A DNA stretch of 54,754 nucleotides from Acidobacteriota bacterium (GTDB lineage Bacteria > Acidobacteriota > Vicinamibacteria > Vicinamibacterales > UBA8438). The first letter of the stretch is position 1; each line of letters starts with the position of its first letter. A model generated the notes under the pieces. That model was not told the DNA's origin. It searched no databases and saw only the letters and a list, made by a program, of their open reading frames with translations. Positions 1 to 54,754 of the stretch are shown one piece after another. The stretch covers positions 1 through 54,754 of the forward strand of contig VXME01000015.1 of assembly GCA_009861545.1 (NCBI GenBank), read 5' to 3'. The position numbers were made by a program, and so were the translations under genes.

Positions 1-36
1 CCCTGGCGCCGACGCCCCCCCTGGCGCCGACGCCGC
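1..36 (+). repeat. Tandem 18-bp direct repeat
   Basis: Two adjacent copies of an 18-bp unit beginning CCCTGGCGCCGACGCC cover 1-18 and 19-36 and differ by one base. They encode LAPTPP twice in the Pro-rich linker of the anti-sigma factor. More copies may lie upstream of the window. Confidence 0.75.
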
Positions 37-668
37 CCTTCGACGAGCGGGAGCAGCCCGCATCGAAGCCGACCGAACAGGAGCCGACGCCACCCATGCC
101 GAAACCGACGCCGGGCGCGCAGAAGAAAGGCGGGCGCTGGACACTGCTGTCGCTCGCCGCCGGCGGCCTGGTCGTCGCCGCCGGCCTGGGCCTGTTCGCG
201 GCCCGGCAGGCCAACCTGGCCGCGGCGCTGCAGGAGAACCTCGACGCGGCGAATACCCAGGCTCGCATCGCGGAGCTGGAGGCGGCGGCGGCGCAACGGG
301 TCGCCGACGGGCTACGCGGCGGCGCGCGCGTCCTTACGGCCACCGACGTGCAGCCGCTCGATCTGAACGGCCAGCCGGTCGCTCCCGATGCCCGCGGACG
401 GTTGTTCTGGAGCGCCACCGAGGGCGGGCTGCTCACGGCAACCGGCCTGCCGCCGGTGCCGCCCGGACGCGTCTACCAGCTCTGGCTCATCCCGGACGCG
501 TCTCCGCTGAGCGCGGCGATCCTGTCTGCCGACGCCGAGGGCCGGGTGATGGCGGCCGTCACCCCGCCGGAGGGCGTGACCGGACCGGTCCCCGCGGCCG
601 TGACCCTGGAGCCGGCCGGCGGCGCCGCGACGCCGGGCGGAGAAGTCTACCTGCTCGGCCGACCCTGA
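3..668 (+). CDS. Anti-sigma factor, RskA-type C-terminal part (5' truncated by window)
   Basis: The reading frame is open to the left edge, so the first ATG at 96 is probably internal. Codons from position 3 encode a Pro-rich stretch with two LAPTPP units. Seen after that: a single membrane segment (about residues 15-35 counted from the ATG at 96), a short coiled stretch, and a C-terminal extracytoplasmic domain with the run YQLWLIPDASP and a terminal VYLLGRP. This is the pattern of the anti-sigma-K factor RskA C-terminal domain. Family role: a membrane protein that holds an ECF sigma factor through an N-terminal zinc-binding region, which would lie upstream of the window. The sigma factor gene is expected just before it. 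Confidence is good for the domain; the sigma partner is inferred. Confidence 0.8.
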   Translation: MAPTPPLAPTPPFDEREQPASKPTEQEPTPPMPKPTPGAQKKGGRWTLLSLAAGGLVVAAGLGLFAARQANLAAALQENLDAANTQARIAELEAAAAQRVADGLRGGARVLTATDVQPLDLNGQPVAPDARGRLFWSATEGGLLTATGLPPVPPGRVYQLWLIPDASPLSAAILSADAEGRVMAAVTPPEGVTGPVPAAVTLEPAGGAATPGGEVYLLGRP

Positions 669-710
669 TCGGCCGCGGTTCGGAGCGCGAACTGGTTCCT
701 GTCTTGCGTG

Positions 711-741
711 GTCTGCGCGGTTTCCGCGGCGCAGGCTCCTA
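711..741 (-). terminator. 3'-end hairpin, degenerate copy of the dispersed repeat
   Basis: On the minus strand the TAG stop of the PIG-L gene (739-741) runs straight into GAGCCTGCGCCGCGGAAACC and then GCGCAGA, which folds as a stem with a small bulge. The same CTGCGCCG-type stem follows other stop codons in this window (12272, 31856, 33494) and lies in the unit at 5507-5612. It sits between convergent genes and probably acts as a terminator or mRNA 3' stabiliser. There is no U-tract. Confidence 0.5.
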
Positions 742-3450
742 CCGCTCGCCCCCCAGGCTGAGCAGGTTCGCCAGCAGGGCGTACGCGCCGGTCGTTCCCG
801 CGGGAAGCTGCCGCCAGAGACCGAGTCCGACGTAGATCCAGCGTCCGCGGCCCGGTTGCGCCTCGACCAGGGCCCCGCGCTTGAGGCCGGGGTTGTACTC
901 GAACGTGTCCTCGAGCTCGACCAGATCGGCGTAGCGCCGGTCGCGCTCGCCGAGAAAGTACAGGCCGCGCTCCTGCACCCACTGATCCCATGTCGCCGGA
1001 CCGACCGGATTGGGCCAGGCGAACACGGGATGATCGTTGGCGAGAACACGAATGGGCGCCGACTCGTCCGTCACCCGGTTGCGGCTGACGAGGGCCGGAT
1101 ACGGGCCGTACTGCGCCTGGTTGAACTCGAACTTGTTGTACTGGACGATGACCGTCCCGCCGTCGTCGGCGTACTCCAGCAGCCGATCGTTGTTCGCGCG
1201 CAGGTCCTGCCGGCGCTCGTAGGCACGCACGCCGGTGACGATGACGTCGAAACGCGACAGGTCGCCCCACGCCAGATCGTCGGCATCGACGAACTCGAGC
1301 CGCGCGCCGAGCTGCTCGATCGCCGGGGGCACGGCGTCGCCCACGCCCTCGACGTAGCCGACCAGCAAATCCGGCGCAATGGTTACGTCGATGACCTTGA
1401 ACGTCCCGTCTGCCGGCCGGCCGATGTGGCGCCGCTCGATGTGTGGATACTCGATGACCTGGTAGCCGCGCTCGAACCTCTCACCCCCGTCCTCGACCGC
1501 CGCGCGCACGCTGTATTCGCCCGCCGCCGCGCCGCCCGCCGACACGTCGAAGCGGACCGTGCGGGACTCGTCCTCGCGCGACAACCGCACCGGCACGGTC
1601 GCCGGGGTCGCGCTCCATCCCCGGGGCAACTCCAGGGTGACGGCGCCCTCGGCCGCCTCCGGGGCGGTGTTCGTTACCGTTACGCGGACCTCACGAACGG
1701 CGCCGGACCCCGTCGGGATGATCGCGATGTCGGGCGTCATGGAGACGGCGAAACGCGGCACCACCTGCAGGTCCATCCGCTTCTCGGCCGTGAATACGTC
1801 GTCGACGTAGCGGTGGCGGACGGGCCGCTCCACCGCCAGACGCGCCCGCCCTCCCAGCTCGATCTCGACAACGGCCCGGAACGGCGTCGGGCGGAACGGC
1901 AGCCCGAACGGCACGTCCGGATCCAGGACGTAACGGTCCGCCCCTTCGACATGACTCCAGTGGATGTCGGTGGTCCGCGCGGCGGCGGGAATCCGCACCT
2001 GCTGATCGCAGACGTACACGCCGCCCGCGCGGATCGGCCCGCTGTCGCACGCCGCCGCGCCGTCGAAGCCGAGGAGGCTGACATCACGGACGGTCACCCC
2101 GGAGCCGCTGCCGCCGGGGCCGTGATTCGCCGCCCGCACGGTCACCTCCACCGATTGGCCGGGCGTCACGACGCCGTCGTCCGCGAACGCGTCGATGGAC
2201 ACCGCGAAGTCGAGCAGGACCGCCCGCTCGAACTGGCGCTCCTTGGCCGCCAACCGGAAATCGATCTCCCGGCGGGCGTCGGCGGACAACGCCATTCCGG
2301 CGAGGCGGGCGCGCAGATCGCGCACCGCTTCCAGACCTTCGATCAGCGGCTGGTGCCCCGGCCCGGACACGCGGATCGACCTACCGGCCCTGTGGAATCG
2401 TCCCTCGCCGCGCTCGAAGGTGCGCAGGGCGTCGGATGCATACATGCCGATCCGTTCCAGCGTCCACCGGAGCTCGTCGGGCGGATTCTCGCCGGCGAAG
2501 CGCGCGAGCCCCGCGATGGAGGTGTCCACGCCGTCGAACAACGAGGCGTCGGCGGCCGCCGAGTGGTCCGCAATGGCCGTCTCGGCGAGACGGTAGCGCC
2601 CGCCGGCCGGGCCGGACGGCAGGGCGACAAACTGCCCCATGCCCTGGCACTTGTGCATGCCGCGTGCGAGGCTGCCGATCTCCGCCCAGGTCGCGCCGAG
2701 CAGCGGATCGTAGCCGCCCAGATCGACCGTGGTCAGCTCCGGGTCGGACGCCGACCGGAAGCGGAATCCCGGCGGACCGAAACCCATGCCGAAGGGGAAC
2801 CCGACGCGGAAATAGAACTTGCGCGCCTGCCAGGGCGCCAGCCCCTCGGCGATCTGCTCCGGGAAGCGTTCCGGGTCCGCGGCGGCGTGCCACGCCTCGT
2901 GCGCCAGCACCGCCGACGCCTGGTGATGCTGGCCGCCGCCGCGCCCCTCCGGCGACATGGCGGAGACCACGTCGGGCCGGATGGTGCGAATCATCCGGAC
3001 GAAGTCGCCGAGGATCTCGTCCCGGCCCCACCGCTCGAAGGTCTCCTCGATGCTGAAGGAGTAACCGAAGTCGACGGCGCGGGTGAAGTACTGCTCGGCG
3101 CCGTCCAGCCGGTGCGCGGCGTGCAGCTCCTCGGTCCGCAACACCGCCAGCGCGTCGAACAGCTCGGCGCCGATCTCGTTCTGGCCGCCGTCGCCGCGCG
3201 TCGCCGACAGCAGCACGGCGCGGTGGCCCTCGCCTCTCGACAGTCGCGCCAGCAGGGCATTGTTCTCGTCGTCGGGATGGGCCACGATCGACATGAAGGA
3301 ACCGGTGCTGTTGAGCTGGCGCAGGGCGACGCCGAGCGCCTCCCGCCCCTCGCCCGACGCGAGCGGCTGCGCGTGGGCCGCTGTCCCGAAACCGCCGACT
3401 CCTATCGCTAGCATCGCCCCGACCACGGCTGCGAATCGATGGATGTGCAT
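739..3450 (-). CDS. Exported PIG-L family deacetylase with C-terminal GATase-like domain
   Basis: This 903-residue protein begins with a signal peptide ending near AHA. The ATG at 3450 is chosen because the signal peptide starts there; the open frame extends further but without protein-like composition. Residues of about 35-300 form a PIG-L/LmbE deacetylase domain with the Zn-binding motif AHPDDE and a later HHQAS run. The middle is beta-rich with NEW3/CARDB-like segments. The last about 230 residues resemble a class I GATase-like Rossmann domain (DDGGTVIVQYNKFEF) with no evident catalytic cysteine. Family role: removal of N-acetyl groups from sugars. The gene lies 23 bp downstream of the bshA-like gene, but size and export argue against it being the cytosolic bacillithiol deacetylase BshB. 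A periplasmic glycan substrate is inferred. Confidence 0.85.
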   Translation of the reverse strand: MHIHRFAAVVGAMLAIGVGGFGTAAHAQPLASGEGREALGVALRQLNSTGSFMSIVAHPDDENNALLARLSRGEGHRAVLLSATRGDGGQNEIGAELFDALAVLRTEELHAAHRLDGAEQYFTRAVDFGYSFSIEETFERWGRDEILGDFVRMIRTIRPDVVSAMSPEGRGGGQHHQASAVLAHEAWHAAADPERFPEQIAEGLAPWQARKFYFRVGFPFGMGFGPPGFRFRSASDPELTTVDLGGYDPLLGATWAEIGSLARGMHKCQGMGQFVALPSGPAGGRYRLAETAIADHSAAADASLFDGVDTSIAGLARFAGENPPDELRWTLERIGMYASDALRTFERGEGRFHRAGRSIRVSGPGHQPLIEGLEAVRDLRARLAGMALSADARREIDFRLAAKERQFERAVLLDFAVSIDAFADDGVVTPGQSVEVTVRAANHGPGGSGSGVTVRDVSLLGFDGAAACDSGPIRAGGVYVCDQQVRIPAAARTTDIHWSHVEGADRYVLDPDVPFGLPFRPTPFRAVVEIELGGRARLAVERPVRHRYVDDVFTAEKRMDLQVVPRFAVSMTPDIAIIPTGSGAVREVRVTVTNTAPEAAEGAVTLELPRGWSATPATVPVRLSREDESRTVRFDVSAGGAAAGEYSVRAAVEDGGERFERGYQVIEYPHIERRHIGRPADGTFKVIDVTIAPDLLVGYVEGVGDAVPPAIEQLGARLEFVDADDLAWGDLSRFDVIVTGVRAYERRQDLRANNDRLLEYADDGGTVIVQYNKFEFNQAQYGPYPALVSRNRVTDESAPIRVLANDHPVFAWPNPVGPATWDQWVQERGLYFLGERDRRYADLVELEDTFEYNPGLKRGALVEAQPGRGRWIYVGLGLWRQLPAGTTGAYALLANLLSLGGER

Positions 3451-3473
3451 GGTTCTCCCAGTATAGCGACGCG

Positions 3474-4667
3474 TCAGGATCCGCCGAACCGCGCCGGAAT
3501 GGCCGCATCGTCCCGGACCGCCGCCGCGTCCTGGAGCAGCACGGCCTTGTAGAACGCCTCGTAGCGCGGCACGACCTCGTCGGCGCAGAAGTGATCGTGC
3601 ACTCGCCGCCAGCCGCCGGCCGCGATGCGGCGATGCAGCGCGGGGTCGGTCAGCAACCGGACCGCGCACGCGGTCATGCCGTCGAGGTCCTCCGGGTCGC
3701 GGAGGAAACCCGACTCGCCGTCGGTGATCACCTCGGGCAGACCACCGACCCGCGACGCGACCACCGGGACCGAGCACGCCATGGCCTCGAGCGCAGCGAC
3801 GCCGAAGCTCTCCTGCGCCGAAGGCAGCAGGCACAGATCCGCCAGGGACAGGAGGGGCACCACCAGCTCCTGCTCCCCGAGCGCTTCGACATCGCTCGCC
3901 AGTCCCAGATCACGTGCGCGTCGGCAGGCGGCCGACAGGTCGGGCCCGTCCCCCACCAGCAGGAGGCGCGCGGGCACCTGCTCGCGGATGCGGCGAAACA
4001 GCTCGACCACCACATCCGCCCGCTTGACCGGCCTGAAGTTCGAGACGTGGATCACCAGCTTCGTGTCGGACCGGCCGCCGCGGTAACGCGCCGCCAGGCC
4101 GGCGTCGGCGATCCGCCGGTGATCCCGGCAGTCGAGGAAGTTGGGAATGACCTCGATCCGCGACCGTACCGGCAGTTGGCGGTACGTGTCGTCCCGCAGG
4201 CTCCCCGAGACCGCGGTGACGCCGTGCGACTGGTCGATGGAGAAGGCGACCGTCTCCAGGTAGGACGCATCGCTGCCGATCAGCGTGACGTCGGTGCCGT
4301 GCAACGTGGTGATGACCCGCGGCACGTGGCCGTCCCCGGAGGCGGCCACGATCTGCCGGGCGAGGTAGGCGGCGGTCGCGTGCGGCACGGCGTAGTGCGC
4401 GTGAATGATGTCGAGCCGGCCCTCGCGGCACACCTCGACGATCTTGTTGGCGAGCGTCAGCAGGTACTGCGGCTCCCGGAACAGCGGGTAGCCTGGAGTC
4501 CGCACGGCGTGAAACGCCAGGCCCGCCTGGAAGTCGCCCAGTCGCACCGGCGGCTCGCTGCTGATGAGCCGCACCTCGTGGCCGCGCCGCGCGAGGCCCT
4601 TGGCGAGCTCGGTGGCAACGATGCCGCTGCCGCCGACGGATGCGTAGCAGACGATGCCGACGTTCAT
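3474..4667 (-). CDS. bshA: GT4 glycosyltransferase, BshA-like (N-acetylglucosaminyl L-malate synthase)
   Basis: This 397-residue cytosolic protein has a full GT-B architecture. The N-terminus MNVGIVCYASVGGSGIVATE, the segment DIIHAHYAVPHATAAYLA, the TTLHGTDVTLIG motif and the C-terminal ESFGVAALEAMACSVPVVAS nucleotide-sugar site match the BshA subgroup of family 4 glycosyltransferases. BshA joins UDP-GlcNAc to L-malate, the first step of bacillithiol synthesis, a pathway recorded in Acidobacteria. The start at 4667 is the only good ATG but has a weak ribosome site. It probably forms a two-gene unit with the PIG-L gene downstream. BshB and BshC are not in the window, so pathway completeness cannot be judged. 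Confidence 0.85.
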   Translation of the reverse strand: MNVGIVCYASVGGSGIVATELAKGLARRGHEVRLISSEPPVRLGDFQAGLAFHAVRTPGYPLFREPQYLLTLANKIVEVCREGRLDIIHAHYAVPHATAAYLARQIVAASGDGHVPRVITTLHGTDVTLIGSDASYLETVAFSIDQSHGVTAVSGSLRDDTYRQLPVRSRIEVIPNFLDCRDHRRIADAGLAARYRGGRSDTKLVIHVSNFRPVKRADVVVELFRRIREQVPARLLLVGDGPDLSAACRRARDLGLASDVEALGEQELVVPLLSLADLCLLPSAQESFGVAALEAMACSVPVVASRVGGLPEVITDGESGFLRDPEDLDGMTACAVRLLTDPALHRRIAAGGWRRVHDHFCADEVVPRYEAFYKAVLLQDAAAVRDDAAIPARFGGS

Positions 4668-4915
4668 GAAACGTTATCTTCGGGGCGCGGCGCCGGCCGT
4701 GCGCTCACCCGGCGCAGCGTCCGATGACAATAGACGACCCTCGCCGGCCCAACGTTGCGCACCCGCGGGACGAGCGAACGCCGGACTCATTCTACCGCGC
4801 GCCTGCGGGCGGCCGGCGCCCCGCCTGCACGGAGCCCGGCCCGGTCTCGTCCACCGCCCGGTACGGTACGCATTCTGCAGACGCTGCACACGACGGATCG
4901 ATGAAGGAGGACCTC

Positions 4916-5506
4916 GTGAAGCGCAAGATCATGCGGACGGCGACCGCGACGCTGCTTCTGACGCTGGCTGCCGGCGGCGCGGCGGCGCAGACGCTGCTCG
5001 AAGTCGCCCGGCGGGAGAAGGCGCGGCGCGACGCGATTCCCCCCGGGGAACGCTCCAGGGTCTATACGAACGACGACCTGCGCGACAGCGGCGGACTGAC
5101 CATCGGCGCGCTCCCGGCGGCGGACCGGCAGGAGGCCGATGCCGGATCCGGGCGCGCCGGGCATGGAATCGGGAGCCGGGATTCCGACGCCGGGCCCGGA
5201 AGCACGGAAGCCGGCGACCTCCCGGACGAGGACGACTGGCGCGCGCGGGTTGCCGCGGCGCAGGAGGGGCGGGAGCGCGCCGAGCTGATGGCCTCGGCGC
5301 TTCAGAATCGGGCGGACGGCCTGTGGGCGCAGTTCACCGGGATGGACGATCCCGCCCGCCGGGGGGTCGTCGAACGACAACGGGACGAGGCGCTGGCGGA
5401 ACTGGAGCGCACGCAGGCGGAAGCGGCACGTTTCGAGCGCGAAGTCCGCGACATCCGCGAGGAGGCGCGCCGCGCCGGCGTGCCGCCGGGTTGGCTGCGC
5501 CCCTAG
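4916..5506 (+). CDS. Small secreted coiled-coil protein of unknown function
   Basis: The start is GTG at 4916, set by a near-perfect AAGGAGG five to six bases upstream; a longer frame to 4724 lacks such a site. The 196-residue product has a signal peptide (cleavage near AAAQ) followed by LLEVARREKARRDAIPPGE, which is typical of small secreted acidobacterial proteins. A low-complexity Gly/Ser/Asp linker follows, then a charged helical C-terminal half (about residues 110-190) likely to form a coiled coil. No enzyme motif is visible. It is transcribed away from bshA and is followed immediately by the repeat at 5507. Confidence 0.7.
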   Translation: MKRKIMRTATATLLLTLAAGGAAAQTLLEVARREKARRDAIPPGERSRVYTNDDLRDSGGLTIGALPAADRQEADAGSGRAGHGIGSRDSDAGPGSTEAGDLPDEDDWRARVAAAQEGRERAELMASALQNRADGLWAQFTGMDDPARRGVVERQRDEALAELERTQAEAARFEREVRDIREEARRAGVPPGWLRP

Positions 5507-5612
5507 CCCGACAATCGTCGCCTGCGGCTCCGATTGCCGCCCAACCGGCCTGACTAGCAGTCTACGCCGTTCTACGGCGCAGACTCCTAGCCTGCACCGT
5601 CGAACGGCGCAG
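5507..5612. repeat. Twin-hairpin dispersed repeat, fullest copy plus extra hairpin
   Basis: Directly after the TAG at 5504-5506 lies an about 80-bp unit with two stem-loops. Stem A pairs CGACAATCG (5509-5517) with CGATTGCCG (5531-5539). Stem B pairs AGTCTACGCCGT (5559-5570) with ACGGCGCAGACT (5574-5585). A third related hairpin pairs 5592-5600 with 5604-5612. The single mismatch in each stem is A-C on the plus strand and so G-U when transcribed from the minus strand. Related copies lie at 711, 12247, 31791 and 33495. CTAG flanks the unit at 5503-5506 and 5587-5590. Confidence 0.85.
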
Positions 5613-5684
5613 ACTACCGGGGAGGCCCTGGCTGGGCCGAAACGGATCCGGGCGACGGTTTTCGGGCGAGCGCCACGATCCGCC

Positions 5685-5690
5685 TATAAT
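5685..5690 (+). promoter_or_regulatory. Candidate -10 box upstream of racemase-like gene
   Basis: A perfect TATAAT lies 131 bp upstream of the ATG at 5822. No convincing -35 hexamer is seen at 16-18 bp. Apart from this and the repeat, the 315-bp gap 5507-5821 holds only a short stop-free stretch ending in TGA at 5788-5790, with no ATG start. Confidence 0.35.
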
Positions 5691-5821
5691 CGTCAACCTG
5701 CGTTGCTCGACGCCCGAGCCCGGTTCAGCGACGCTCACCGTGACGAACAGCCGCAACGGCATCGGCGAGTCGTACGTGGCATCCAACTGACGGCCCGCGC
5801 GATCCGGGCCCGGAGCGCGAC

Positions 5822-6493
5822 ATGACCCAGCAGCGACGCTACCGCATCGGCGCGATCCACGCGCTGATGAACGCCATCCCGACCACGCAGACCGCCTTCG
5901 ACCGCAACTGGTCGGCGGCCGACGTCGCCCACCTTCTCGACGGCTCGCTCTACCTCGACCGCAGCCGCGGATCGGCCGACGACGCGGAGCTCGGCGCGCG
6001 CGTCGACCGGCTCGTCAAGTACAGCGCGTCGACCGGCGCCGAGGCGATCATCGTCACCGGCTCGTTCTTCGGTGACATGACCAAGCGGGCCCGCGAGGGG
6101 ATGGACATCCCCGTGATGACCTCGTTCGACGGCATCGTCGAGCGCGCGTTCTCGCTCGACCGGCCGCTGCACGTGATGTCGACGGCGCCGGACTCGTCCG
6201 TGCTGCTGTCCGCGGAGATCGAGGCCGAGGCGGCGCGGCGGTCGCATCCGCTGTCGATCACCCGCTCGGCGGTGGACGGCGCCCTCGACGCGCTGGTGGG
6301 CGGCGACCCCGCGCGCCACGACGAGCTCGTGCTCGAGGCGGTGCGGGCCATCGACGACGGGACGGCCATCCTCTTCGCGCAGTTCTCGATGGAGCGGATC
6401 CTGCCCGGCAGCGCCGCCGCGCACCCGGCGCCCGTGGTCGGCCCGGCCAGCGAGGGCGTCCTGCGGCTGCGCGAGTTGCTGACCGGGCGGTAG
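5822..6493 (+). CDS. Asp/Glu racemase-fold protein lacking both catalytic cysteines
   Basis: The 223-residue protein has the two-lobed pattern of the aspartate/glutamate/hydantoin racemase superfamily: an N-terminal GAIHALMNAI strand, IIVTGSFFGD at the first active-site loop, IPVMTSFDGIVERA at the interlobe helix and AILFAQFSMERI at the second active-site loop. In canonical members each loop carries a cysteine acid/base. Here the positions read Gly80 and Gln187. A second-site Gln variant is common in uncharacterised relatives, but losing both makes proton-relay racemisation unlikely. It could be a decarboxylase-like, isomerase-like or binding protein. A GGAG lies six bases before the ATG. It ends three bases from the convergent M49 gene. 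Confidence 0.75.
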   Translation: MTQQRRYRIGAIHALMNAIPTTQTAFDRNWSAADVAHLLDGSLYLDRSRGSADDAELGARVDRLVKYSASTGAEAIIVTGSFFGDMTKRAREGMDIPVMTSFDGIVERAFSLDRPLHVMSTAPDSSVLLSAEIEAEAARRSHPLSITRSAVDGALDALVGGDPARHDELVLEAVRAIDDGTAILFAQFSMERILPGSAAAHPAPVVGPASEGVLRLRELLTGR

Positions 6494-6496
6494 GAA

Positions 6497-8530
6497 CTAC
6501 CGCTTGCCCGAGTACTCCAGCATCTGCTGCGTGAAGTCCTGCGGGTAGGAGATGACGACGTCGGTGATCGATCCGTCGGCGGCGGTCACCGCTTCCAGCT
6601 TGGGCATCACGAAGCCCGTATAGGACGGCAGGTCGACGCGGGCGACCCGCTCGAGCACCTCGTCACGCAGCGCCGGGTCGAAGCGGATGCCGTAGGTTTC
6701 GAACAGCGTCCGGGCCGCGTCGTAGTCGCCCTCCGACTTGATCCGCTGCACCTCGGCGAGCAGGGTGGCGACTCCGGCGCGGAACGCCTCGGCGTCGGTC
6801 ACGACGTTGTAGGTACTGCCGTCCCGCCGGCGCACCTCGATCGCGTCCGTGTTCTCGATCAGCCAGTGGACCACCGTCTGGCGGTTGCGCATGTGGTCCT
6901 GCTCCAACTGGTTCCCCTCGCGAACGCGCCGGAGCTGCAGAATGGCGTTGCGCGCATACGCCTCGTACTGCGCCAGCACGATGTCCGCCTGGTCCCCTGC
7001 GTCGAAGATGCCGATCTCGACCAGCTTCGGGTCGGCGATGAAGTAGAGCGCGATGAGGTCCGCGCGCGCCTCCTCCAGCGCGGAGTACTGCTCTCGCAGG
7101 AACGGCTGCGCGTTGCCGCCGAGGCGCTCGGCGAGCTGGCCGGAGGCGTGCCCGATCACCTCGTGCATGTTCGTCGTCATGTCGCCGGCGAGGCTGCCCC
7201 AACGCTCGGCTCGCGCGGTCTCGGCCTCGTCCCACGTGAACTCCGCGAGGTAGGCGGCCGGCGCGGAGAGATCGTAGGCCTCGATGACGTTCGACAGCGA
7301 GATGGACTTGCTGCCGTACTGCTCGCGGACGGTCTGGTCGTTCGGCAGGTTGATGCCGATCGGGGTGACCGGGCCGGCATCGCCGATCTCGATCACCACG
7401 TCGATGGCGTTGGCGGTGATGCCCCGCACGCCGGCCTTGCGGTAGCGCGGATCCCACGGCATGCGGTCCTCGAACCACTGCGCGTACTCGGCCAGGGTCC
7501 GAATCGCCTCGGTCTTCTCCGGGTTGACGTAGTAGACCAGCGCCTCCCACGCACCCTTGGCGCCCCGCGCGTCCATGTAGACCTCGGTGAAGCCGTTGAT
7601 GGTGTCGACGGGCGACGCCTGATCGGCGACCCAGGCGATGTCGTAGGCGCGCCGGTCCAGCGGCTCGCCGGTGCGGTACCAGGTGATCAGCGCCTCGATC
7701 GCCGCCGCCATCGGCTCGGTCGCGAAGGGAATCGCCGCCTCCAGGTGCCGGACCACCTCGGTGAGCTCCGTCGCGTACTTGCCGCCGCCGTCGATCCGGT
7801 AGACCTCCTCGACGAGCTCGCCGTCGCGCTTGATCAGCCGCGAGTTCAGCGGATACTGCTCGTCGAAGCCCTCGAGGTCGGCCATCGAGACGCCGGCGTA
7901 CAGGTTGTTGGCGCTCGACAGCAGCATGTCGTCGCCGGGGGCCGGCGTCTTGTTGGTCAGGATGGGATCCACGCCGGCGTCGAAGAACAGCGGCTCCAGG
8001 CGGTCGAGCAGCGCGTCGAGGCTCTCGCCGTCGCCGGTCGGGAAGCCGGCGCCGGCCGCCGCGGCCGCGTGCGCCGCCGCGCGGAACGCCTCGGGCGTCA
8101 CTTCCAGCACGAACTTGCGCGCCGTGAGGTTGTTGTACGGTCCGGTGTTGATCCAGAAGAGCTTGGCGTAGCGGTGGATGGCCTCGAGCGTTTCCGCCTC
8201 GACGCCGTCGGCGTGCGTGAGGATCTGCTCGAACGTCTCGCGCATGTCCAGGTTGTGGACGTAGCGCTGGTCGTAGAAGATGTCGCGCCCGGCCAGCGCC
8301 GCGTTGTACAGGTGCCAGATCAGCACCTTCTCTCGCAGGTCCAGCCCCTCGAAGCCGTCGGCGTAGATCTGGCCGATCGCGGCGTCGCCGATGCGTTCGA
8401 GCAGGTACGGGCGCTCGGCCTCCTGGCCGGCCGCGGGCGGCGGCGCCTCGTGCGGTTCCGCGGGCGCCGGTGACGCGATGCCGACCAGTGTGACGAGAAT
8501 CGCCGGGACAATGGATCGCAGGCAGCTCAT
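6497..8530 (-). CDS. Exported dipeptidyl peptidase III-like metallopeptidase (family M49)
   Basis: This 677-residue protein has an N-terminal signal peptide (cleavage near APA). The zinc-site motif HEVIGH is at residues 456-461 and EEARAD begins at residue 486. The HExxGH form and about 25-30 residue spacing match bacterial DPP III proteins, whose motif is shorter-spaced than the human one. DPP III removes N-terminal dipeptides from oligopeptides. Export is unusual, since well-known DPP IIIs are cytosolic, and suggests periplasmic peptide processing together with the divergent S9B gene. GGAGGA lies five bases before the ATG. Confidence 0.9.
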   Translation of the reverse strand: MSCLRSIVPAILVTLVGIASPAPAEPHEAPPPAAGQEAERPYLLERIGDAAIGQIYADGFEGLDLREKVLIWHLYNAALAGRDIFYDQRYVHNLDMRETFEQILTHADGVEAETLEAIHRYAKLFWINTGPYNNLTARKFVLEVTPEAFRAAAHAAAAAGAGFPTGDGESLDALLDRLEPLFFDAGVDPILTNKTPAPGDDMLLSSANNLYAGVSMADLEGFDEQYPLNSRLIKRDGELVEEVYRIDGGGKYATELTEVVRHLEAAIPFATEPMAAAIEALITWYRTGEPLDRRAYDIAWVADQASPVDTINGFTEVYMDARGAKGAWEALVYYVNPEKTEAIRTLAEYAQWFEDRMPWDPRYRKAGVRGITANAIDVVIEIGDAGPVTPIGINLPNDQTVREQYGSKSISLSNVIEAYDLSAPAAYLAEFTWDEAETARAERWGSLAGDMTTNMHEVIGHASGQLAERLGGNAQPFLREQYSALEEARADLIALYFIADPKLVEIGIFDAGDQADIVLAQYEAYARNAILQLRRVREGNQLEQDHMRNRQTVVHWLIENTDAIEVRRRDGSTYNVVTDAEAFRAGVATLLAEVQRIKSEGDYDAARTLFETYGIRFDPALRDEVLERVARVDLPSYTGFVMPKLEAVTAADGSITDVVISYPQDFTQQMLEYSGKR

Positions 8531-8608
8531 GGGGTTCCTCCGGCGCCGGGAAACCGGCCACTATAGAATGGAGCGTTCAACGGATTATATCGGCCGGGAG
8601 GCTGTCCC
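8531..8608. promoter_or_regulatory. Divergent promoter region between two dipeptidyl peptidase genes
   Basis: The 78-bp gap must hold promoters for both genes. On the minus strand an exact TATAAT (complement of 8584-8589) lies 54 bp from the M49 start. On the plus strand TATAGA (8562-8567) could serve the S9B gene. Neither has a good -35 match. Overlap of the two would make expression interdependent. Confidence 0.4.
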
Positions 8609-11008
8609 ATGAGTTGCGCACGACTGTCCGCCTTCGTCGTTCCTACCTTCGGACGCCGACCCGAATCCCGTCGCGGCGGTTCCCGGAAGCCGCGCGCTTC
8701 CGCGGTCCCCCTCCCGACGCCCTCGTCGCCAGACGGTTCGTCGACGAAGGGCGGATCGGCCGGAGTTCTCGTCGCCGGCTTCCTGGTAGCGGCGGCCACC
8801 TGCCTCGCCATCCTCCCGGCGGCCGTCGATGCCCAGCAGCGCACGCTGACCATCGCCGATATCTACGATCCCACGCGGCGGGTCAACTTCGACGGCAACG
8901 CCCCGTTCGGGCTGACGTGGCTGGACGACAGCCACTACCTCGAACGGCGCTCGCCGCGGGACGCCTCCGGCAGCCCTCTCGTCCGGGTGGACGCCCTCAC
9001 GGGCGAGCGAACGCCGCTCTACGAGGTCGCGCCGTTCGAGGCGGCGGTGGCGGCGCTGCCGGGCCTGAGCGCGGCGGACGCCAGGCGCATCGCACGACAG
9101 GCGGGGCACGTGTCGAACGCGGACCGCGCGGCGTTGGTCTTCGACTTCGCCGACGACCTCTACCACTACGACTTCGGTACGGAGCGCGCGCGGCGGCTCA
9201 CCGCCACCCCGGAGGCCGAGGACGAGGTGTCGCTCAGTCCCGACGGCCGGCTCGTCGCCTTCGTGCGCGGCGGCAACCTGATCGTCGTCGACGTCGAGCA
9301 CGGTCGCGAGCACGCGCTGACCACCGACGGGGGCGAGCGGGTCCGGAACGGACAGCTCGACTGGGTGTACCAGGAGGAGATCTACGGCCGCGGCAACTTC
9401 CGCGGCTACTGGTGGAGCCCCGACTCGTCCCGCATCACCTACCTGCAGCTCGACGACCGGGCCGTGCCGACCTTCACCGTCCTCGACCACATTCCGTATC
9501 ACCCCGAGGTCGAGCACTGGGAGTACCCCAAGGCGGGCGACACCAATCCGGTGGTCCGGCTCGGCATCGTCCGTGCGGCCGGCGGCGCGACGACCTGGAC
9601 CGATCTTTCCGGCTACCGGCCGTCCGATCCGCTCGTCGTCAACGTCGACTGGACGCCGGACAGCTCGCACGTCGTCTTCCAAGTGCAGGACCGCGAGCAG
9701 ACCTGGCTCGACCTGGTCCTGGCGGACCCGGACAGCGGATCCGTCGAGAAGGTGCTGCGCGAGACGACCGAGGCGTGGGTCAACGTCAACGGCCCGCCGA
9801 TCTGGCTGGAGGACGGCACCTTTCTCTGGCAGAGCGAGCGCTCCGGCTGGAAGCACCTGTACCACGTCGACCGATCCGGGGCGGTGAAACGCACCGTGAC
9901 GAGCGGCGAGTGGGAGGTCCGGCGTGTCCACGGCGTCGACGAGGGGAATGGCGTCGTCTATTTCTCCGCCACCGAACGCAGCCCCATCGGACTCGACGTC
10001 TACCGGGTGAATCTGGACGGTTCCGGGCTGCGCCGGCTCTCGGACGCGTCCGGTACCCACGGAGCGACGTTCAACCCGGGCCTGACGCACTACCTCGATC
10101 GCTGGAGCGACATCTCCACGCCGCCCCAGGTGCGCGTCCACGCGGCGGACGGGTCGGTGGCGCGCGTCGTGGCCGCGAACGAAGTGCGCGCGCTCCGCGA
10201 CTTCGACCTTCCCGCGCCGGAGTTCCTGCAGGTCGCCAACCGCGACGGGTTCGTGATGGAAGCGCTGATGATCAGGCCGCCCGACTTCGACCCGTCGCGC
10301 CGCTATCCCGTCTATCAGCACATCTACGGCGGCCCGCACGTGCAGCGGGTGCGCAACGCCTGGAGCCGCGAGACGCTCTACTGGCAGCTCCTGGCCCAGC
10401 ACGGCATCATCGTCTGGGTGCTCGACAACAGCACCGCCAGCGGCAAGGGGGCCGTTTCCACCTGGCCCGTCTACCAGCGCTTCGGCGAGCTCGAGCTGCG
10501 CGATCAGGAGGACGGCCTCGACTGGCTCGTCGGACAGGGCTACGTCGACCCCGACCGCATCGGCATCGAGGGCTGGAGCTACGGCGGCTTCATGGTCAGC
10601 TACGCGTTGACCCACAGCCGAGGCTGGTCGATGGGCATCGCCGGCGGCTCGGTGACCGACTGGCGCGACTACGACACCATCTACACCGAGCGCTACATGC
10701 GGATGCCGCAGAACAACCCGGACGGCTACCGGCGCAGCTCGCCCCGCTTCGACGCGGCCGACCTGCACGGCGCCCTGCTGCTCGTCCACGGATCGATGGA
10801 CGAGAACGTCCACATGCAGAACACGCTGCAGTTCGCTCTGGAGCTGCAGCGGGCCGGCAAGCCGTTCGACATGATGATCTACCCACGGTCGCGGCACCGG
10901 CTCGGCGGTCCCGACCTGGAGCTGCACCGGCGGGAGAAGATGCTGGCGTTCGTCCTCGAGCACCTGCGCCCCGAGGGCGCAGGAGCGGCCGGTTCATCGG
11001 GCGAATGA
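8609..11008 (+). CDS. Dipeptidyl peptidase IV-type serine peptidase (family S9B)
   Basis: This 799-residue protein has a basic N-terminal leader of about 50 residues, then a hydrophobic segment ending AVDAQQ (signal or anchor). A beta-propeller domain (about 80-540) carries the double-Glu motif at residues 256-257 (VYQEEIYGRG), which in DPP IV binds the substrate amino terminus. The C-terminal alpha/beta hydrolase domain has Ser657 in GWSYGG, Asp731 in HGSMDENVH and His763 in SRHRLGG, a complete triad. Such enzymes release X-Pro or X-Ala dipeptides. GGAGG lies seven bases before the ATG and supports this long-leader start. It is divergent from the M49 gene, so the pair probably digests peptides in the periplasm. 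Confidence 0.93.
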   Translation: MSCARLSAFVVPTFGRRPESRRGGSRKPRASAVPLPTPSSPDGSSTKGGSAGVLVAGFLVAAATCLAILPAAVDAQQRTLTIADIYDPTRRVNFDGNAPFGLTWLDDSHYLERRSPRDASGSPLVRVDALTGERTPLYEVAPFEAAVAALPGLSAADARRIARQAGHVSNADRAALVFDFADDLYHYDFGTERARRLTATPEAEDEVSLSPDGRLVAFVRGGNLIVVDVEHGREHALTTDGGERVRNGQLDWVYQEEIYGRGNFRGYWWSPDSSRITYLQLDDRAVPTFTVLDHIPYHPEVEHWEYPKAGDTNPVVRLGIVRAAGGATTWTDLSGYRPSDPLVVNVDWTPDSSHVVFQVQDREQTWLDLVLADPDSGSVEKVLRETTEAWVNVNGPPIWLEDGTFLWQSERSGWKHLYHVDRSGAVKRTVTSGEWEVRRVHGVDEGNGVVYFSATERSPIGLDVYRVNLDGSGLRRLSDASGTHGATFNPGLTHYLDRWSDISTPPQVRVHAADGSVARVVAANEVRALRDFDLPAPEFLQVANRDGFVMEALMIRPPDFDPSRRYPVYQHIYGGPHVQRVRNAWSRETLYWQLLAQHGIIVWVLDNSTASGKGAVSTWPVYQRFGELELRDQEDGLDWLVGQGYVDPDRIGIEGWSYGGFMVSYALTHSRGWSMGIAGGSVTDWRDYDTIYTERYMRMPQNNPDGYRRSSPRFDAADLHGALLLVHGSMDENVHMQNTLQFALELQRAGKPFDMMIYPRSRHRLGGPDLELHRREKMLAFVLEHLRPEGAGAAGSSGE

Positions 11009-11081
11009 ACGAACCAGGCGGCCCACTGCCACGCTCGGACTTCGCCGCACCGGCCGCGGGCAGGGCCGAACGGTCTTCGGA

Positions 11082-11444
11082 TCAGTCGTCCCGATGGACG
11101 GTCGCCGGAGAGAACGCGGGCAGGCAGACGGCGATGTACTCGGCGCCACCCGGCTTCGGGCTGCTGTAACGTACCCATTCGCCCGGCGCCGCCACGACGG
11201 CCTGACCGGCCGCGACGTCGAGGCGGCCTCCCTCGTGCTCCACGCGCAGCAGGCCGCGGAGCACGACCGTAATCTCCTCGAACTCCGGCCTCTGGCCCGG
11301 CTCTTCCCATCCCGCCGGCGACACCATGCGGGCGACGCTCACCTGCCGGTGTCCGGAATTGACCCGCCCGGCGAACTCCTGGATCTGCTTGGGCTTCGTT
11401 CCGGCCGCTTCGACGATGGACGGACGCTCGATCAGGATGGGCAT
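11082..11444 (-). CDS. Small single-domain cupin protein
   Basis: This 120-residue protein carries a conserved cupin barrel. The first motif region includes GWEEPGQRPEFEEITVVLRG and the second includes VAAPGEWVRYSSPKPGGAEYI. The metal-ligand histidines of the first cupin motif are largely replaced by Glu, so metal binding is uncertain. The start at 11444 follows a GGGGG run seven bases upstream, and the gene begins 11 bp after the SDR stop, so the two are co-transcribed. A role as a ligand-binding or isomerase partner of the SDR is only inferred. Confidence 0.8.
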   Translation of the reverse strand: MPILIERPSIVEAAGTKPKQIQEFAGRVNSGHRQVSVARMVSPAGWEEPGQRPEFEEITVVLRGLLRVEHEGGRLDVAAGQAVVAAPGEWVRYSSPKPGGAEYIAVCLPAFSPATVHRDD

Positions 11445-11455
11445 CGGTTGTCCCC

Positions 11456-12196
11456 CTACCGCAGGTGCCGGCCGCCGTCCACGCGGATCGTCTCGCCGGT
11501 GATGAAGTCCGACTCGAGCAGGCCGACGACGGTGTCGGCTATTTCCTGCGCGCCGCCCCAGCGGCCCACGGGCGTCGCCCGCTCGACCGCCTCGATGTCC
11601 CCGGCGTCCAGATCCGGAGGCGGCACCATCGGGCCGGGCGCAACGGTGTTGACGAGAATCCCGTCGCCGGCGAGCTCCAGCGCCAGGGCCTCCGTGAGTC
11701 CGATCACGGCTCGTTTCGCAACGTAGTACGGGAGATATCCAGCGTAGCGCGGTCGGCCGCTGGCGGCGGTCCAGTCGCTGAAGTGGACGATGCGCCCCCC
11801 GCCGGCGGCGCGCAGATGCGGCACCGCCGCCCGCGCCAGCCGCCATGCGGCCGAGAGATCGACGTCGAGCGCCCCGGTCCAGTCCGCGTCCGTCAACGCG
11901 TCGAAGGAGGTATGCCGGTAGACCGACGCCATGTGGATCAGAATATCGAGGCGGCCGAATCGCGCGGCGGTTTCGTCGACCAGCCGCTCCACCTCGAGCC
12001 GCTGCGCGAGATCCGCACGCGCGACCGCCGCCACGCGCCCGGCGCCGCGTACGCGATCGGCCGCCGTCTCCGCTTCGGCACCGGATCGATTGTAGGAGAG
12101 AGCGACGTCCACGCCGCATCTCGCCAGCCGCTCGGCGACCGCCGCGCCGATACGCCTGCCGCCCGTGATGAGCGCGACCTTGCCGGTCAGCTCCAT
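11456..12196 (-). CDS. Short-chain dehydrogenase/reductase
   Basis: This 246-residue SDR has a Rossmann N-terminus with TGGRRIGAAVAERLA, a pteridine-reductase-like variant of TGxxxGxG where the Arg pair suggests NADPH preference. Catalytic Ser lies near FSDWTAAS and the YxxxK motif is in PYYVAKRA; the C-terminus reads FITGETIRVDGGRHLR. ATG at 12196 is preferred; a GTG at 12211 would add five residues without a better ribosome site. The substrate is unknown. Resemblance to FolM/PTR1 pteridine reductases is worth testing because a pterin-cofactor enzyme is encoded upstream. Confidence 0.85.
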   Translation of the reverse strand: MELTGKVALITGGRRIGAAVAERLARCGVDVALSYNRSGAEAETAADRVRGAGRVAAVARADLAQRLEVERLVDETAARFGRLDILIHMASVYRHTSFDALTDADWTGALDVDLSAAWRLARAAVPHLRAAGGGRIVHFSDWTAASGRPRYAGYLPYYVAKRAVIGLTEALALELAGDGILVNTVAPGPMVPPPDLDAGDIEAVERATPVGRWGGAQEIADTVVGLLESDFITGETIRVDGGRHLR

Positions 12197-12246
12197 GACC
12201 TGCGAACCCACACCGAGTCCGGGGTTCTACTCCCCGACCGACAAGG

Positions 12247-12274
12247 TGCACCGCTTCTACGGCGCAGGCCCCTA
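12247..12274 (-). terminator. 3'-end hairpin, degenerate repeat copy
   Basis: On the minus strand the TAG stop at 12272-12274 is followed by GGGCCTGCGCCGTAGAAGCG and then GTGCACC. TGCGCCG pairs with CGGTGCA (one G-U pair) around a six-base loop. It matches the stem B arm of the twin-hairpin repeat and lacks stem A. It ends the hypothetical gene and separates the molybdenum hydroxylase genes from the SDR-cupin pair. Confidence 0.5.
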
Positions 12275-12793
12275 GCGCGAATCGCCGCCACCGCCTTGAC
12301 CGCCGTCCGGCGCCTGGTTCGAAGCGCCGCCCGGCTCGTGCACGTGCCGCTCCGCGTCCTCGGCCGGCGGCGTGTGCGCCGGCTGCACGGCGTCGGGCCG
12401 CAGGATCTCGTCGAGCAGGAACACGTCGGTCAGCAACGCACGGAGGTGGATCATCCCGTTGAGGTTGTCGACCATCTGCGACGTGATGCCCGGCTGCGCC
12501 AGGACCAACTGCACTGCTGCGCGTCCGGCCGCCGAGTCCCGTTGCATGACCTCGATGAACGCCCGGTAGCGGTCGCCGTTCTGCGGGCCGCGCTCCTCCG
12601 CCAGCGCCAGGAAGCTCCCTGGCAGCTCGCCCAGCGTCGCCGCCATCTTCTCCAGGCGCTCGCGCACGAGCTTGTCGTTCGCAAGCGCCATCTGCAGGTT
12701 GACGCCCCTGGCCGCGTATGCGAGACAGTACTCGTACGTCTCTTCGACGACGTTGACGTGCGCCTGCAGCGCTTGCGTCGCGGACTGCGACAT
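12272..12793 (-). CDS. Hypothetical protein of the molybdenum-hydroxylase gene group
   Basis: Start at ATG 12793 is favoured by a GAGGTGG upstream; an ATG at 12811 would add six residues. The 173-residue product is predominantly helical and has no signal peptide or membrane segment. The C-terminal 40 residues are a His/Pro/Gly/Asp-rich low-complexity tail. I do not recognise a family. It lies 121 bp downstream of the cytochrome b gene on the same strand, so an accessory role for that enzyme, for example in assembly, is possible but unproven. Confidence 0.6.
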   Translation of the reverse strand: MSQSATQALQAHVNVVEETYEYCLAYAARGVNLQMALANDKLVRERLEKMAATLGELPGSFLALAEERGPQNGDRYRAFIEVMQRDSAAGRAAVQLVLAQPGITSQMVDNLNGMIHLRALLTDVFLLDEILRPDAVQPAHTPPAEDAERHVHEPGGASNQAPDGGQGGGGDSR

Positions 12794-12914
12794 TACAGCC
12801 ACCTCACCCATCCGCTACGGCACCGACCGGACGCCGTGCGCCGTACACAAGAGGAGCGACGCCAAGCCTTGCCCGGCGCCGCCCCACGGATTACCCAGTC
12901 GAACGCGAACGGTA

Positions 12915-13748
12915 CTAACCCTTCGACGTCGATCCCTTGGACACGTCCCAACGCTCCGGATCGTGATGGTCCAGATAGTGCCGGCGATCCACCGACCCGA
13001 AGAGCATCGACTTCGTCAGCCAGAACTTGTCGGGCCGAATCGCGAAGTAGATGTGGGTCAGCGTCAACATCACGAACAGCACCGCGCCGAGGCCGTGGAG
13101 GGTGTACATCAGCCCCCAGGTCGGCTCCGAGAGCAGGTACGCGTTCCGCGGTACCAGCGCGTTCTCGATCCGGAACATCATGACGAGCCCCGTTCCGATC
13201 ACGGCCAGTCCCGCCAGCATGACGGCGGTGTGGTACAGCTTGTGGTCCAGCGGGTACTTCCCGTGCTTCTTGATTTCGCCGGCCTCGTGCCCCATCTGGC
13301 GCTTGACCCGCTGCACCGCCTCGTCCATGTCGTCCGGAAGAATCCAGATCGACCAGAAGTCGAGGTAGAAGGTCGCGTGCACGATGTGGTAGAGAATCGA
13401 AATCGTCAGAACGATGCCGGCGATCCAGTGGATGGTGACCCACGCGAACTGGATGCCGACGATCGGGAAGAAACCGGTCACCAGCAGCACCAGCATCGCC
13501 GCCGCCATCACCCAGTGGAATATCCGGGCCCACAGGGTGTGCCGCTCGATCGTGTCAGGGATGTCCGCAGCCGCCTCCTCCTGGCCGCCGTTCGCCCTCG
13601 CCAGCTTCGGCAGCCAGACGGCTGCGTACACCACGTGGAACACGATGAAGGCGATTCCGGCCCAGAAAAACAGGTAGAGCAAGTCCCAGGAGACCCGAAT
13701 CAGGGTCTCCTGGCCCCACGGATTGGTTCCCCACTGAAACAGTTCCAT
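12915..13748 (-). CDS. Membrane cytochrome b subunit (b561 / formate-dehydrogenase gamma type)
   Basis: This 277-residue protein has about five membrane helices and histidines within them in typical heme b contexts (FHWVMAAAM, VTIHWIAGI, LYHIVHATF, LTHIYFAIR). This is the pattern of the Ni-hydrogenase/formate dehydrogenase cytochrome b561 family. The stop codon of the FAD-subunit gene abuts its ATG (TAG then ATG, no spacing), so translation is coupled. It would accept electrons from the exported molybdenum hydroxylase and pass them to quinone, instead of the soluble acceptors used by xanthine dehydrogenases. The C-terminal 40 residues are soluble and charged. Confidence 0.88.
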   Translation of the reverse strand: MELFQWGTNPWGQETLIRVSWDLLYLFFWAGIAFIVFHVVYAAVWLPKLARANGGQEEAAADIPDTIERHTLWARIFHWVMAAAMLVLLVTGFFPIVGIQFAWVTIHWIAGIVLTISILYHIVHATFYLDFWSIWILPDDMDEAVQRVKRQMGHEAGEIKKHGKYPLDHKLYHTAVMLAGLAVIGTGLVMMFRIENALVPRNAYLLSEPTWGLMYTLHGLGAVLFVMLTLTHIYFAIRPDKFWLTKSMLFGSVDRRHYLDHHDPERWDVSKGSTSKG

Positions 13749-14750
13749 CTACGCCTCGGCACCTTGAACGGACCGCTTCACGAGGTTGCGCAGCAACGTC
13801 ACCTTGTACGCGTTGTGCCGCAACGTTCGCACCCCGTTGATGGCGATGTCGCCGGCTTCCATCGCAACCGCCAGACCCACCTGACGGCCGCGCACCGCAT
13901 CCTCGGCCGCCAGGAACCGCACCGGATAGGGCGCGACGCCGTTGGCCACGATACGAATGTCCTCGACCACGCCGTTGCTGATCTTCGCCGCCGACGCCAC
14001 GTTGGCGAGCGGGAAGTCCCACACGGCCCGGTCCCTGGCCTTCTCGAAGTAGAACCGCGTGTTCGCGAAGGTCCACGGAATCCGGATCGACGTGAGAATG
14101 TCACCCGGCTGCAGCGCCGTCATGCGCATGATGTCGACGGCTGGACCAATGAAGAAGTCCTGCGCCGGGATGACCCGCTCGCCGGTGCTGTTGCGAACGA
14201 CCATCTCTGCGTCGAGCGCCACGAGCACCGGAGCGGTGTCCGACGGGTTGACGGCCACGCAACGGCTTGCGCCGAGAATGGCATGCTCGCGGTTCATCGC
14301 GGTCGGGGTATCCGCGTAGCAGATGTTGCCCCCGGCGCGATAACAGCTCCAGCCGTCTCGGTAGTACCAGCAGCGGGTGTCCTGGCCGACGTTGCCGCCG
14401 AGGGTGCCCTGGTTCTGGATCTGCGGCGACGCCGCCTGCGACGCGGAGTCGGCGAGCATGCTGAACTGCTCCGACACCTCGGGGTGCCGGATGACGTCCC
14501 GCAGCGTCGCCATCGCGCCGATCTCGAGTCCGCCGCCCAGGGAGCGGATCTCACTCAACTCGGAGATGCCGCCGAGGTCGACGACGGCGGCGGGCTTCTT
14601 GACGCGGTCCTTCAGCCAATCCCAGGTGTCCAGCCCACCCGCCAGCACCCAGGCATCGGCGCCGTACTGATCGAGCACTCCCAGCGCCTCCTCCGTGCTG
14701 GCAGGCTGGAAGAGCTGAAATGCCGGCATCTTGTCGCGAATCACGGCCAT
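13749..14750 (-). CDS. Molybdenum hydroxylase FAD-binding subunit (CoxM/XdhB-like)
   Basis: This 333-residue protein matches the FAD-binding middle subunit. Its N-terminal half has the FAD pyrophosphate loop ADAWVLAGGLDTWDWLKD and the second motif LGGNVGQDTRCWYYRD; the C-terminal CO-dehydrogenase flavoprotein domain follows. Family role: transfer of electrons from the FeS subunit through FAD. It has no signal peptide, so it would be exported with the Tat-bearing subunit if the complex is periplasmic. A strong GGGAGAAG precedes the ATG. Two extra Cys in the LGGNVGQDTRCW region and near SCYRAGGN resemble members with an extra [4Fe-4S] cluster (4-hydroxybenzoyl-CoA reductase type), but that is uncertain. 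Confidence 0.9.
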   Translation of the reverse strand: MAVIRDKMPAFQLFQPASTEEALGVLDQYGADAWVLAGGLDTWDWLKDRVKKPAAVVDLGGISELSEIRSLGGGLEIGAMATLRDVIRHPEVSEQFSMLADSASQAASPQIQNQGTLGGNVGQDTRCWYYRDGWSCYRAGGNICYADTPTAMNREHAILGASRCVAVNPSDTAPVLVALDAEMVVRNSTGERVIPAQDFFIGPAVDIMRMTALQPGDILTSIRIPWTFANTRFYFEKARDRAVWDFPLANVASAAKISNGVVEDIRIVANGVAPYPVRFLAAEDAVRGRQVGLAVAMEAGDIAINGVRTLRHNAYKVTLLRNLVKRSVQGAEA

Positions 14751-14783
14751 TGTTTCTTCTCCCTTTACCTTCCCAGTGTGGCG

Positions 14784-17210
14784 CTAGACGTGCGTCGACA
14801 GCTTGTTGTGAGCCTCGTCGAGATCGTGATTGAGCATCGTCAGAATCATGTCGCCCATGATCGGCGAGCGGTTGAAGTCGACGTTGCCGCCCAGCGCGTC
14901 GGAGATGGCGTTGAGCACCGCTCCCGCGCCCGCCCCGACCGGCGCCTCGCCGATGCCCTTGGCGCCTAGCGGGTTGAAGGGATCCGGGTCGTCCGAGACG
15001 CTCCAGGCCATCTCCTGGTCGTGCGGCGCGTCGAGGATCGTCGGCGGCCGGTTCGAGTAGAACCGCTTCGCCACGTGCAGCCCCCACTGCGGGTCCATGA
15101 CCCACTTCTGGCCAAGCGCCACACCGAAGCCCTGAATCCCGCCGCCGTGCACCTGACCCGCGAAGTTCTGCGGGTGCAGAACCGTCCCGGCGTCGGAGGC
15201 CACCTTGTAGTCCTTCAACACCACCGCCCCGGTCTCGGTGTCCACCTCGACCTCGGCGAAGCCGATGCAGAACGACATGTTCCGGCCACCGGTCTCGAAG
15301 TTGTCCTTGGCGGCGACCACGAGTCCCCGACCGGCGAGCGCGGTGGCCGACCGCGTCGTCATCTCGTTGAGGTCCTCGGGCAACTGCGACCCGTCGTAGA
15401 CGCCGCCGAGCTGGATGGCGCGCTCGGCCGCCTGACCGAACGTCATCGCCTGCCCGCGGTTGCCGCGACGGAAGACGCGGCCTTCCCCGACGTCGAAGCT
15501 GTCCGGCTCGCCGCCGAACCGGTCCGCCGCGATCTCCTGGAGGCGCTTCTTGGCCTCCAGGCCGGCCGCCCAGTTCGAGCGGGTGTGGCCGTGGGTCGTC
15601 TGGCTGCCGCCCTGGATCGCGCTCCACGGCAGATGCTTGCTGGTGTCGCCCCAGACCACCTCGGCCTGCTCCCACGGCGTGTCGAGCGCTTCCATCGCCG
15701 CGCGCGACGTGTCGGAGAACGACTCCGTGCCGAGGTTGCCGACGCCGGTGTGAATCTCGACCATGCCGTCGGGCCGAATCACCAGCAGGCCGTCGACGCC
15801 CGATGTTCCGGCGGAGTACGAGCTGATCGCAACGCCGACCCCGGTCACCTTGGAGCCGTTGCGCTGGCCGCTGCGCGCCTTCATGCCTTCCCAGTCGAAC
15901 TCCTCGCGCGCCTTGTCGATGGCTTCCTTCGGGAAGGCGCTCGAGACGTTGCCCTGCCGCCCCTGCCGCGGGCGGCCGAACAGCGCCTGCCCCTGCGGGG
16001 CGTTGGTGTGGATGATGTCGAGCCGGTCGAGGCCGAGCTGCCGCGCCGCCTTGTCGACGACCGGCGCGAACATCGCGACCGCCTGGACGCCGCCCGGCGC
16101 ACGCTGCGCACCGCGCGGAGGCGTGTTCGTGTAGACGGTCATGCCCCGCACCCGCATGTTCGCGGGCTGATACATCAGCGAAGCCTGGTCGCCGCACGAC
16201 ATGTAGTCGCCGGACCGGCCGTAGGGGCCGCCGTCCTGAACCATCGTCAGGTCGATGGCGACGATCCGGCCGTCGCTCTTGAACCCGAACTTGGCGCGGG
16301 CCTGGATGCCGGGCCGGGCGCGCCCGAAGAAGTTCTCTTCCTGCCGGGTCACGCGCATCATGACCGGCCTGCCCGCCTTGCGCGAGAGCAGCGCCGGAAT
16401 CCGCGACTGGATGGAGGCGGAGATCTTGCTGCCGAACCCGCCGCCGCAGTACTCGGCGACGAGCACGAGGTCGGTCGGATCGATGCCGATCCAGCGGGCC
16501 ATGCCGCCCTCGGTGCGGGCCGTGCTCTGGGTCGAGCAGTGCATGTAGCACTTGCCGTTCTGCCAGTAGGCCATCGCGGTACGGGTCTCGAGCGGCTGGT
16601 GCGACAGCGACGCGGAGAACACCGATTCGTCGAGAATCAGATCCGCCTCGGCGAACCCGGCGTCGACGTCGCCGACCTGCCACTCGTCGGTCACCTCGCC
16701 GCCCGTCGGCATGATGCCGCGGTCGAACCCGGCCCAGTCGACGTTGTCCCACTTGATCGTCGACAGGTCGCGGCCGGCCATCGTGTTGCCGTCGAGCCGC
16801 GCGTTCGGGCCGCCCGGACGCAGGCTGTCCATCGGGTCGAGAACGAAGGGCAGCGGCTCGAAGTCGATCTGCACCGCCTCGACCGCCTCCGCCGCGGTCT
16901 CTTCGTCGACCGCCGCGATGGCCAGAATCGGCTCGCCCTCGTACAAGGGCTCGTTGGTCAGACCCGCTTCCTGCGGCGCCTCGGCCTCGGGCAGATCGTC
17001 CGCGGTCAGAATCGCTTCCACCCCGGGCATCGCCATCGCCGCGCTGGTGTCCAGGCGTCGAACGCGCGCGTGCGGCATCGGGCTGACGAGCAGCTTCGTG
17101 AAGAGCATGCCCTCCGCGCGAAAGTCCTCGGCGTACTTCGCACGCCCCGTGACCTTGGCGAGGATGTCGGGCGTCGTGTAGTTCTTGCCGATCAGCTTGT
17201 AGTCAGCCAT
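14784..17210 (-). CDS. Molybdenum hydroxylase large (molybdopterin-binding) subunit
   Basis: This 808-residue protein starts after GAGGAG and has the xanthine oxidase-family layout: an N-terminal a/b hammerhead (about 20-125) with AKVTGRAKYAEDF, then the molybdopterin-binding domains. Motifs include EYCGGGFGSKIS, GAQRAPGGVQ and HGGGIQGFGVALGQ. The catalytic base is Glu755 in GAKGIGEAPVGAG. It has no signal peptide. The protein is closest in style to aldehyde/aromatic hydroxylases; CoxL-type CO dehydrogenase is unlikely because its Cys-bearing active-site loop is not seen. The substrate cannot be told from sequence. It lies two bases after the FeS gene and is clearly in its operon. Confidence 0.92.
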   Translation of the reverse strand: MADYKLIGKNYTTPDILAKVTGRAKYAEDFRAEGMLFTKLLVSPMPHARVRRLDTSAAMAMPGVEAILTADDLPEAEAPQEAGLTNEPLYEGEPILAIAAVDEETAAEAVEAVQIDFEPLPFVLDPMDSLRPGGPNARLDGNTMAGRDLSTIKWDNVDWAGFDRGIMPTGGEVTDEWQVGDVDAGFAEADLILDESVFSASLSHQPLETRTAMAYWQNGKCYMHCSTQSTARTEGGMARWIGIDPTDLVLVAEYCGGGFGSKISASIQSRIPALLSRKAGRPVMMRVTRQEENFFGRARPGIQARAKFGFKSDGRIVAIDLTMVQDGGPYGRSGDYMSCGDQASLMYQPANMRVRGMTVYTNTPPRGAQRAPGGVQAVAMFAPVVDKAARQLGLDRLDIIHTNAPQGQALFGRPRQGRQGNVSSAFPKEAIDKAREEFDWEGMKARSGQRNGSKVTGVGVAISSYSAGTSGVDGLLVIRPDGMVEIHTGVGNLGTESFSDTSRAAMEALDTPWEQAEVVWGDTSKHLPWSAIQGGSQTTHGHTRSNWAAGLEAKKRLQEIAADRFGGEPDSFDVGEGRVFRRGNRGQAMTFGQAAERAIQLGGVYDGSQLPEDLNEMTTRSATALAGRGLVVAAKDNFETGGRNMSFCIGFAEVEVDTETGAVVLKDYKVASDAGTVLHPQNFAGQVHGGGIQGFGVALGQKWVMDPQWGLHVAKRFYSNRPPTILDAPHDQEMAWSVSDDPDPFNPLGAKGIGEAPVGAGAGAVLNAISDALGGNVDFNRSPIMGDMILTMLNHDLDEAHNKLSTHV

Positions 17211-17212
17211 CG

Positions 17213-17863
17213 TCAGCTCCTCATCCCGTTACGCGTATACTCGCACGCCTTCTCGGCGACGTTGAGGATCTTGTTGTAGTCGATGCACCGGCAGATGTTG
17301 CCGGCGAGATGGTGCGCGCACTCGCCCCGGGTCGCGTTGGGGTTCTCTTCGGTCAGGTTGACCATGTTCATCACGAAGCCGGGCATGCAGAAGGCACACT
17401 GGAAGCCCTGCAGGTCGACGACCGCCTGCTGCACCGGATGCAGCGTCCCGTCGGCGCCCTCGAGCCCCTCGATGGTCTGCACTTCGCGGCCGCGAACCTG
17501 ATGGGTCAGGGTCGAGCAGGAGTACTGCGGCACGCCATCCACGAGAACGGTGCAGGCGCCGCACTCGGCGCGGTCGCAGCCGATCTTCGTGCCGGTCAGA
17601 CCCAGCTTGTACCGCAGGGTCATGGCCAGGGTCTCCTGCGGCATGACGTCGACGCGGCGCTGCTGCCCGTTGACGTTCAACGTCACCAGCCGCTCGACGG
17701 CGCCCGGCGCCTGCGCCAGGGCCACGCCGTGACCGTTCCGCAGAACGTAGTTCGACGCCGATACGCTGGCGCCGGTGGCGATCACTCCCTTGATGAAGCC
17801 CCGCCGTGAAACGCCCTGCTGCTCTGTAGTTGTCTGCACTTGCGTGTGCGCCACGTCTCCCAT
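17213..17863 (-). CDS. Molybdenum hydroxylase [2Fe-2S] subunit with Tat signal
   Basis: This 216-residue protein has an N-terminal extension with the twin-arginine motif SRRGFIKG and a hydrophobic stretch (about residues 20-50) ending near ALAQA. A plant-type ferredoxin domain follows with GCDRAECGACTVL and a later CST, then the helical second FeS domain with QCAFCMPG and NICRC. All eight cluster cysteines are present. It is the first gene of the operon and starts after GAGGAGG. Because only this subunit bears a Tat signal, the folded three-subunit enzyme is probably exported by piggyback. Confidence 0.93.
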   Translation of the reverse strand: MGDVAHTQVQTTTEQQGVSRRGFIKGVIATGASVSASNYVLRNGHGVALAQAPGAVERLVTLNVNGQQRRVDVMPQETLAMTLRYKLGLTGTKIGCDRAECGACTVLVDGVPQYSCSTLTHQVRGREVQTIEGLEGADGTLHPVQQAVVDLQGFQCAFCMPGFVMNMVNLTEENPNATRGECAHHLAGNICRCIDYNKILNVAEKACEYTRNGMRS

Positions 17864-17935
17864 GAGACGACCTCCTCGTAGCGCGGCCCTGCGCGCCGGG
17901 AACCAGAGGAAAGAAATACCTCTCCCGAAGTGCGA

Positions 17936-17964
17936 AGTCTAGCACCGGATTTCGCAGATGCCAA
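17936..17964 (-). promoter_or_regulatory. Candidate sigma-70 promoter of the molybdenum hydroxylase operon
   Basis: Read on the minus strand, TTGGCA (complement of 17959-17964) and TAGACT (complement of 17936-17941) are separated by exactly 17 bp and lie 73 bp upstream of the FeS-subunit ATG. Matches to consensus are five of six and four of six. Confidence 0.5.
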
Positions 17965-18055
17965 CCCCGAAACGAGACTTTCTGACGCCAGCCCTGGCGC
18001 ACCCGCAAGACCAATCTATCCAGTGGTTTACATGGAACACGCGGGTCTCTTAAAA

Positions 18056-18070
18056 TGAGATCCTGTCTCA
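18056..18070. promoter_or_regulatory. Inverted repeat upstream of the molybdenum hydroxylase operon
   Basis: TGAGA and TCTCA are separated by five bases in an otherwise AT-richer patch (18010-18070) of the 288-bp gap between operons. It lies about 100 bp upstream of the candidate promoter and could be a regulator site. It is short enough to occur by chance. Confidence 0.25.
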
Positions 18071-18151
18071 CTTGCGGGGGAAATCCGGAGTCGCGGATCG
18101 CGGGATCCGGGGCCGCCGCCATCCGACGTGCGCGAGCCGCGTTCCGCGGCG

Positions 18152-19549
18152 TCAATCCTCGGCCCGGATCATGCCATGCGCCCGGCCGAACCAGTAGCTG
18201 ACCAGATAGTCGAGGCCGTTCGTCTCGAACGGCGCCACGGCATGGCGGTCGCCTCCGACGCGGTAGGGATTGTGGACGAGGAAGCTCCACGTGCGGCCGC
18301 GCTGGGCGATCGGCAGGGGTCCGTCGCCCGTCAACGGCGCCACCGGGTCGGCGGTGAACGAGAATCCGAAGCGGCGGGCGTAGGTCTCGATGGTGCCTGC
18401 GTTCCACTTCATGTCGAGCGGCACGCCGCGCAGCGTGTCGAGCGCAGCGGCGTCATACGTCCGGTCACCGGTCCAGTGCCGGTGGAGAAACGTCGCCAGC
18501 GGATTCCCCTCGACATCGATGCCGGGATACGTCCGGCCGTGGAACCAGCGGTGCGCCGCCCGCTCGTAGTGCAGCCGGACCGCGGCATCGGTCTCGAGCT
18601 CCAGGAGCGGGTACAGCGCGAGCGCTATCAGGACGTCGTCGGAGTGGTTCGCCTCTCGCGGCGGACGGTCCAGACGCGCGCCCTCGCCGATGCGCGCGTA
18701 CCCCATCTGCAGCAACCGCGCGTACTCCCGGCCGAAGCGGGGCAGCCCGGTCAACTCGTGCGCCACCTTGACCATCTGCAACATCAGCAGGGCATTCATC
18801 GGCTCCTCGCCGGCGACGTAGGCGGGCTCGTAGCGCCCCCAGCGGGTGGGCCGGCCGTCGTAGCCGATGATGCGAAGGCCGTCGTCGACGATCGCGTCGA
18901 CCACCGCGGCCACCGTTTCGCCGATCGCCTCCCGCTCGCGCGCGTCGGCCAGATGCATCGTGTACACGAAGAGGCCGAACATGGCCGCGTCCACCTGATC
19001 CGAGCTGACGTTGCCGCGCCAGCGGCGCCTGCCGTCCGGGCTCTCCCGCCATGTGCCGTCGTCGAGCCAGGGCTCGTCGATCGGCGCCGACGCCCGCGCC
19101 AGCAGACCGTCGCGACCGGTCACCGCGACGAGATGCCTGAGCGCGGCGGCGGCCGTCCGCGCACGCCGCGCGGCCTCCGGATCGCCGGTGGCGAGCTGGC
19201 GCCATGTCTGGGCCGCGCAGTAGAGGCCGGTCATGTACGCCGTGTCGGACATGTTCCAGGTGACGTAGGGGTGCTCCGCGGTCGGCAGCCTGCGGCGCAC
19301 CCGCACCTGGCCGTCCGCGGCCAGGAAGCGCTCGGCCAGGTCGACGTCGAACAGGGCCGCCTTCGCCGCGAGCGAGAGGTCGTCGGCCGCGCGCCCGGGA
19401 GCGGCGCCGATGCCGGCCAGGACAGCGGCCGCAACCGCGCCGGCCGCGGCGCTTCGCCGCAGGCTGACGCCGCCGTGCCCTGCCGGTTCGCAGCCGCGCC
19501 GCCGCGCGGGCCGGCGTGTCTCGCGCGCACGCGCCGGTGCAGGGATCAT
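18152..19549 (-). CDS. Exported protein, predicted alpha-toroid glycan-active type
   Basis: Start ATG 19549 overlaps the sulfatase stop as ATGA, so the two are translationally coupled; the open frame further upstream is a shadow of the sulfatase gene. The 465-residue product has a basic leader with a hydrophobic stretch ending GRAAD. The rest is made of repeated helical hairpins typical of (alpha/alpha) toroid glycan lyases and hydrolases, with TWNMSDTAYMTGLYCAAQTW, SSDQVDAAMFGLFVYTMHLA and EPMNALLMLQMVKVA. I cannot assign a family or catalytic residues. Coupling to a sulfatase suggests work on a sulfated polysaccharide or glycan. This is inference. Confidence 0.65.
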   Translation of the reverse strand: MIPAPARARETRRPARRRGCEPAGHGGVSLRRSAAAGAVAAAVLAGIGAAPGRAADDLSLAAKAALFDVDLAERFLAADGQVRVRRRLPTAEHPYVTWNMSDTAYMTGLYCAAQTWRQLATGDPEAARRARTAAAALRHLVAVTGRDGLLARASAPIDEPWLDDGTWRESPDGRRRWRGNVSSDQVDAAMFGLFVYTMHLADAREREAIGETVAAVVDAIVDDGLRIIGYDGRPTRWGRYEPAYVAGEEPMNALLMLQMVKVAHELTGLPRFGREYARLLQMGYARIGEGARLDRPPREANHSDDVLIALALYPLLELETDAAVRLHYERAAHRWFHGRTYPGIDVEGNPLATFLHRHWTGDRTYDAAALDTLRGVPLDMKWNAGTIETYARRFGFSFTADPVAPLTGDGPLPIAQRGRTWSFLVHNPYRVGGDRHAVAPFETNGLDYLVSYWFGRAHGMIRAED

Positions 19550-21057
19550 CGCGCGCCCCGCGCGTCGAACAGCGGCTCGGCGACGGTCATCCCGGCGCGG
19601 TGAGCCTCGACCGCGGCCAGCAGATCGGCCACCACGTCGGGACGCTCCGGCGCCAGGTCGTACTTCTCTCCCGGATCGTCGCCGAGATGGAAGAGCAGCG
19701 GCGGATCGTGCGTGGCGCGCGCGGAGCCCAGGCCGTAGCGCCCCTCGGTCACCAGGTGCACCTTGTACGGCCCCCGGCGGTAGGCGTAGAGCTCTCCCAT
19801 GCGGTAGAACGCCATCCAGTCGCGCGGGCTCGAACCCCGCCCGAGGAGCACCGGCGAGAGGTCGACTCCGTCCAGAGGCCGATCGTCCGGCACCGTCCCC
19901 CCGGCGAGCGGAACGACGGTGGTGAAAAGGTCCGTGGTGGCGCCGATGTCCCTGATCACCCCCGGCGGGATGGTCCCCGGCCACCAGAAGATGCCCGGTA
20001 CGCGCATGCCGCCCTCCCACGTGGTCCCCTTGCCCTGGCGCAGCATCCCGGCGCTCCCCCCGTGCTGCCGGTAGGACAGCCACGGCCCGTTGTCGCTGGA
20101 GAAGACGACCAGCGTGCGCTCGGCGAGCCCCTCTTCCCGCAACGTGTCGAGGATGCGGCCGACGCCCCAGTCGATCTCCTCGATCACGTCGCCGTAGCGC
20201 CCCGCGCGGCTCCGGCCGGCGAACGCCTCGGAGCGGAACAGGGGAACGTGCGGCATGGTGTGGGGTACATAGAGGAAGAACGGCCGGTCACGGTGCTCCC
20301 GGATGAACCGCACCGCCTCCTCCGCGTACCGGCGCGTGATCGTGGTCTGGTCGGCCGGCCGCTCCAGCACCTCGTCGTTGCGCATGAGCGGCACGTGCCA
20401 GTATTCGATCGATGGATCGAGAATCGCGGCGCGGCGCGCGTCACGACCGGGCGGCACCCGCCAGTCCATGTCGTTCGAATACGGGATCCCGAACCACGAA
20501 TCGAAACCGTGCCGCAGCGGGCGATACGCCGGCTGGTGGCCGAGGTGCCATTTTCCGACGATGCCGGTCGCGTAGCCGACCTCCTTCAACGCCTCGGCCA
20601 GGGTGATCTCGGCGGCCGGCAGACCGTGGTGCGAGTCCTGGAAGAACACCCCCTGGCGCCGGCCGAACATCCCGCTCCGCAGGTGTATGCGCCCGGTCAG
20701 CAGGGCCGCCCGGCTCGGCGAGCAGACCGGGGCCTGCGAGTAGAAGCTGGTCCAGCGCTGGCCCTCGGCGGCCATGCGGTCGAGGTGGGGCGTGCGGATC
20801 GTCGGGTGCCCGTAGGCGCCGAGGTCGCCGTACCCGAGGTCGTCGGCGAAGATGATGACGATGTTGGGCGGTGGGCTCTGCGCGGCGAGCCGCTCGGGCG
20901 GACCGAGCGCCGCGGCGGCAACCCCCGCCGCGGCCCCGAGCGCCGCCAGGCGCCTCGTGGCGAAGGCACTCGAGCGCCGCGCCCGCCGCTGCGTGACCGA
21001 GCGACGATGCCGTCCCGCCGGTACCGACGTGGTGTCACTGCATGGCATACCGGTCAT
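19546..21057 (-). CDS. Exported type I sulfatase (arylsulfatase family)
   Basis: This 503-residue protein starts at ATG 21057, with an alternative at 21048 after GAGG; upstream frame is Arg-rich non-coding-like sequence. A basic leader precedes a hydrophobic segment ending RLAAQ. The sulfatase domain opens with PPNIVIIFADDLGYGDLGAYG (first metal-binding Asp pair) and carries the formylglycine motif CSPSR with Cys112, then GKWHLGH and SSDNGPW. The Cys-type motif means activation by a formylglycine-generating enzyme, which is not in this window. It hydrolyses sulfate esters. The gene is upstream partner of the toroid protein and divergent from the TetR gene. Confidence 0.93.
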   Translation of the reverse strand: MTGMPCSDTTSVPAGRHRRSVTQRRARRSSAFATRRLAALGAAAGVAAAALGPPERLAAQSPPPNIVIIFADDLGYGDLGAYGHPTIRTPHLDRMAAEGQRWTSFYSQAPVCSPSRAALLTGRIHLRSGMFGRRQGVFFQDSHHGLPAAEITLAEALKEVGYATGIVGKWHLGHQPAYRPLRHGFDSWFGIPYSNDMDWRVPPGRDARRAAILDPSIEYWHVPLMRNDEVLERPADQTTITRRYAEEAVRFIREHRDRPFFLYVPHTMPHVPLFRSEAFAGRSRAGRYGDVIEEIDWGVGRILDTLREEGLAERTLVVFSSDNGPWLSYRQHGGSAGMLRQGKGTTWEGGMRVPGIFWWPGTIPPGVIRDIGATTDLFTTVVPLAGGTVPDDRPLDGVDLSPVLLGRGSSPRDWMAFYRMGELYAYRRGPYKVHLVTEGRYGLGSARATHDPPLLFHLGDDPGEKYDLAPERPDVVADLLAAVEAHRAGMTVAEPLFDARGAR

Positions 21058-21234
21058 CCTCGATGTCAGGCCGGCCCACGCGAGCGCCGGCGCGAACCGC
21101 CGCCGGCGCCGTGACCGGCGGCCGATCCGATTGTAGCCGCAGCGCCGCGGCGGGCTTCCGGCCACCGGCCTTGTCGCAGCGGTCACACCACGCGGCGTTC
21201 CGTGCACCAATCGGAAAACACGCGACTGCGACCT

Positions 21235-21280
21235 TTGAACTTTCTCTTCTTTCATACGTATGATTGAAACAGTTGTTTAA
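21235..21280 (+). promoter_or_regulatory. Promoter and TetR-type operator of the efflux operon
   Basis: TTGAAC (21235-21240) and TATGAT (21259-21264) with an 18-bp spacer form a good sigma-70 promoter in an AT-rich island. A 10-bp palindrome CATACGTATG (21253-21262) overlaps the -10 box. Immediately downstream, AAAC-AGTT-GTTT (21267-21278) with TT/AA flanks is a typical TetR-family operator layout. Binding there would block initiation of tetR-OMF-MFP-RND. Confidence 0.6.
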
Positions 21281-21299
21281 GGACAGGAGATCCAGCCAG

Positions 21300-21959
21300 A
21301 TGGCAATGGACACCCGGGAGCGCATTCTCGACGTCGCCGAGCGGCTGTTCGGCGAGCGCGGGTTCCCGGCGACCCCGCTGCGCGACATCACCACGGAGGC
21401 CGGGGTCAACGTCGCGTCGGTGAACTACCACTTCGGCTCGAAGGAAGCGCTGCTGGCGGAGGTGCTCGAGAGGCGTCTGAAGCCCATCAACGCACGCCGC
21501 CTGGAGCTGCTCGACGCCGTGGAGGCGCAGGCCGGGGACGGACCTCCGGAGCTCGAAGCCGTCATCCGGGCGTTCCTGTCGCCCCCGTTCCACAGCCAGC
21601 GCGCGTGGGGCGACAAGGGCCGGAACTTCCTGCGGCTGGTGGGCCGGATCCACGGCGAGACCAACGAGGAGTTCCGCGCGACCTTCGTCAAGCAGTTCGA
21701 CGCGGTGCTGGAGCGGTTCACGGCCGCTCTTCACCGCGCGCGGCCGGAACTCGATGAAGCGGATCTGAGCTGGCGGATGCTGTTCATGGTCGGGTCGATG
21801 GCGTTCACGATGTCCTGGGGGCCCGAGCTCCGGGCGCGCGGGCGGGGCGGAGGGCGCGATCCGGAAGATGTGCTGGAGTCGCTCGTGCTGTACGCCGCCG
21901 CCGGAATGGCGGCGCCGGCGCCGCTCGGCGTGCCGGCCGTGGCGGCCACCGCACGATGA
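21300..21959 (+). CDS. TetR family transcriptional repressor
   Basis: Start at ATG 21300 is favoured by an AGGAGA upstream; a TTG at 21264 would overlap the promoter and operator. The 219-residue product begins MAMDTRERILDVAERLFGER, followed by the helix-turn-helix segment PLRDITTEAGVNVASVNYHF and GSKEALLAEVL, typical of TetR. The C-terminal ligand domain resembles the TetR_C group found with RND pumps. It lies 10 bp before the outer-membrane factor gene. It most likely represses this operon and responds to a pump substrate. Confidence 0.92.
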   Translation: MAMDTRERILDVAERLFGERGFPATPLRDITTEAGVNVASVNYHFGSKEALLAEVLERRLKPINARRLELLDAVEAQAGDGPPELEAVIRAFLSPPFHSQRAWGDKGRNFLRLVGRIHGETNEEFRATFVKQFDAVLERFTAALHRARPELDEADLSWRMLFMVGSMAFTMSWGPELRARGRGGGRDPEDVLESLVLYAAAGMAAPAPLGVPAVAATAR

Positions 21960-21969
21960 AGGTGCTGAC

Positions 21970-23430
21970 GTGCAGTTGTTGAGACCAACCTCGTTGATGC
22001 GTGGATTCCGGGCCGTGGCGCTCGCCGCCGTCGCGGCGCTGGGCGCCGGCTGCGTGACCGCTCTGCCGGTCGAGCGGCCCGAGATACGGGTCCCGGTACC
22101 GGTGGAATGGACGGCCGCCGAAGTGCCGGCCGGCGAAGTGGGTCCGGACTGGTGGACGGACTTCGGCGACGACGAGCTGAACGCTGCGATCGAGACCGTG
22201 CTGGAGCGCAACCTCGATCTGCGGGCGGCCGCCGCTCGTCTCGAACAGGCCGCCGCCGACGCGCGGATCGCATCCAGCGCGTTGCAGCCCACGGTGCAGG
22301 GCTCGTACAGCGGCAGCCGCCGCAAGCAGAACTTCGTGGGCTTTCCGATTCCCGGCGCCGAGGACCGCGTCCTGAGCACGGTGTTCACCAACCAGGGCAT
22401 CTCGCTGGACACGACGTGGGAGGTCGACCTCTGGGGCAGGCTGCGCACCACCGAGCAGGCCGCCCTGGCCGACCTGCAGCGGTCGGCGGCCGACCTGCGG
22501 GGCGCCCAACTGTCCATCGCAGGCCAGACCGCCAAGGCCTGGTTCGCCATTGCGGAGGCTCAGCAGCAGGTACTCCTGTCGGAGGCGACCGTCGAGAGCT
22601 TCGGAGAATCCGTGGCGCGCGTGCGGGATCGGTTCGAGTCGGGGGTACGCCCGGCGCTCGACCTCCGTCAGGCGATGCTGAACCTGTCCAACGCCCGCGC
22701 CGATCTCGCCCAGCGGCGGCAGCAGCTCGACGCGTCGACCCGCCAGCTCGAGGTGTTGCTGGCGCAGTACGCGGGCGCCGACATCGCCCCGCCGGCGGAC
22801 CTGCCGGAAATGGCGTCCGCCGTGCCGGGCGGAATCCCGGCCGACCTGGTGGCCCGCAGACCGGACCTCGTCGCGGCGGAGCGGCAGGTGGCGGCTTCCG
22901 AGGCACGGCTGCGCGTGGCGCGGCGGGATCTGCTTCCGAGCTTCAGCCTGACCGTGAACACCGGCACCTCGACGAATACCCTCCGCACGCTGCTCAACGG
23001 CGACTTCGCCGTCTGGGGACTCGTCGGCAACGTCCTTGCTCCGCTCTGGCAGGGAGGACGGCTGCGCGCCCAGGTGAGCCGCGCCGAGGCGCTCGTCGCC
23101 GAGGTGCTGGCCAGCTACGTGAACACGGCCCTCGCGGCGTACGCCGAGGTCGAGACGGCGCTGGCCGCCGAGGAGTACCTGGCCGACCGGGTCGTTTATC
23201 TGATGACGTCGGTCGAGCAGGCCCGCGCCGCGGAACGCCTGGCCGACGAACGCTACCGGACCGGGCTGGACACTTACATCACCGTGCTCGACTCGCAGCG
23301 ATCGGCGTTTCAGGCCGAATCCCAGTTGATCGCGGCGCGGCGCCTGCGTCTGGAGAACCGCGTGGACCTGTACCTGGCCCTCGGCGGCGGGTTCGAGCAG
23401 CTCGACTCGCCGATCGCGATGACCAACTGA
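21970..23430 (+). CDS. Outer-membrane efflux lipoprotein (TolC/NodT family)
   Basis: GTG 21970 follows AAGGTG by five bases and is taken as start; an in-frame ATG at 21997 is the alternative. The 486-residue protein has a signal peptide with lipobox ALGAGC, then WWTDFGDDELNAAIETVLER, the classic NodT-family start of the alpha-barrel. Two OEP repeats follow, the second opening RRPDLVAAERQVAASEARL. It forms the outer-membrane channel of the tripartite pump encoded downstream. The C-terminus LYLALGGGFEQ is family-typical. Confidence 0.93.
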   Translation: MQLLRPTSLMRGFRAVALAAVAALGAGCVTALPVERPEIRVPVPVEWTAAEVPAGEVGPDWWTDFGDDELNAAIETVLERNLDLRAAAARLEQAAADARIASSALQPTVQGSYSGSRRKQNFVGFPIPGAEDRVLSTVFTNQGISLDTTWEVDLWGRLRTTEQAALADLQRSAADLRGAQLSIAGQTAKAWFAIAEAQQQVLLSEATVESFGESVARVRDRFESGVRPALDLRQAMLNLSNARADLAQRRQQLDASTRQLEVLLAQYAGADIAPPADLPEMASAVPGGIPADLVARRPDLVAAERQVAASEARLRVARRDLLPSFSLTVNTGTSTNTLRTLLNGDFAVWGLVGNVLAPLWQGGRLRAQVSRAEALVAEVLASYVNTALAAYAEVETALAAEEYLADRVVYLMTSVEQARAAERLADERYRTGLDTYITVLDSQRSAFQAESQLIAARRLRLENRVDLYLALGGGFEQLDSPIAMTN

Positions 23431-23480
23431 ACGCATCCGTCACCAATCGAGCCACTTGCGGCATTGAACTGGAAACAGCC

Positions 23481-25978
23481 ATGAAACGCGTAATCATCCG
23501 CACCATCAGGGCCCTTCTTCCCCTGATCATCGTCGCTGCGGCCGCCTTCGCCGCGGTCACGATGATCATGAACCGCCCACCGGTGGAGACCCTGACGCCG
23601 GTGATCGAACCGCCGGGCGTCCGCGTGCACGAGGTCTCGCTCCAGGATGCGAGCCTCTCCGTCACCAGCCAAGGCACCGTCCAGCCGCGCACCGAGAGCC
23701 AGCTCGTGCCCGAGATCGCGGGGCGCGTCACCTGGGTGGCTCCCTCCTTCGCGGAGGGCGGGTTCTTCGAGGCCGGCGATGTGCTCGTCGAGATCGACCC
23801 GTTCGACTACGAGCAGGCGCTCGTCGGCGCGCGGTCGCAACTGGCCCAGGCCCGCCTGCGGCTCGCGCAGGAGGAGGCCGAGGCGGAGGTGGCGCAGCGG
23901 GAATGGGACACGCTGGGCCGCGGCGACCCGCGCGAGCTGGCGCTGCGCAAGCCGCAGCTCGAGGATGCGCGCGCCTCGGTGGCCGCCGCCGAGGCGGGTG
24001 TCGAGCGGGCCACGCGGGACCTGCAGCGCGCGGAGATCGTGGCGCCGTACGCCGGCCGGGTCCGCACGAAGAACGTCGACATCGGCCAGTACGTCCGGGT
24101 CGGCGACGCGCTCGCCACCGTGTACGCGGTCGACGTGGCCGAGATTCGCCTGCCGCTGCCCGACGACGAGCTCGCCTACCTGGACCTGCCGCTGTCGTAC
24201 CGCGGCGTCGAGCAGCAGGTGCGGCCGCTCGTGACGCTGCACGCGACCTTCGCCGGCGAGACCCATGCCTGGGACGGCCTCATCGTCCGCACCGAGAGCG
24301 AGATCGACTCGGTGAGCCGCATGGTGCACGCGATTGCGGAGGTTCCGGACCCCTACGCGCCGGGTCCCAATCCCAACCGGCCCCCGCTCGCCGTCGGAAT
24401 GTACGTGGAAGCCGAGATCAACGGCCGCACCGCGCGCGATGTCGCGGTGTTGCCGCGCCAGGCGCTGCGCGGCCGGGATCAGGTGCTCGTGGTCACGCCC
24501 GACGACCGACTCTCGTTCCGCACGATCGCCGTATTGCGGACCTCGACCGAGTCCGTGATCGTGCGTTCGGGCCTGCAGGCGGGCGAGCTCGTGGTCATCT
24601 CGCCGCTCGACACGCCGACCGACGGCATGCGGGTGCAGTTGGCCGATGCGGACCCCGGCCTGCTGGAGCGCCGCGCGGCCGCCGCTGCGGCCCCGCCTTC
24701 CCAGGCCGCGGCTCCGGCCGCGCAACGGGTAGATGCGCCGGCCTCCCAGGTCGGCGCTCCGGCTGCGACGGCTGCCTCGAACGTGCCGATCGAGCCCGCC
24801 GCCGCCCGCCGGGCGGAAGCCGCACCAGGGGTGCCGCCCGTACCGGCTGAACCGGCGGCGGCAGCGCGGCCCGGCGCGGCCCGGGCGGTAGCGGCCACGG
24901 AGCAGGCGCCCCCGGGCGCGCCTGGCGGCGGAGCGACGACGGCCGGACGCGCGGACCAACCGCAGTGGCTGGCGTCTCTGCTGGCAGAACGCCGGCCGGC
25001 GGCAGAGAACCTGCGCTCTCGTCCGCCCCGCACGAGACCGGCGGCGGCACGGCCGACGCGAGGCCGGCCGGACGCAGAGTCCGTTGCGCGGCCGGCGCGC
25101 CGACGGCCGGGCGCAGAGCCCGTTGCGCGACCGGCGGCAACGGTTGCCGCCGCCCCGCGGCGCCCTGCTCTTCGCACGCCGGACGCGGCGCCCGCGAGCG
25201 TCGTTGCGGTCGCCTCGTTCGCGAGTCTCAATCGCGCGACCGGCGATGCCGGGCTCGGTCCGGCGTTGAGCCGGGCCGTCGCCGCGCGTCTGGCGTCGTC
25301 CGACGACATCGCGGTGTCGGAGAACGAGTCCGATGCGCGGTACGTCGTCCGCGGTGGGCTCCAGCAGGTCGGCCCGCTGGTGCGGGTCACCGCGCGCATC
25401 GTCGACACCGAGAACGGCGCCGTGCTGCACGCGGCGAAGATCGACGGCTCCACGGCCGATCGACCGGCCCTCGAAGCGGACGTCGCGGCGGCCGTCATCG
25501 AGCACCTCACCGCCATGCCCGGGTCGACGGCGCCGACCGCGTCCGGCGGCATGGCGGCCGGCGCGACGACGCCCAGCGCGCTGGCCGTGCTTCCGTTCGA
25601 CGATCTCAGCGCGGGCAGCGCGTCGGCCCTCGACGTGGACCTCGGGAGCGTCATCGCGGAGGCGATCGCCGAGCGGCTGTCCACGCTGGCCGCGGTGGCC
25701 GTCGTGACGCCCGGCGACGAAGCCGCCTGGGCCGTCGGCGGCGGCATCCAGCGCATCGGAACGATGGTCCGCGTGACCGCCCGGCTCACCGACGTCCGCA
25801 GCGGAGCCGTCGTGACGGCGGTGAAGGTGGACGGCACCGTCGAGGCGCTCGCCGACCTGCAGTCGCGCGTGGCGGCCGTGATGACCGAGAGCGTGCGCGA
25901 AGCACTCGCCGGCGAGTCGGTCGCCAGGTCGGGTCCCGCGACGGATCCCGCGACGCGCCGGCGCGAAGGGAGACGGTC

Positions 25979-25982
<4 letters not shown>
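23481..25982 (+). CDS. RND membrane-fusion protein fused to two TolB-N (COG5616-like) domains
   Basis: The ATG at 23481 starts a normal membrane-fusion protein: one membrane helix (about 7-30), a beta-barrel/lipoyl region with VPEIAGRVTWVAPSFAEGG, a coiled hairpin rich in Ala/Glu/Arg, YAGRVRTKNVDIGQYVRVGD, and a C-terminal membrane-proximal domain ending about residue 390. Usual family length is near 370-400. Here the frame continues to residue 833: a Pro/Ala/Arg-rich linker (about 390-570, with a duplicated RPxAExVARPA unit), then two related domains at about 572-680 and 698-815. Each has the signature of the TolB-N-like domain of COG5616 (ARYVVRGGLQQVGPLVRVTA; VLPFDDLSAGSASALDV, GGGIQRIGTMVRVTARLTDV). 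Its stop overlaps the RND start as ATGA. An unusual periplasmic sensor or peptidoglycan/Tol contact is a possible role. Confidence 0.9.
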
Positions 25983-29272
<3,290 letters not shown>

Positions 29273-29314
29273 CGGCGACCGGCGCCAAACGCGCCAAGGC
29301 TCAGAGACTGGACC

Positions 29315-29350
29315 GGCCGGCGCGGCGCGTACCGCGCGTCGGCGCCGGCC
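29315..29350. terminator. Strong GC hairpin between convergent genes
   Basis: GGCCGGCG (29315-29322) pairs perfectly with CGCCGGCC (29343-29350), with a nested GCGCG/CGCGC stem inside. It lies 43 bp after the RND stop and 31 bp before the convergent TlpA stop. No T-run follows on either strand, so terminator function is plausible but not of the classical type. Confidence 0.5.
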
Positions 29351-29380
29351 GCCGGGCGTGCGATGCGTGGGCCCGGCGAT

Positions 29381-30226
29381 TCACTCCGCGCCGGCGACCT
29401 CGGCAACGAGCTGGTCGACCAACGGGGGACTGACCCCGCAAGCAGAGTCGTTGATCCGGCACTGCGCCAGTGTCAGCGAGCAGCCGCAGGGACAGCCCTC
29501 CTCGTTCACCCGAAGCAGCACCTCCTCGCGCTGCTCCGGCGTCAGCACCGACAGGTCCACGCCGGGAATCTCGGTGGCCTGCGCCGCGTTCGCGAGCCGG
29601 ATCTGGTCGTTGGACGGCGCGGTCTCGATCGTCGCGTCGTGCGTCAACGAAGCCAGGTAACGGGTCTCCTGCTCCAGGATCACCGGGCTGATCAGCCCGA
29701 CGTGGCTCTCGACCATGCGCCCCTCGGGATCGACGACGAACGAGGTGGGCAGGGCGAAGACCCCGGGGAACGCCCGCTTGATCTCGGGCGTCGACATCAC
29801 GAGCGGGTAGTTGACGTCGTACTGTGCGCCGAACGCGGCCACGGCATCGGGCGACCCGTGATCCTCCGACACGCCGATCACCGTCAGGTGGTCCGGGTAC
29901 CGCTCGGCGAGGCGCACCAGGAACGGGATCTCCTCGCGGCACGGACCGCACCAGGTCGCCCAGAAGTTGACCAGCACCACCTTGCCGCGCTGAGCGGCCA
30001 TCGAGATGGTGCGGCCGTCGAGCGTCTCCATCGTCAGGTCCGGAACCTCGGCCGGCGTGTCGACGAAGCGCAGCGTCACGCCGCCGTCGGGCGTGGCGAA
30101 CAGCGGCGGGGGTCCGGGAGCGCCGCCCGTCCAGTCGCCTCCGGGTGCGTCGACCGGCGACGGGCCGCAGCCGGCGGCCCAGAGAATCGCAACTACCAGC
30201 AGCGCGGCGGAATGGCGAGTGGACAC
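29381..30226 (-). CDS. TlpA/ResA-like thioredoxin lipoprotein with Cys-rich C-terminal tail
   Basis: GTG 30226 is fixed by AAGGAG five bases upstream. The 281-residue protein has a lipobox LWAAGC, then a thioredoxin fold of the TlpA/ResA type with WCGPC at residues 92-96 and the cis-Pro run FALPTSFVVDPEGR. The C-terminal about 70 residues form an added domain ending with EEGCPCGCSLTLAQCRINDS and a further Cys, five cysteines in about 25 residues. This tail resembles short Cys motifs seen in acidobacterial envelope proteins and could bind metal or take part in thiol exchange. Probable role: periplasmic disulfide reduction, for example for cytochrome maturation. Confidence 0.88.
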   Translation of the reverse strand: MSTRHSAALLVVAILWAAGCGPSPVDAPGGDWTGGAPGPPPLFATPDGGVTLRFVDTPAEVPDLTMETLDGRTISMAAQRGKVVLVNFWATWCGPCREEIPFLVRLAERYPDHLTVIGVSEDHGSPDAVAAFGAQYDVNYPLVMSTPEIKRAFPGVFALPTSFVVDPEGRMVESHVGLISPVILEQETRYLASLTHDATIETAPSNDQIRLANAAQATEIPGVDLSVLTPEQREEVLLRVNEEGCPCGCSLTLAQCRINDSACGVSPPLVDQLVAEVAGAE

Positions 30227-30368
30227 GGCAACTCCTTTGCTTACCGGAACGGTTCATTGTATAGCCCGAACGCGGCCGGTTGCGGCGAAACGGACAACCG
30301 TGCCTCCACGTGCCGCGGACCCCGGCAGGGGCCGCAAGCGAAGCGCGCGCTGCAGCACGCCCCCGGGT

Positions 30369-31730
30369 TCAGCGGTAGCCGAGCGCGACCGCGGCGACGA
30401 GCGCGACCGCGGCGACTGCGTACAGCTTGACGAGCAACGGGACGACGAAGGCCGCCCAGCGCTGGTACGGGATCCGGCCCAGACCGAGCATCCCCATCAG
30501 CAGGGCGTTGGTCGGCACGAGCATGTTCGTGAAGCCGTCGCCGAACTGATAGGCGAGCACCGCGGTCTGCCGCGTCACCCCGGTCAGATCCGCGAGCGGG
30601 GCCATGATCGGCATCGTCACGTACGCCTGCCCCGATCCGGAGGGAATGAACAGGTTGCAGACCGACTGCACGACCAGCATGCCCAGCGCCGCGGCATGCG
30701 ACGGCAGGCCGGCCAGCGACGCGGCCAGCCCGTCGACGATGGTGTCGATGACCTGCGCTTCGGACAGCACCACCTGGATGGTCCGGGCGAAGCCGATCAG
30801 CAGCGCGGTGGCGGTCATCTCCGCCGCCCCGCGGATGAACGCGCGCGCGGCGCGGTCGGGACCGAGCCCCCCGGCCCCCGCCGCGAGCAGCGCGATGCCG
30901 AGGAACACCGCCGACAGCTCGGCGAGGTACCAACCCCTGGCCGCCACGCCGTAGACGAAGAGCCCGATGCCGGCCGCCAGCACCGCGAGCACCGCCAGCC
31001 GCCGCGCCGTGAACCGCACGTCCTCCGGGAGATCGAAGCCGCTCGAGTAGTCGACGTCGGCCACCAGGCTCGACGCGGGATCGCCGCGCAGCCGCTGCGC
31101 ATACCCCAGGATGTGGTGGACCCCGATCGCCGCGCAGACCACGAGCAGCGCCCACCGCACGGCCTGGCCGGAGGTCAGCGGCAACCCCGCGATGTCCTGG
31201 GCGATCAACACCGTGAACGGGTTCAGCGCGGCGCACGCATAGCCGACGCCAGCGCCGACGTAGACGATGCCGACCGCCACCACGGCGTCGAGTCGCAACG
31301 CCAGGCACAGGGTCACCAGCACCGGCACGAACGGCATGTACTCCTCGGCCATGCCCACCGTGGAGGCGCCCAGCGCGAACAACCCCACCATGCCCGCGAC
31401 GAGCCAGCCCGGCCGCGACGCGAGGCGGGCGATGGCGGCGCCGATCGAGGCGTCGATCGCACCGGTGGCCCGCACGACGCTGATGACCCCGCCGGCGATG
31501 AAGACGAAGAAGATGATGTCGTGCGCCGCCGACAGACCGGCGGGAATGGAGGTCAGGAAGGCGAGCGGCGGGAGCGGCTCGGCATCCACCGCGCGCCACG
31601 TGCCGGGGACGACCCGGCGGCCGTCGCGCTCGAACTCGCCGGCCGGCAGGACGTAGCTCGCAAGCTGCGCGAGCACGATCAGCGCGAAGATGAGAACCAG
31701 CGCATCCGGGACGCGGCGGCGTGGCGACAC
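30369..31730 (-). CDS. YfcC-type membrane transporter (C4-dicarboxylate/Na+ carrier superfamily)
   Basis: GTG 31730 follows GAGGAGG by eight bases; the longer open frame lacks a ribosome site. The 453-residue protein has about 12 hydrophobic segments. The N-terminal RVPDALVLIFALIVLAQLAS with YVLPAGEFERDGRRVVPGTW is diagnostic for the YfcC family. The symmetric internal motifs FALGASTVGMAEEYMPFVP and LFIPSGSGQAYVTMPIMAPL are the re-entrant substrate-site loops of this fold. Substrate is uncertain: peptides/amino acids or dicarboxylates are suggested for relatives. It stands alone, 125 bp from the next gene, with the repeat at 31791 in its upstream region. Confidence 0.88.
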   Translation of the reverse strand: MSPRRRVPDALVLIFALIVLAQLASYVLPAGEFERDGRRVVPGTWRAVDAEPLPPLAFLTSIPAGLSAAHDIIFFVFIAGGVISVVRATGAIDASIGAAIARLASRPGWLVAGMVGLFALGASTVGMAEEYMPFVPVLVTLCLALRLDAVVAVGIVYVGAGVGYACAALNPFTVLIAQDIAGLPLTSGQAVRWALLVVCAAIGVHHILGYAQRLRGDPASSLVADVDYSSGFDLPEDVRFTARRLAVLAVLAAGIGLFVYGVAARGWYLAELSAVFLGIALLAAGAGGLGPDRAARAFIRGAAEMTATALLIGFARTIQVVLSEAQVIDTIVDGLAASLAGLPSHAAALGMLVVQSVCNLFIPSGSGQAYVTMPIMAPLADLTGVTRQTAVLAYQFGDGFTNMLVPTNALLMGMLGLGRIPYQRWAAFVVPLLVKLYAVAAVALVAAVALGYR

Positions 31731-31790
31731 GGTACGTTCCTCCTCGACGGCGCGCCCGACCGGGCAGGACGGCGCCGCGACCGTCTCGCC

Positions 31791-31874
31791 CGACAATCGT
31801 CGCCGGCGGCTCCGATTGCCGCCCAACCGGGCCTGACTGGCAGTCTACGCCGTTTTTACGGCGCAGACTGCCAG
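31791..31874. repeat. Twin-hairpin dispersed repeat, copy embracing a stop codon
   Basis: Stem A pairs 31791-31799 with 31813-31821. Stem B is 17 bp, CTGGCAGTCTACGCCGT (31837-31853) with 31858-31874, and has a TTTT loop. The TAA of the oxidoreductase gene (complement of 31856-31858) lies at the loop, so its last codons (W-Q-S-A-P) are one arm of the hairpin. On that gene's transcript the only mismatch becomes a G-U pair. Confidence 0.85.
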
Positions 31875-32905
31875 GTGGTCGGATCGTCGGAGACCCGCAC
31901 CAGCAGCTTGCCGAAGTTCTCACCGCGCAACAGGCCCAGAAAAGCCGGTATCGCGCGCTCCAGCCCGTCCACCACATCCTCCCGGTACCGGATCCGCCCT
32001 TCCCGGATCCATGCCGCGACATCCCGCAGGAAGTCGGGCTGCCGGTCCAGGTGATCGAACACGATGAACCCGCGGAACGTGAGCCGGCGCACCAGGATCA
32101 GCCCCATCAGGCGGGCCACCTGGTCCGGGCCGGGCGGCGGCCCCGTCAGGTTGTAGTTGGCGATCCGGCCGCATACCGGGATGCGCGCGAAGTCGTTCAG
32201 CAACGGCAGCACGGCGTCGAATACCTTGCCGCCGACGTTCTCGAAGTAGACGTCGACACCGTCCGGACACGCCGCGCGCAGGGCACCGGGGAGGTCGTCC
32301 CGGCGATGGCTGACGCAGGCGTCGAAGCCGAGCTCGCCGGTAACGTACTCGCACTTCTCCGGCGCGCCGGCGATACCGACCACCCGGCAGCCCGCGATCC
32401 GGGCGATCTGCCCGACCACCGCCCCCACCGCGCCGGAAGCGGCGGAAACGACCACCGTCTCGCCCGGCTTCGGCCGCCCGTGATCGAGCAACCCGACGTA
32501 GGCCGTGTGCCCCGGCATGCCGAGCACCCCGAGCGCCGTCGAGATGGGCGCGCGGGCAGGATCCAGCTTGCGGACCCCCGTGCCGTCCGACAGGGCGTAG
32601 TCCTGCCAGCCGTTCGCGCCGAGCACGACGTCGCCGGCCGAGAACCCGTCCAGCCTCGACTCCACCACCTGCGAGACCGTGCCGCCGACCATCACCTCTC
32701 CGAGACTCACCCCCGTCGCATAGGACGGCCCCGGGTTCATCCGCCCGCGCATGTACGGATCCAGCGACAGGTAGATGGTCCGGCACAGCATCCGCCCGTC
32801 CGCCGGCTCGGGAACCGGCGTCTCGGTGCGCGAGAAATCGGTCTCCGACGGGAAGCCCGCGGGATGGGCGGCAAGGCGGATCTGACGGTTCGCGGCGGCG
32901 CTCAT
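31856..32905 (-). CDS. Zinc-independent MDR-family NADP-dependent oxidoreductase
   Basis: This 349-residue protein belongs to the leukotriene B4 dehydrogenase/CurA group of medium-chain reductases. Evidence: LSLDPYMRGRMNPGPSYA near the N-terminus, the nucleotide loop SAASGAVGAVVGQIARIAGC, KCEYVTGELGFDACVSH and DVYFENVGGKVFDAVLPLLN. No structural zinc cysteine lobe is present, as in that group. It reduces activated C=C bonds with NADPH. The last five or six codons and the stop derive from the repeat hairpin at 31837-31874, so the native C-terminus may have been altered by that element. Confidence 0.92.
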   Translation of the reverse strand: MSAAANRQIRLAAHPAGFPSETDFSRTETPVPEPADGRMLCRTIYLSLDPYMRGRMNPGPSYATGVSLGEVMVGGTVSQVVESRLDGFSAGDVVLGANGWQDYALSDGTGVRKLDPARAPISTALGVLGMPGHTAYVGLLDHGRPKPGETVVVSAASGAVGAVVGQIARIAGCRVVGIAGAPEKCEYVTGELGFDACVSHRRDDLPGALRAACPDGVDVYFENVGGKVFDAVLPLLNDFARIPVCGRIANYNLTGPPPGPDQVARLMGLILVRRLTFRGFIVFDHLDRQPDFLRDVAAWIREGRIRYREDVVDGLERAIPAFLGLLRGENFGKLLVRVSDDPTTWQSAP

Positions 32906-33005
32906 GAACCCACTCTCGTCTCGGTATCGGTTACGTGCGATGGGAGTATACTGGGCGGTTGATTGTCGTCCGAACGTTCACACCTGCCGCCTGCTGGAGT
33001 ACCCG

Positions 33006-33494
33006 ATGCGCGAGCACCTTCTCTTCACCTTCAAGTTCAACCTCGGTCACCTCGAGTCGCTCGTCAAGGATCTGACCGACGAGCAGATGGTCCAGCAGCC
33101 GCACGGGGTCGTCAACCACCCGGCTTGGACCCTGTGCCATCTGGCGTCGGCCGCGAACCATACCGGCGTGGCGCTCGGCCTGGAGTCGAGCTTCCCGGCG
33201 GACTGGGAAGAAGCGGCGAAGACCGGCGGCGAGCCGAGCGCCGACGCGTCGCGGTACCCGTCGAAGGAGGCGCTGCTGGCCGAGTTGAAGAAGCAGCACG
33301 AGCGCGTGTCGGCGGCGGTGGCCGGCGCCGACACGGCCACCTTCGCGAAGGAGTACCCGGACGAGGGAACGCGCAAGTACTTCCCGACCATCGGCGATTT
33401 CGTCGACTACCTGCTGTCGGCCCACGAAGCCAACCACATCGGGCAGATCGCGGCGTGGCGGCGCGCGATGGGGCTCGCTCCGAGCGCGGGCTAG
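33006..33494 (+). CDS. DinB-family four-helix metalloprotein, first tandem copy
   Basis: ATG 33006 follows TGGAG with normal spacing. The 162-residue protein has the DinB/YfiT metal-site pattern: His in VVNHPAWTLCHLASAAN and HEANHIGQIAAWRRAMG near the C-terminus. Start MREHLLFTFKFNLGHLESLV is family-typical. Members often act as thiol S-transferases with bacillithiol or mycothiol, which fits the bshA gene at 3474, though the link is inferred. A TATACT box lies upstream near 32948. Confidence 0.88.
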   Translation: MREHLLFTFKFNLGHLESLVKDLTDEQMVQQPHGVVNHPAWTLCHLASAANHTGVALGLESSFPADWEEAAKTGGEPSADASRYPSKEALLAELKKQHERVSAAVAGADTATFAKEYPDEGTRKYFPTIGDFVDYLLSAHEANHIGQIAAWRRAMGLAPSAG

Positions 33495-33570
33495 CGCCAC
33501 AGAACGCCGTAGACTTCCAGTCAGGCCCGGTTGGGCGGCAATCCGGAGTCGCCGGCGATTTCGGGCCAGG
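33495..33570 (-). repeat. Dispersed repeat copy between DinB paralogues
   Basis: Directly after the TAG at 33492-33494 the plus strand carries the complement of the repeat: GCGCCACAGAACGCCGTAGA followed by CTTCCAGTCAGGCCCGGTTG and GGCGGCAATCCGGAGTCGCC. The stem B left arm is shortened and stem A is degraded. The ribosome site of the second dinB gene lies just past its end. Confidence 0.75.
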
Positions 33571-33582
33571 AGCCTGCCCCCG

Positions 33583-34074
33583 ATGCTGCGACATCTCCTG
33601 TTCGCGTATCAGTTCAACCTCGACCGCGCCCGGACGCTCGTGCGCGACCTGTCGGACGAGCAGATGACCCGGCAGCCGCACGGCGTCGTCAACCATCCGG
33701 CGTGGCTCCTGGGCCATCTCGCGGCGTCGTCGAACCAGGTGGCGAGGATGCTTGGCCTGGACTCGACCTTTCCGGCCGCCTGGGCAGAAGCGTTCCGCAT
33801 CGGCGGCACGCCGAGCGGCGACGCGGCCCACTTCCCTTCGAAGAAAGAGCTGCTCGCCGAGCTGGCGGCCCAGCACGGACGGGTGGCCGAGGCGCTCGCC
33901 TCCGCCGACCCCGCGCTGTTCGACCGGGAGCACCCGAGCGAAGGCGCCCGCAAGCGCTTCCCCACCGTCGGCGACTACACGGTCTTCATGATCTCGACGC
34001 ACGAGGGCAGCCACCTGGGCCAGATCGCCGCGTGGCGCCGCGCGATGGGCTTCGGATCGGCAACCGGCGTCTGA
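33583..34074 (+). CDS. DinB-family four-helix metalloprotein, second tandem copy
   Basis: This 163-residue protein is clearly a paralogue of the preceding gene. Both share the frame LLFxxxFNLxxxxxLVxDLx followed by DEQM, then QPHGVVNHPAW, a common GLxSxFPAxW segment, LLAEL and HIGQIAAWRRAMG (here HLGQIAAWRRAMG). Metal-site histidines are conserved. AGGAG lies 11 bases before the ATG at 33583. It ends eight bases from the convergent prolyl oligopeptidase. Local tandem duplication is the simple explanation, with the repeat copy now separating the genes. Confidence 0.88.
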   Translation: MLRHLLFAYQFNLDRARTLVRDLSDEQMTRQPHGVVNHPAWLLGHLAASSNQVARMLGLDSTFPAAWAEAFRIGGTPSGDAAHFPSKKELLAELAAQHGRVAEALASADPALFDREHPSEGARKRFPTVGDYTVFMISTHEGSHLGQIAAWRRAMGFGSATGV

Positions 34075-34082
34075 ACGCCGGC

Positions 34083-36179
34083 TCAGCGCCCCCGGCCCAC
34101 CTGCCAGAGCAGGAAGCTCACCGTGTCCACCATCTCGTCGATCTGCTGGCTAACGGGCTGCCCGCCGGAGTGTCCCGCCTGCGTGTGGTAGCGCAGCAGA
34201 ATGGGGTTGTCCGAGCCGTTCCTCGCCTGCATCAGCGCCGCCATCTTGCGGGCGTGCAGCGGCGCCACGCGGGTGTCGCCGTCGCCCGACAGGTACAGGG
34301 TCGCCGGGTAGTCGCCGCCGTCGATGACGTTGTGGTACGGCGAGTAGGCGTGGATGTAGTCGAACTGCTCGGGGTCGTCGCTCGACCCGTACTCCGGCAC
34401 CCAGAAGCTGGCTACGAGGAACTGGTGGTAGCGGACCATGTCGAGCAGCGGGTAGGTGCAGACGACCGCCCCGAAGAGTTCCGGCCGCTGGTTCGACACC
34501 GCGCCGACCAGCAGGCCGCCGTTGCTGCCGCCCCGGATCGCCAGGTGCTCGCTGCTGGTGTAGCCCTCGGCGATGAGGTGCTCGGCCGCGGCGATGAAGT
34601 CGTCGAAGACGTTCTGCTTGCTCTCGAGCATGCCGGCCCGGTGCCACTCTTCGCCGAACTCGCTGCCGCCGCGCATGTTGGCCAGCGCGAAGACGCCGCC
34701 CGACTCCAGCCACGTCGTCGCCAAGGCCGAGAACGCCGGCGTCATGGCGTTGTTGAAGCCGCCGTAGCCGGTGAGCAGCGTCGGGTTGCTGCCGTCGAGC
34801 ACGACATCCGGCCGGTGGACCACGAACATCGGCACCTCGGTGCCGTCCTTCGACGTGAACCAGCGCTGGTGGACCTCGTAGGCGGCCGCGTCGACCGGCA
34901 GCTCGGGCTCGGCCCAGACCGACTGCTCGCCGGTCGCGATGTCGTAGCGGTAGATGGTGCTCGGCACGTGGAAGGTCTGAAACGTGAAGAAGGCCTCGTC
35001 GCTGGTCCAGCGTCCCGCGCCGCCGCCGACCGAGCCGAGGGTGTCGAACGCGATGTCGCGGACGTGCGTCCCGTCGAGCTCGCGGATGGCGACCCGCGGC
35101 TGCACGTCCTGCAGGTACGACACGGCCAGCTTCCCGCCGAGGGCGGCGGCCGCCTCCACGACGACGTCGTCGCGCTCCGGGACCACCTCGCGCCAATTCT
35201 CGAAGCCGGGGTCCGCCGGGTCGGCCAGCACTACCTTCTTGTTGGGCGCGTCCAGGTTGGTGACGATGAACAGCTCGCCGCCGGCGAAATCGGCCCACGA
35301 TTCCGAGACCCCGTCGGCGATGGCGGTCACGAACGGCGAGTCGCGTTCGAGGTCCTTGACGTGAATCGCGGTCGGCCCCGACGAGCCCTCGATGACGTGG
35401 ACCACCATCCAGCGCCCGTCGTCCGAGATCACCGTGACCGGGATCTGGTGGCGCTCGTATCCCTCGCCGAAGAGCTGCACGTCGTCGGCCATCGGCGTGC
35501 CGAACGCGTGAAACATCACCCGCGGCGTCACGTCGCCATAGCGCTCGTAGTACAGACCGCCGCCGTCGACGCCCAGCGTCACCTGCCCGTAGCGGGCCGG
35601 GGGCAGCACGTCGGCGATATCCTCGCCCGTGTCCACGTCCCGAACCCGGATCGAGACCTCGTCGACGCCCCCTTCCCGTACGGCGTAGGCCACCCGCGTC
35701 CCGTCGTCGGAAATGTCGCGCAACTCGACGCTGGTCGTGTCGTCCGGACTCATAGGATGCGGGTCGATCAGCACCTGCTCCTCGCCATCGAGCCCCTCGC
35801 GGACGTACAGGACGGCCAGGTTCTGGTCGGCCAGCCGCTTGCTGTAGAAGTAGCGCCCGCCACGCTCGTTGGGCAGTCCGATCGCGTCGCGCTCGAGCAC
35901 CGACGCGGCCACCGCCCGCAGCTCCTCGCGACCGGGCAGCGCGTTCAGCACGCCGTCCGTGTAGGCGTTCTGCACGTCGATCCAGGCCCGCGTCTCGGGG
36001 GCCTCCTGGTCCTCGAGCCAGCGGTACGGGTCGGGCACCTCCACGCCGTGCAGCGTGTCGACGACTTCCCGAACTTCCGTCGGCGGGGGCGGCGGCACGT
36101 CGATTCCCGGCTCCTCGGCGGCGCATGCCGCCATCAGCGCCGCACCGGCGATCCAAGCGATTCGTCGCGATCCGGCCAT
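34083..36179 (-). CDS. Prolyl oligopeptidase lipoprotein (family S9A)
   Basis: This 698-residue protein has a lipoprotein signal ending MAACAAEE, so it is anchored in the envelope. The N-terminal segment [20 protein letters not shown] starts the family-specific cap, then a seven-bladed propeller. The hydrolase domain has [15 protein letters not shown], Ser552 in RGGSNGGLL, Asp in GDGDTRVAP and His in QAGHSGG: a full triad. It cleaves short peptides after proline. It starts after GGGAGGAG. Third exported peptidase in the window, indicating peptide scavenging. Confidence 0.95.
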
Positions 36180-36312
36180 GTTCTCCTCCCGAGCGTCGAA
36201 GCGTTCAGCCTAGCGCATTTGACGGTAGACTGCTGTCTGGAAGGTTCCACGCGGGGATTTGACCCGCGATGACATCACCCGAACACCCACAGCGACAGCG
36301 AGGGAAGGCACC

Positions 36313-37314
36313 ATGGAGAGCTCGCAGCACTACACCCGTCGTGAATGGCTGACCACTGTCGGCGCGGCGACCGGCGCAGCGGCGATCGCGCCGCATCTGC
36401 CGCTGCGAGCGGCCGAGGCGAAGCCGATGCGCGGCGCGTTCATGATCATGAGCACGCCGTACACCGACGCGAACGAGGTGGACTACGAGGACCTGGCCAA
36501 CCAGGTCGACTTCCTCGACCGCTGCGGCATCCACGGGCTGGTCTGGCCGCAGAACTCCAGCGAGCAGCGCTACCTCTCGAAGGAGGAGCGGCTGCGCGGC
36601 TTCGACGTCCTTGCCCGCGCCGCGAAGGGCAGGCGGCCGGCGCTGGTCCTCGGCGTGCAGGGCGACGACACCAAGGGGATGCTGGAGTACGCCCGCCACG
36701 CCGAGGCGCTCGCCCCCGACGGCATGATCGCCATCCCGCCGACCGAGGCGACGACGCTGCAGGAGTTCCGCGACTACTACGCCGCGCTGTGCGAAGTGAC
36801 CGACCGGCCGATCTTCTTCCAGACCAGCGGCGGCGCCCCGGACGTGGTCCCGACCGTCGACTTCATGGTCGACATGGCCCGCGAGTTCCCCAACCTCGCC
36901 TACGTGAAGGAGGAGCGCCCGCCGGTCCACGAGCGGATGCTCGCCCTTCGGGAGCACCGTCCCGATCCCGTCAAGTCGATCTTCGGCGCCGCCTTCGGCC
37001 GGCAGTGGCTCTACGAGATGCGGCTCGGCATGGACGGGGTGATGACCGGCGGCGCGATGTACGCCGACATCTATGCGCAGCTCTGGGAGCTCCATGTCGC
37101 CGGCAAGCACGACGAGCTCCGCGACCTGTTCGGGAAGCTGCTGCTGATGCTGAACCTCGACCGCACGATCCCCGGCATCCGGCTCTACGTTCTGAAGAAG
37201 CGCGGGATCTTCAAGACGTCGAAGTCGCGGCGCGGCGACTACTCGTTCACGGCGGACCAGATCGCCGAGATCGAGTACCGGCTCGACGCGATCCGGCCGT
37301 ACTTCCGGGCGTAG
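36313..37314 (+). CDS. Tat-exported DHDPS/NAL-family aldolase-like protein
   Basis: ATG 36313 follows GGGAAGG. The 333-residue protein opens with a twin-arginine leader (TRREWLTTVGAATGAAAIAP) before a TIM-barrel of the dihydrodipicolinate synthase/N-acetylneuraminate lyase family. The Schiff-base lysine is probably Lys199 in YVKEE. The usual active-site Tyr of the YYN-type motif is not seen: the region reads AIPPTEATTLQEF. Known members are cytosolic; here a periplasmic location is predicted. It may cleave a 2-keto-3-deoxy sugar acid or be a repurposed barrel. A GGFMTGGA-like C-terminal part is complete. Confidence 0.85.
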   Translation: MESSQHYTRREWLTTVGAATGAAAIAPHLPLRAAEAKPMRGAFMIMSTPYTDANEVDYEDLANQVDFLDRCGIHGLVWPQNSSEQRYLSKEERLRGFDVLARAAKGRRPALVLGVQGDDTKGMLEYARHAEALAPDGMIAIPPTEATTLQEFRDYYAALCEVTDRPIFFQTSGGAPDVVPTVDFMVDMAREFPNLAYVKEERPPVHERMLALREHRPDPVKSIFGAAFGRQWLYEMRLGMDGVMTGGAMYADIYAQLWELHVAGKHDELRDLFGKLLLMLNLDRTIPGIRLYVLKKRGIFKTSKSRRGDYSFTADQIAEIEYRLDAIRPYFRA

Positions 37315-37399
37315 ACAAGGCAAGGCAAGCCTGACGCTCCGGAGGGGCGCGCCGTCCGCGGTACTTCGGAAACCCGCGGCCCAGGCTCCAGCGACGGCG

Positions 37400-38008
37400 T
37401 CAATCGAGCAGCTCGGCCAGCCAGTTGCCGATGTCGCGCACCTCCTCGTGGCACACCGTGTGCGGCATCGGGTATTCGTGGTAGTCGACCTCGTAGCCAG
37501 CTCGCTCCAGCCGCTCCCGGGTGGCCTGGCCCAGCGCCAACGGCACCATCGGATCGGCGGTGCCGTGGGCCTGGAGGATCGAGACGGAGCGGTTGGCGTC
37601 GGACGCTTCCGCCTCCAGCACGTCGGGCAGCAGTAGGTACCCCGACAGGCACATTACGCCGGCCAGCGCTTCCGGGTACCGGAGACCCGCAAAGAGCGCC
37701 ATGGCCCCTCCTTGCGAGAAACCGGCCAGAACGATGCGGTTGGCCGGCACGCCACGCTCCACCTCGCGCGCGAGCAGCTCGTCGATCCATTCGGCCGCCC
37801 GCCGGATGCCCCGCTCGTCCTGGTCGCGGGCACCGAAGCCGGCGACATCGTACCAGGCCGGCATGATCAGGCCCTGGTTGATGGTCACCGGCATGCGGGG
37901 CGCGTTGGGGAAGACGTAGCGCACGTGCAGATCGGCGGGCAGGCCGAGCTCGGCGGGGATCCCGTAGAAGTCGCGCGCGTCGGCGCCGAGGCCGTGCATC
38001 CAGATCAC
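37400..38008 (-). CDS. Carboxylesterase/phospholipase-type alpha-beta hydrolase, start unclear
   Basis: The protein has the nucleophile motif GFSQGG, Asp in HGTADPMVP and His in MPHTVCHEE, a complete triad of the PF02230 esterase family. The first usable start codon is the GTG at 38008, giving 202 residues beginning MIWMHGLGAD. Upstream in the same frame, with no ATG, GTG or TTG, the sequence reads LETLEIEPDGPAGAS, which looks like the missing first strand of the family. Translation may begin at the CTG at 38071 or by read-on from the DUF4159 stop at 38105. It follows that gene closely and is probably the last gene of the cluster. Confidence 0.8.
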   Translation of the reverse strand: MIWMHGLGADARDFYGIPAELGLPADLHVRYVFPNAPRMPVTINQGLIMPAWYDVAGFGARDQDERGIRRAAEWIDELLAREVERGVPANRIVLAGFSQGGAMALFAGLRYPEALAGVMCLSGYLLLPDVLEAEASDANRSVSILQAHGTADPMVPLALGQATRERLERAGYEVDYHEYPMPHTVCHEEVRDIGNWLAELLD

Positions 38009-38104
38009 GGATGCGCCGGCGGGGCCGTCCGGTTCGATTTCGAGCGTCTCGAGATGCGGGTTCGTGGGCAGGATGGCCGTCCGTCGCGTGCTGATTCTAT
38101 CCCG

Positions 38105-38932
38105 TCAGTTCGTCATGGCGTGAACGACGGTGTTGATGCCGACGGCGTAGGCCCGAACCGAGAAGCGGTAGAAGAACTCGTAGTCCTCGCCCTCGCGCTC
38201 CCACCCGTCGGCGATGTCGGTATTGTGGCTCATCAGCACCAGCAGGCGTCCGCGGTCGTCGGCGATGCCCCGGAAGTGCACCTCGTCGCTGCGCCGGCCG
38301 CGCTCGGAGGTCGTGAACCCGCCGCTCCGGCGCCAGTGCTGAATGGAGGGAATCTGCGGGATCTCCTCCACCTCGTACTGGATCCGCCGGATCGGATGGT
38401 CGTCGGGAATATCGAAGATGGGGTACGCGGCCGGCGGGAGCACCCGGGAGATCTCGCCGAGCCACTGCTCCCAGGCCCACGGCCCCCAGAAGTCGTCGAC
38501 CCACAGGAAGCCGCCCTTCTCCAGGTACTGCCGCAGGCGCACCACCTCGACATCGCTCAGGCGCAGGGTGCCGACATCGGACATGAAGACGAACGGATAG
38601 TCGAACAGCGCATCGTCGGTGAGACGGACGACGACGTGGTCCGGCTCGTCGAAGCGGTCGAACCCCACGTCGGTGGTCGTCATCTCCGAGAGGCGGATCA
38701 TCAGGTTCTGATCGGCCGTCGGGTAGTCGGTGTACCAGCCCTGGCCGCCCGCCTCGCGGCGGTCGCTGTCGTACAGAATGCGGGAAAAAGTGAACGCGCG
38801 ATGCGACGGGGACTCGACGGGGAACTTGGGCGGCATGCGGTACCAGCCGCCCCGCCAGCCGCGTTGCGCCAGAGCCGCCGTACCGCCGGCCATCGCCAGG
38901 ACAACCACTGCTGCAGTCAGCCTGCCGCGCAC
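38105..38932 (-). CDS. Exported DUF4159 protein, copy A
   Basis: GTG 38932 follows GGAGGG by four bases. The 275-residue protein has a signal peptide (cleavage near ALA), then the DUF4159 domain: FTFSRILYDS, GWYTDYPTADQNLMIRLSEM, YLEKGGFLWVDDFWG and the C-terminal VGINTVVHAMTN. The fold is likely related to class I GATase-like domains but has no catalytic triad visible. It is one of three DUF4159 proteins in the cluster. It lies 89 bp after the DUF4175-like gene. Function is unknown. Confidence 0.88.
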   Translation of the reverse strand: MRGRLTAAVVVLAMAGGTAALAQRGWRGGWYRMPPKFPVESPSHRAFTFSRILYDSDRREAGGQGWYTDYPTADQNLMIRLSEMTTTDVGFDRFDEPDHVVVRLTDDALFDYPFVFMSDVGTLRLSDVEVVRLRQYLEKGGFLWVDDFWGPWAWEQWLGEISRVLPPAAYPIFDIPDDHPIRRIQYEVEEIPQIPSIQHWRRSGGFTTSERGRRSDEVHFRGIADDRGRLLVLMSHNTDIADGWEREGEDYEFFYRFSVRAYAVGINTVVHAMTN

Positions 38933-39021
38933 GTCACCCTCCTGCCTGCGCCGGACGCCGCCGGCGCCGAGGGGGCCGACGACCCCACCGGGCCGCCGGC
39001 CTGCCGTGAAGATTCGGACGC

Positions 39022-42000
39022 CTACTGATCCTGCGCCAGCGACCGGAAGTACTCCTCCACCAGGTCCCGGAACTCGTCCGGCATCTCCTCGTTGCCCGCG
39101 AGGAACAGGTCCTCGTTCTCCTCGGTGATCTCACGCCGCAGCCGGTACTCGAAGCGCTTCAGCTCCTCGAGGACGAACGACTGCAGCCGGGCGATCTCCT
39201 CCGCGTCCTGGTAGCGGCGCAGGTCGTCCAGCTCGCGCATGCGCTGGATGATGGCGTCGAGATCGCCTACCTCGAACTCCTGCTCGTTCAGCAGGCGCCG
39301 CAGCTCCTGCGCCTCGCCGGCGCGCTGCTCGTACTCGCGGCTCCACTGCCGGATGTCGCCCGGCTCCCAGACGGTCGTGCCCGGCCGGCGGTCCCCGTAG
39401 CCGCCGCCCCAGTCCCGGCCGAAGTTGCTGGCGTCGCCGCCGCGCCAGCCGTCGGCGCCGCCGAGCTGCCCGCCGGCCTGGCCCTCCTGCCCCGGCTGCC
39501 CGCCCTGCTGGCCTTGCTGACCAGCCTGACCCTGCTGCCCTTCCTGACCCTGCTGGCCCTGCTGACCGGCCTGGCCCTCCTGGCCCTCCTGACCCTGCTC
39601 GCCGTCCTCGCCCTGCCGGCCCTGCTGCCACATGCGGTGGTCGAGCGACTCCAGGCTCCGCATCAGGTCGCGCGTCCGGTCGAGCGCCTGCGCCATGCGG
39701 TCGCCCTCGGACCTGCCGACCGCCGCCGCCGCCTCGGTGAGCTCCTCGACGAGTTGCTCGATGTTCTCGTCGATCTGCTCCTCGAACGCGTTGGCGGTCG
39801 GGCCGGGACGGCTACGGATCAGGCCGCGGGTGTAGCGGATCTTCTCCTTGAGCTTGTTGTCGCGGATCCCGCCGGCGGCCTCCTGCAGTTCGCGCGAGGC
39901 GTCGCGCTCGTCGCGCCGGAACTCGGCCGACGTCGAGTCGATTTGCCGCTCGAGGTCGGCGACCTCCTCCTCCATCTGGCCCTTCTGATCGAGCAGGCGC
40001 CGCAACGCGTCGAACCGCGCCTCGTCCTGCAGGCCGGGAAGCTGCTCCACCTCGGCGCGCATCTCGCGCTGCTGGTCGGCCAACCGGTTGGCGCGCCGCA
40101 ACTGGTCGGCGATATCGCGCTCGAGTCTGCCGCGCTGCTCGCTGCCGAGCCGCTCCTGCACCTCGCGCAACCGGTCGAGCGCCGTCCCCGCCTCGGCGAA
40201 CCCGAGGTTGTCGTCGTTGGCGGCGGCGCGCCGCATGGCGTCGGCCGCCTCCTGCAGCCGGCGCGCCGTGTCCATCATCTGCGGGGAGTTCTGCTCGCGC
40301 GCCAGACGCTCGAGACGCCGCGCGGCCTCTTCGGCCTCGTCTGCCAGGGCGCGCTGCCCGGCCCCGCCCCCTTGCGTCGACTGCTGGCCGCGCGCACGCC
40401 GCCGCTGCCGCTCCGCCTCGCGCTCCTGCCGGCGGGCCAGCTCGCGCAGCCGCTCCATCAGCTCGTCGATGGTCTCGTCGGCCCGCTCCTGCCCGGCCCG
40501 CTCCAGCGTCTCGTACTGGTTGCGCATCTTGTCGAGCTCGAGCTCGAACAGATCCGCCAGGTCCTCGGCCGCCTGCCGGCTGCCTCCGCCCCCGCCGCCT
40601 CCGCCCCCGCCCATGGTGACCATCACCTCTTCGTAGGCTTCCTCGGCGCGCTGGAGATGCTGCAGCGCGCGCTGCTCGGGCGGCAGCGCTCCGTCGGCGT
40701 CCTGCTCCTGCAGCTCGTTCTCGGCCTCGCGCATGGACTCGGCGGCCCGCGGCAGGATCTCCTGGATGGTCCGGAAGGCGGGATCGGCCGGCATCACGCG
40801 GCTGTTCATGCGCCGCACCAGCGTCTCCACCTGCTCGCGCAGGCGCCCCTGGGCGAGGGTCAGAAAGACGACGTTCTCCTCGAACTCCTCCGCGTCGTAC
40901 TGCTCCCGGTCGCGCACCAGGTTGAACGTGGCGGAGATGATCTCGCGCTGCGCCTTCGAAAGCTCGCGCGCGTCGGCCCCGCCGCCCATGCCGCCGCCGC
41001 CGCCGCCCTGCGACGCCTGCATCCGGTAGTCCTGGCTGTAGCGGCGGATCTGGATGAAGTAGAGGTCGCTCTTGACGTCGGCGTCCTGCTGCAGCAGGTT
41101 GCGGTCGGTCGCCCGCGCGTAGTACGACAGGAAGTCGCCCGGTTCGAGCTCCAGCTCCTCGAAGAAGAAGGTGTGGCCCGCCGAGACCTCCCTGAGGGCG
41201 TTCCCGCCTCCGTCGAAGAGGGTGACCGACTCTTCCGGCCCGCCGTTGACCGAATAGACGAGGTCGAGCGAGTGCAGCCCGAAGTCGTCGTCGGCGCGCG
41301 CCTCGACGAAGACCTCCTCGATGGCGCTGGCGGTGGTGTCGCGCCCCGGACGAATGAACATCGCGGAGGGCGGCTGATCCGTCAGCACGTCGATCGTGTA
41401 CTGCGGCGAGGCGGTCACGAGCTGGCCGGCCGGCGCCACGAGGTCCACGCGGTAGAAGCCCTCCTCCTCGACCATGAAGCTGGCCGTCAACGTGCCGTCG
41501 TCCTCGAGCGCGAGATCGACTCGCTGGCCGTCGTCGTCATCGAAGACGAGCTGGCCGCCCGTCGTGCCCATCGTCGGGACGGCGCGCAGCCGCACCTCGG
41601 TACCCAGCAGCACCGCGATGTCGCCGCCGTCCTCCACCGTCCGCGGCTCCAGCCCGGTGTACTCGGGGAAGCGGTACTCGAGCTCGATGCGCTCGGCGTA
41701 CGGCAGCTCGATCACGTCCAGCCGGTAGGTGGGCGACTCGACGCCGATCGATTCCACGAAGTAGTCGACCGGCTCCTGCAGATCGAACAGCAGCACCTCG
41801 AACTGTCCGGCTTCGATCGCGCCGTCCTCGGTCAGGACCGGGATCAGCGGCAGCCGATCGAACGAGTCGCCGCTGCCCTGCATCAGCAGGTTGACCTCCT
41901 CCGCCTCGAAGCCGACGAGGCGGGCGGTGATCGCCTGATCCGCCCCGCGCGCAACCGTCGCGTCGCCCGGCAGGACCTCGATCTGGTACGGGCTGGCCGC

Positions 42001-42591
42001 CTCGACGTTCCCCATCGGGGTGAGCAGCGCATTGATGCCGTGCCGCAGATAGGCCGGCCCGAAAGTGAAGAGCAGCGCGGCGGCGGCCGCGGCCGCGGCC
42101 AGCAGGCCCGTCGACCGCCAGAGCTGCCCCGTCTCGACGCGGCGGCCCATGTCGATCTCGCGGATCTGCTTCACCGCCGACTCGATGAGCCGGCGGACCA
42201 GCTCCGGCGAGTGGTCCGCCGCCCGCTCGCGCTTGCCCCTCCGGCTCTCCTCGACCGCGCTCAGGACCGTCGCCTGCAGCGCCGGCGCGTGCTCCTCTAT
42301 ATAGAGCGCGACGCGCTCGTCGGAGACGCGGCGCGAGATCGGCCGGATGAAGAGCCACCAGCCGAAGGCCAGCAGCGCCACGTAGGTCACGACGCGAAAC
42401 GCGACGATCGCCCCCGGATCGAACCTGAACAGCTCGAGCCCGAAGGACGACGCCAGCAGCGTCCCGAGCGCCGCCGCCACGAGAACGGCCACGCCGCGCA
42501 GGCCCAGCCGCAGGCGCCAGCGGTTCCGGACGTGCCGGATGGCGCGGAGGACTTCGTTTCGGTCGCCGGTCAGCAGTGGCTCGTCGCGCAT
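39022..42591 (-). CDS. DUF4175-like giant membrane coiled-coil protein
   Basis: This 1189-residue protein has two N-terminal membrane helices (about 30-50 and 65-85), a third hydrophobic segment near 165-180, then beta-rich extracytoplasmic domains (about 200-500). A long helical region (about 530-1000) is rich in Glu, Arg, Gln and Ala and should form coiled coils. It is interrupted by poly-Gly stretches. Near residues 1000-1045 a collagen-like Gly-Gln tract (repeated GQQGQ/GQEGQ) precedes a conserved C-terminal helical domain. The layout fits DUF4175 proteins found beside MoxR/BatA genes. It may be a scaffold spanning the periplasm. It starts after GAGG and has its own candidate promoter. 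Confidence 0.85.
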   Translation of the reverse strand: MRDEPLLTGDRNEVLRAIRHVRNRWRLRLGLRGVAVLVAAALGTLLASSFGLELFRFDPGAIVAFRVVTYVALLAFGWWLFIRPISRRVSDERVALYIEEHAPALQATVLSAVEESRRGKRERAADHSPELVRRLIESAVKQIREIDMGRRVETGQLWRSTGLLAAAAAAAALLFTFGPAYLRHGINALLTPMGNVEAASPYQIEVLPGDATVARGADQAITARLVGFEAEEVNLLMQGSGDSFDRLPLIPVLTEDGAIEAGQFEVLLFDLQEPVDYFVESIGVESPTYRLDVIELPYAERIELEYRFPEYTGLEPRTVEDGGDIAVLLGTEVRLRAVPTMGTTGGQLVFDDDDGQRVDLALEDDGTLTASFMVEEEGFYRVDLVAPAGQLVTASPQYTIDVLTDQPPSAMFIRPGRDTTASAIEEVFVEARADDDFGLHSLDLVYSVNGGPEESVTLFDGGGNALREVSAGHTFFFEELELEPGDFLSYYARATDRNLLQQDADVKSDLYFIQIRRYSQDYRMQASQGGGGGGMGGGADARELSKAQREIISATFNLVRDREQYDAEEFEENVVFLTLAQGRLREQVETLVRRMNSRVMPADPAFRTIQEILPRAAESMREAENELQEQDADGALPPEQRALQHLQRAEEAYEEVMVTMGGGGGGGGGGSRQAAEDLADLFELELDKMRNQYETLERAGQERADETIDELMERLRELARRQEREAERQRRRARGQQSTQGGGAGQRALADEAEEAARRLERLAREQNSPQMMDTARRLQEAADAMRRAAANDDNLGFAEAGTALDRLREVQERLGSEQRGRLERDIADQLRRANRLADQQREMRAEVEQLPGLQDEARFDALRRLLDQKGQMEEEVADLERQIDSTSAEFRRDERDASRELQEAAGGIRDNKLKEKIRYTRGLIRSRPGPTANAFEEQIDENIEQLVEELTEAAAAVGRSEGDRMAQALDRTRDLMRSLESLDHRMWQQGRQGEDGEQGQEGQEGQAGQQGQQGQEGQQGQAGQQGQQGGQPGQEGQAGGQLGGADGWRGGDASNFGRDWGGGYGDRRPGTTVWEPGDIRQWSREYEQRAGEAQELRRLLNEQEFEVGDLDAIIQRMRELDDLRRYQDAEEIARLQSFVLEELKRFEYRLRREITEENEDLFLAGNEEMPDEFRDLVEEYFRSLAQDQ

Positions 42592-42614
42592 GGGGTCAGC
42601 CTCGATTCGGCTTT

Positions 42615-42666
42615 GGGTGTTTCAAGGTGATCACACCCTTTTAGCACGCCCGACACCTGACGCCAA
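42615..42666 (-). promoter_or_regulatory. Candidate promoter with overlapping inverted repeat before DUF4175 gene
   Basis: On the minus strand TTGGCG (complement of 42661-42666), a 17-bp spacer and TAAAAG (complement of 42638-42643) lie about 50 bp upstream of the ATG at 42591. GGGTGT (42615-42620) and ACACCC (42633-42638) form an inverted repeat across the expected start site, possibly an operator. The rest of the 279-bp gap (42592-42870) shows only a 71-codon Arg-rich frame that I do not accept as a gene. Confidence 0.4.
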
Positions 42667-42870
42667 GCCCGCGGGCGGCGCCGGCATGCCCGTAGGCGCC
42701 GAGCGGGCGACCGAGAAGGCGTTCGGCACAAAGAGCGACACGTTGATCCGGATGCGGACATCGTTCGACAGCGTCCGCACCCGCGGGCGGGCAAGGATAC
42801 GTCCGAGCCGCGCCCTACCGTCCGCACGAGGCGCGGACCTGAACACGCGGCTCCGCGGGGTGAGCGCAGG

Positions 42871-44952
42871 TTATTCGGTGCTCAGCACGGTGCGCGAGAG
42901 CCGGTTCGAGACCAGCGTCTCGGCCACGAAGAGCAGCGCCGCCGCGACCAGCAGGTACCACCAGACCGACTGCCGCCGCTCCAGGTCCTCGGCCGGGATC
43001 ACGCGCACCGGCCCGCCCGCGGCGGTGCGGTCGCCGCCCGCGCGGCCCGTGACCATGCTGGCCAGCTCCTCGGGGTCGACCGCCGACAGATCCGCTTCCG
43101 CCAGATCGACGTTGACGGCCAGCATCAGCGGCAGCTCCTCCGCCGCGTTGGCGTCGCGGACCTCGTAGACGCCCTGCTCGGTGAGGTCGAGGAATCCGCG
43201 GCGCTCGCCCACCGCGACCGGCAGGCGCTCGCCCGTCGGCGACATCACGACGTATTCGGCGGCGGCCGTCCCGCCCTCCCCGAGCGACACCTCCTGCTCG
43301 GCCAGGTCGAGCACCTGCCCCGCCAGGAACCAGGGCGTCGGCGGCGCGTAGTCCGCCAGGTGCTGGATCATGCGGTGGACGAACGGCAGGTAGACGGGCT
43401 TCTTCGCGAAGTCGTTCCAGAACGTGTCGATGCTGGAGGCCCAGAGCAGCACCCGGCCGGCGCCGACCCGCCGCTCGATCAGGGCCGGGTTGGCGTCGTC
43501 GAAGCGCGCCACCACCGTCGCCTCCGCCGTCGGCTCCACCGGCCGGAAGCGGAAGAAACGGGCGGTCGTGACGTCGCCGCTGCGCGGCGCGCTGAACACC
43601 TCGAACACCGGATGGCTGTAGTCGACGAAGCCGAGCGACCCCCCGCGGCCTCCGCGATCGACCGGTGCGCCCACCCGGCCGGGCAGCAGGCCCGGATCGT
43701 CCTGCGGCCACGCGGTCCGCTCCCCCGCCACGACGAGCAGGCCGCCTCCCGCCTCGACGAACGCGGCCAGCGCCTCGCCCGCGGCGCCCGCCGGAGGCCG
43801 GGTGTCGTTCAGCACCACCACCTGCCGGTCCGCGAGGTCCGGCGCCGAAAAGCTCTCCAGCGTCGTCGCCCGCACGTCGAACGCCGGCTCGGACCCGATG
43901 CCGAGCGCGCGCGTCAGGAAGAGGTTGGCGTCGTCCGGCGCGGTGGCGCTGCCGACGACCAGCACCGTGACCACCTGCCCCGGCGACACGACGAAGTGGA
44001 AGACATCGTCCGCCGGCAGCGCATCCGGGGCGATGCGCACGGCCCCGAACATCTGCGCGTCGCCGAGCGTCACCGGCGCGAAATCCACCGTCGTCGAGCC
44101 GGCCGGCGGCAGGTCGGCGGTGAGCGTCTCGATCTCGCGGCCCTCCATGTCCAGCGCCACCTCGAGGCCGGTGATCGCGGCGCCCCCCCGGTTGGTCAGC
44201 CGCGCCGCCACCTGGATTCGCTCGCGGCCCGAGAAGTACTCGCGCTCGAAGAGCACGCCGGCCACGCTGACATTCGCCGCGGCCGCGTCGTCCCCGCCGA
44301 CCGGGATCGGTGTCAGCACGGTCCCCTGCGGGAACCGGACGCCGACCGCGCTCTCGACACCGGCCCTCTGGAAGTCGGTGATGAGCACCGCCTCGAGGCG
44401 CGGCAGGTCCGAGCTCTCGAAGATGCCCTCGGCGAGCTTCAGGGCCGGACCGTAGCGGGTCACCCCGGACCCGACCTCCGCGTTCGCGACCAGATTGCGC
44501 AGGCTCGCGCGGTCGGTCGTCGAGCGCGGCCCGGTCTCGGCGCCGCCGTCGAACAGGATCACCGTCGCGCGATCGCCGGGGTCCAGCGCAGCGATCGTGT
44601 CGGTCGCCAGCGTCTGCGCCGCGTCCCAGCGGTCGCCGAAGCTCATGCTGTAGGAGCGGTCGAGCAGGACCACCACCTCGCGTGCGCCGTCGGTCACCGC
44701 GGCCAGCGCCGCGGCGCGGATGAAGGGGCGCGCGAAGGCGAACAGCAGCAGGAGCAGCGCGGCGCAACGCAGCAGCAGCAGGAACCAGTGCCGGATCCGC
44801 TGGCGGCGGAAGGAACGGTAGGGGACCTTGCGGAGGAACATCAGCGAGGGGAACTCCACCTCGTCCTTCCGCTCGCGCTGGATCATGTGCAGGATGACCG
44901 GCACGGCGATCGTCGCGAGTCCGAGCAGGAACAGCGGGGCCAGCAATCCCAT
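42871..44952 (-). CDS. BatA-type membrane protein with VWA and GATase-like domains
   Basis: This 693-residue protein opens with the BatA N-terminal double-helix domain (MGLLAPLFLLGLATIAVPVI, RQRIRHWFLLLLRCAALLLL). A von Willebrand A domain follows with a MIDAS DxSxS motif in LLDRSYSMSF. After two Ig-like segments comes a GATase-like domain with FVEAGGGLLVVAGERTAW, lacking a nucleophile Cys. A C-terminal membrane helix (WWYLLVAAALLFVAETLV) ends it. Its ATG overlaps the DUF58 stop (TGATG). Family role: partners of MoxR ATPases in envelope assembly or stress tolerance. Confidence 0.9.
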   Translation of the reverse strand: MGLLAPLFLLGLATIAVPVILHMIQRERKDEVEFPSLMFLRKVPYRSFRRQRIRHWFLLLLRCAALLLLLFAFARPFIRAAALAAVTDGAREVVVLLDRSYSMSFGDRWDAAQTLATDTIAALDPGDRATVILFDGGAETGPRSTTDRASLRNLVANAEVGSGVTRYGPALKLAEGIFESSDLPRLEAVLITDFQRAGVESAVGVRFPQGTVLTPIPVGGDDAAAANVSVAGVLFEREYFSGRERIQVAARLTNRGGAAITGLEVALDMEGREIETLTADLPPAGSTTVDFAPVTLGDAQMFGAVRIAPDALPADDVFHFVVSPGQVVTVLVVGSATAPDDANLFLTRALGIGSEPAFDVRATTLESFSAPDLADRQVVVLNDTRPPAGAAGEALAAFVEAGGGLLVVAGERTAWPQDDPGLLPGRVGAPVDRGGRGGSLGFVDYSHPVFEVFSAPRSGDVTTARFFRFRPVEPTAEATVVARFDDANPALIERRVGAGRVLLWASSIDTFWNDFAKKPVYLPFVHRMIQHLADYAPPTPWFLAGQVLDLAEQEVSLGEGGTAAAEYVVMSPTGERLPVAVGERRGFLDLTEQGVYEVRDANAAEELPLMLAVNVDLAEADLSAVDPEELASMVTGRAGGDRTAAGGPVRVIPAEDLERRQSVWWYLLVAAALLFVAETLVSNRLSRTVLSTE

Positions 44953-45869
44953 CAGCGCACCCGATTCAGCTTCTCGCGCATCGCCAGGAATCGGAACAGT
45001 CCGTGGTCCATCGGCTGCGCGGTGTTGAAGAAGGCGTAGTCGATCTTGTTCTCGGCGCAGAGCTTCGTCAGCCGCTCGATGTGCTCCGCGATCAGCGCGC
45101 GGTACTGCTCGCGCAGCTTCTCGGGCACCACCGGCATCCGCTGGCCGGTCTCCAGATCCCGGAAGTTGCCCGCCTCGGCGTATGGAAAGTCGACCTCGGC
45201 GGGATCGAGCACGTGGAACACGATCAGGTCGTTGCCGCCGTAGCTGAGCGGCTTCAGCCGGTTGACGATGGTCTCCGGCTCGTCGTAGAGGTCCGAGATC
45301 AGCAGCAGGATGCCGCGGCGCTTGAAGAACTCGGTCATGCGGAACAGCGGCTTCTCGAACGATCCGGGCCGCCCCGCCTCGATGCGGTCGAGCGTGTGCA
45401 GGACGACGTCGAGGTGCTTCGCCGAGGGCGGCACCCGGGTGACGATGTCGTCGTCGAAGGTCACGATCCCGACCCGGTCGCGCTGCGTCGTGGCGAAGTA
45501 GGTCAGGCACCCCGCCAGATAGCGTCCGTAGTCCAGCTTGGAGATGCCGCGGCTGGCGAAGCTCATCGAGCGCGAGATGTCGAACAGCACCGAGAAGTTG
45601 GCGTTCGTGTCCGCCTCGAACTGCTTGACGTAGAAGCGGTCCGTGCGCGCGAACACCCGCCAGTCGATGAACCGGATGTCGTCGCCCGGCATGTAGCCGC
45701 GGTGCTCGGCGAAGTCCACCGACACGCCGAGATACGGCGCCTTGTGCAGGCCGTTGATGAAGCCGTCGACGACGTTGCGCGCCAGCAGCTTCAGGTTCCC
45801 GATGCGCCCGAGAACCTGCGGATCGACGAACCGCGCGCCGGGCGTGGACGAAGGCGGGTCGGCGGCCAC
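44952..45869 (-). CDS. DUF58 protein (VWA-like MoxR partner)
   Basis: This 305-residue soluble protein begins at GTG 45869, one base after the moxR stop. It has the DUF58 hallmark DIRFIDWRVFARTDRFYVKQ and a VWA-like MIDAS motif in LFDISRSMSF, with a later SDLYDEPE. DUF58 proteins are the usual adaptors encoded next to MoxR ATPases. No membrane segment is present, so it would link the cytosolic ATPase to membrane BatA. Tight coupling on both sides supports stoichiometric production. Confidence 0.92.
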   Translation of the reverse strand: MAADPPSSTPGARFVDPQVLGRIGNLKLLARNVVDGFINGLHKAPYLGVSVDFAEHRGYMPGDDIRFIDWRVFARTDRFYVKQFEADTNANFSVLFDISRSMSFASRGISKLDYGRYLAGCLTYFATTQRDRVGIVTFDDDIVTRVPPSAKHLDVVLHTLDRIEAGRPGSFEKPLFRMTEFFKRRGILLLISDLYDEPETIVNRLKPLSYGGNDLIVFHVLDPAEVDFPYAEAGNFRDLETGQRMPVVPEKLREQYRALIAEHIERLTKLCAENKIDYAFFNTAQPMDHGLFRFLAMREKLNRVR

Positions 45870-45870
45870 G

Positions 45871-47124
<1,254 letters not shown>

Positions 47125-47160
47125 CCCTGCAGAAGAACGCCCGCCGGTTTTGGTCGTGTT

Positions 47161-47943
47161 TCAGTGCGTCAACGCATACATCACGTAATTGACGCCGAAC
47201 TTGTACGCCTCGTTGGTCACGTCGACCGCGTACCAGCCGGTGTTGGAAAACTCCCAGTATTCCCCGATGTCGTTCTCGTAGTTGGCGATGGCGTACATCC
47301 GGCCGGACGGGTCGTTGTCCTCGAAGAAACCCCAGAAGGTGGGGGGCGGCCCGTACATCGGCGCCATCTCGAGCGTCTCGATGTCGAAGAAGGAATGAAA
47401 GATCGGATGCGAGATGTCGAGCTCGATGGGCCGGATGCCGGGCAGCGCGCGCGCCATCTGGGCGGTGAGGTTCTCGAGGTGCCAGCCGGTGAAATCGTCG
47501 AAGATGATGAAGCCGCCCTTGAGCAGGTAGTTGCGCAGGCCCTCGATCTCCTCGTCGGTCGGCTGCCAGAAGCCCGGCTCGGCCATGTAGGCCACCGGGA
47601 AGCGGGTCAGATCGGGGTCGTCGAGCGGGAGCACGTTGCCCCCGTTCGGCGCCAGGTAGATGTCGAGGTCGCTGATCTCCTCGACGATCCTGCCGAAGTT
47701 CTGCTCGGCCCGCGGGTAGTCGTGGGCCCACTTGATGTCGCGCCGAAACAGGCCGCTCCGCAGTCCCCAGTTCATGTCGTAGCGCAGGCGCACGAACGTG
47801 AACCGGCCGTCGTAGGCGACGTTGCCCGGCAGGACGTCGGCGCCGGCCATGCCGGCGGTCGCGGCCAAGGCGGCGAGCACCAGGGCGCACGCCGCCGCTC
47901 CCATGGCCGGCCGGGTCACCGAGAGTCGGCGGTTTCTCCTCAT
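47161..47943 (-). CDS. Exported DUF4159 protein, copy B
   Basis: This 260-residue protein has a signal peptide (cleavage near AGA) and the DUF4159 domain: FTFVRLRYDM, KWAHDYPRAEQNFGRIVEEI, YLLKGGFIIFDDFTGW and VNYVMYALTH at the end. Its ATG overlaps the stop of the legumain-like gene (ATGA). It lies 36 bp before moxR. It is the most diverged of the three copies, having FFDIETLEMAPMYGPPPTFW where the others have a longer insert. Confidence 0.9.
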   Translation of the reverse strand: MRRNRRLSVTRPAMGAAACALVLAALAATAGMAGADVLPGNVAYDGRFTFVRLRYDMNWGLRSGLFRRDIKWAHDYPRAEQNFGRIVEEISDLDIYLAPNGGNVLPLDDPDLTRFPVAYMAEPGFWQPTDEEIEGLRNYLLKGGFIIFDDFTGWHLENLTAQMARALPGIRPIELDISHPIFHSFFDIETLEMAPMYGPPPTFWGFFEDNDPSGRMYAIANYENDIGEYWEFSNTGWYAVDVTNEAYKFGVNYVMYALTH

Positions 47944-49028
47944 CGCGGATCCGATGCTTCCCTGGCCGCCTCCAGCTGCCGAATCTGCCGGCTCTTCAAC
48001 GCCAGCTCGATCAGCAGCCGCTCGAGCTCCGCCTCGTACTGCTCCTGGTCGGCGCCCCCGCGCAACACCCGCAACTCGTCCACGCGCGCCTCGATCTCGG
48101 CCCGCTCCAGGTACAGCGGCCGCAACTCCGGATCGTCGGGGAACGCCATCCGCGCGGTGGCGAGATCCTCGCCGGCGCTGAGGAAGGCGGTCCGGGCCAC
48201 CATGCCGTCGCCGGCCAGCGGATCCGGCGCGTCCGTGCCCACGCCGTCGCCGTTGTCGTCGAGCAGGGCATGCTCGGTCTGCAGGATTCCCTCGGCCTCG
48301 AAGGCGGCGACCACCCGCTGGCGCGCGTAGACGAACGCCTCGAGCATCGACACCCGCTCGTTGCGGTCCTGGTCGGCCTCTCCCTCGCCGTCGGCGAACG
48401 CCTCGACGAAGTAGCCCCCGAAGAGGGTGGCGTTCCACTCGCGGCCGTTGCGGGTGGCCGTCATCACCACGCGCCCCTCGCCGGAGAGCGCCTCCAGGAA
48501 GGGACCGCTCGCGCTGGCGGTGTTCACGAACGTCACCCGCCGGCGGCCCAGCCGGTCGAGAAGCGGAGCGAAGTCCTCGGCCGACGGATCGCGGCGCGGC
48601 AGGTTGAGGCGTGCGCGGTCGGTGAAGCTGCCGTGGCCGAAGATGACGATGGCGACGTGGTCGGCCGGGCCGGCGCGCTCGGCGATCGACTCGATGGCGG
48701 CGGACACGTTCTCCATCGTCGACCGATCCGCGATCGCCTCCGGGTCGAGTTCGGTCCTCTCGCCCAGGTAGGTGACGTTGTCGGCGGGCAACCCGTAGCG
48801 CTCGGTGGCCGCGTTCACCAGCGTCGTCGCCCAGGCATGGAACTGCTCGGTGTACACGGAGTCGCCGCCGAGCCCCACGATGACCAGCAGGTGGGTCTGC
48901 TGCGCGTGCGCCGGCGCGGCCGATCCCGCCAACACCAGCACCGATACCATCCACGCAACGCACGCCGCGCGACTCCCGGCCGGGAACGCGGCCCCACCAC
49001 GCATCTCACACTCTCTCTTGCCCGGCAT
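47940..49028 (-). CDS. Exported legumain-like (C13/caspase-fold) protein with Cys-to-Ser change
   Basis: The ATG at 49028 overlaps the upstream stop (TGATG), so this start is preferred; an ATG about 24 bases later is possible. The 362-residue product has a signal peptide ending AHAQ. Its core resembles C13 peptidases: VIVGLGGDSVYTEQFHAW, catalytic His132 in VIFGHGSF and the loop NTASASGPF. In legumain this loop reads EACESG, so the nucleophile Cys aligns with Ser172. It may be inactive or use serine. The C-terminal about 80 residues are a charged helical tail. It sits between a VWA and a DUF4159 gene. Confidence 0.75.
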   Translation of the reverse strand: MPGKRECEMRGGAAFPAGSRAACVAWMVSVLVLAGSAAPAHAQQTHLLVIVGLGGDSVYTEQFHAWATTLVNAATERYGLPADNVTYLGERTELDPEAIADRSTMENVSAAIESIAERAGPADHVAIVIFGHGSFTDRARLNLPRRDPSAEDFAPLLDRLGRRRVTFVNTASASGPFLEALSGEGRVVMTATRNGREWNATLFGGYFVEAFADGEGEADQDRNERVSMLEAFVYARQRVVAAFEAEGILQTEHALLDDNGDGVGTDAPDPLAGDGMVARTAFLSAGEDLATARMAFPDDPELRPLYLERAEIEARVDELRVLRGGADQEQYEAELERLLIELALKSRQIRQLEAAREASDPR

Positions 49029-51307
49029 CACGCGAGTCCCCGGAACCGGCGGAAGCTCCACTCGCCGAGCACGAGGGTGGCGAGCAGCATCAACAGGATC
49101 GGCATGTCCCAGAGGTCGTGCTCCTCGACCACCGTCACGCCGCCGCCCACGTACTGGATCTCGTCCGCCAGCGAGGCCGCCGTCTCCGCCGTGTAGAAGC
49201 GGCCGCCGGTCTCGACGGCGATCCGCTCGAGCAGCGGGGCGCGCATCGTCGAGTCGTGGAACTCCGCGTCGCTCGGGGCCACCTGCAGGTAGGTGACGTC
49301 CTCGCCGAGCAGCTCGTCGTCCGCCAGCGCCTCGACCCGCACCTCGTAGAATCCCTCCGTCGACGGCGTGAAGTTGGCGCGGTACTCGCCGTCCCGCTGG
49401 GCCGTCCACTCCATCGGCAGGTCGGTGAACTCGCCGTTCGGATGCGTCACCGACGCCACCACGAGGCTGTTGTTGAGCTCCTCGAAGTTCGCGTCGCCCA
49501 CCGAGGCGAGAATCGTGGCCGGTTCGCCCGGCTGCACGCGATCCTGCGGCAGCTCGGTGACCACCTGATCCGGTACGCCGTCGATCAGCCACCGGAGCAG
49601 CCGGCGCCAGTAGGTCTCGTGGGTCATGTCGTCGACCGCGATGTCGGCGTGCATCTGCCAGGTCCACGAGTCCTGCACCGGAAACGCCATCGACTTGCCG
49701 GCGCCGTAGCGCTGGAAGGCCAGCACCACCAGATCGCTGTCCGCCCCCGTCAACAGCGTCGTCGCGCCCGGCTTCACCTCCGTGACCGGATTGACGATGG
49801 TGATCGGCGGCAGCTCCCGCCAGCGCGCGGCCGACAGCTCCTCGGTGTCGGCGATCTGCGTCGAGGCATGGGTGGCCCCGGCCCGGGTGGGCTCCACCGC
49901 CACCTCGACGAAGAAGGAATCCTGGCCGTCGCCCCGCGGCTCGCCGACCACGACGGGCAGCACGTCGGCGACCGGGGTCCCGGCGTAGCCCCCCTCGGCG
50001 AACGACCGCCGGCTGCCGAGCATCAGCAGCCCGCCGCCGCGGTGGTTGACGAAGTCCGAGATCATCCGGAGCTGGTCGGGCGTGAAGTAGTTGGCCTCGA
50101 TGCTGCCGAGAATGAGCCCCCGGTACTGGAACAGCTCGGCGCGGGTGCGCGGAAAGCCGCCGGCCAGGTCGTCCGGCCCGTCGACGTTGAACCGCATGAA
50201 CTTGTTCTCGGCGGTCCGCTGCAGGATGGCGACCTGCAGGTTCTCGTCGTCCTCGACGGCGCGGCGGAGGAACTTGACCTCGAAGCGGGGCTCGCCCTCG
50301 AAGTAGAGGACCTTGTCGCGCCGGTCGTCGACCGCGATCAACGATTCGCGCACGTTGTTCTGCGTCACCATCTCGCCCTGCTGCGGCGAGACCCGGAAGG
50401 TGAACAGACGCGGTCCCGCCTCGCCGGCGGTGAAGCGCAACCGCACGGTCTGAAGCTCGCCGTCGCGGAGCAGGGTGACGTTCTCGGACCCGACGATGCG
50501 CCCCTCGTCCTCCACCTGGATGGTCACCGGCCGGCCGGCGTACCCGCGGTGGGTCACCACGACGTCGGTGACGAGGGAGGTCCCCCGCAGCACGCGGCGC
50601 GGCGTCTCGACGCGGCCGAGCTCGATGTCCCGCTCGTACGACTCGCGGCCGAGGCCGACAGTGAAGATCGGCACCCCGGCCGCCTGAATCGGCAGCAGCG
50701 ACTCCTCGAGCTCTCCGCCGGCGTTGTCCGCCCCGTCGGTCACCACCACCAGCCCGGACAGCGGCACGTCGGAAAGCTCGTCGTGGGCCCGGGCGAGAGC
50801 CTGTCCCAGATGCGTCCGCGTGCCGTCGAACTCGAGGCCGTCGACGACGTCGAGCCGGTCCGTGTCGGACGAAAAGCCGAAGAAACGCAACGCGAAGCGT
50901 TCGTTGAGCGCGGCGCGCAGGTCACCCTCCGGCGTCGCAAGCTGCTCCTGCACGAACTGCAGCCGCGGCGTCTCGTCGCGGTCGGCGATCCGCATGCTGC
51001 GGGAATCGTCGATCAGGACGCCCAGGAAGTTCTGCTGCGGAACGATGGACGACAGGACGAGCACCGGCCGCATCAGGCAGAACGCGAGCACGGCGAACGC
51101 GGAGAGGCGCACGACGGCGAGCACCACCCGGTCAGCCGGCCTGCTGCTGCCGCGCACCTGCGTGTAGGACCGCCACGTGACGAAGCCGGCCACGACCGCC
51201 AACGCCAACGCCAGTCCGCCGGTCCAGGGAGCGCGGAACGCGAAGTCCCCCTGCTCGAAGATCAGCGGCCGGTACTTGAAGAAGAACTCGAACAGGGCAT
51301 CCAGCAT
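49028..51307 (-). CDS. Membrane VWA/GATase-like protein
   Basis: This 759-residue protein has two N-terminal membrane helices (about 30-50 and 62-90), then a VWA domain with the MIDAS motif DDSRSM and VVVTDGADNAGG. Beta-rich segments lead to a GATase-like domain (YFTPDQLRMISDFVNHRGGG followed by LLMLGSRRSF) without a nucleophile Cys. A C-terminal helix (LLMLLATLVLGEWSF) returns it to the membrane. The layout parallels the BatA protein encoded at 42871 and is probably its paralogue. The next gene overlaps by one base. Confidence 0.9.
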   Translation of the reverse strand: MLDALFEFFFKYRPLIFEQGDFAFRAPWTGGLALALAVVAGFVTWRSYTQVRGSSRPADRVVLAVVRLSAFAVLAFCLMRPVLVLSSIVPQQNFLGVLIDDSRSMRIADRDETPRLQFVQEQLATPEGDLRAALNERFALRFFGFSSDTDRLDVVDGLEFDGTRTHLGQALARAHDELSDVPLSGLVVVTDGADNAGGELEESLLPIQAAGVPIFTVGLGRESYERDIELGRVETPRRVLRGTSLVTDVVVTHRGYAGRPVTIQVEDEGRIVGSENVTLLRDGELQTVRLRFTAGEAGPRLFTFRVSPQQGEMVTQNNVRESLIAVDDRRDKVLYFEGEPRFEVKFLRRAVEDDENLQVAILQRTAENKFMRFNVDGPDDLAGGFPRTRAELFQYRGLILGSIEANYFTPDQLRMISDFVNHRGGGLLMLGSRRSFAEGGYAGTPVADVLPVVVGEPRGDGQDSFFVEVAVEPTRAGATHASTQIADTEELSAARWRELPPITIVNPVTEVKPGATTLLTGADSDLVVLAFQRYGAGKSMAFPVQDSWTWQMHADIAVDDMTHETYWRRLLRWLIDGVPDQVVTELPQDRVQPGEPATILASVGDANFEELNNSLVVASVTHPNGEFTDLPMEWTAQRDGEYRANFTPSTEGFYEVRVEALADDELLGEDVTYLQVAPSDAEFHDSTMRAPLLERIAVETGGRFYTAETAASLADEIQYVGGGVTVVEEHDLWDMPILLMLLATLVLGEWSFRRFRGLA

Positions 51308-51438
51308 CTCGTTTCGCTCACCCCGCCGGTCGCCGGCGCGGACCGCGGGCGCCCGGCATCTCTCCCGGCGAGCCTATCACGCACGACAGTTCGATGGAGC
51401 GCCGTGCCGCCTGAATGAGGTGGACCGCGGGCGCGGGC

Positions 51439-52308
51439 TCAGTGGCTCATCGCGTACACGATGAAGTTGATGCCCATCTCCACGGCGAACGTCGAGAACT
51501 TCAGCGGGTACTCCGGGCGCTCGGCCCACTCCCAGGCGTCGCCCAGATCCGTGTTCCAGTTGATCAGCACCATCAGGCGGCCCTTGTCGTCGAAGATGCC
51601 GCGCACGTGCGCCTCGTAGCCGTCGCGCTCCCAGGTCCGGCCGCCCCAGTAGTTGCCGATGGCCGGCACCTGCATGACCTCGTCGATCCGGTACACGGAG
51701 TTGAACACCGGGTGTTCTATCGGCACCTCCACGATCGGGTGCTCCGGGAACACCTTGCGGATCTGCTGCTCGAAGGCGGCCCACTCCCACGAACCCCAGA
51801 AGTCGTCGATCACCAGGAAGCCGCCGGCGAGCAGGTAGTTCCGAAGGCCCTCGATCTCCGCCTCGCTCAGTGCGATGTCGCCCACCTCGAGTGCGTAGAG
51901 GAAGGGGAAGTCCCGGATTCGCGGATCGTCGAGGCGGACCGCGTTCTCGTACGGCGATCCGTCGATATCGATCAGGCGGTTGACGACGGTCATGAACTGC
52001 CGGTCCGCCTTGGGATAGTCGGTGGCCCAGCGCGACCAGCCCCAGCCGCTGTTGTAGATGGCGCGGGTGAAGTAGAACTCGTGCGGGCCGGCCGGCTGTT
52101 GCAGCGTCCCGCGACGGCGGCGGCGCAGCATTTCCCGGGGGTCGAACCCCTGCTGGCCCCGCTGCACCTGGCCGGTCAGGATCCCGTTGTCCGGCGGCGC
52201 GACGGGCGGCGGAGCGGGCGGGGTGGGCGCCGCAGAGCGGACGGCGAAGACGGCGCCGCAGAGCGCCAACGCCACGAGAGCGATCCGTACGAGGCCTGAC
52301 GACCGCAT
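51439..52308 (-). CDS. Exported DUF4159 protein, copy C
   Basis: ATG 52308 follows GGAG by six bases and begins a clear signal or anchor (LVRIALVALALCGAVFAV). A Pro/Gln-rich linker with RRRRRG leads to the DUF4159 domain: FYFTRAIYNS, RWATDYPKADRQFMTVVNRL, YLLAGGFLVIDDFWGSWEWA and GINFIVYAMSH. It is closest to copy A. The 289-residue protein is the first gene of the cluster, 131 bp before the VWA gene. Confidence 0.9.
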   Translation of the reverse strand: MRSSGLVRIALVALALCGAVFAVRSAAPTPPAPPPVAPPDNGILTGQVQRGQQGFDPREMLRRRRRGTLQQPAGPHEFYFTRAIYNSGWGWSRWATDYPKADRQFMTVVNRLIDIDGSPYENAVRLDDPRIRDFPFLYALEVGDIALSEAEIEGLRNYLLAGGFLVIDDFWGSWEWAAFEQQIRKVFPEHPIVEVPIEHPVFNSVYRIDEVMQVPAIGNYWGGRTWERDGYEAHVRGIFDDKGRLMVLINWNTDLGDAWEWAERPEYPLKFSTFAVEMGINFIVYAMSH

Positions 52309-52608
52309 CGGCTGCTCCAGGAAGTTCGGCCCGCAACCGTCGGGTCCGAATCCGCAGCATAGCACAGCGTTCGCGCAGCCGGCAGGCCGACAGCCCGCGG
52401 CGAAAGCCCGGCTGGAGAGCAGCGACGCATGGTCGGCGATGCGTCCGGCGTGCGTCCCGGCGAGGCTGCACGCCGCAGTCCTGACGTGTCCACGGCGCGT
52501 GACAGCGTCCGCATTGTCGGACAGCGAAGCACCTCATCGGCGACGGCCGCGCGCCCGCGGCTCCTGCCGGTTGCAACTGGTACGGTTTGTGCGAAGATGC
52601 AGTAATCG
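52309..52608. other. Divergent intergenic region, 300 bp
   Basis: This gap separates the DUF4159-MoxR cluster from the outer-membrane gene. No clear -35/-10 pair, repeat copy or small gene was found. A short AT-richer patch lies at about 52575-52608 just before the ATG. Promoters for both directions are expected here. Confidence 0.4.
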
Positions 52609-53655
52609 ATGGCCGACAACCTGCTCTTGCATCATCGCTTCGTGACTTGGATCCACCCACTGGTCTGGGGTCTCGCCGGCATGCTGACCGCCCCGGGAGC
52701 GGCCTGGGGATCCGGCAGCGAACCAGCGGCCGCGCGAATCGCTGCAACTGCCGCCGGTCCGGCGCACGTGGAGACCGCTTCTTCCGCAGGGTCCGGAGCC
52801 GTGCCGCCGGCAGCGGCGGCGGTGAGCGTGCCGGCGATCCGTACCGCGCCGGCGCGGGGGGTTCCGCCCGACTCGCGGCCTGGACGCGCGGCCCCGGCGT
52901 CGCCCGAGATCCCGACGACCGGGACACGGGTCGCCCAGAGGCGGGCTGCGCCTCCGGAGCCCGATTTCCTGTTCGGCCAGCCGCGGCTCTCGATCGGCAT
53001 CCGGGGGCTGTTGCATCGCCCGCGGGCCGAGAGCGACTTCTACGACTTCGTGAACGAAGAGCTCTTCGTGAGGCGGAGCTCGGACGACGACCACGAGAAC
53101 CCGGACCACGGACTGCTGAACTTCGATGCGCCGGGGATCGGCTTCGACTTCGGGTTCGGGGTCAACTCGCGGCTGGACGTGCGGGTCGGCGTCGATTACG
53201 CGAAGTCGCTGAACGAGTCGGAGTTGCGGAACTTCATCGGCGAGGACGGCCTTCCGTTCACGCAGCGCACGGAGCTGTCTCAGGTGGAGCTCCGCGGCGA
53301 GTTGGCGTTCGCCCTGGCGCCGCGGGGGCGGGCCATCGGGCAGTACGCCTGGATCCCGAACCGCGTGGTCCCGTATGTGGGGGCAGGGCTCGGCCTCGTG
53401 CGGTACGACCTGGCGCAGGTCGGGGAGTTCGTGGACGATCTCGGTTATTTCGAGGATACCTTCGGGTCGAAGGGCTGGGGCACCGGGCTCCACCTCTTCG
53501 GCGGCGCGGACATCCGCATGTCCCGGCAGGTCTACCTGAACGTGGAGGCCCGCCACGTCGAGGCCAGCGGGGAGCTCGGCGAGGACTTCGCCAACTTCGA
53601 GCCGCTCGACCTGAGTGGACTGCGGATTAGCGCTGGCGTTCGGTTCGTGTTCTGA
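52609..53655 (+). CDS. Outer-membrane beta-barrel protein
   Basis: This 348-residue protein has a signal-like hydrophobic N-terminus (cleavage near AWGS), a Pro/Ala/Arg-rich linker (about 40-115), then a C-terminal barrel of about 220 residues. Alternating strands include RLSIGIRGLL, GIGFDFGFGVNSRLDVRVGV, VVPYVGAGLGLVRYDL and the terminal LRISAGVRFVF with C-terminal Phe, the BAM recognition signal. It resembles OmpA/OmpW-like 8-stranded barrels. The ligand is unknown. Start at 52609 has no strong ribosome site. Confidence 0.8.
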   Translation: MADNLLLHHRFVTWIHPLVWGLAGMLTAPGAAWGSGSEPAAARIAATAAGPAHVETASSAGSGAVPPAAAAVSVPAIRTAPARGVPPDSRPGRAAPASPEIPTTGTRVAQRRAAPPEPDFLFGQPRLSIGIRGLLHRPRAESDFYDFVNEELFVRRSSDDDHENPDHGLLNFDAPGIGFDFGFGVNSRLDVRVGVDYAKSLNESELRNFIGEDGLPFTQRTELSQVELRGELAFALAPRGRAIGQYAWIPNRVVPYVGAGLGLVRYDLAQVGEFVDDLGYFEDTFGSKGWGTGLHLFGGADIRMSRQVYLNVEARHVEASGELGEDFANFEPLDLSGLRISAGVRFVF

Positions 53656-53719
53656 CGCATAGTGGTAGGAAACGCGCAGCGATAGTTGGAATCGTCGCTG
53701 GATGGCAAGGGATGGGACA

Positions 53720-54754
53720 ATGCGAAACATGCAGCGGGCTCCGTACGTGGTCCTCGGTCTGCTACTGACTCTGGCTCTGCCGGCGGCGGCGCAGGGAGCG
53801 GGCACGCAGGCAACGACAGCCGTAGCGGCGGATCTCGCCGATGCGCGCTGGCTTCCCTGGATGGGCTGCTGGCAGCTCTGGGAAGAGCAGGTGGACCGCG
53901 CGGCGGCCGAGGACGGGGCCGAGTTCCCCGAGCGCACCACCGTCTGCATCACGCCGGCCGAGAATGCAAGCGGCGCCAGGCTCACGGCGCGCTCCGACAG
54001 CGAGGTCCTCGTCGAACGCACGCTCGTCGCCGACGGCGTACGGCATGCGCTGGCCGAGGGCGACTGCAACGGCTGGGAGCGCCGCGACTGGTCCGACGAC
54101 GGACGCCGCCTCTTCACGCGGGGCGAGGTCCGCTGCGGGAACGACGAGCCGCGCCGCATGAGCGGCATCAGCCTGCTGTCCAACCGCTCCACGTGGGTCG
54201 ACATTCAGAGCGTGTCCGTCGGGGACCGCGGGCACATCGAGATACGCCGCTACAACCCGGCGCGGGACGCCGAAGCGTCCGATGACGTCCGGCTGCCGGC
54301 GACGCGCGCCGCGATCCGCGACGCCCGGCAGTCCATTGCGGGTCCGCTCGACGTGTCGAGCGTGCGCGAGGCCGCCGCGCGAGCGGACTCTCCGGTGGTC
54401 GAGGCGTTGCTCACCGAGACCCAGCCCCGCCTGAATCTGGACGCCGCCACGCTCATCGATCTGGACGACGCGGGCGTCGACGAAAGCGTCATCGACGTCC
54501 TGGTGGCGCTGGCCTTCCAGGAACGGCTCGGCATCTCGCTCAAGATCTTCGACGGCGGCGCGCGACGCGACAACCTGACGTTCCACATCGCACCGACGAC
54601 GCCCCAGGAGAAGCTCGGACAGATCGTGGACTTGCTCACGACCTTTCTGCCCGTCGACGCGTCAGGCGGGGCCATCGTCTATTGCGCCACCCGGCGGCGG
54701 TGCGAGGAGATCGCCGAATACCTGCAAGCGAAGGGCTTCTCCGCCAACCACTTC
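53720..54754 (+). CDS. Secreted protein joined in frame to RecQ helicase segment (3' open)
   Basis: ATG 53720 follows AAGGGATGGG. The frame runs 345 codons to the edge without a stop. Residues 1-25 are a signal peptide (LLLTLALPAAAQG). Residues about 45-200 look like a small secreted beta domain with four Cys. Residues about 214-265 are a helical segment (VDESVIDVLVALAF) seen in secreted acidobacterial proteins. From about residue 267 (position 54518) the sequence switches to RecQ: FDGGARRDNLTFHIAP, KLGQIVDLL and GGAIVYCATRRRCEEIAEYL, matching helicase motif IV (FDRPNI...GIIYC in E. coli RecQ). Motifs I-III are absent. A secreted helicase makes little sense, so this is either a deletion fusion or an assembly chimera. 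Confidence 0.8.
   Translation, partial: MRNMQRAPYVVLGLLLTLALPAAAQGAGTQATTAVAADLADARWLPWMGCWQLWEEQVDRAAAEDGAEFPERTTVCITPAENASGARLTARSDSEVLVERTLVADGVRHALAEGDCNGWERRDWSDDGRRLFTRGEVRCGNDEPRRMSGISLLSNRSTWVDIQSVSVGDRGHIEIRRYNPARDAEASDDVRLPATRAAIRDARQSIAGPLDVSSVREAAARADSPVVEALLTETQPRLNLDAATLIDLDDAGVDESVIDVLVALAFQERLGISLKIFDGGARRDNLTFHIAPTTPQEKLGQIVDLLTTFLPVDASGGAIVYCATRRRCEEIAEYLQAKGFSANHF

What the first reader, a model, noticed from the sequence alone, without database searches (positions are those of the whole stretch)
23481..25982. Efflux membrane-fusion protein with two appended TolB-N/COG5616 domains
The MFP core ends near residue 390, yet the frame continues 440 residues with a Pro/Ala/Arg linker and two related domains having the COG5616 signature. 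Those domains normally sit in adenylate cyclase or TPR regulators or in envelope proteins, not in RND adaptors. The linker could span from the pump through the periplasm, tethering it to the Tol system or peptidoglycan or sensing ligands.
Basis: partly seen in the sequence, partly recalled or inferred. Interest (0 to 1): 0.75.

Follow-up and report, generated by a model that had tools for sequence, protein, structure and literature searches.

The report
Efflux-pump adaptor with TolB-like tail
In one family of uncultured Acidobacteriota, the adaptor protein of a drug-type efflux pump carries a long flexible leash ending in one or two extra envelope domains related to the front domain of TolB; the fusion is real, old and kept by selection, and it probably docks the pump to something else in the cell envelope.

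Summary
The window encodes an OMF (about 21997-23430), an 833-aa RND periplasmic adaptor (23481-25982) and an RND permease (25979-29272). The adaptor stop overlaps the permease ATG. Residues 1-388 are a complete AcrA/MexA-like adaptor. Residues 389-572 are a disordered Pro/Ala/Arg linker with one short helix (PQWLASLL). Residues 573-680 and 698-811 are two domains of the TolB-N/FlgO/PelC/CsgG fold.

This is no assembly artefact. The same fusion occurs in independent genomes throughout one family of Acidobacteriota: 17 of 28 read through into the tail, the other 11 are cut by contig ends or lack the gene. All nine orthologs found elsewhere in the order end at the core. The tail domains are under purifying selection (dN/dS about 0.2-0.4) and form one clade, so there was probably one acquisition. 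Two copies arose in each of two sublineages.

In this genome the same domain mostly heads DUF5916 outer-membrane-type proteins. A separate acidobacterial adaptor carries an AMIN domain instead.

Best reading: a leashed periplasmic docking module on an otherwise ordinary pump. The partner is unknown. Appended adaptor domains have a precedent (SilB-CusF), so this is a new variant of a known kind.

The parts
21997..23430 (+). Outer membrane factor (OEP/TolC-NodT type) of the same operon; listed frame 21868-23430, likely start ATG 21997 before a signal sequence
   Evidence: PF02321 1.4e-44; conserved upstream of the tailed adaptor in relatives
23481..24644 (+). Adaptor core, residues 1-388: N-terminal TM helix 2-30, then barrel, lipoyl, hairpin and membrane-proximal parts
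   Evidence: TIGR01730 149 bits; AF2 pLDDT about 90 over most of the core; Foldseek to AcrA 9v53 1.2e-26
24645..25196 (+). Linker, residues 389-572, 64% Pro+Ala+Arg, predicted disordered
   Evidence: pLDDT about 30-37; composition; fast-evolving, dN/dS 0.36-0.61
24960..24983 (+). Short linker motif PQWLASLL, residues 494-501, predicted helix; counterparts P.WL..[LI][LV] at residues 467-494 in three genera
25197..25520 (+). TolB-N/FlgO-like domain D1, residues 573-680
   Evidence: FlgO 26-28 bits; TolB 4pwz Z 12.8 over 106 residues
25572..25913 (+). TolB-N/FlgO-like domain D2, residues 698-811
   Evidence: FlgT 3w1e Z 12.7 over 118 residues; similarity to D1; pLDDT mostly 80-95
25979..29272 (+). 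RND permease; start ATG overlaps the adaptor stop (ATGA)
   Evidence: PF00873 9.3e-165; overlap read

Best explanation
The gene encodes a standard RND periplasmic adaptor that gained, probably once in the ancestor of this bacterial family, a leashed periplasmic docking module. The core does the ordinary job: it joins the RND permease to the OMF. The C-terminus leaves the membrane-proximal domain next to the inner membrane, so the tail lies in the periplasm (topology from known adaptors and the N-terminal TM helix; inferred). A disordered linker of about 110-275 residues in the two-domain forms lets TolB-N-fold domains move up through the periplasm. There they bind an envelope partner (an outer-membrane protein, the OMF, or peptidoglycan-bound machinery) and so hold, place or stabilise the assembled pump. 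With six adaptors per pump, most species would present twelve such domains. Shown: the architecture, the predicted fold, conservation, selection, one clade of tails, and start-stop overlap with the permease. Inferred: periplasmic location, docking, and the partner.
For: Core and operon. Fold of the tail: TolB-N, FlgT, PelC, CsgG, PqiC and LpoB among the matches, all of them envelope proteins. Conserved fusion in one family and absent from same-order orthologs. Purifying selection on D1 and D2, dN/dS 0.22-0.37 against 0.07-0.11 in the core and 0.36-0.61 in the linker. One clade for all adaptor tails at 98/85 support. Two copies in each of two sublineages, so pairing was reached twice or kept by conversion. 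ATGA/GTGA overlap with the permease in 13 of the 15 relatives read and in the window. Sister domains in the same genome sit in signal-peptide DUF5916/CBM9 outer-membrane-type proteins. An acidobacterial adaptor from another family carries a C-terminal AMIN domain, an envelope-localising domain, on a Pro/Glu linker.
Against: No partner is identified. The TolB-N fold serves many functions, so fold alone does not say docking. One member has a 32-residue linker and one domain (L104), and L090 has one domain, so neither long reach nor pairing is essential. Two genomes hold a free-standing hydrophobic-segment-linker-two-domain protein without adaptor (L092, L094), so the tail can act apart from the pump. 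D1/D2 relative placement is not predicted with confidence (pTM 0.46).
Confidence: 0.45

Rival explanations
1. Ligand-sensing or substrate-capturing domain: D1/D2 bind a small molecule or substrate in the periplasm and feed or gate the pump, as the C-terminal CusF-like domain does for metals in SilB.
For: SilB precedent for a C-terminal chaperone domain on an adaptor (PMC4446572). CadC's periplasmic domain, a sensor, is among the fold matches (Z 8.7).
Against: The TolB-N fold is mostly a protein-protein and ring-forming fold in the solved examples. Pfam found no CusF-type domain. No binding pocket was tested.
Confidence: 0.2
2. Ring-forming collar: twelve domains (6 adaptors x 2) close into a PelC/CsgG-like ring around the OMF or the pump exit.
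For: PelC, a twelve-subunit ring under PelB (PMC12141448), gives the top Foldseek E-value (1.4e-5) and the only sequence matches in the PDB that stand out (E 0.0015-0.0022). Adaptor stoichiometry 3:6:3 (PMC4446572). Pairing is found in each of two sublineages with separate D1-D2 relations.
Against: Single-domain forms exist in two genera. VIA Z-scores favour TolB and FlgT over PelC. Oligomerisation could not be tested.
Confidence: 0.12
3. Peptidoglycan-synthesis coupling, LpoB-like: the leashed domain contacts a cell-wall enzyme.
For: LpoB is a structural match (E 4.6e-4; Z 7.9); from general knowledge LpoB also sits on a long disordered leash.
Against: LpoB ranks below TolB, FlgT, PelC and CsgG. 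No cell-wall gene was recognised among the neighbours scanned by Pfam.
Confidence: 0.08
4. Passive domain accretion: a mobile domain abundant in these genomes was captured and is carried with little function for the pump.
For: The domain is found in many proteins of this genome (11 places), so capture is easy. Linker and copy number vary.
Against: Purifying selection on D1/D2 and retention in every readable ortholog of the family.
Confidence: 0.15

Closest known systems
AcrA/MexA/MdtA-type RND periplasmic adaptors (TIGR01730)
   Same: Core fold, domain order, OMF-adaptor-RND operon
   Different: About 445 extra C-terminal residues: linker plus two TolB-N-fold domains
SilB of Cupriavidus metallidurans (adaptor with C-terminal CusF domain)
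   Same: RND adaptor with an extra C-terminal periplasmic domain that also exists as a free protein
   Different: Domain is TolB-N-fold, not the CusF metal-binding barrel; duplicated; long disordered linker
TolB N-terminal domain, FlgO/FlgT, PelC, CsgG, PqiC, LpoB fold group
   Same: Fold, envelope setting
   Different: Here fused behind an efflux adaptor; no TolB propeller, no lipidation site in the adaptor
COG5616-type domains of Ser/Thr kinases with TPR
   Same: Sequence family
   Different: No kinase or TPR here
YbjP, accessory lipoprotein of TolC pumps (PMC13082787)
   Same: An extra envelope protein decorating a tripartite pump
   Different: Separate lipoprotein with a DUF3828 domain that binds TolC; not fused to the adaptor

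Membership tests
RND periplasmic adaptor (MFP) | TIGR01730 match above cut-off | tested here: met
   149.3 bits against 94.9
RND periplasmic adaptor (MFP) | Adaptor fold with alpha-hairpin, lipoyl, barrel and membrane-proximal domains | tested here: met
   AF2 core pLDDT about 90, hairpin helices 108-145 and 157-182; Foldseek to AcrA 1.2e-26
RND periplasmic adaptor (MFP) | Operon with RND permease and OMF | tested here: met
   same order of genes in relatives
RND periplasmic adaptor (MFP) | Functional efflux | not testable with these tools
   needs experiment
TolB-N/FlgO/CsgG fold superfamily (D1, D2) | Profile match above curated cut-off | tested here: met
   FlgO 28.4 bits on the tail against 22.6, carried by D1; D2 alone has no hit to these families
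TolB-N/FlgO/CsgG fold superfamily (D1, D2) | Fold | tested here: met
   Z 12.8 TolB for D1, 12.7 FlgT for D2, on a predicted model
TolB proper | C-terminal beta-propeller | tested here: not met
   No propeller by Pfam or in the model
PelC/CsgG-type ring proteins | Ring oligomer | not testable with these tools
   no multimer prediction available
SilB-type adaptor | C-terminal CusF metal-binding domain | tested here: not met
   Pfam scan up to E 10 found no CusF domain

The most novel reading that the evidence does not exclude
The TolB-N module is a shared docking currency of the envelope in this bacterial family: adaptor tails, DUF5916 outer-membrane-type proteins and Calx-beta proteins carry it and pair through it, so that one efflux pump can be coupled by a twelve-domain collar to several alternative outer-membrane partners.
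Probability: 0.1. Interest if true: 0.8.

Novelty: new variant of a known kind. Interest (0 to 1): 0.5.

Why it matters
RND adaptors are usually treated as self-contained connectors. A family-wide adaptor with covalently leashed envelope domains would show that pumps can be physically tied to other envelope structures, and it gives a natural construct (tail deletion) to test whether docking changes pump assembly. The independent adaptor-AMIN fusion hints that this is a recurring solution in Acidobacteriota.

Tried and rejected
Scan of viral contigs with the tail found no relative. Own-genome and relatives searches with the protein itself failed on the server and were replaced by family and alignment searches. 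First Pfam scan of the permease was in the wrong frame and was redone. Assembly artefact rejected: same fusion in independent assemblies. Long frames of other acidobacterial adaptors (11 loci inspected) proved to be N-side read-through of the open frame, apart from one AMIN fusion; none has a TolB-N tail. Literature searches found no report of an RND adaptor with a TolB-N domain; the held library is partial, so this is not proof of absence. DUF5916 papers: none useful.

Full report
What is there. The window holds a three-gene efflux operon on the + strand: an OMF (PF02321 1.4e-44), an adaptor (23481-25982, 833 aa) and an RND permease (PF00873 9.3e-165). The adaptor stop codon and the permease start overlap as ATGA at 25979. 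Thirteen of the fifteen relatives read show ATGA or GTGA at the same junction; L106 does not, and L145 shows the letters but no recognisable permease start was read behind them.

Core. TIGR01730 matches residues 47-386 at 149 bits. The AlphaFold2 model has an N-terminal membrane helix (2-30), the hairpin helices (108-145, 157-182) and a confident core. Foldseek places it with AcrA and MexA. Nothing in the core is unusual.

Tail. Residues 389-572 are 64% Pro, Ala and Arg with net charge about +12 and pLDDT of about 30-37, apart from a short helix at 495-502. D1 (573-680) and D2 (698-811) fold confidently. FlgO (PF17680) is the only Pfam family above its cut-off in the tail, 28.4 bits on the tail alone. 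Structure comparison gives TolB's N-terminal domain (Z 12.8, 106 residues, rmsd 2.3), FlgT (Z 12.7, 118 residues, rmsd 2.5), then CsgG, PelC and PqiC around Z 10-11.5 and LpoB at 7.9. Foldseek ranks PelC first at 1.4e-5, and PelC is the only notable sequence match in the PDB (E 0.0015).

Is it real and kept? The search for related loci returned the same fusion in three other assemblies (one is split over two contigs inside the linker). A tail profile over 162 genomes of the order found it throughout one family, f1, of 28 genomes. Seventeen read through from adaptor core into the tail (some cut at the far N- or C-end). Three are split at the linker over two contigs, four are cut by a contig end in the linker, two show only tail plus permease at a contig edge, and in two no ortholog was found. 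No readable ortholog in f1 lacks a tail. Nine orthologs in other families of the order have frames of 394-434 aa, ending at the core (four read in full). Against the window protein, dN/dS is 0.07-0.11 in the core, 0.22-0.37 in D1 and D2, and 0.36-0.61 in the linker. The tail domains are thus under purifying selection.

Origin. A tree of 70 domain copies puts all adaptor-tail domains in one clade (98/85), which argues for one acquisition. D1 and D2 do not form two clean clades: each of two sublineages has its own pair. So either tandem duplication happened twice or the copies were homogenised. L091 is a mosaic of the two. Two genera carry a single domain (L090 D2-type; L104 nearest D1, weakly). 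Two genomes have a free-standing protein, with an N-terminal hydrophobic segment, a linker and two domains, that branches from within the tails (L092, L094). The tree has few columns, so finer forks are not firm, and its group labels for some outside rows (L036 and unscanned kinases) are assumed from frame size.

Linker motifs. Despite fast drift, one sublineage keeps P.WL..[LI][LV] (7 of 7 with long linkers) and the other an [RE]...[IL]..[IL]R..[IL] helix, mostly preceded by DPS or DST and SR.EQ (8 of 9). Both look like short amphipathic helices; a binding role is possible but untested.

Where else the domain occurs. In the window's own genome most other copies are N-terminal domains, behind signal sequences, of proteins with CBM9-like and DUF5916 regions. 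Related genomes add very large proteins with two copies near the C-terminus, one confirmed as Calx-beta. Outside the family the three members scanned are Ser/Thr kinases with TPR. This expansion in extracytoplasmic proteins fits a periplasmic role for the tail.

Convergence. One complete genome from another acidobacterial family has an adaptor whose C-terminus carries, after a Pro/Glu linker, an AMIN domain (PF11741, 21.0 bits against 20.5). AMIN domains localise proteins to the cell wall (general knowledge). This looks like an independent instance of leashing an envelope domain to an RND adaptor, but it rests on one weak, just-above-threshold match.

How it likely works. Adaptor C-termini lie by the inner membrane, and six adaptors surround a permease trimer (PMC4446572). 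The tail therefore probably sends one or two TolB-N domains per adaptor into the periplasm on a leash, to bind an envelope partner. I put this docking reading at 0.45. Rivals are ligand capture as in SilB, a PelC-like twelve-domain collar (PelC's ring: PMC12141448), LpoB-like cell-wall coupling, and passive accretion. None could be decided here: no multimer prediction was available and no partner is known.

Novelty. C-terminal domains on adaptors are known from SilB. I found no report of a TolB-N-type one, in a partial library. I file it as a new variant of a known kind.

Noticed in passing
L179 (G184:C1:4136300-4142300), frame 1733-3694 +: RND adaptor with C-terminal Pro/Glu linker and AMIN domain in another acidobacterial family
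   Followed up: partly
L169, L170, L171, L173, L176, L177 (window's own genome): Several TolB-N + CBM9/DUF5916 outer-membrane-type proteins; an expanded family in this genome
   Followed up: partly
L164, L165, L167: 1650-2050 aa proteins with two TolB-N-like domains near the C-terminus; Calx-beta repeats confirmed by Pfam in L164
   Followed up: partly
L092 5519-6967 +, L094 2186-3511 -: Free-standing hydrophobic segment-linker-two-domain proteins that branch within the adaptor tails
   Followed up: partly
L187 (G024) and G050: Adaptors of a family placed outside the order match the core profile better than the same-order ones do, without a tail (the profile holds near copies of G024, so this may be bias); possible transfer of the pump
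   Followed up: no
linkers of G334, G317, G312, G319, G320, G324, G332: Contigs of several assemblies end inside the GC-rich linker, which may hide such fusions from annotation
   Followed up: no
window 14784-17863 - and 19546-21255 -: Xanthine-dehydrogenase-type molybdenum enzyme subunits and a sulfatase upstream on the opposite strand
   Followed up: no
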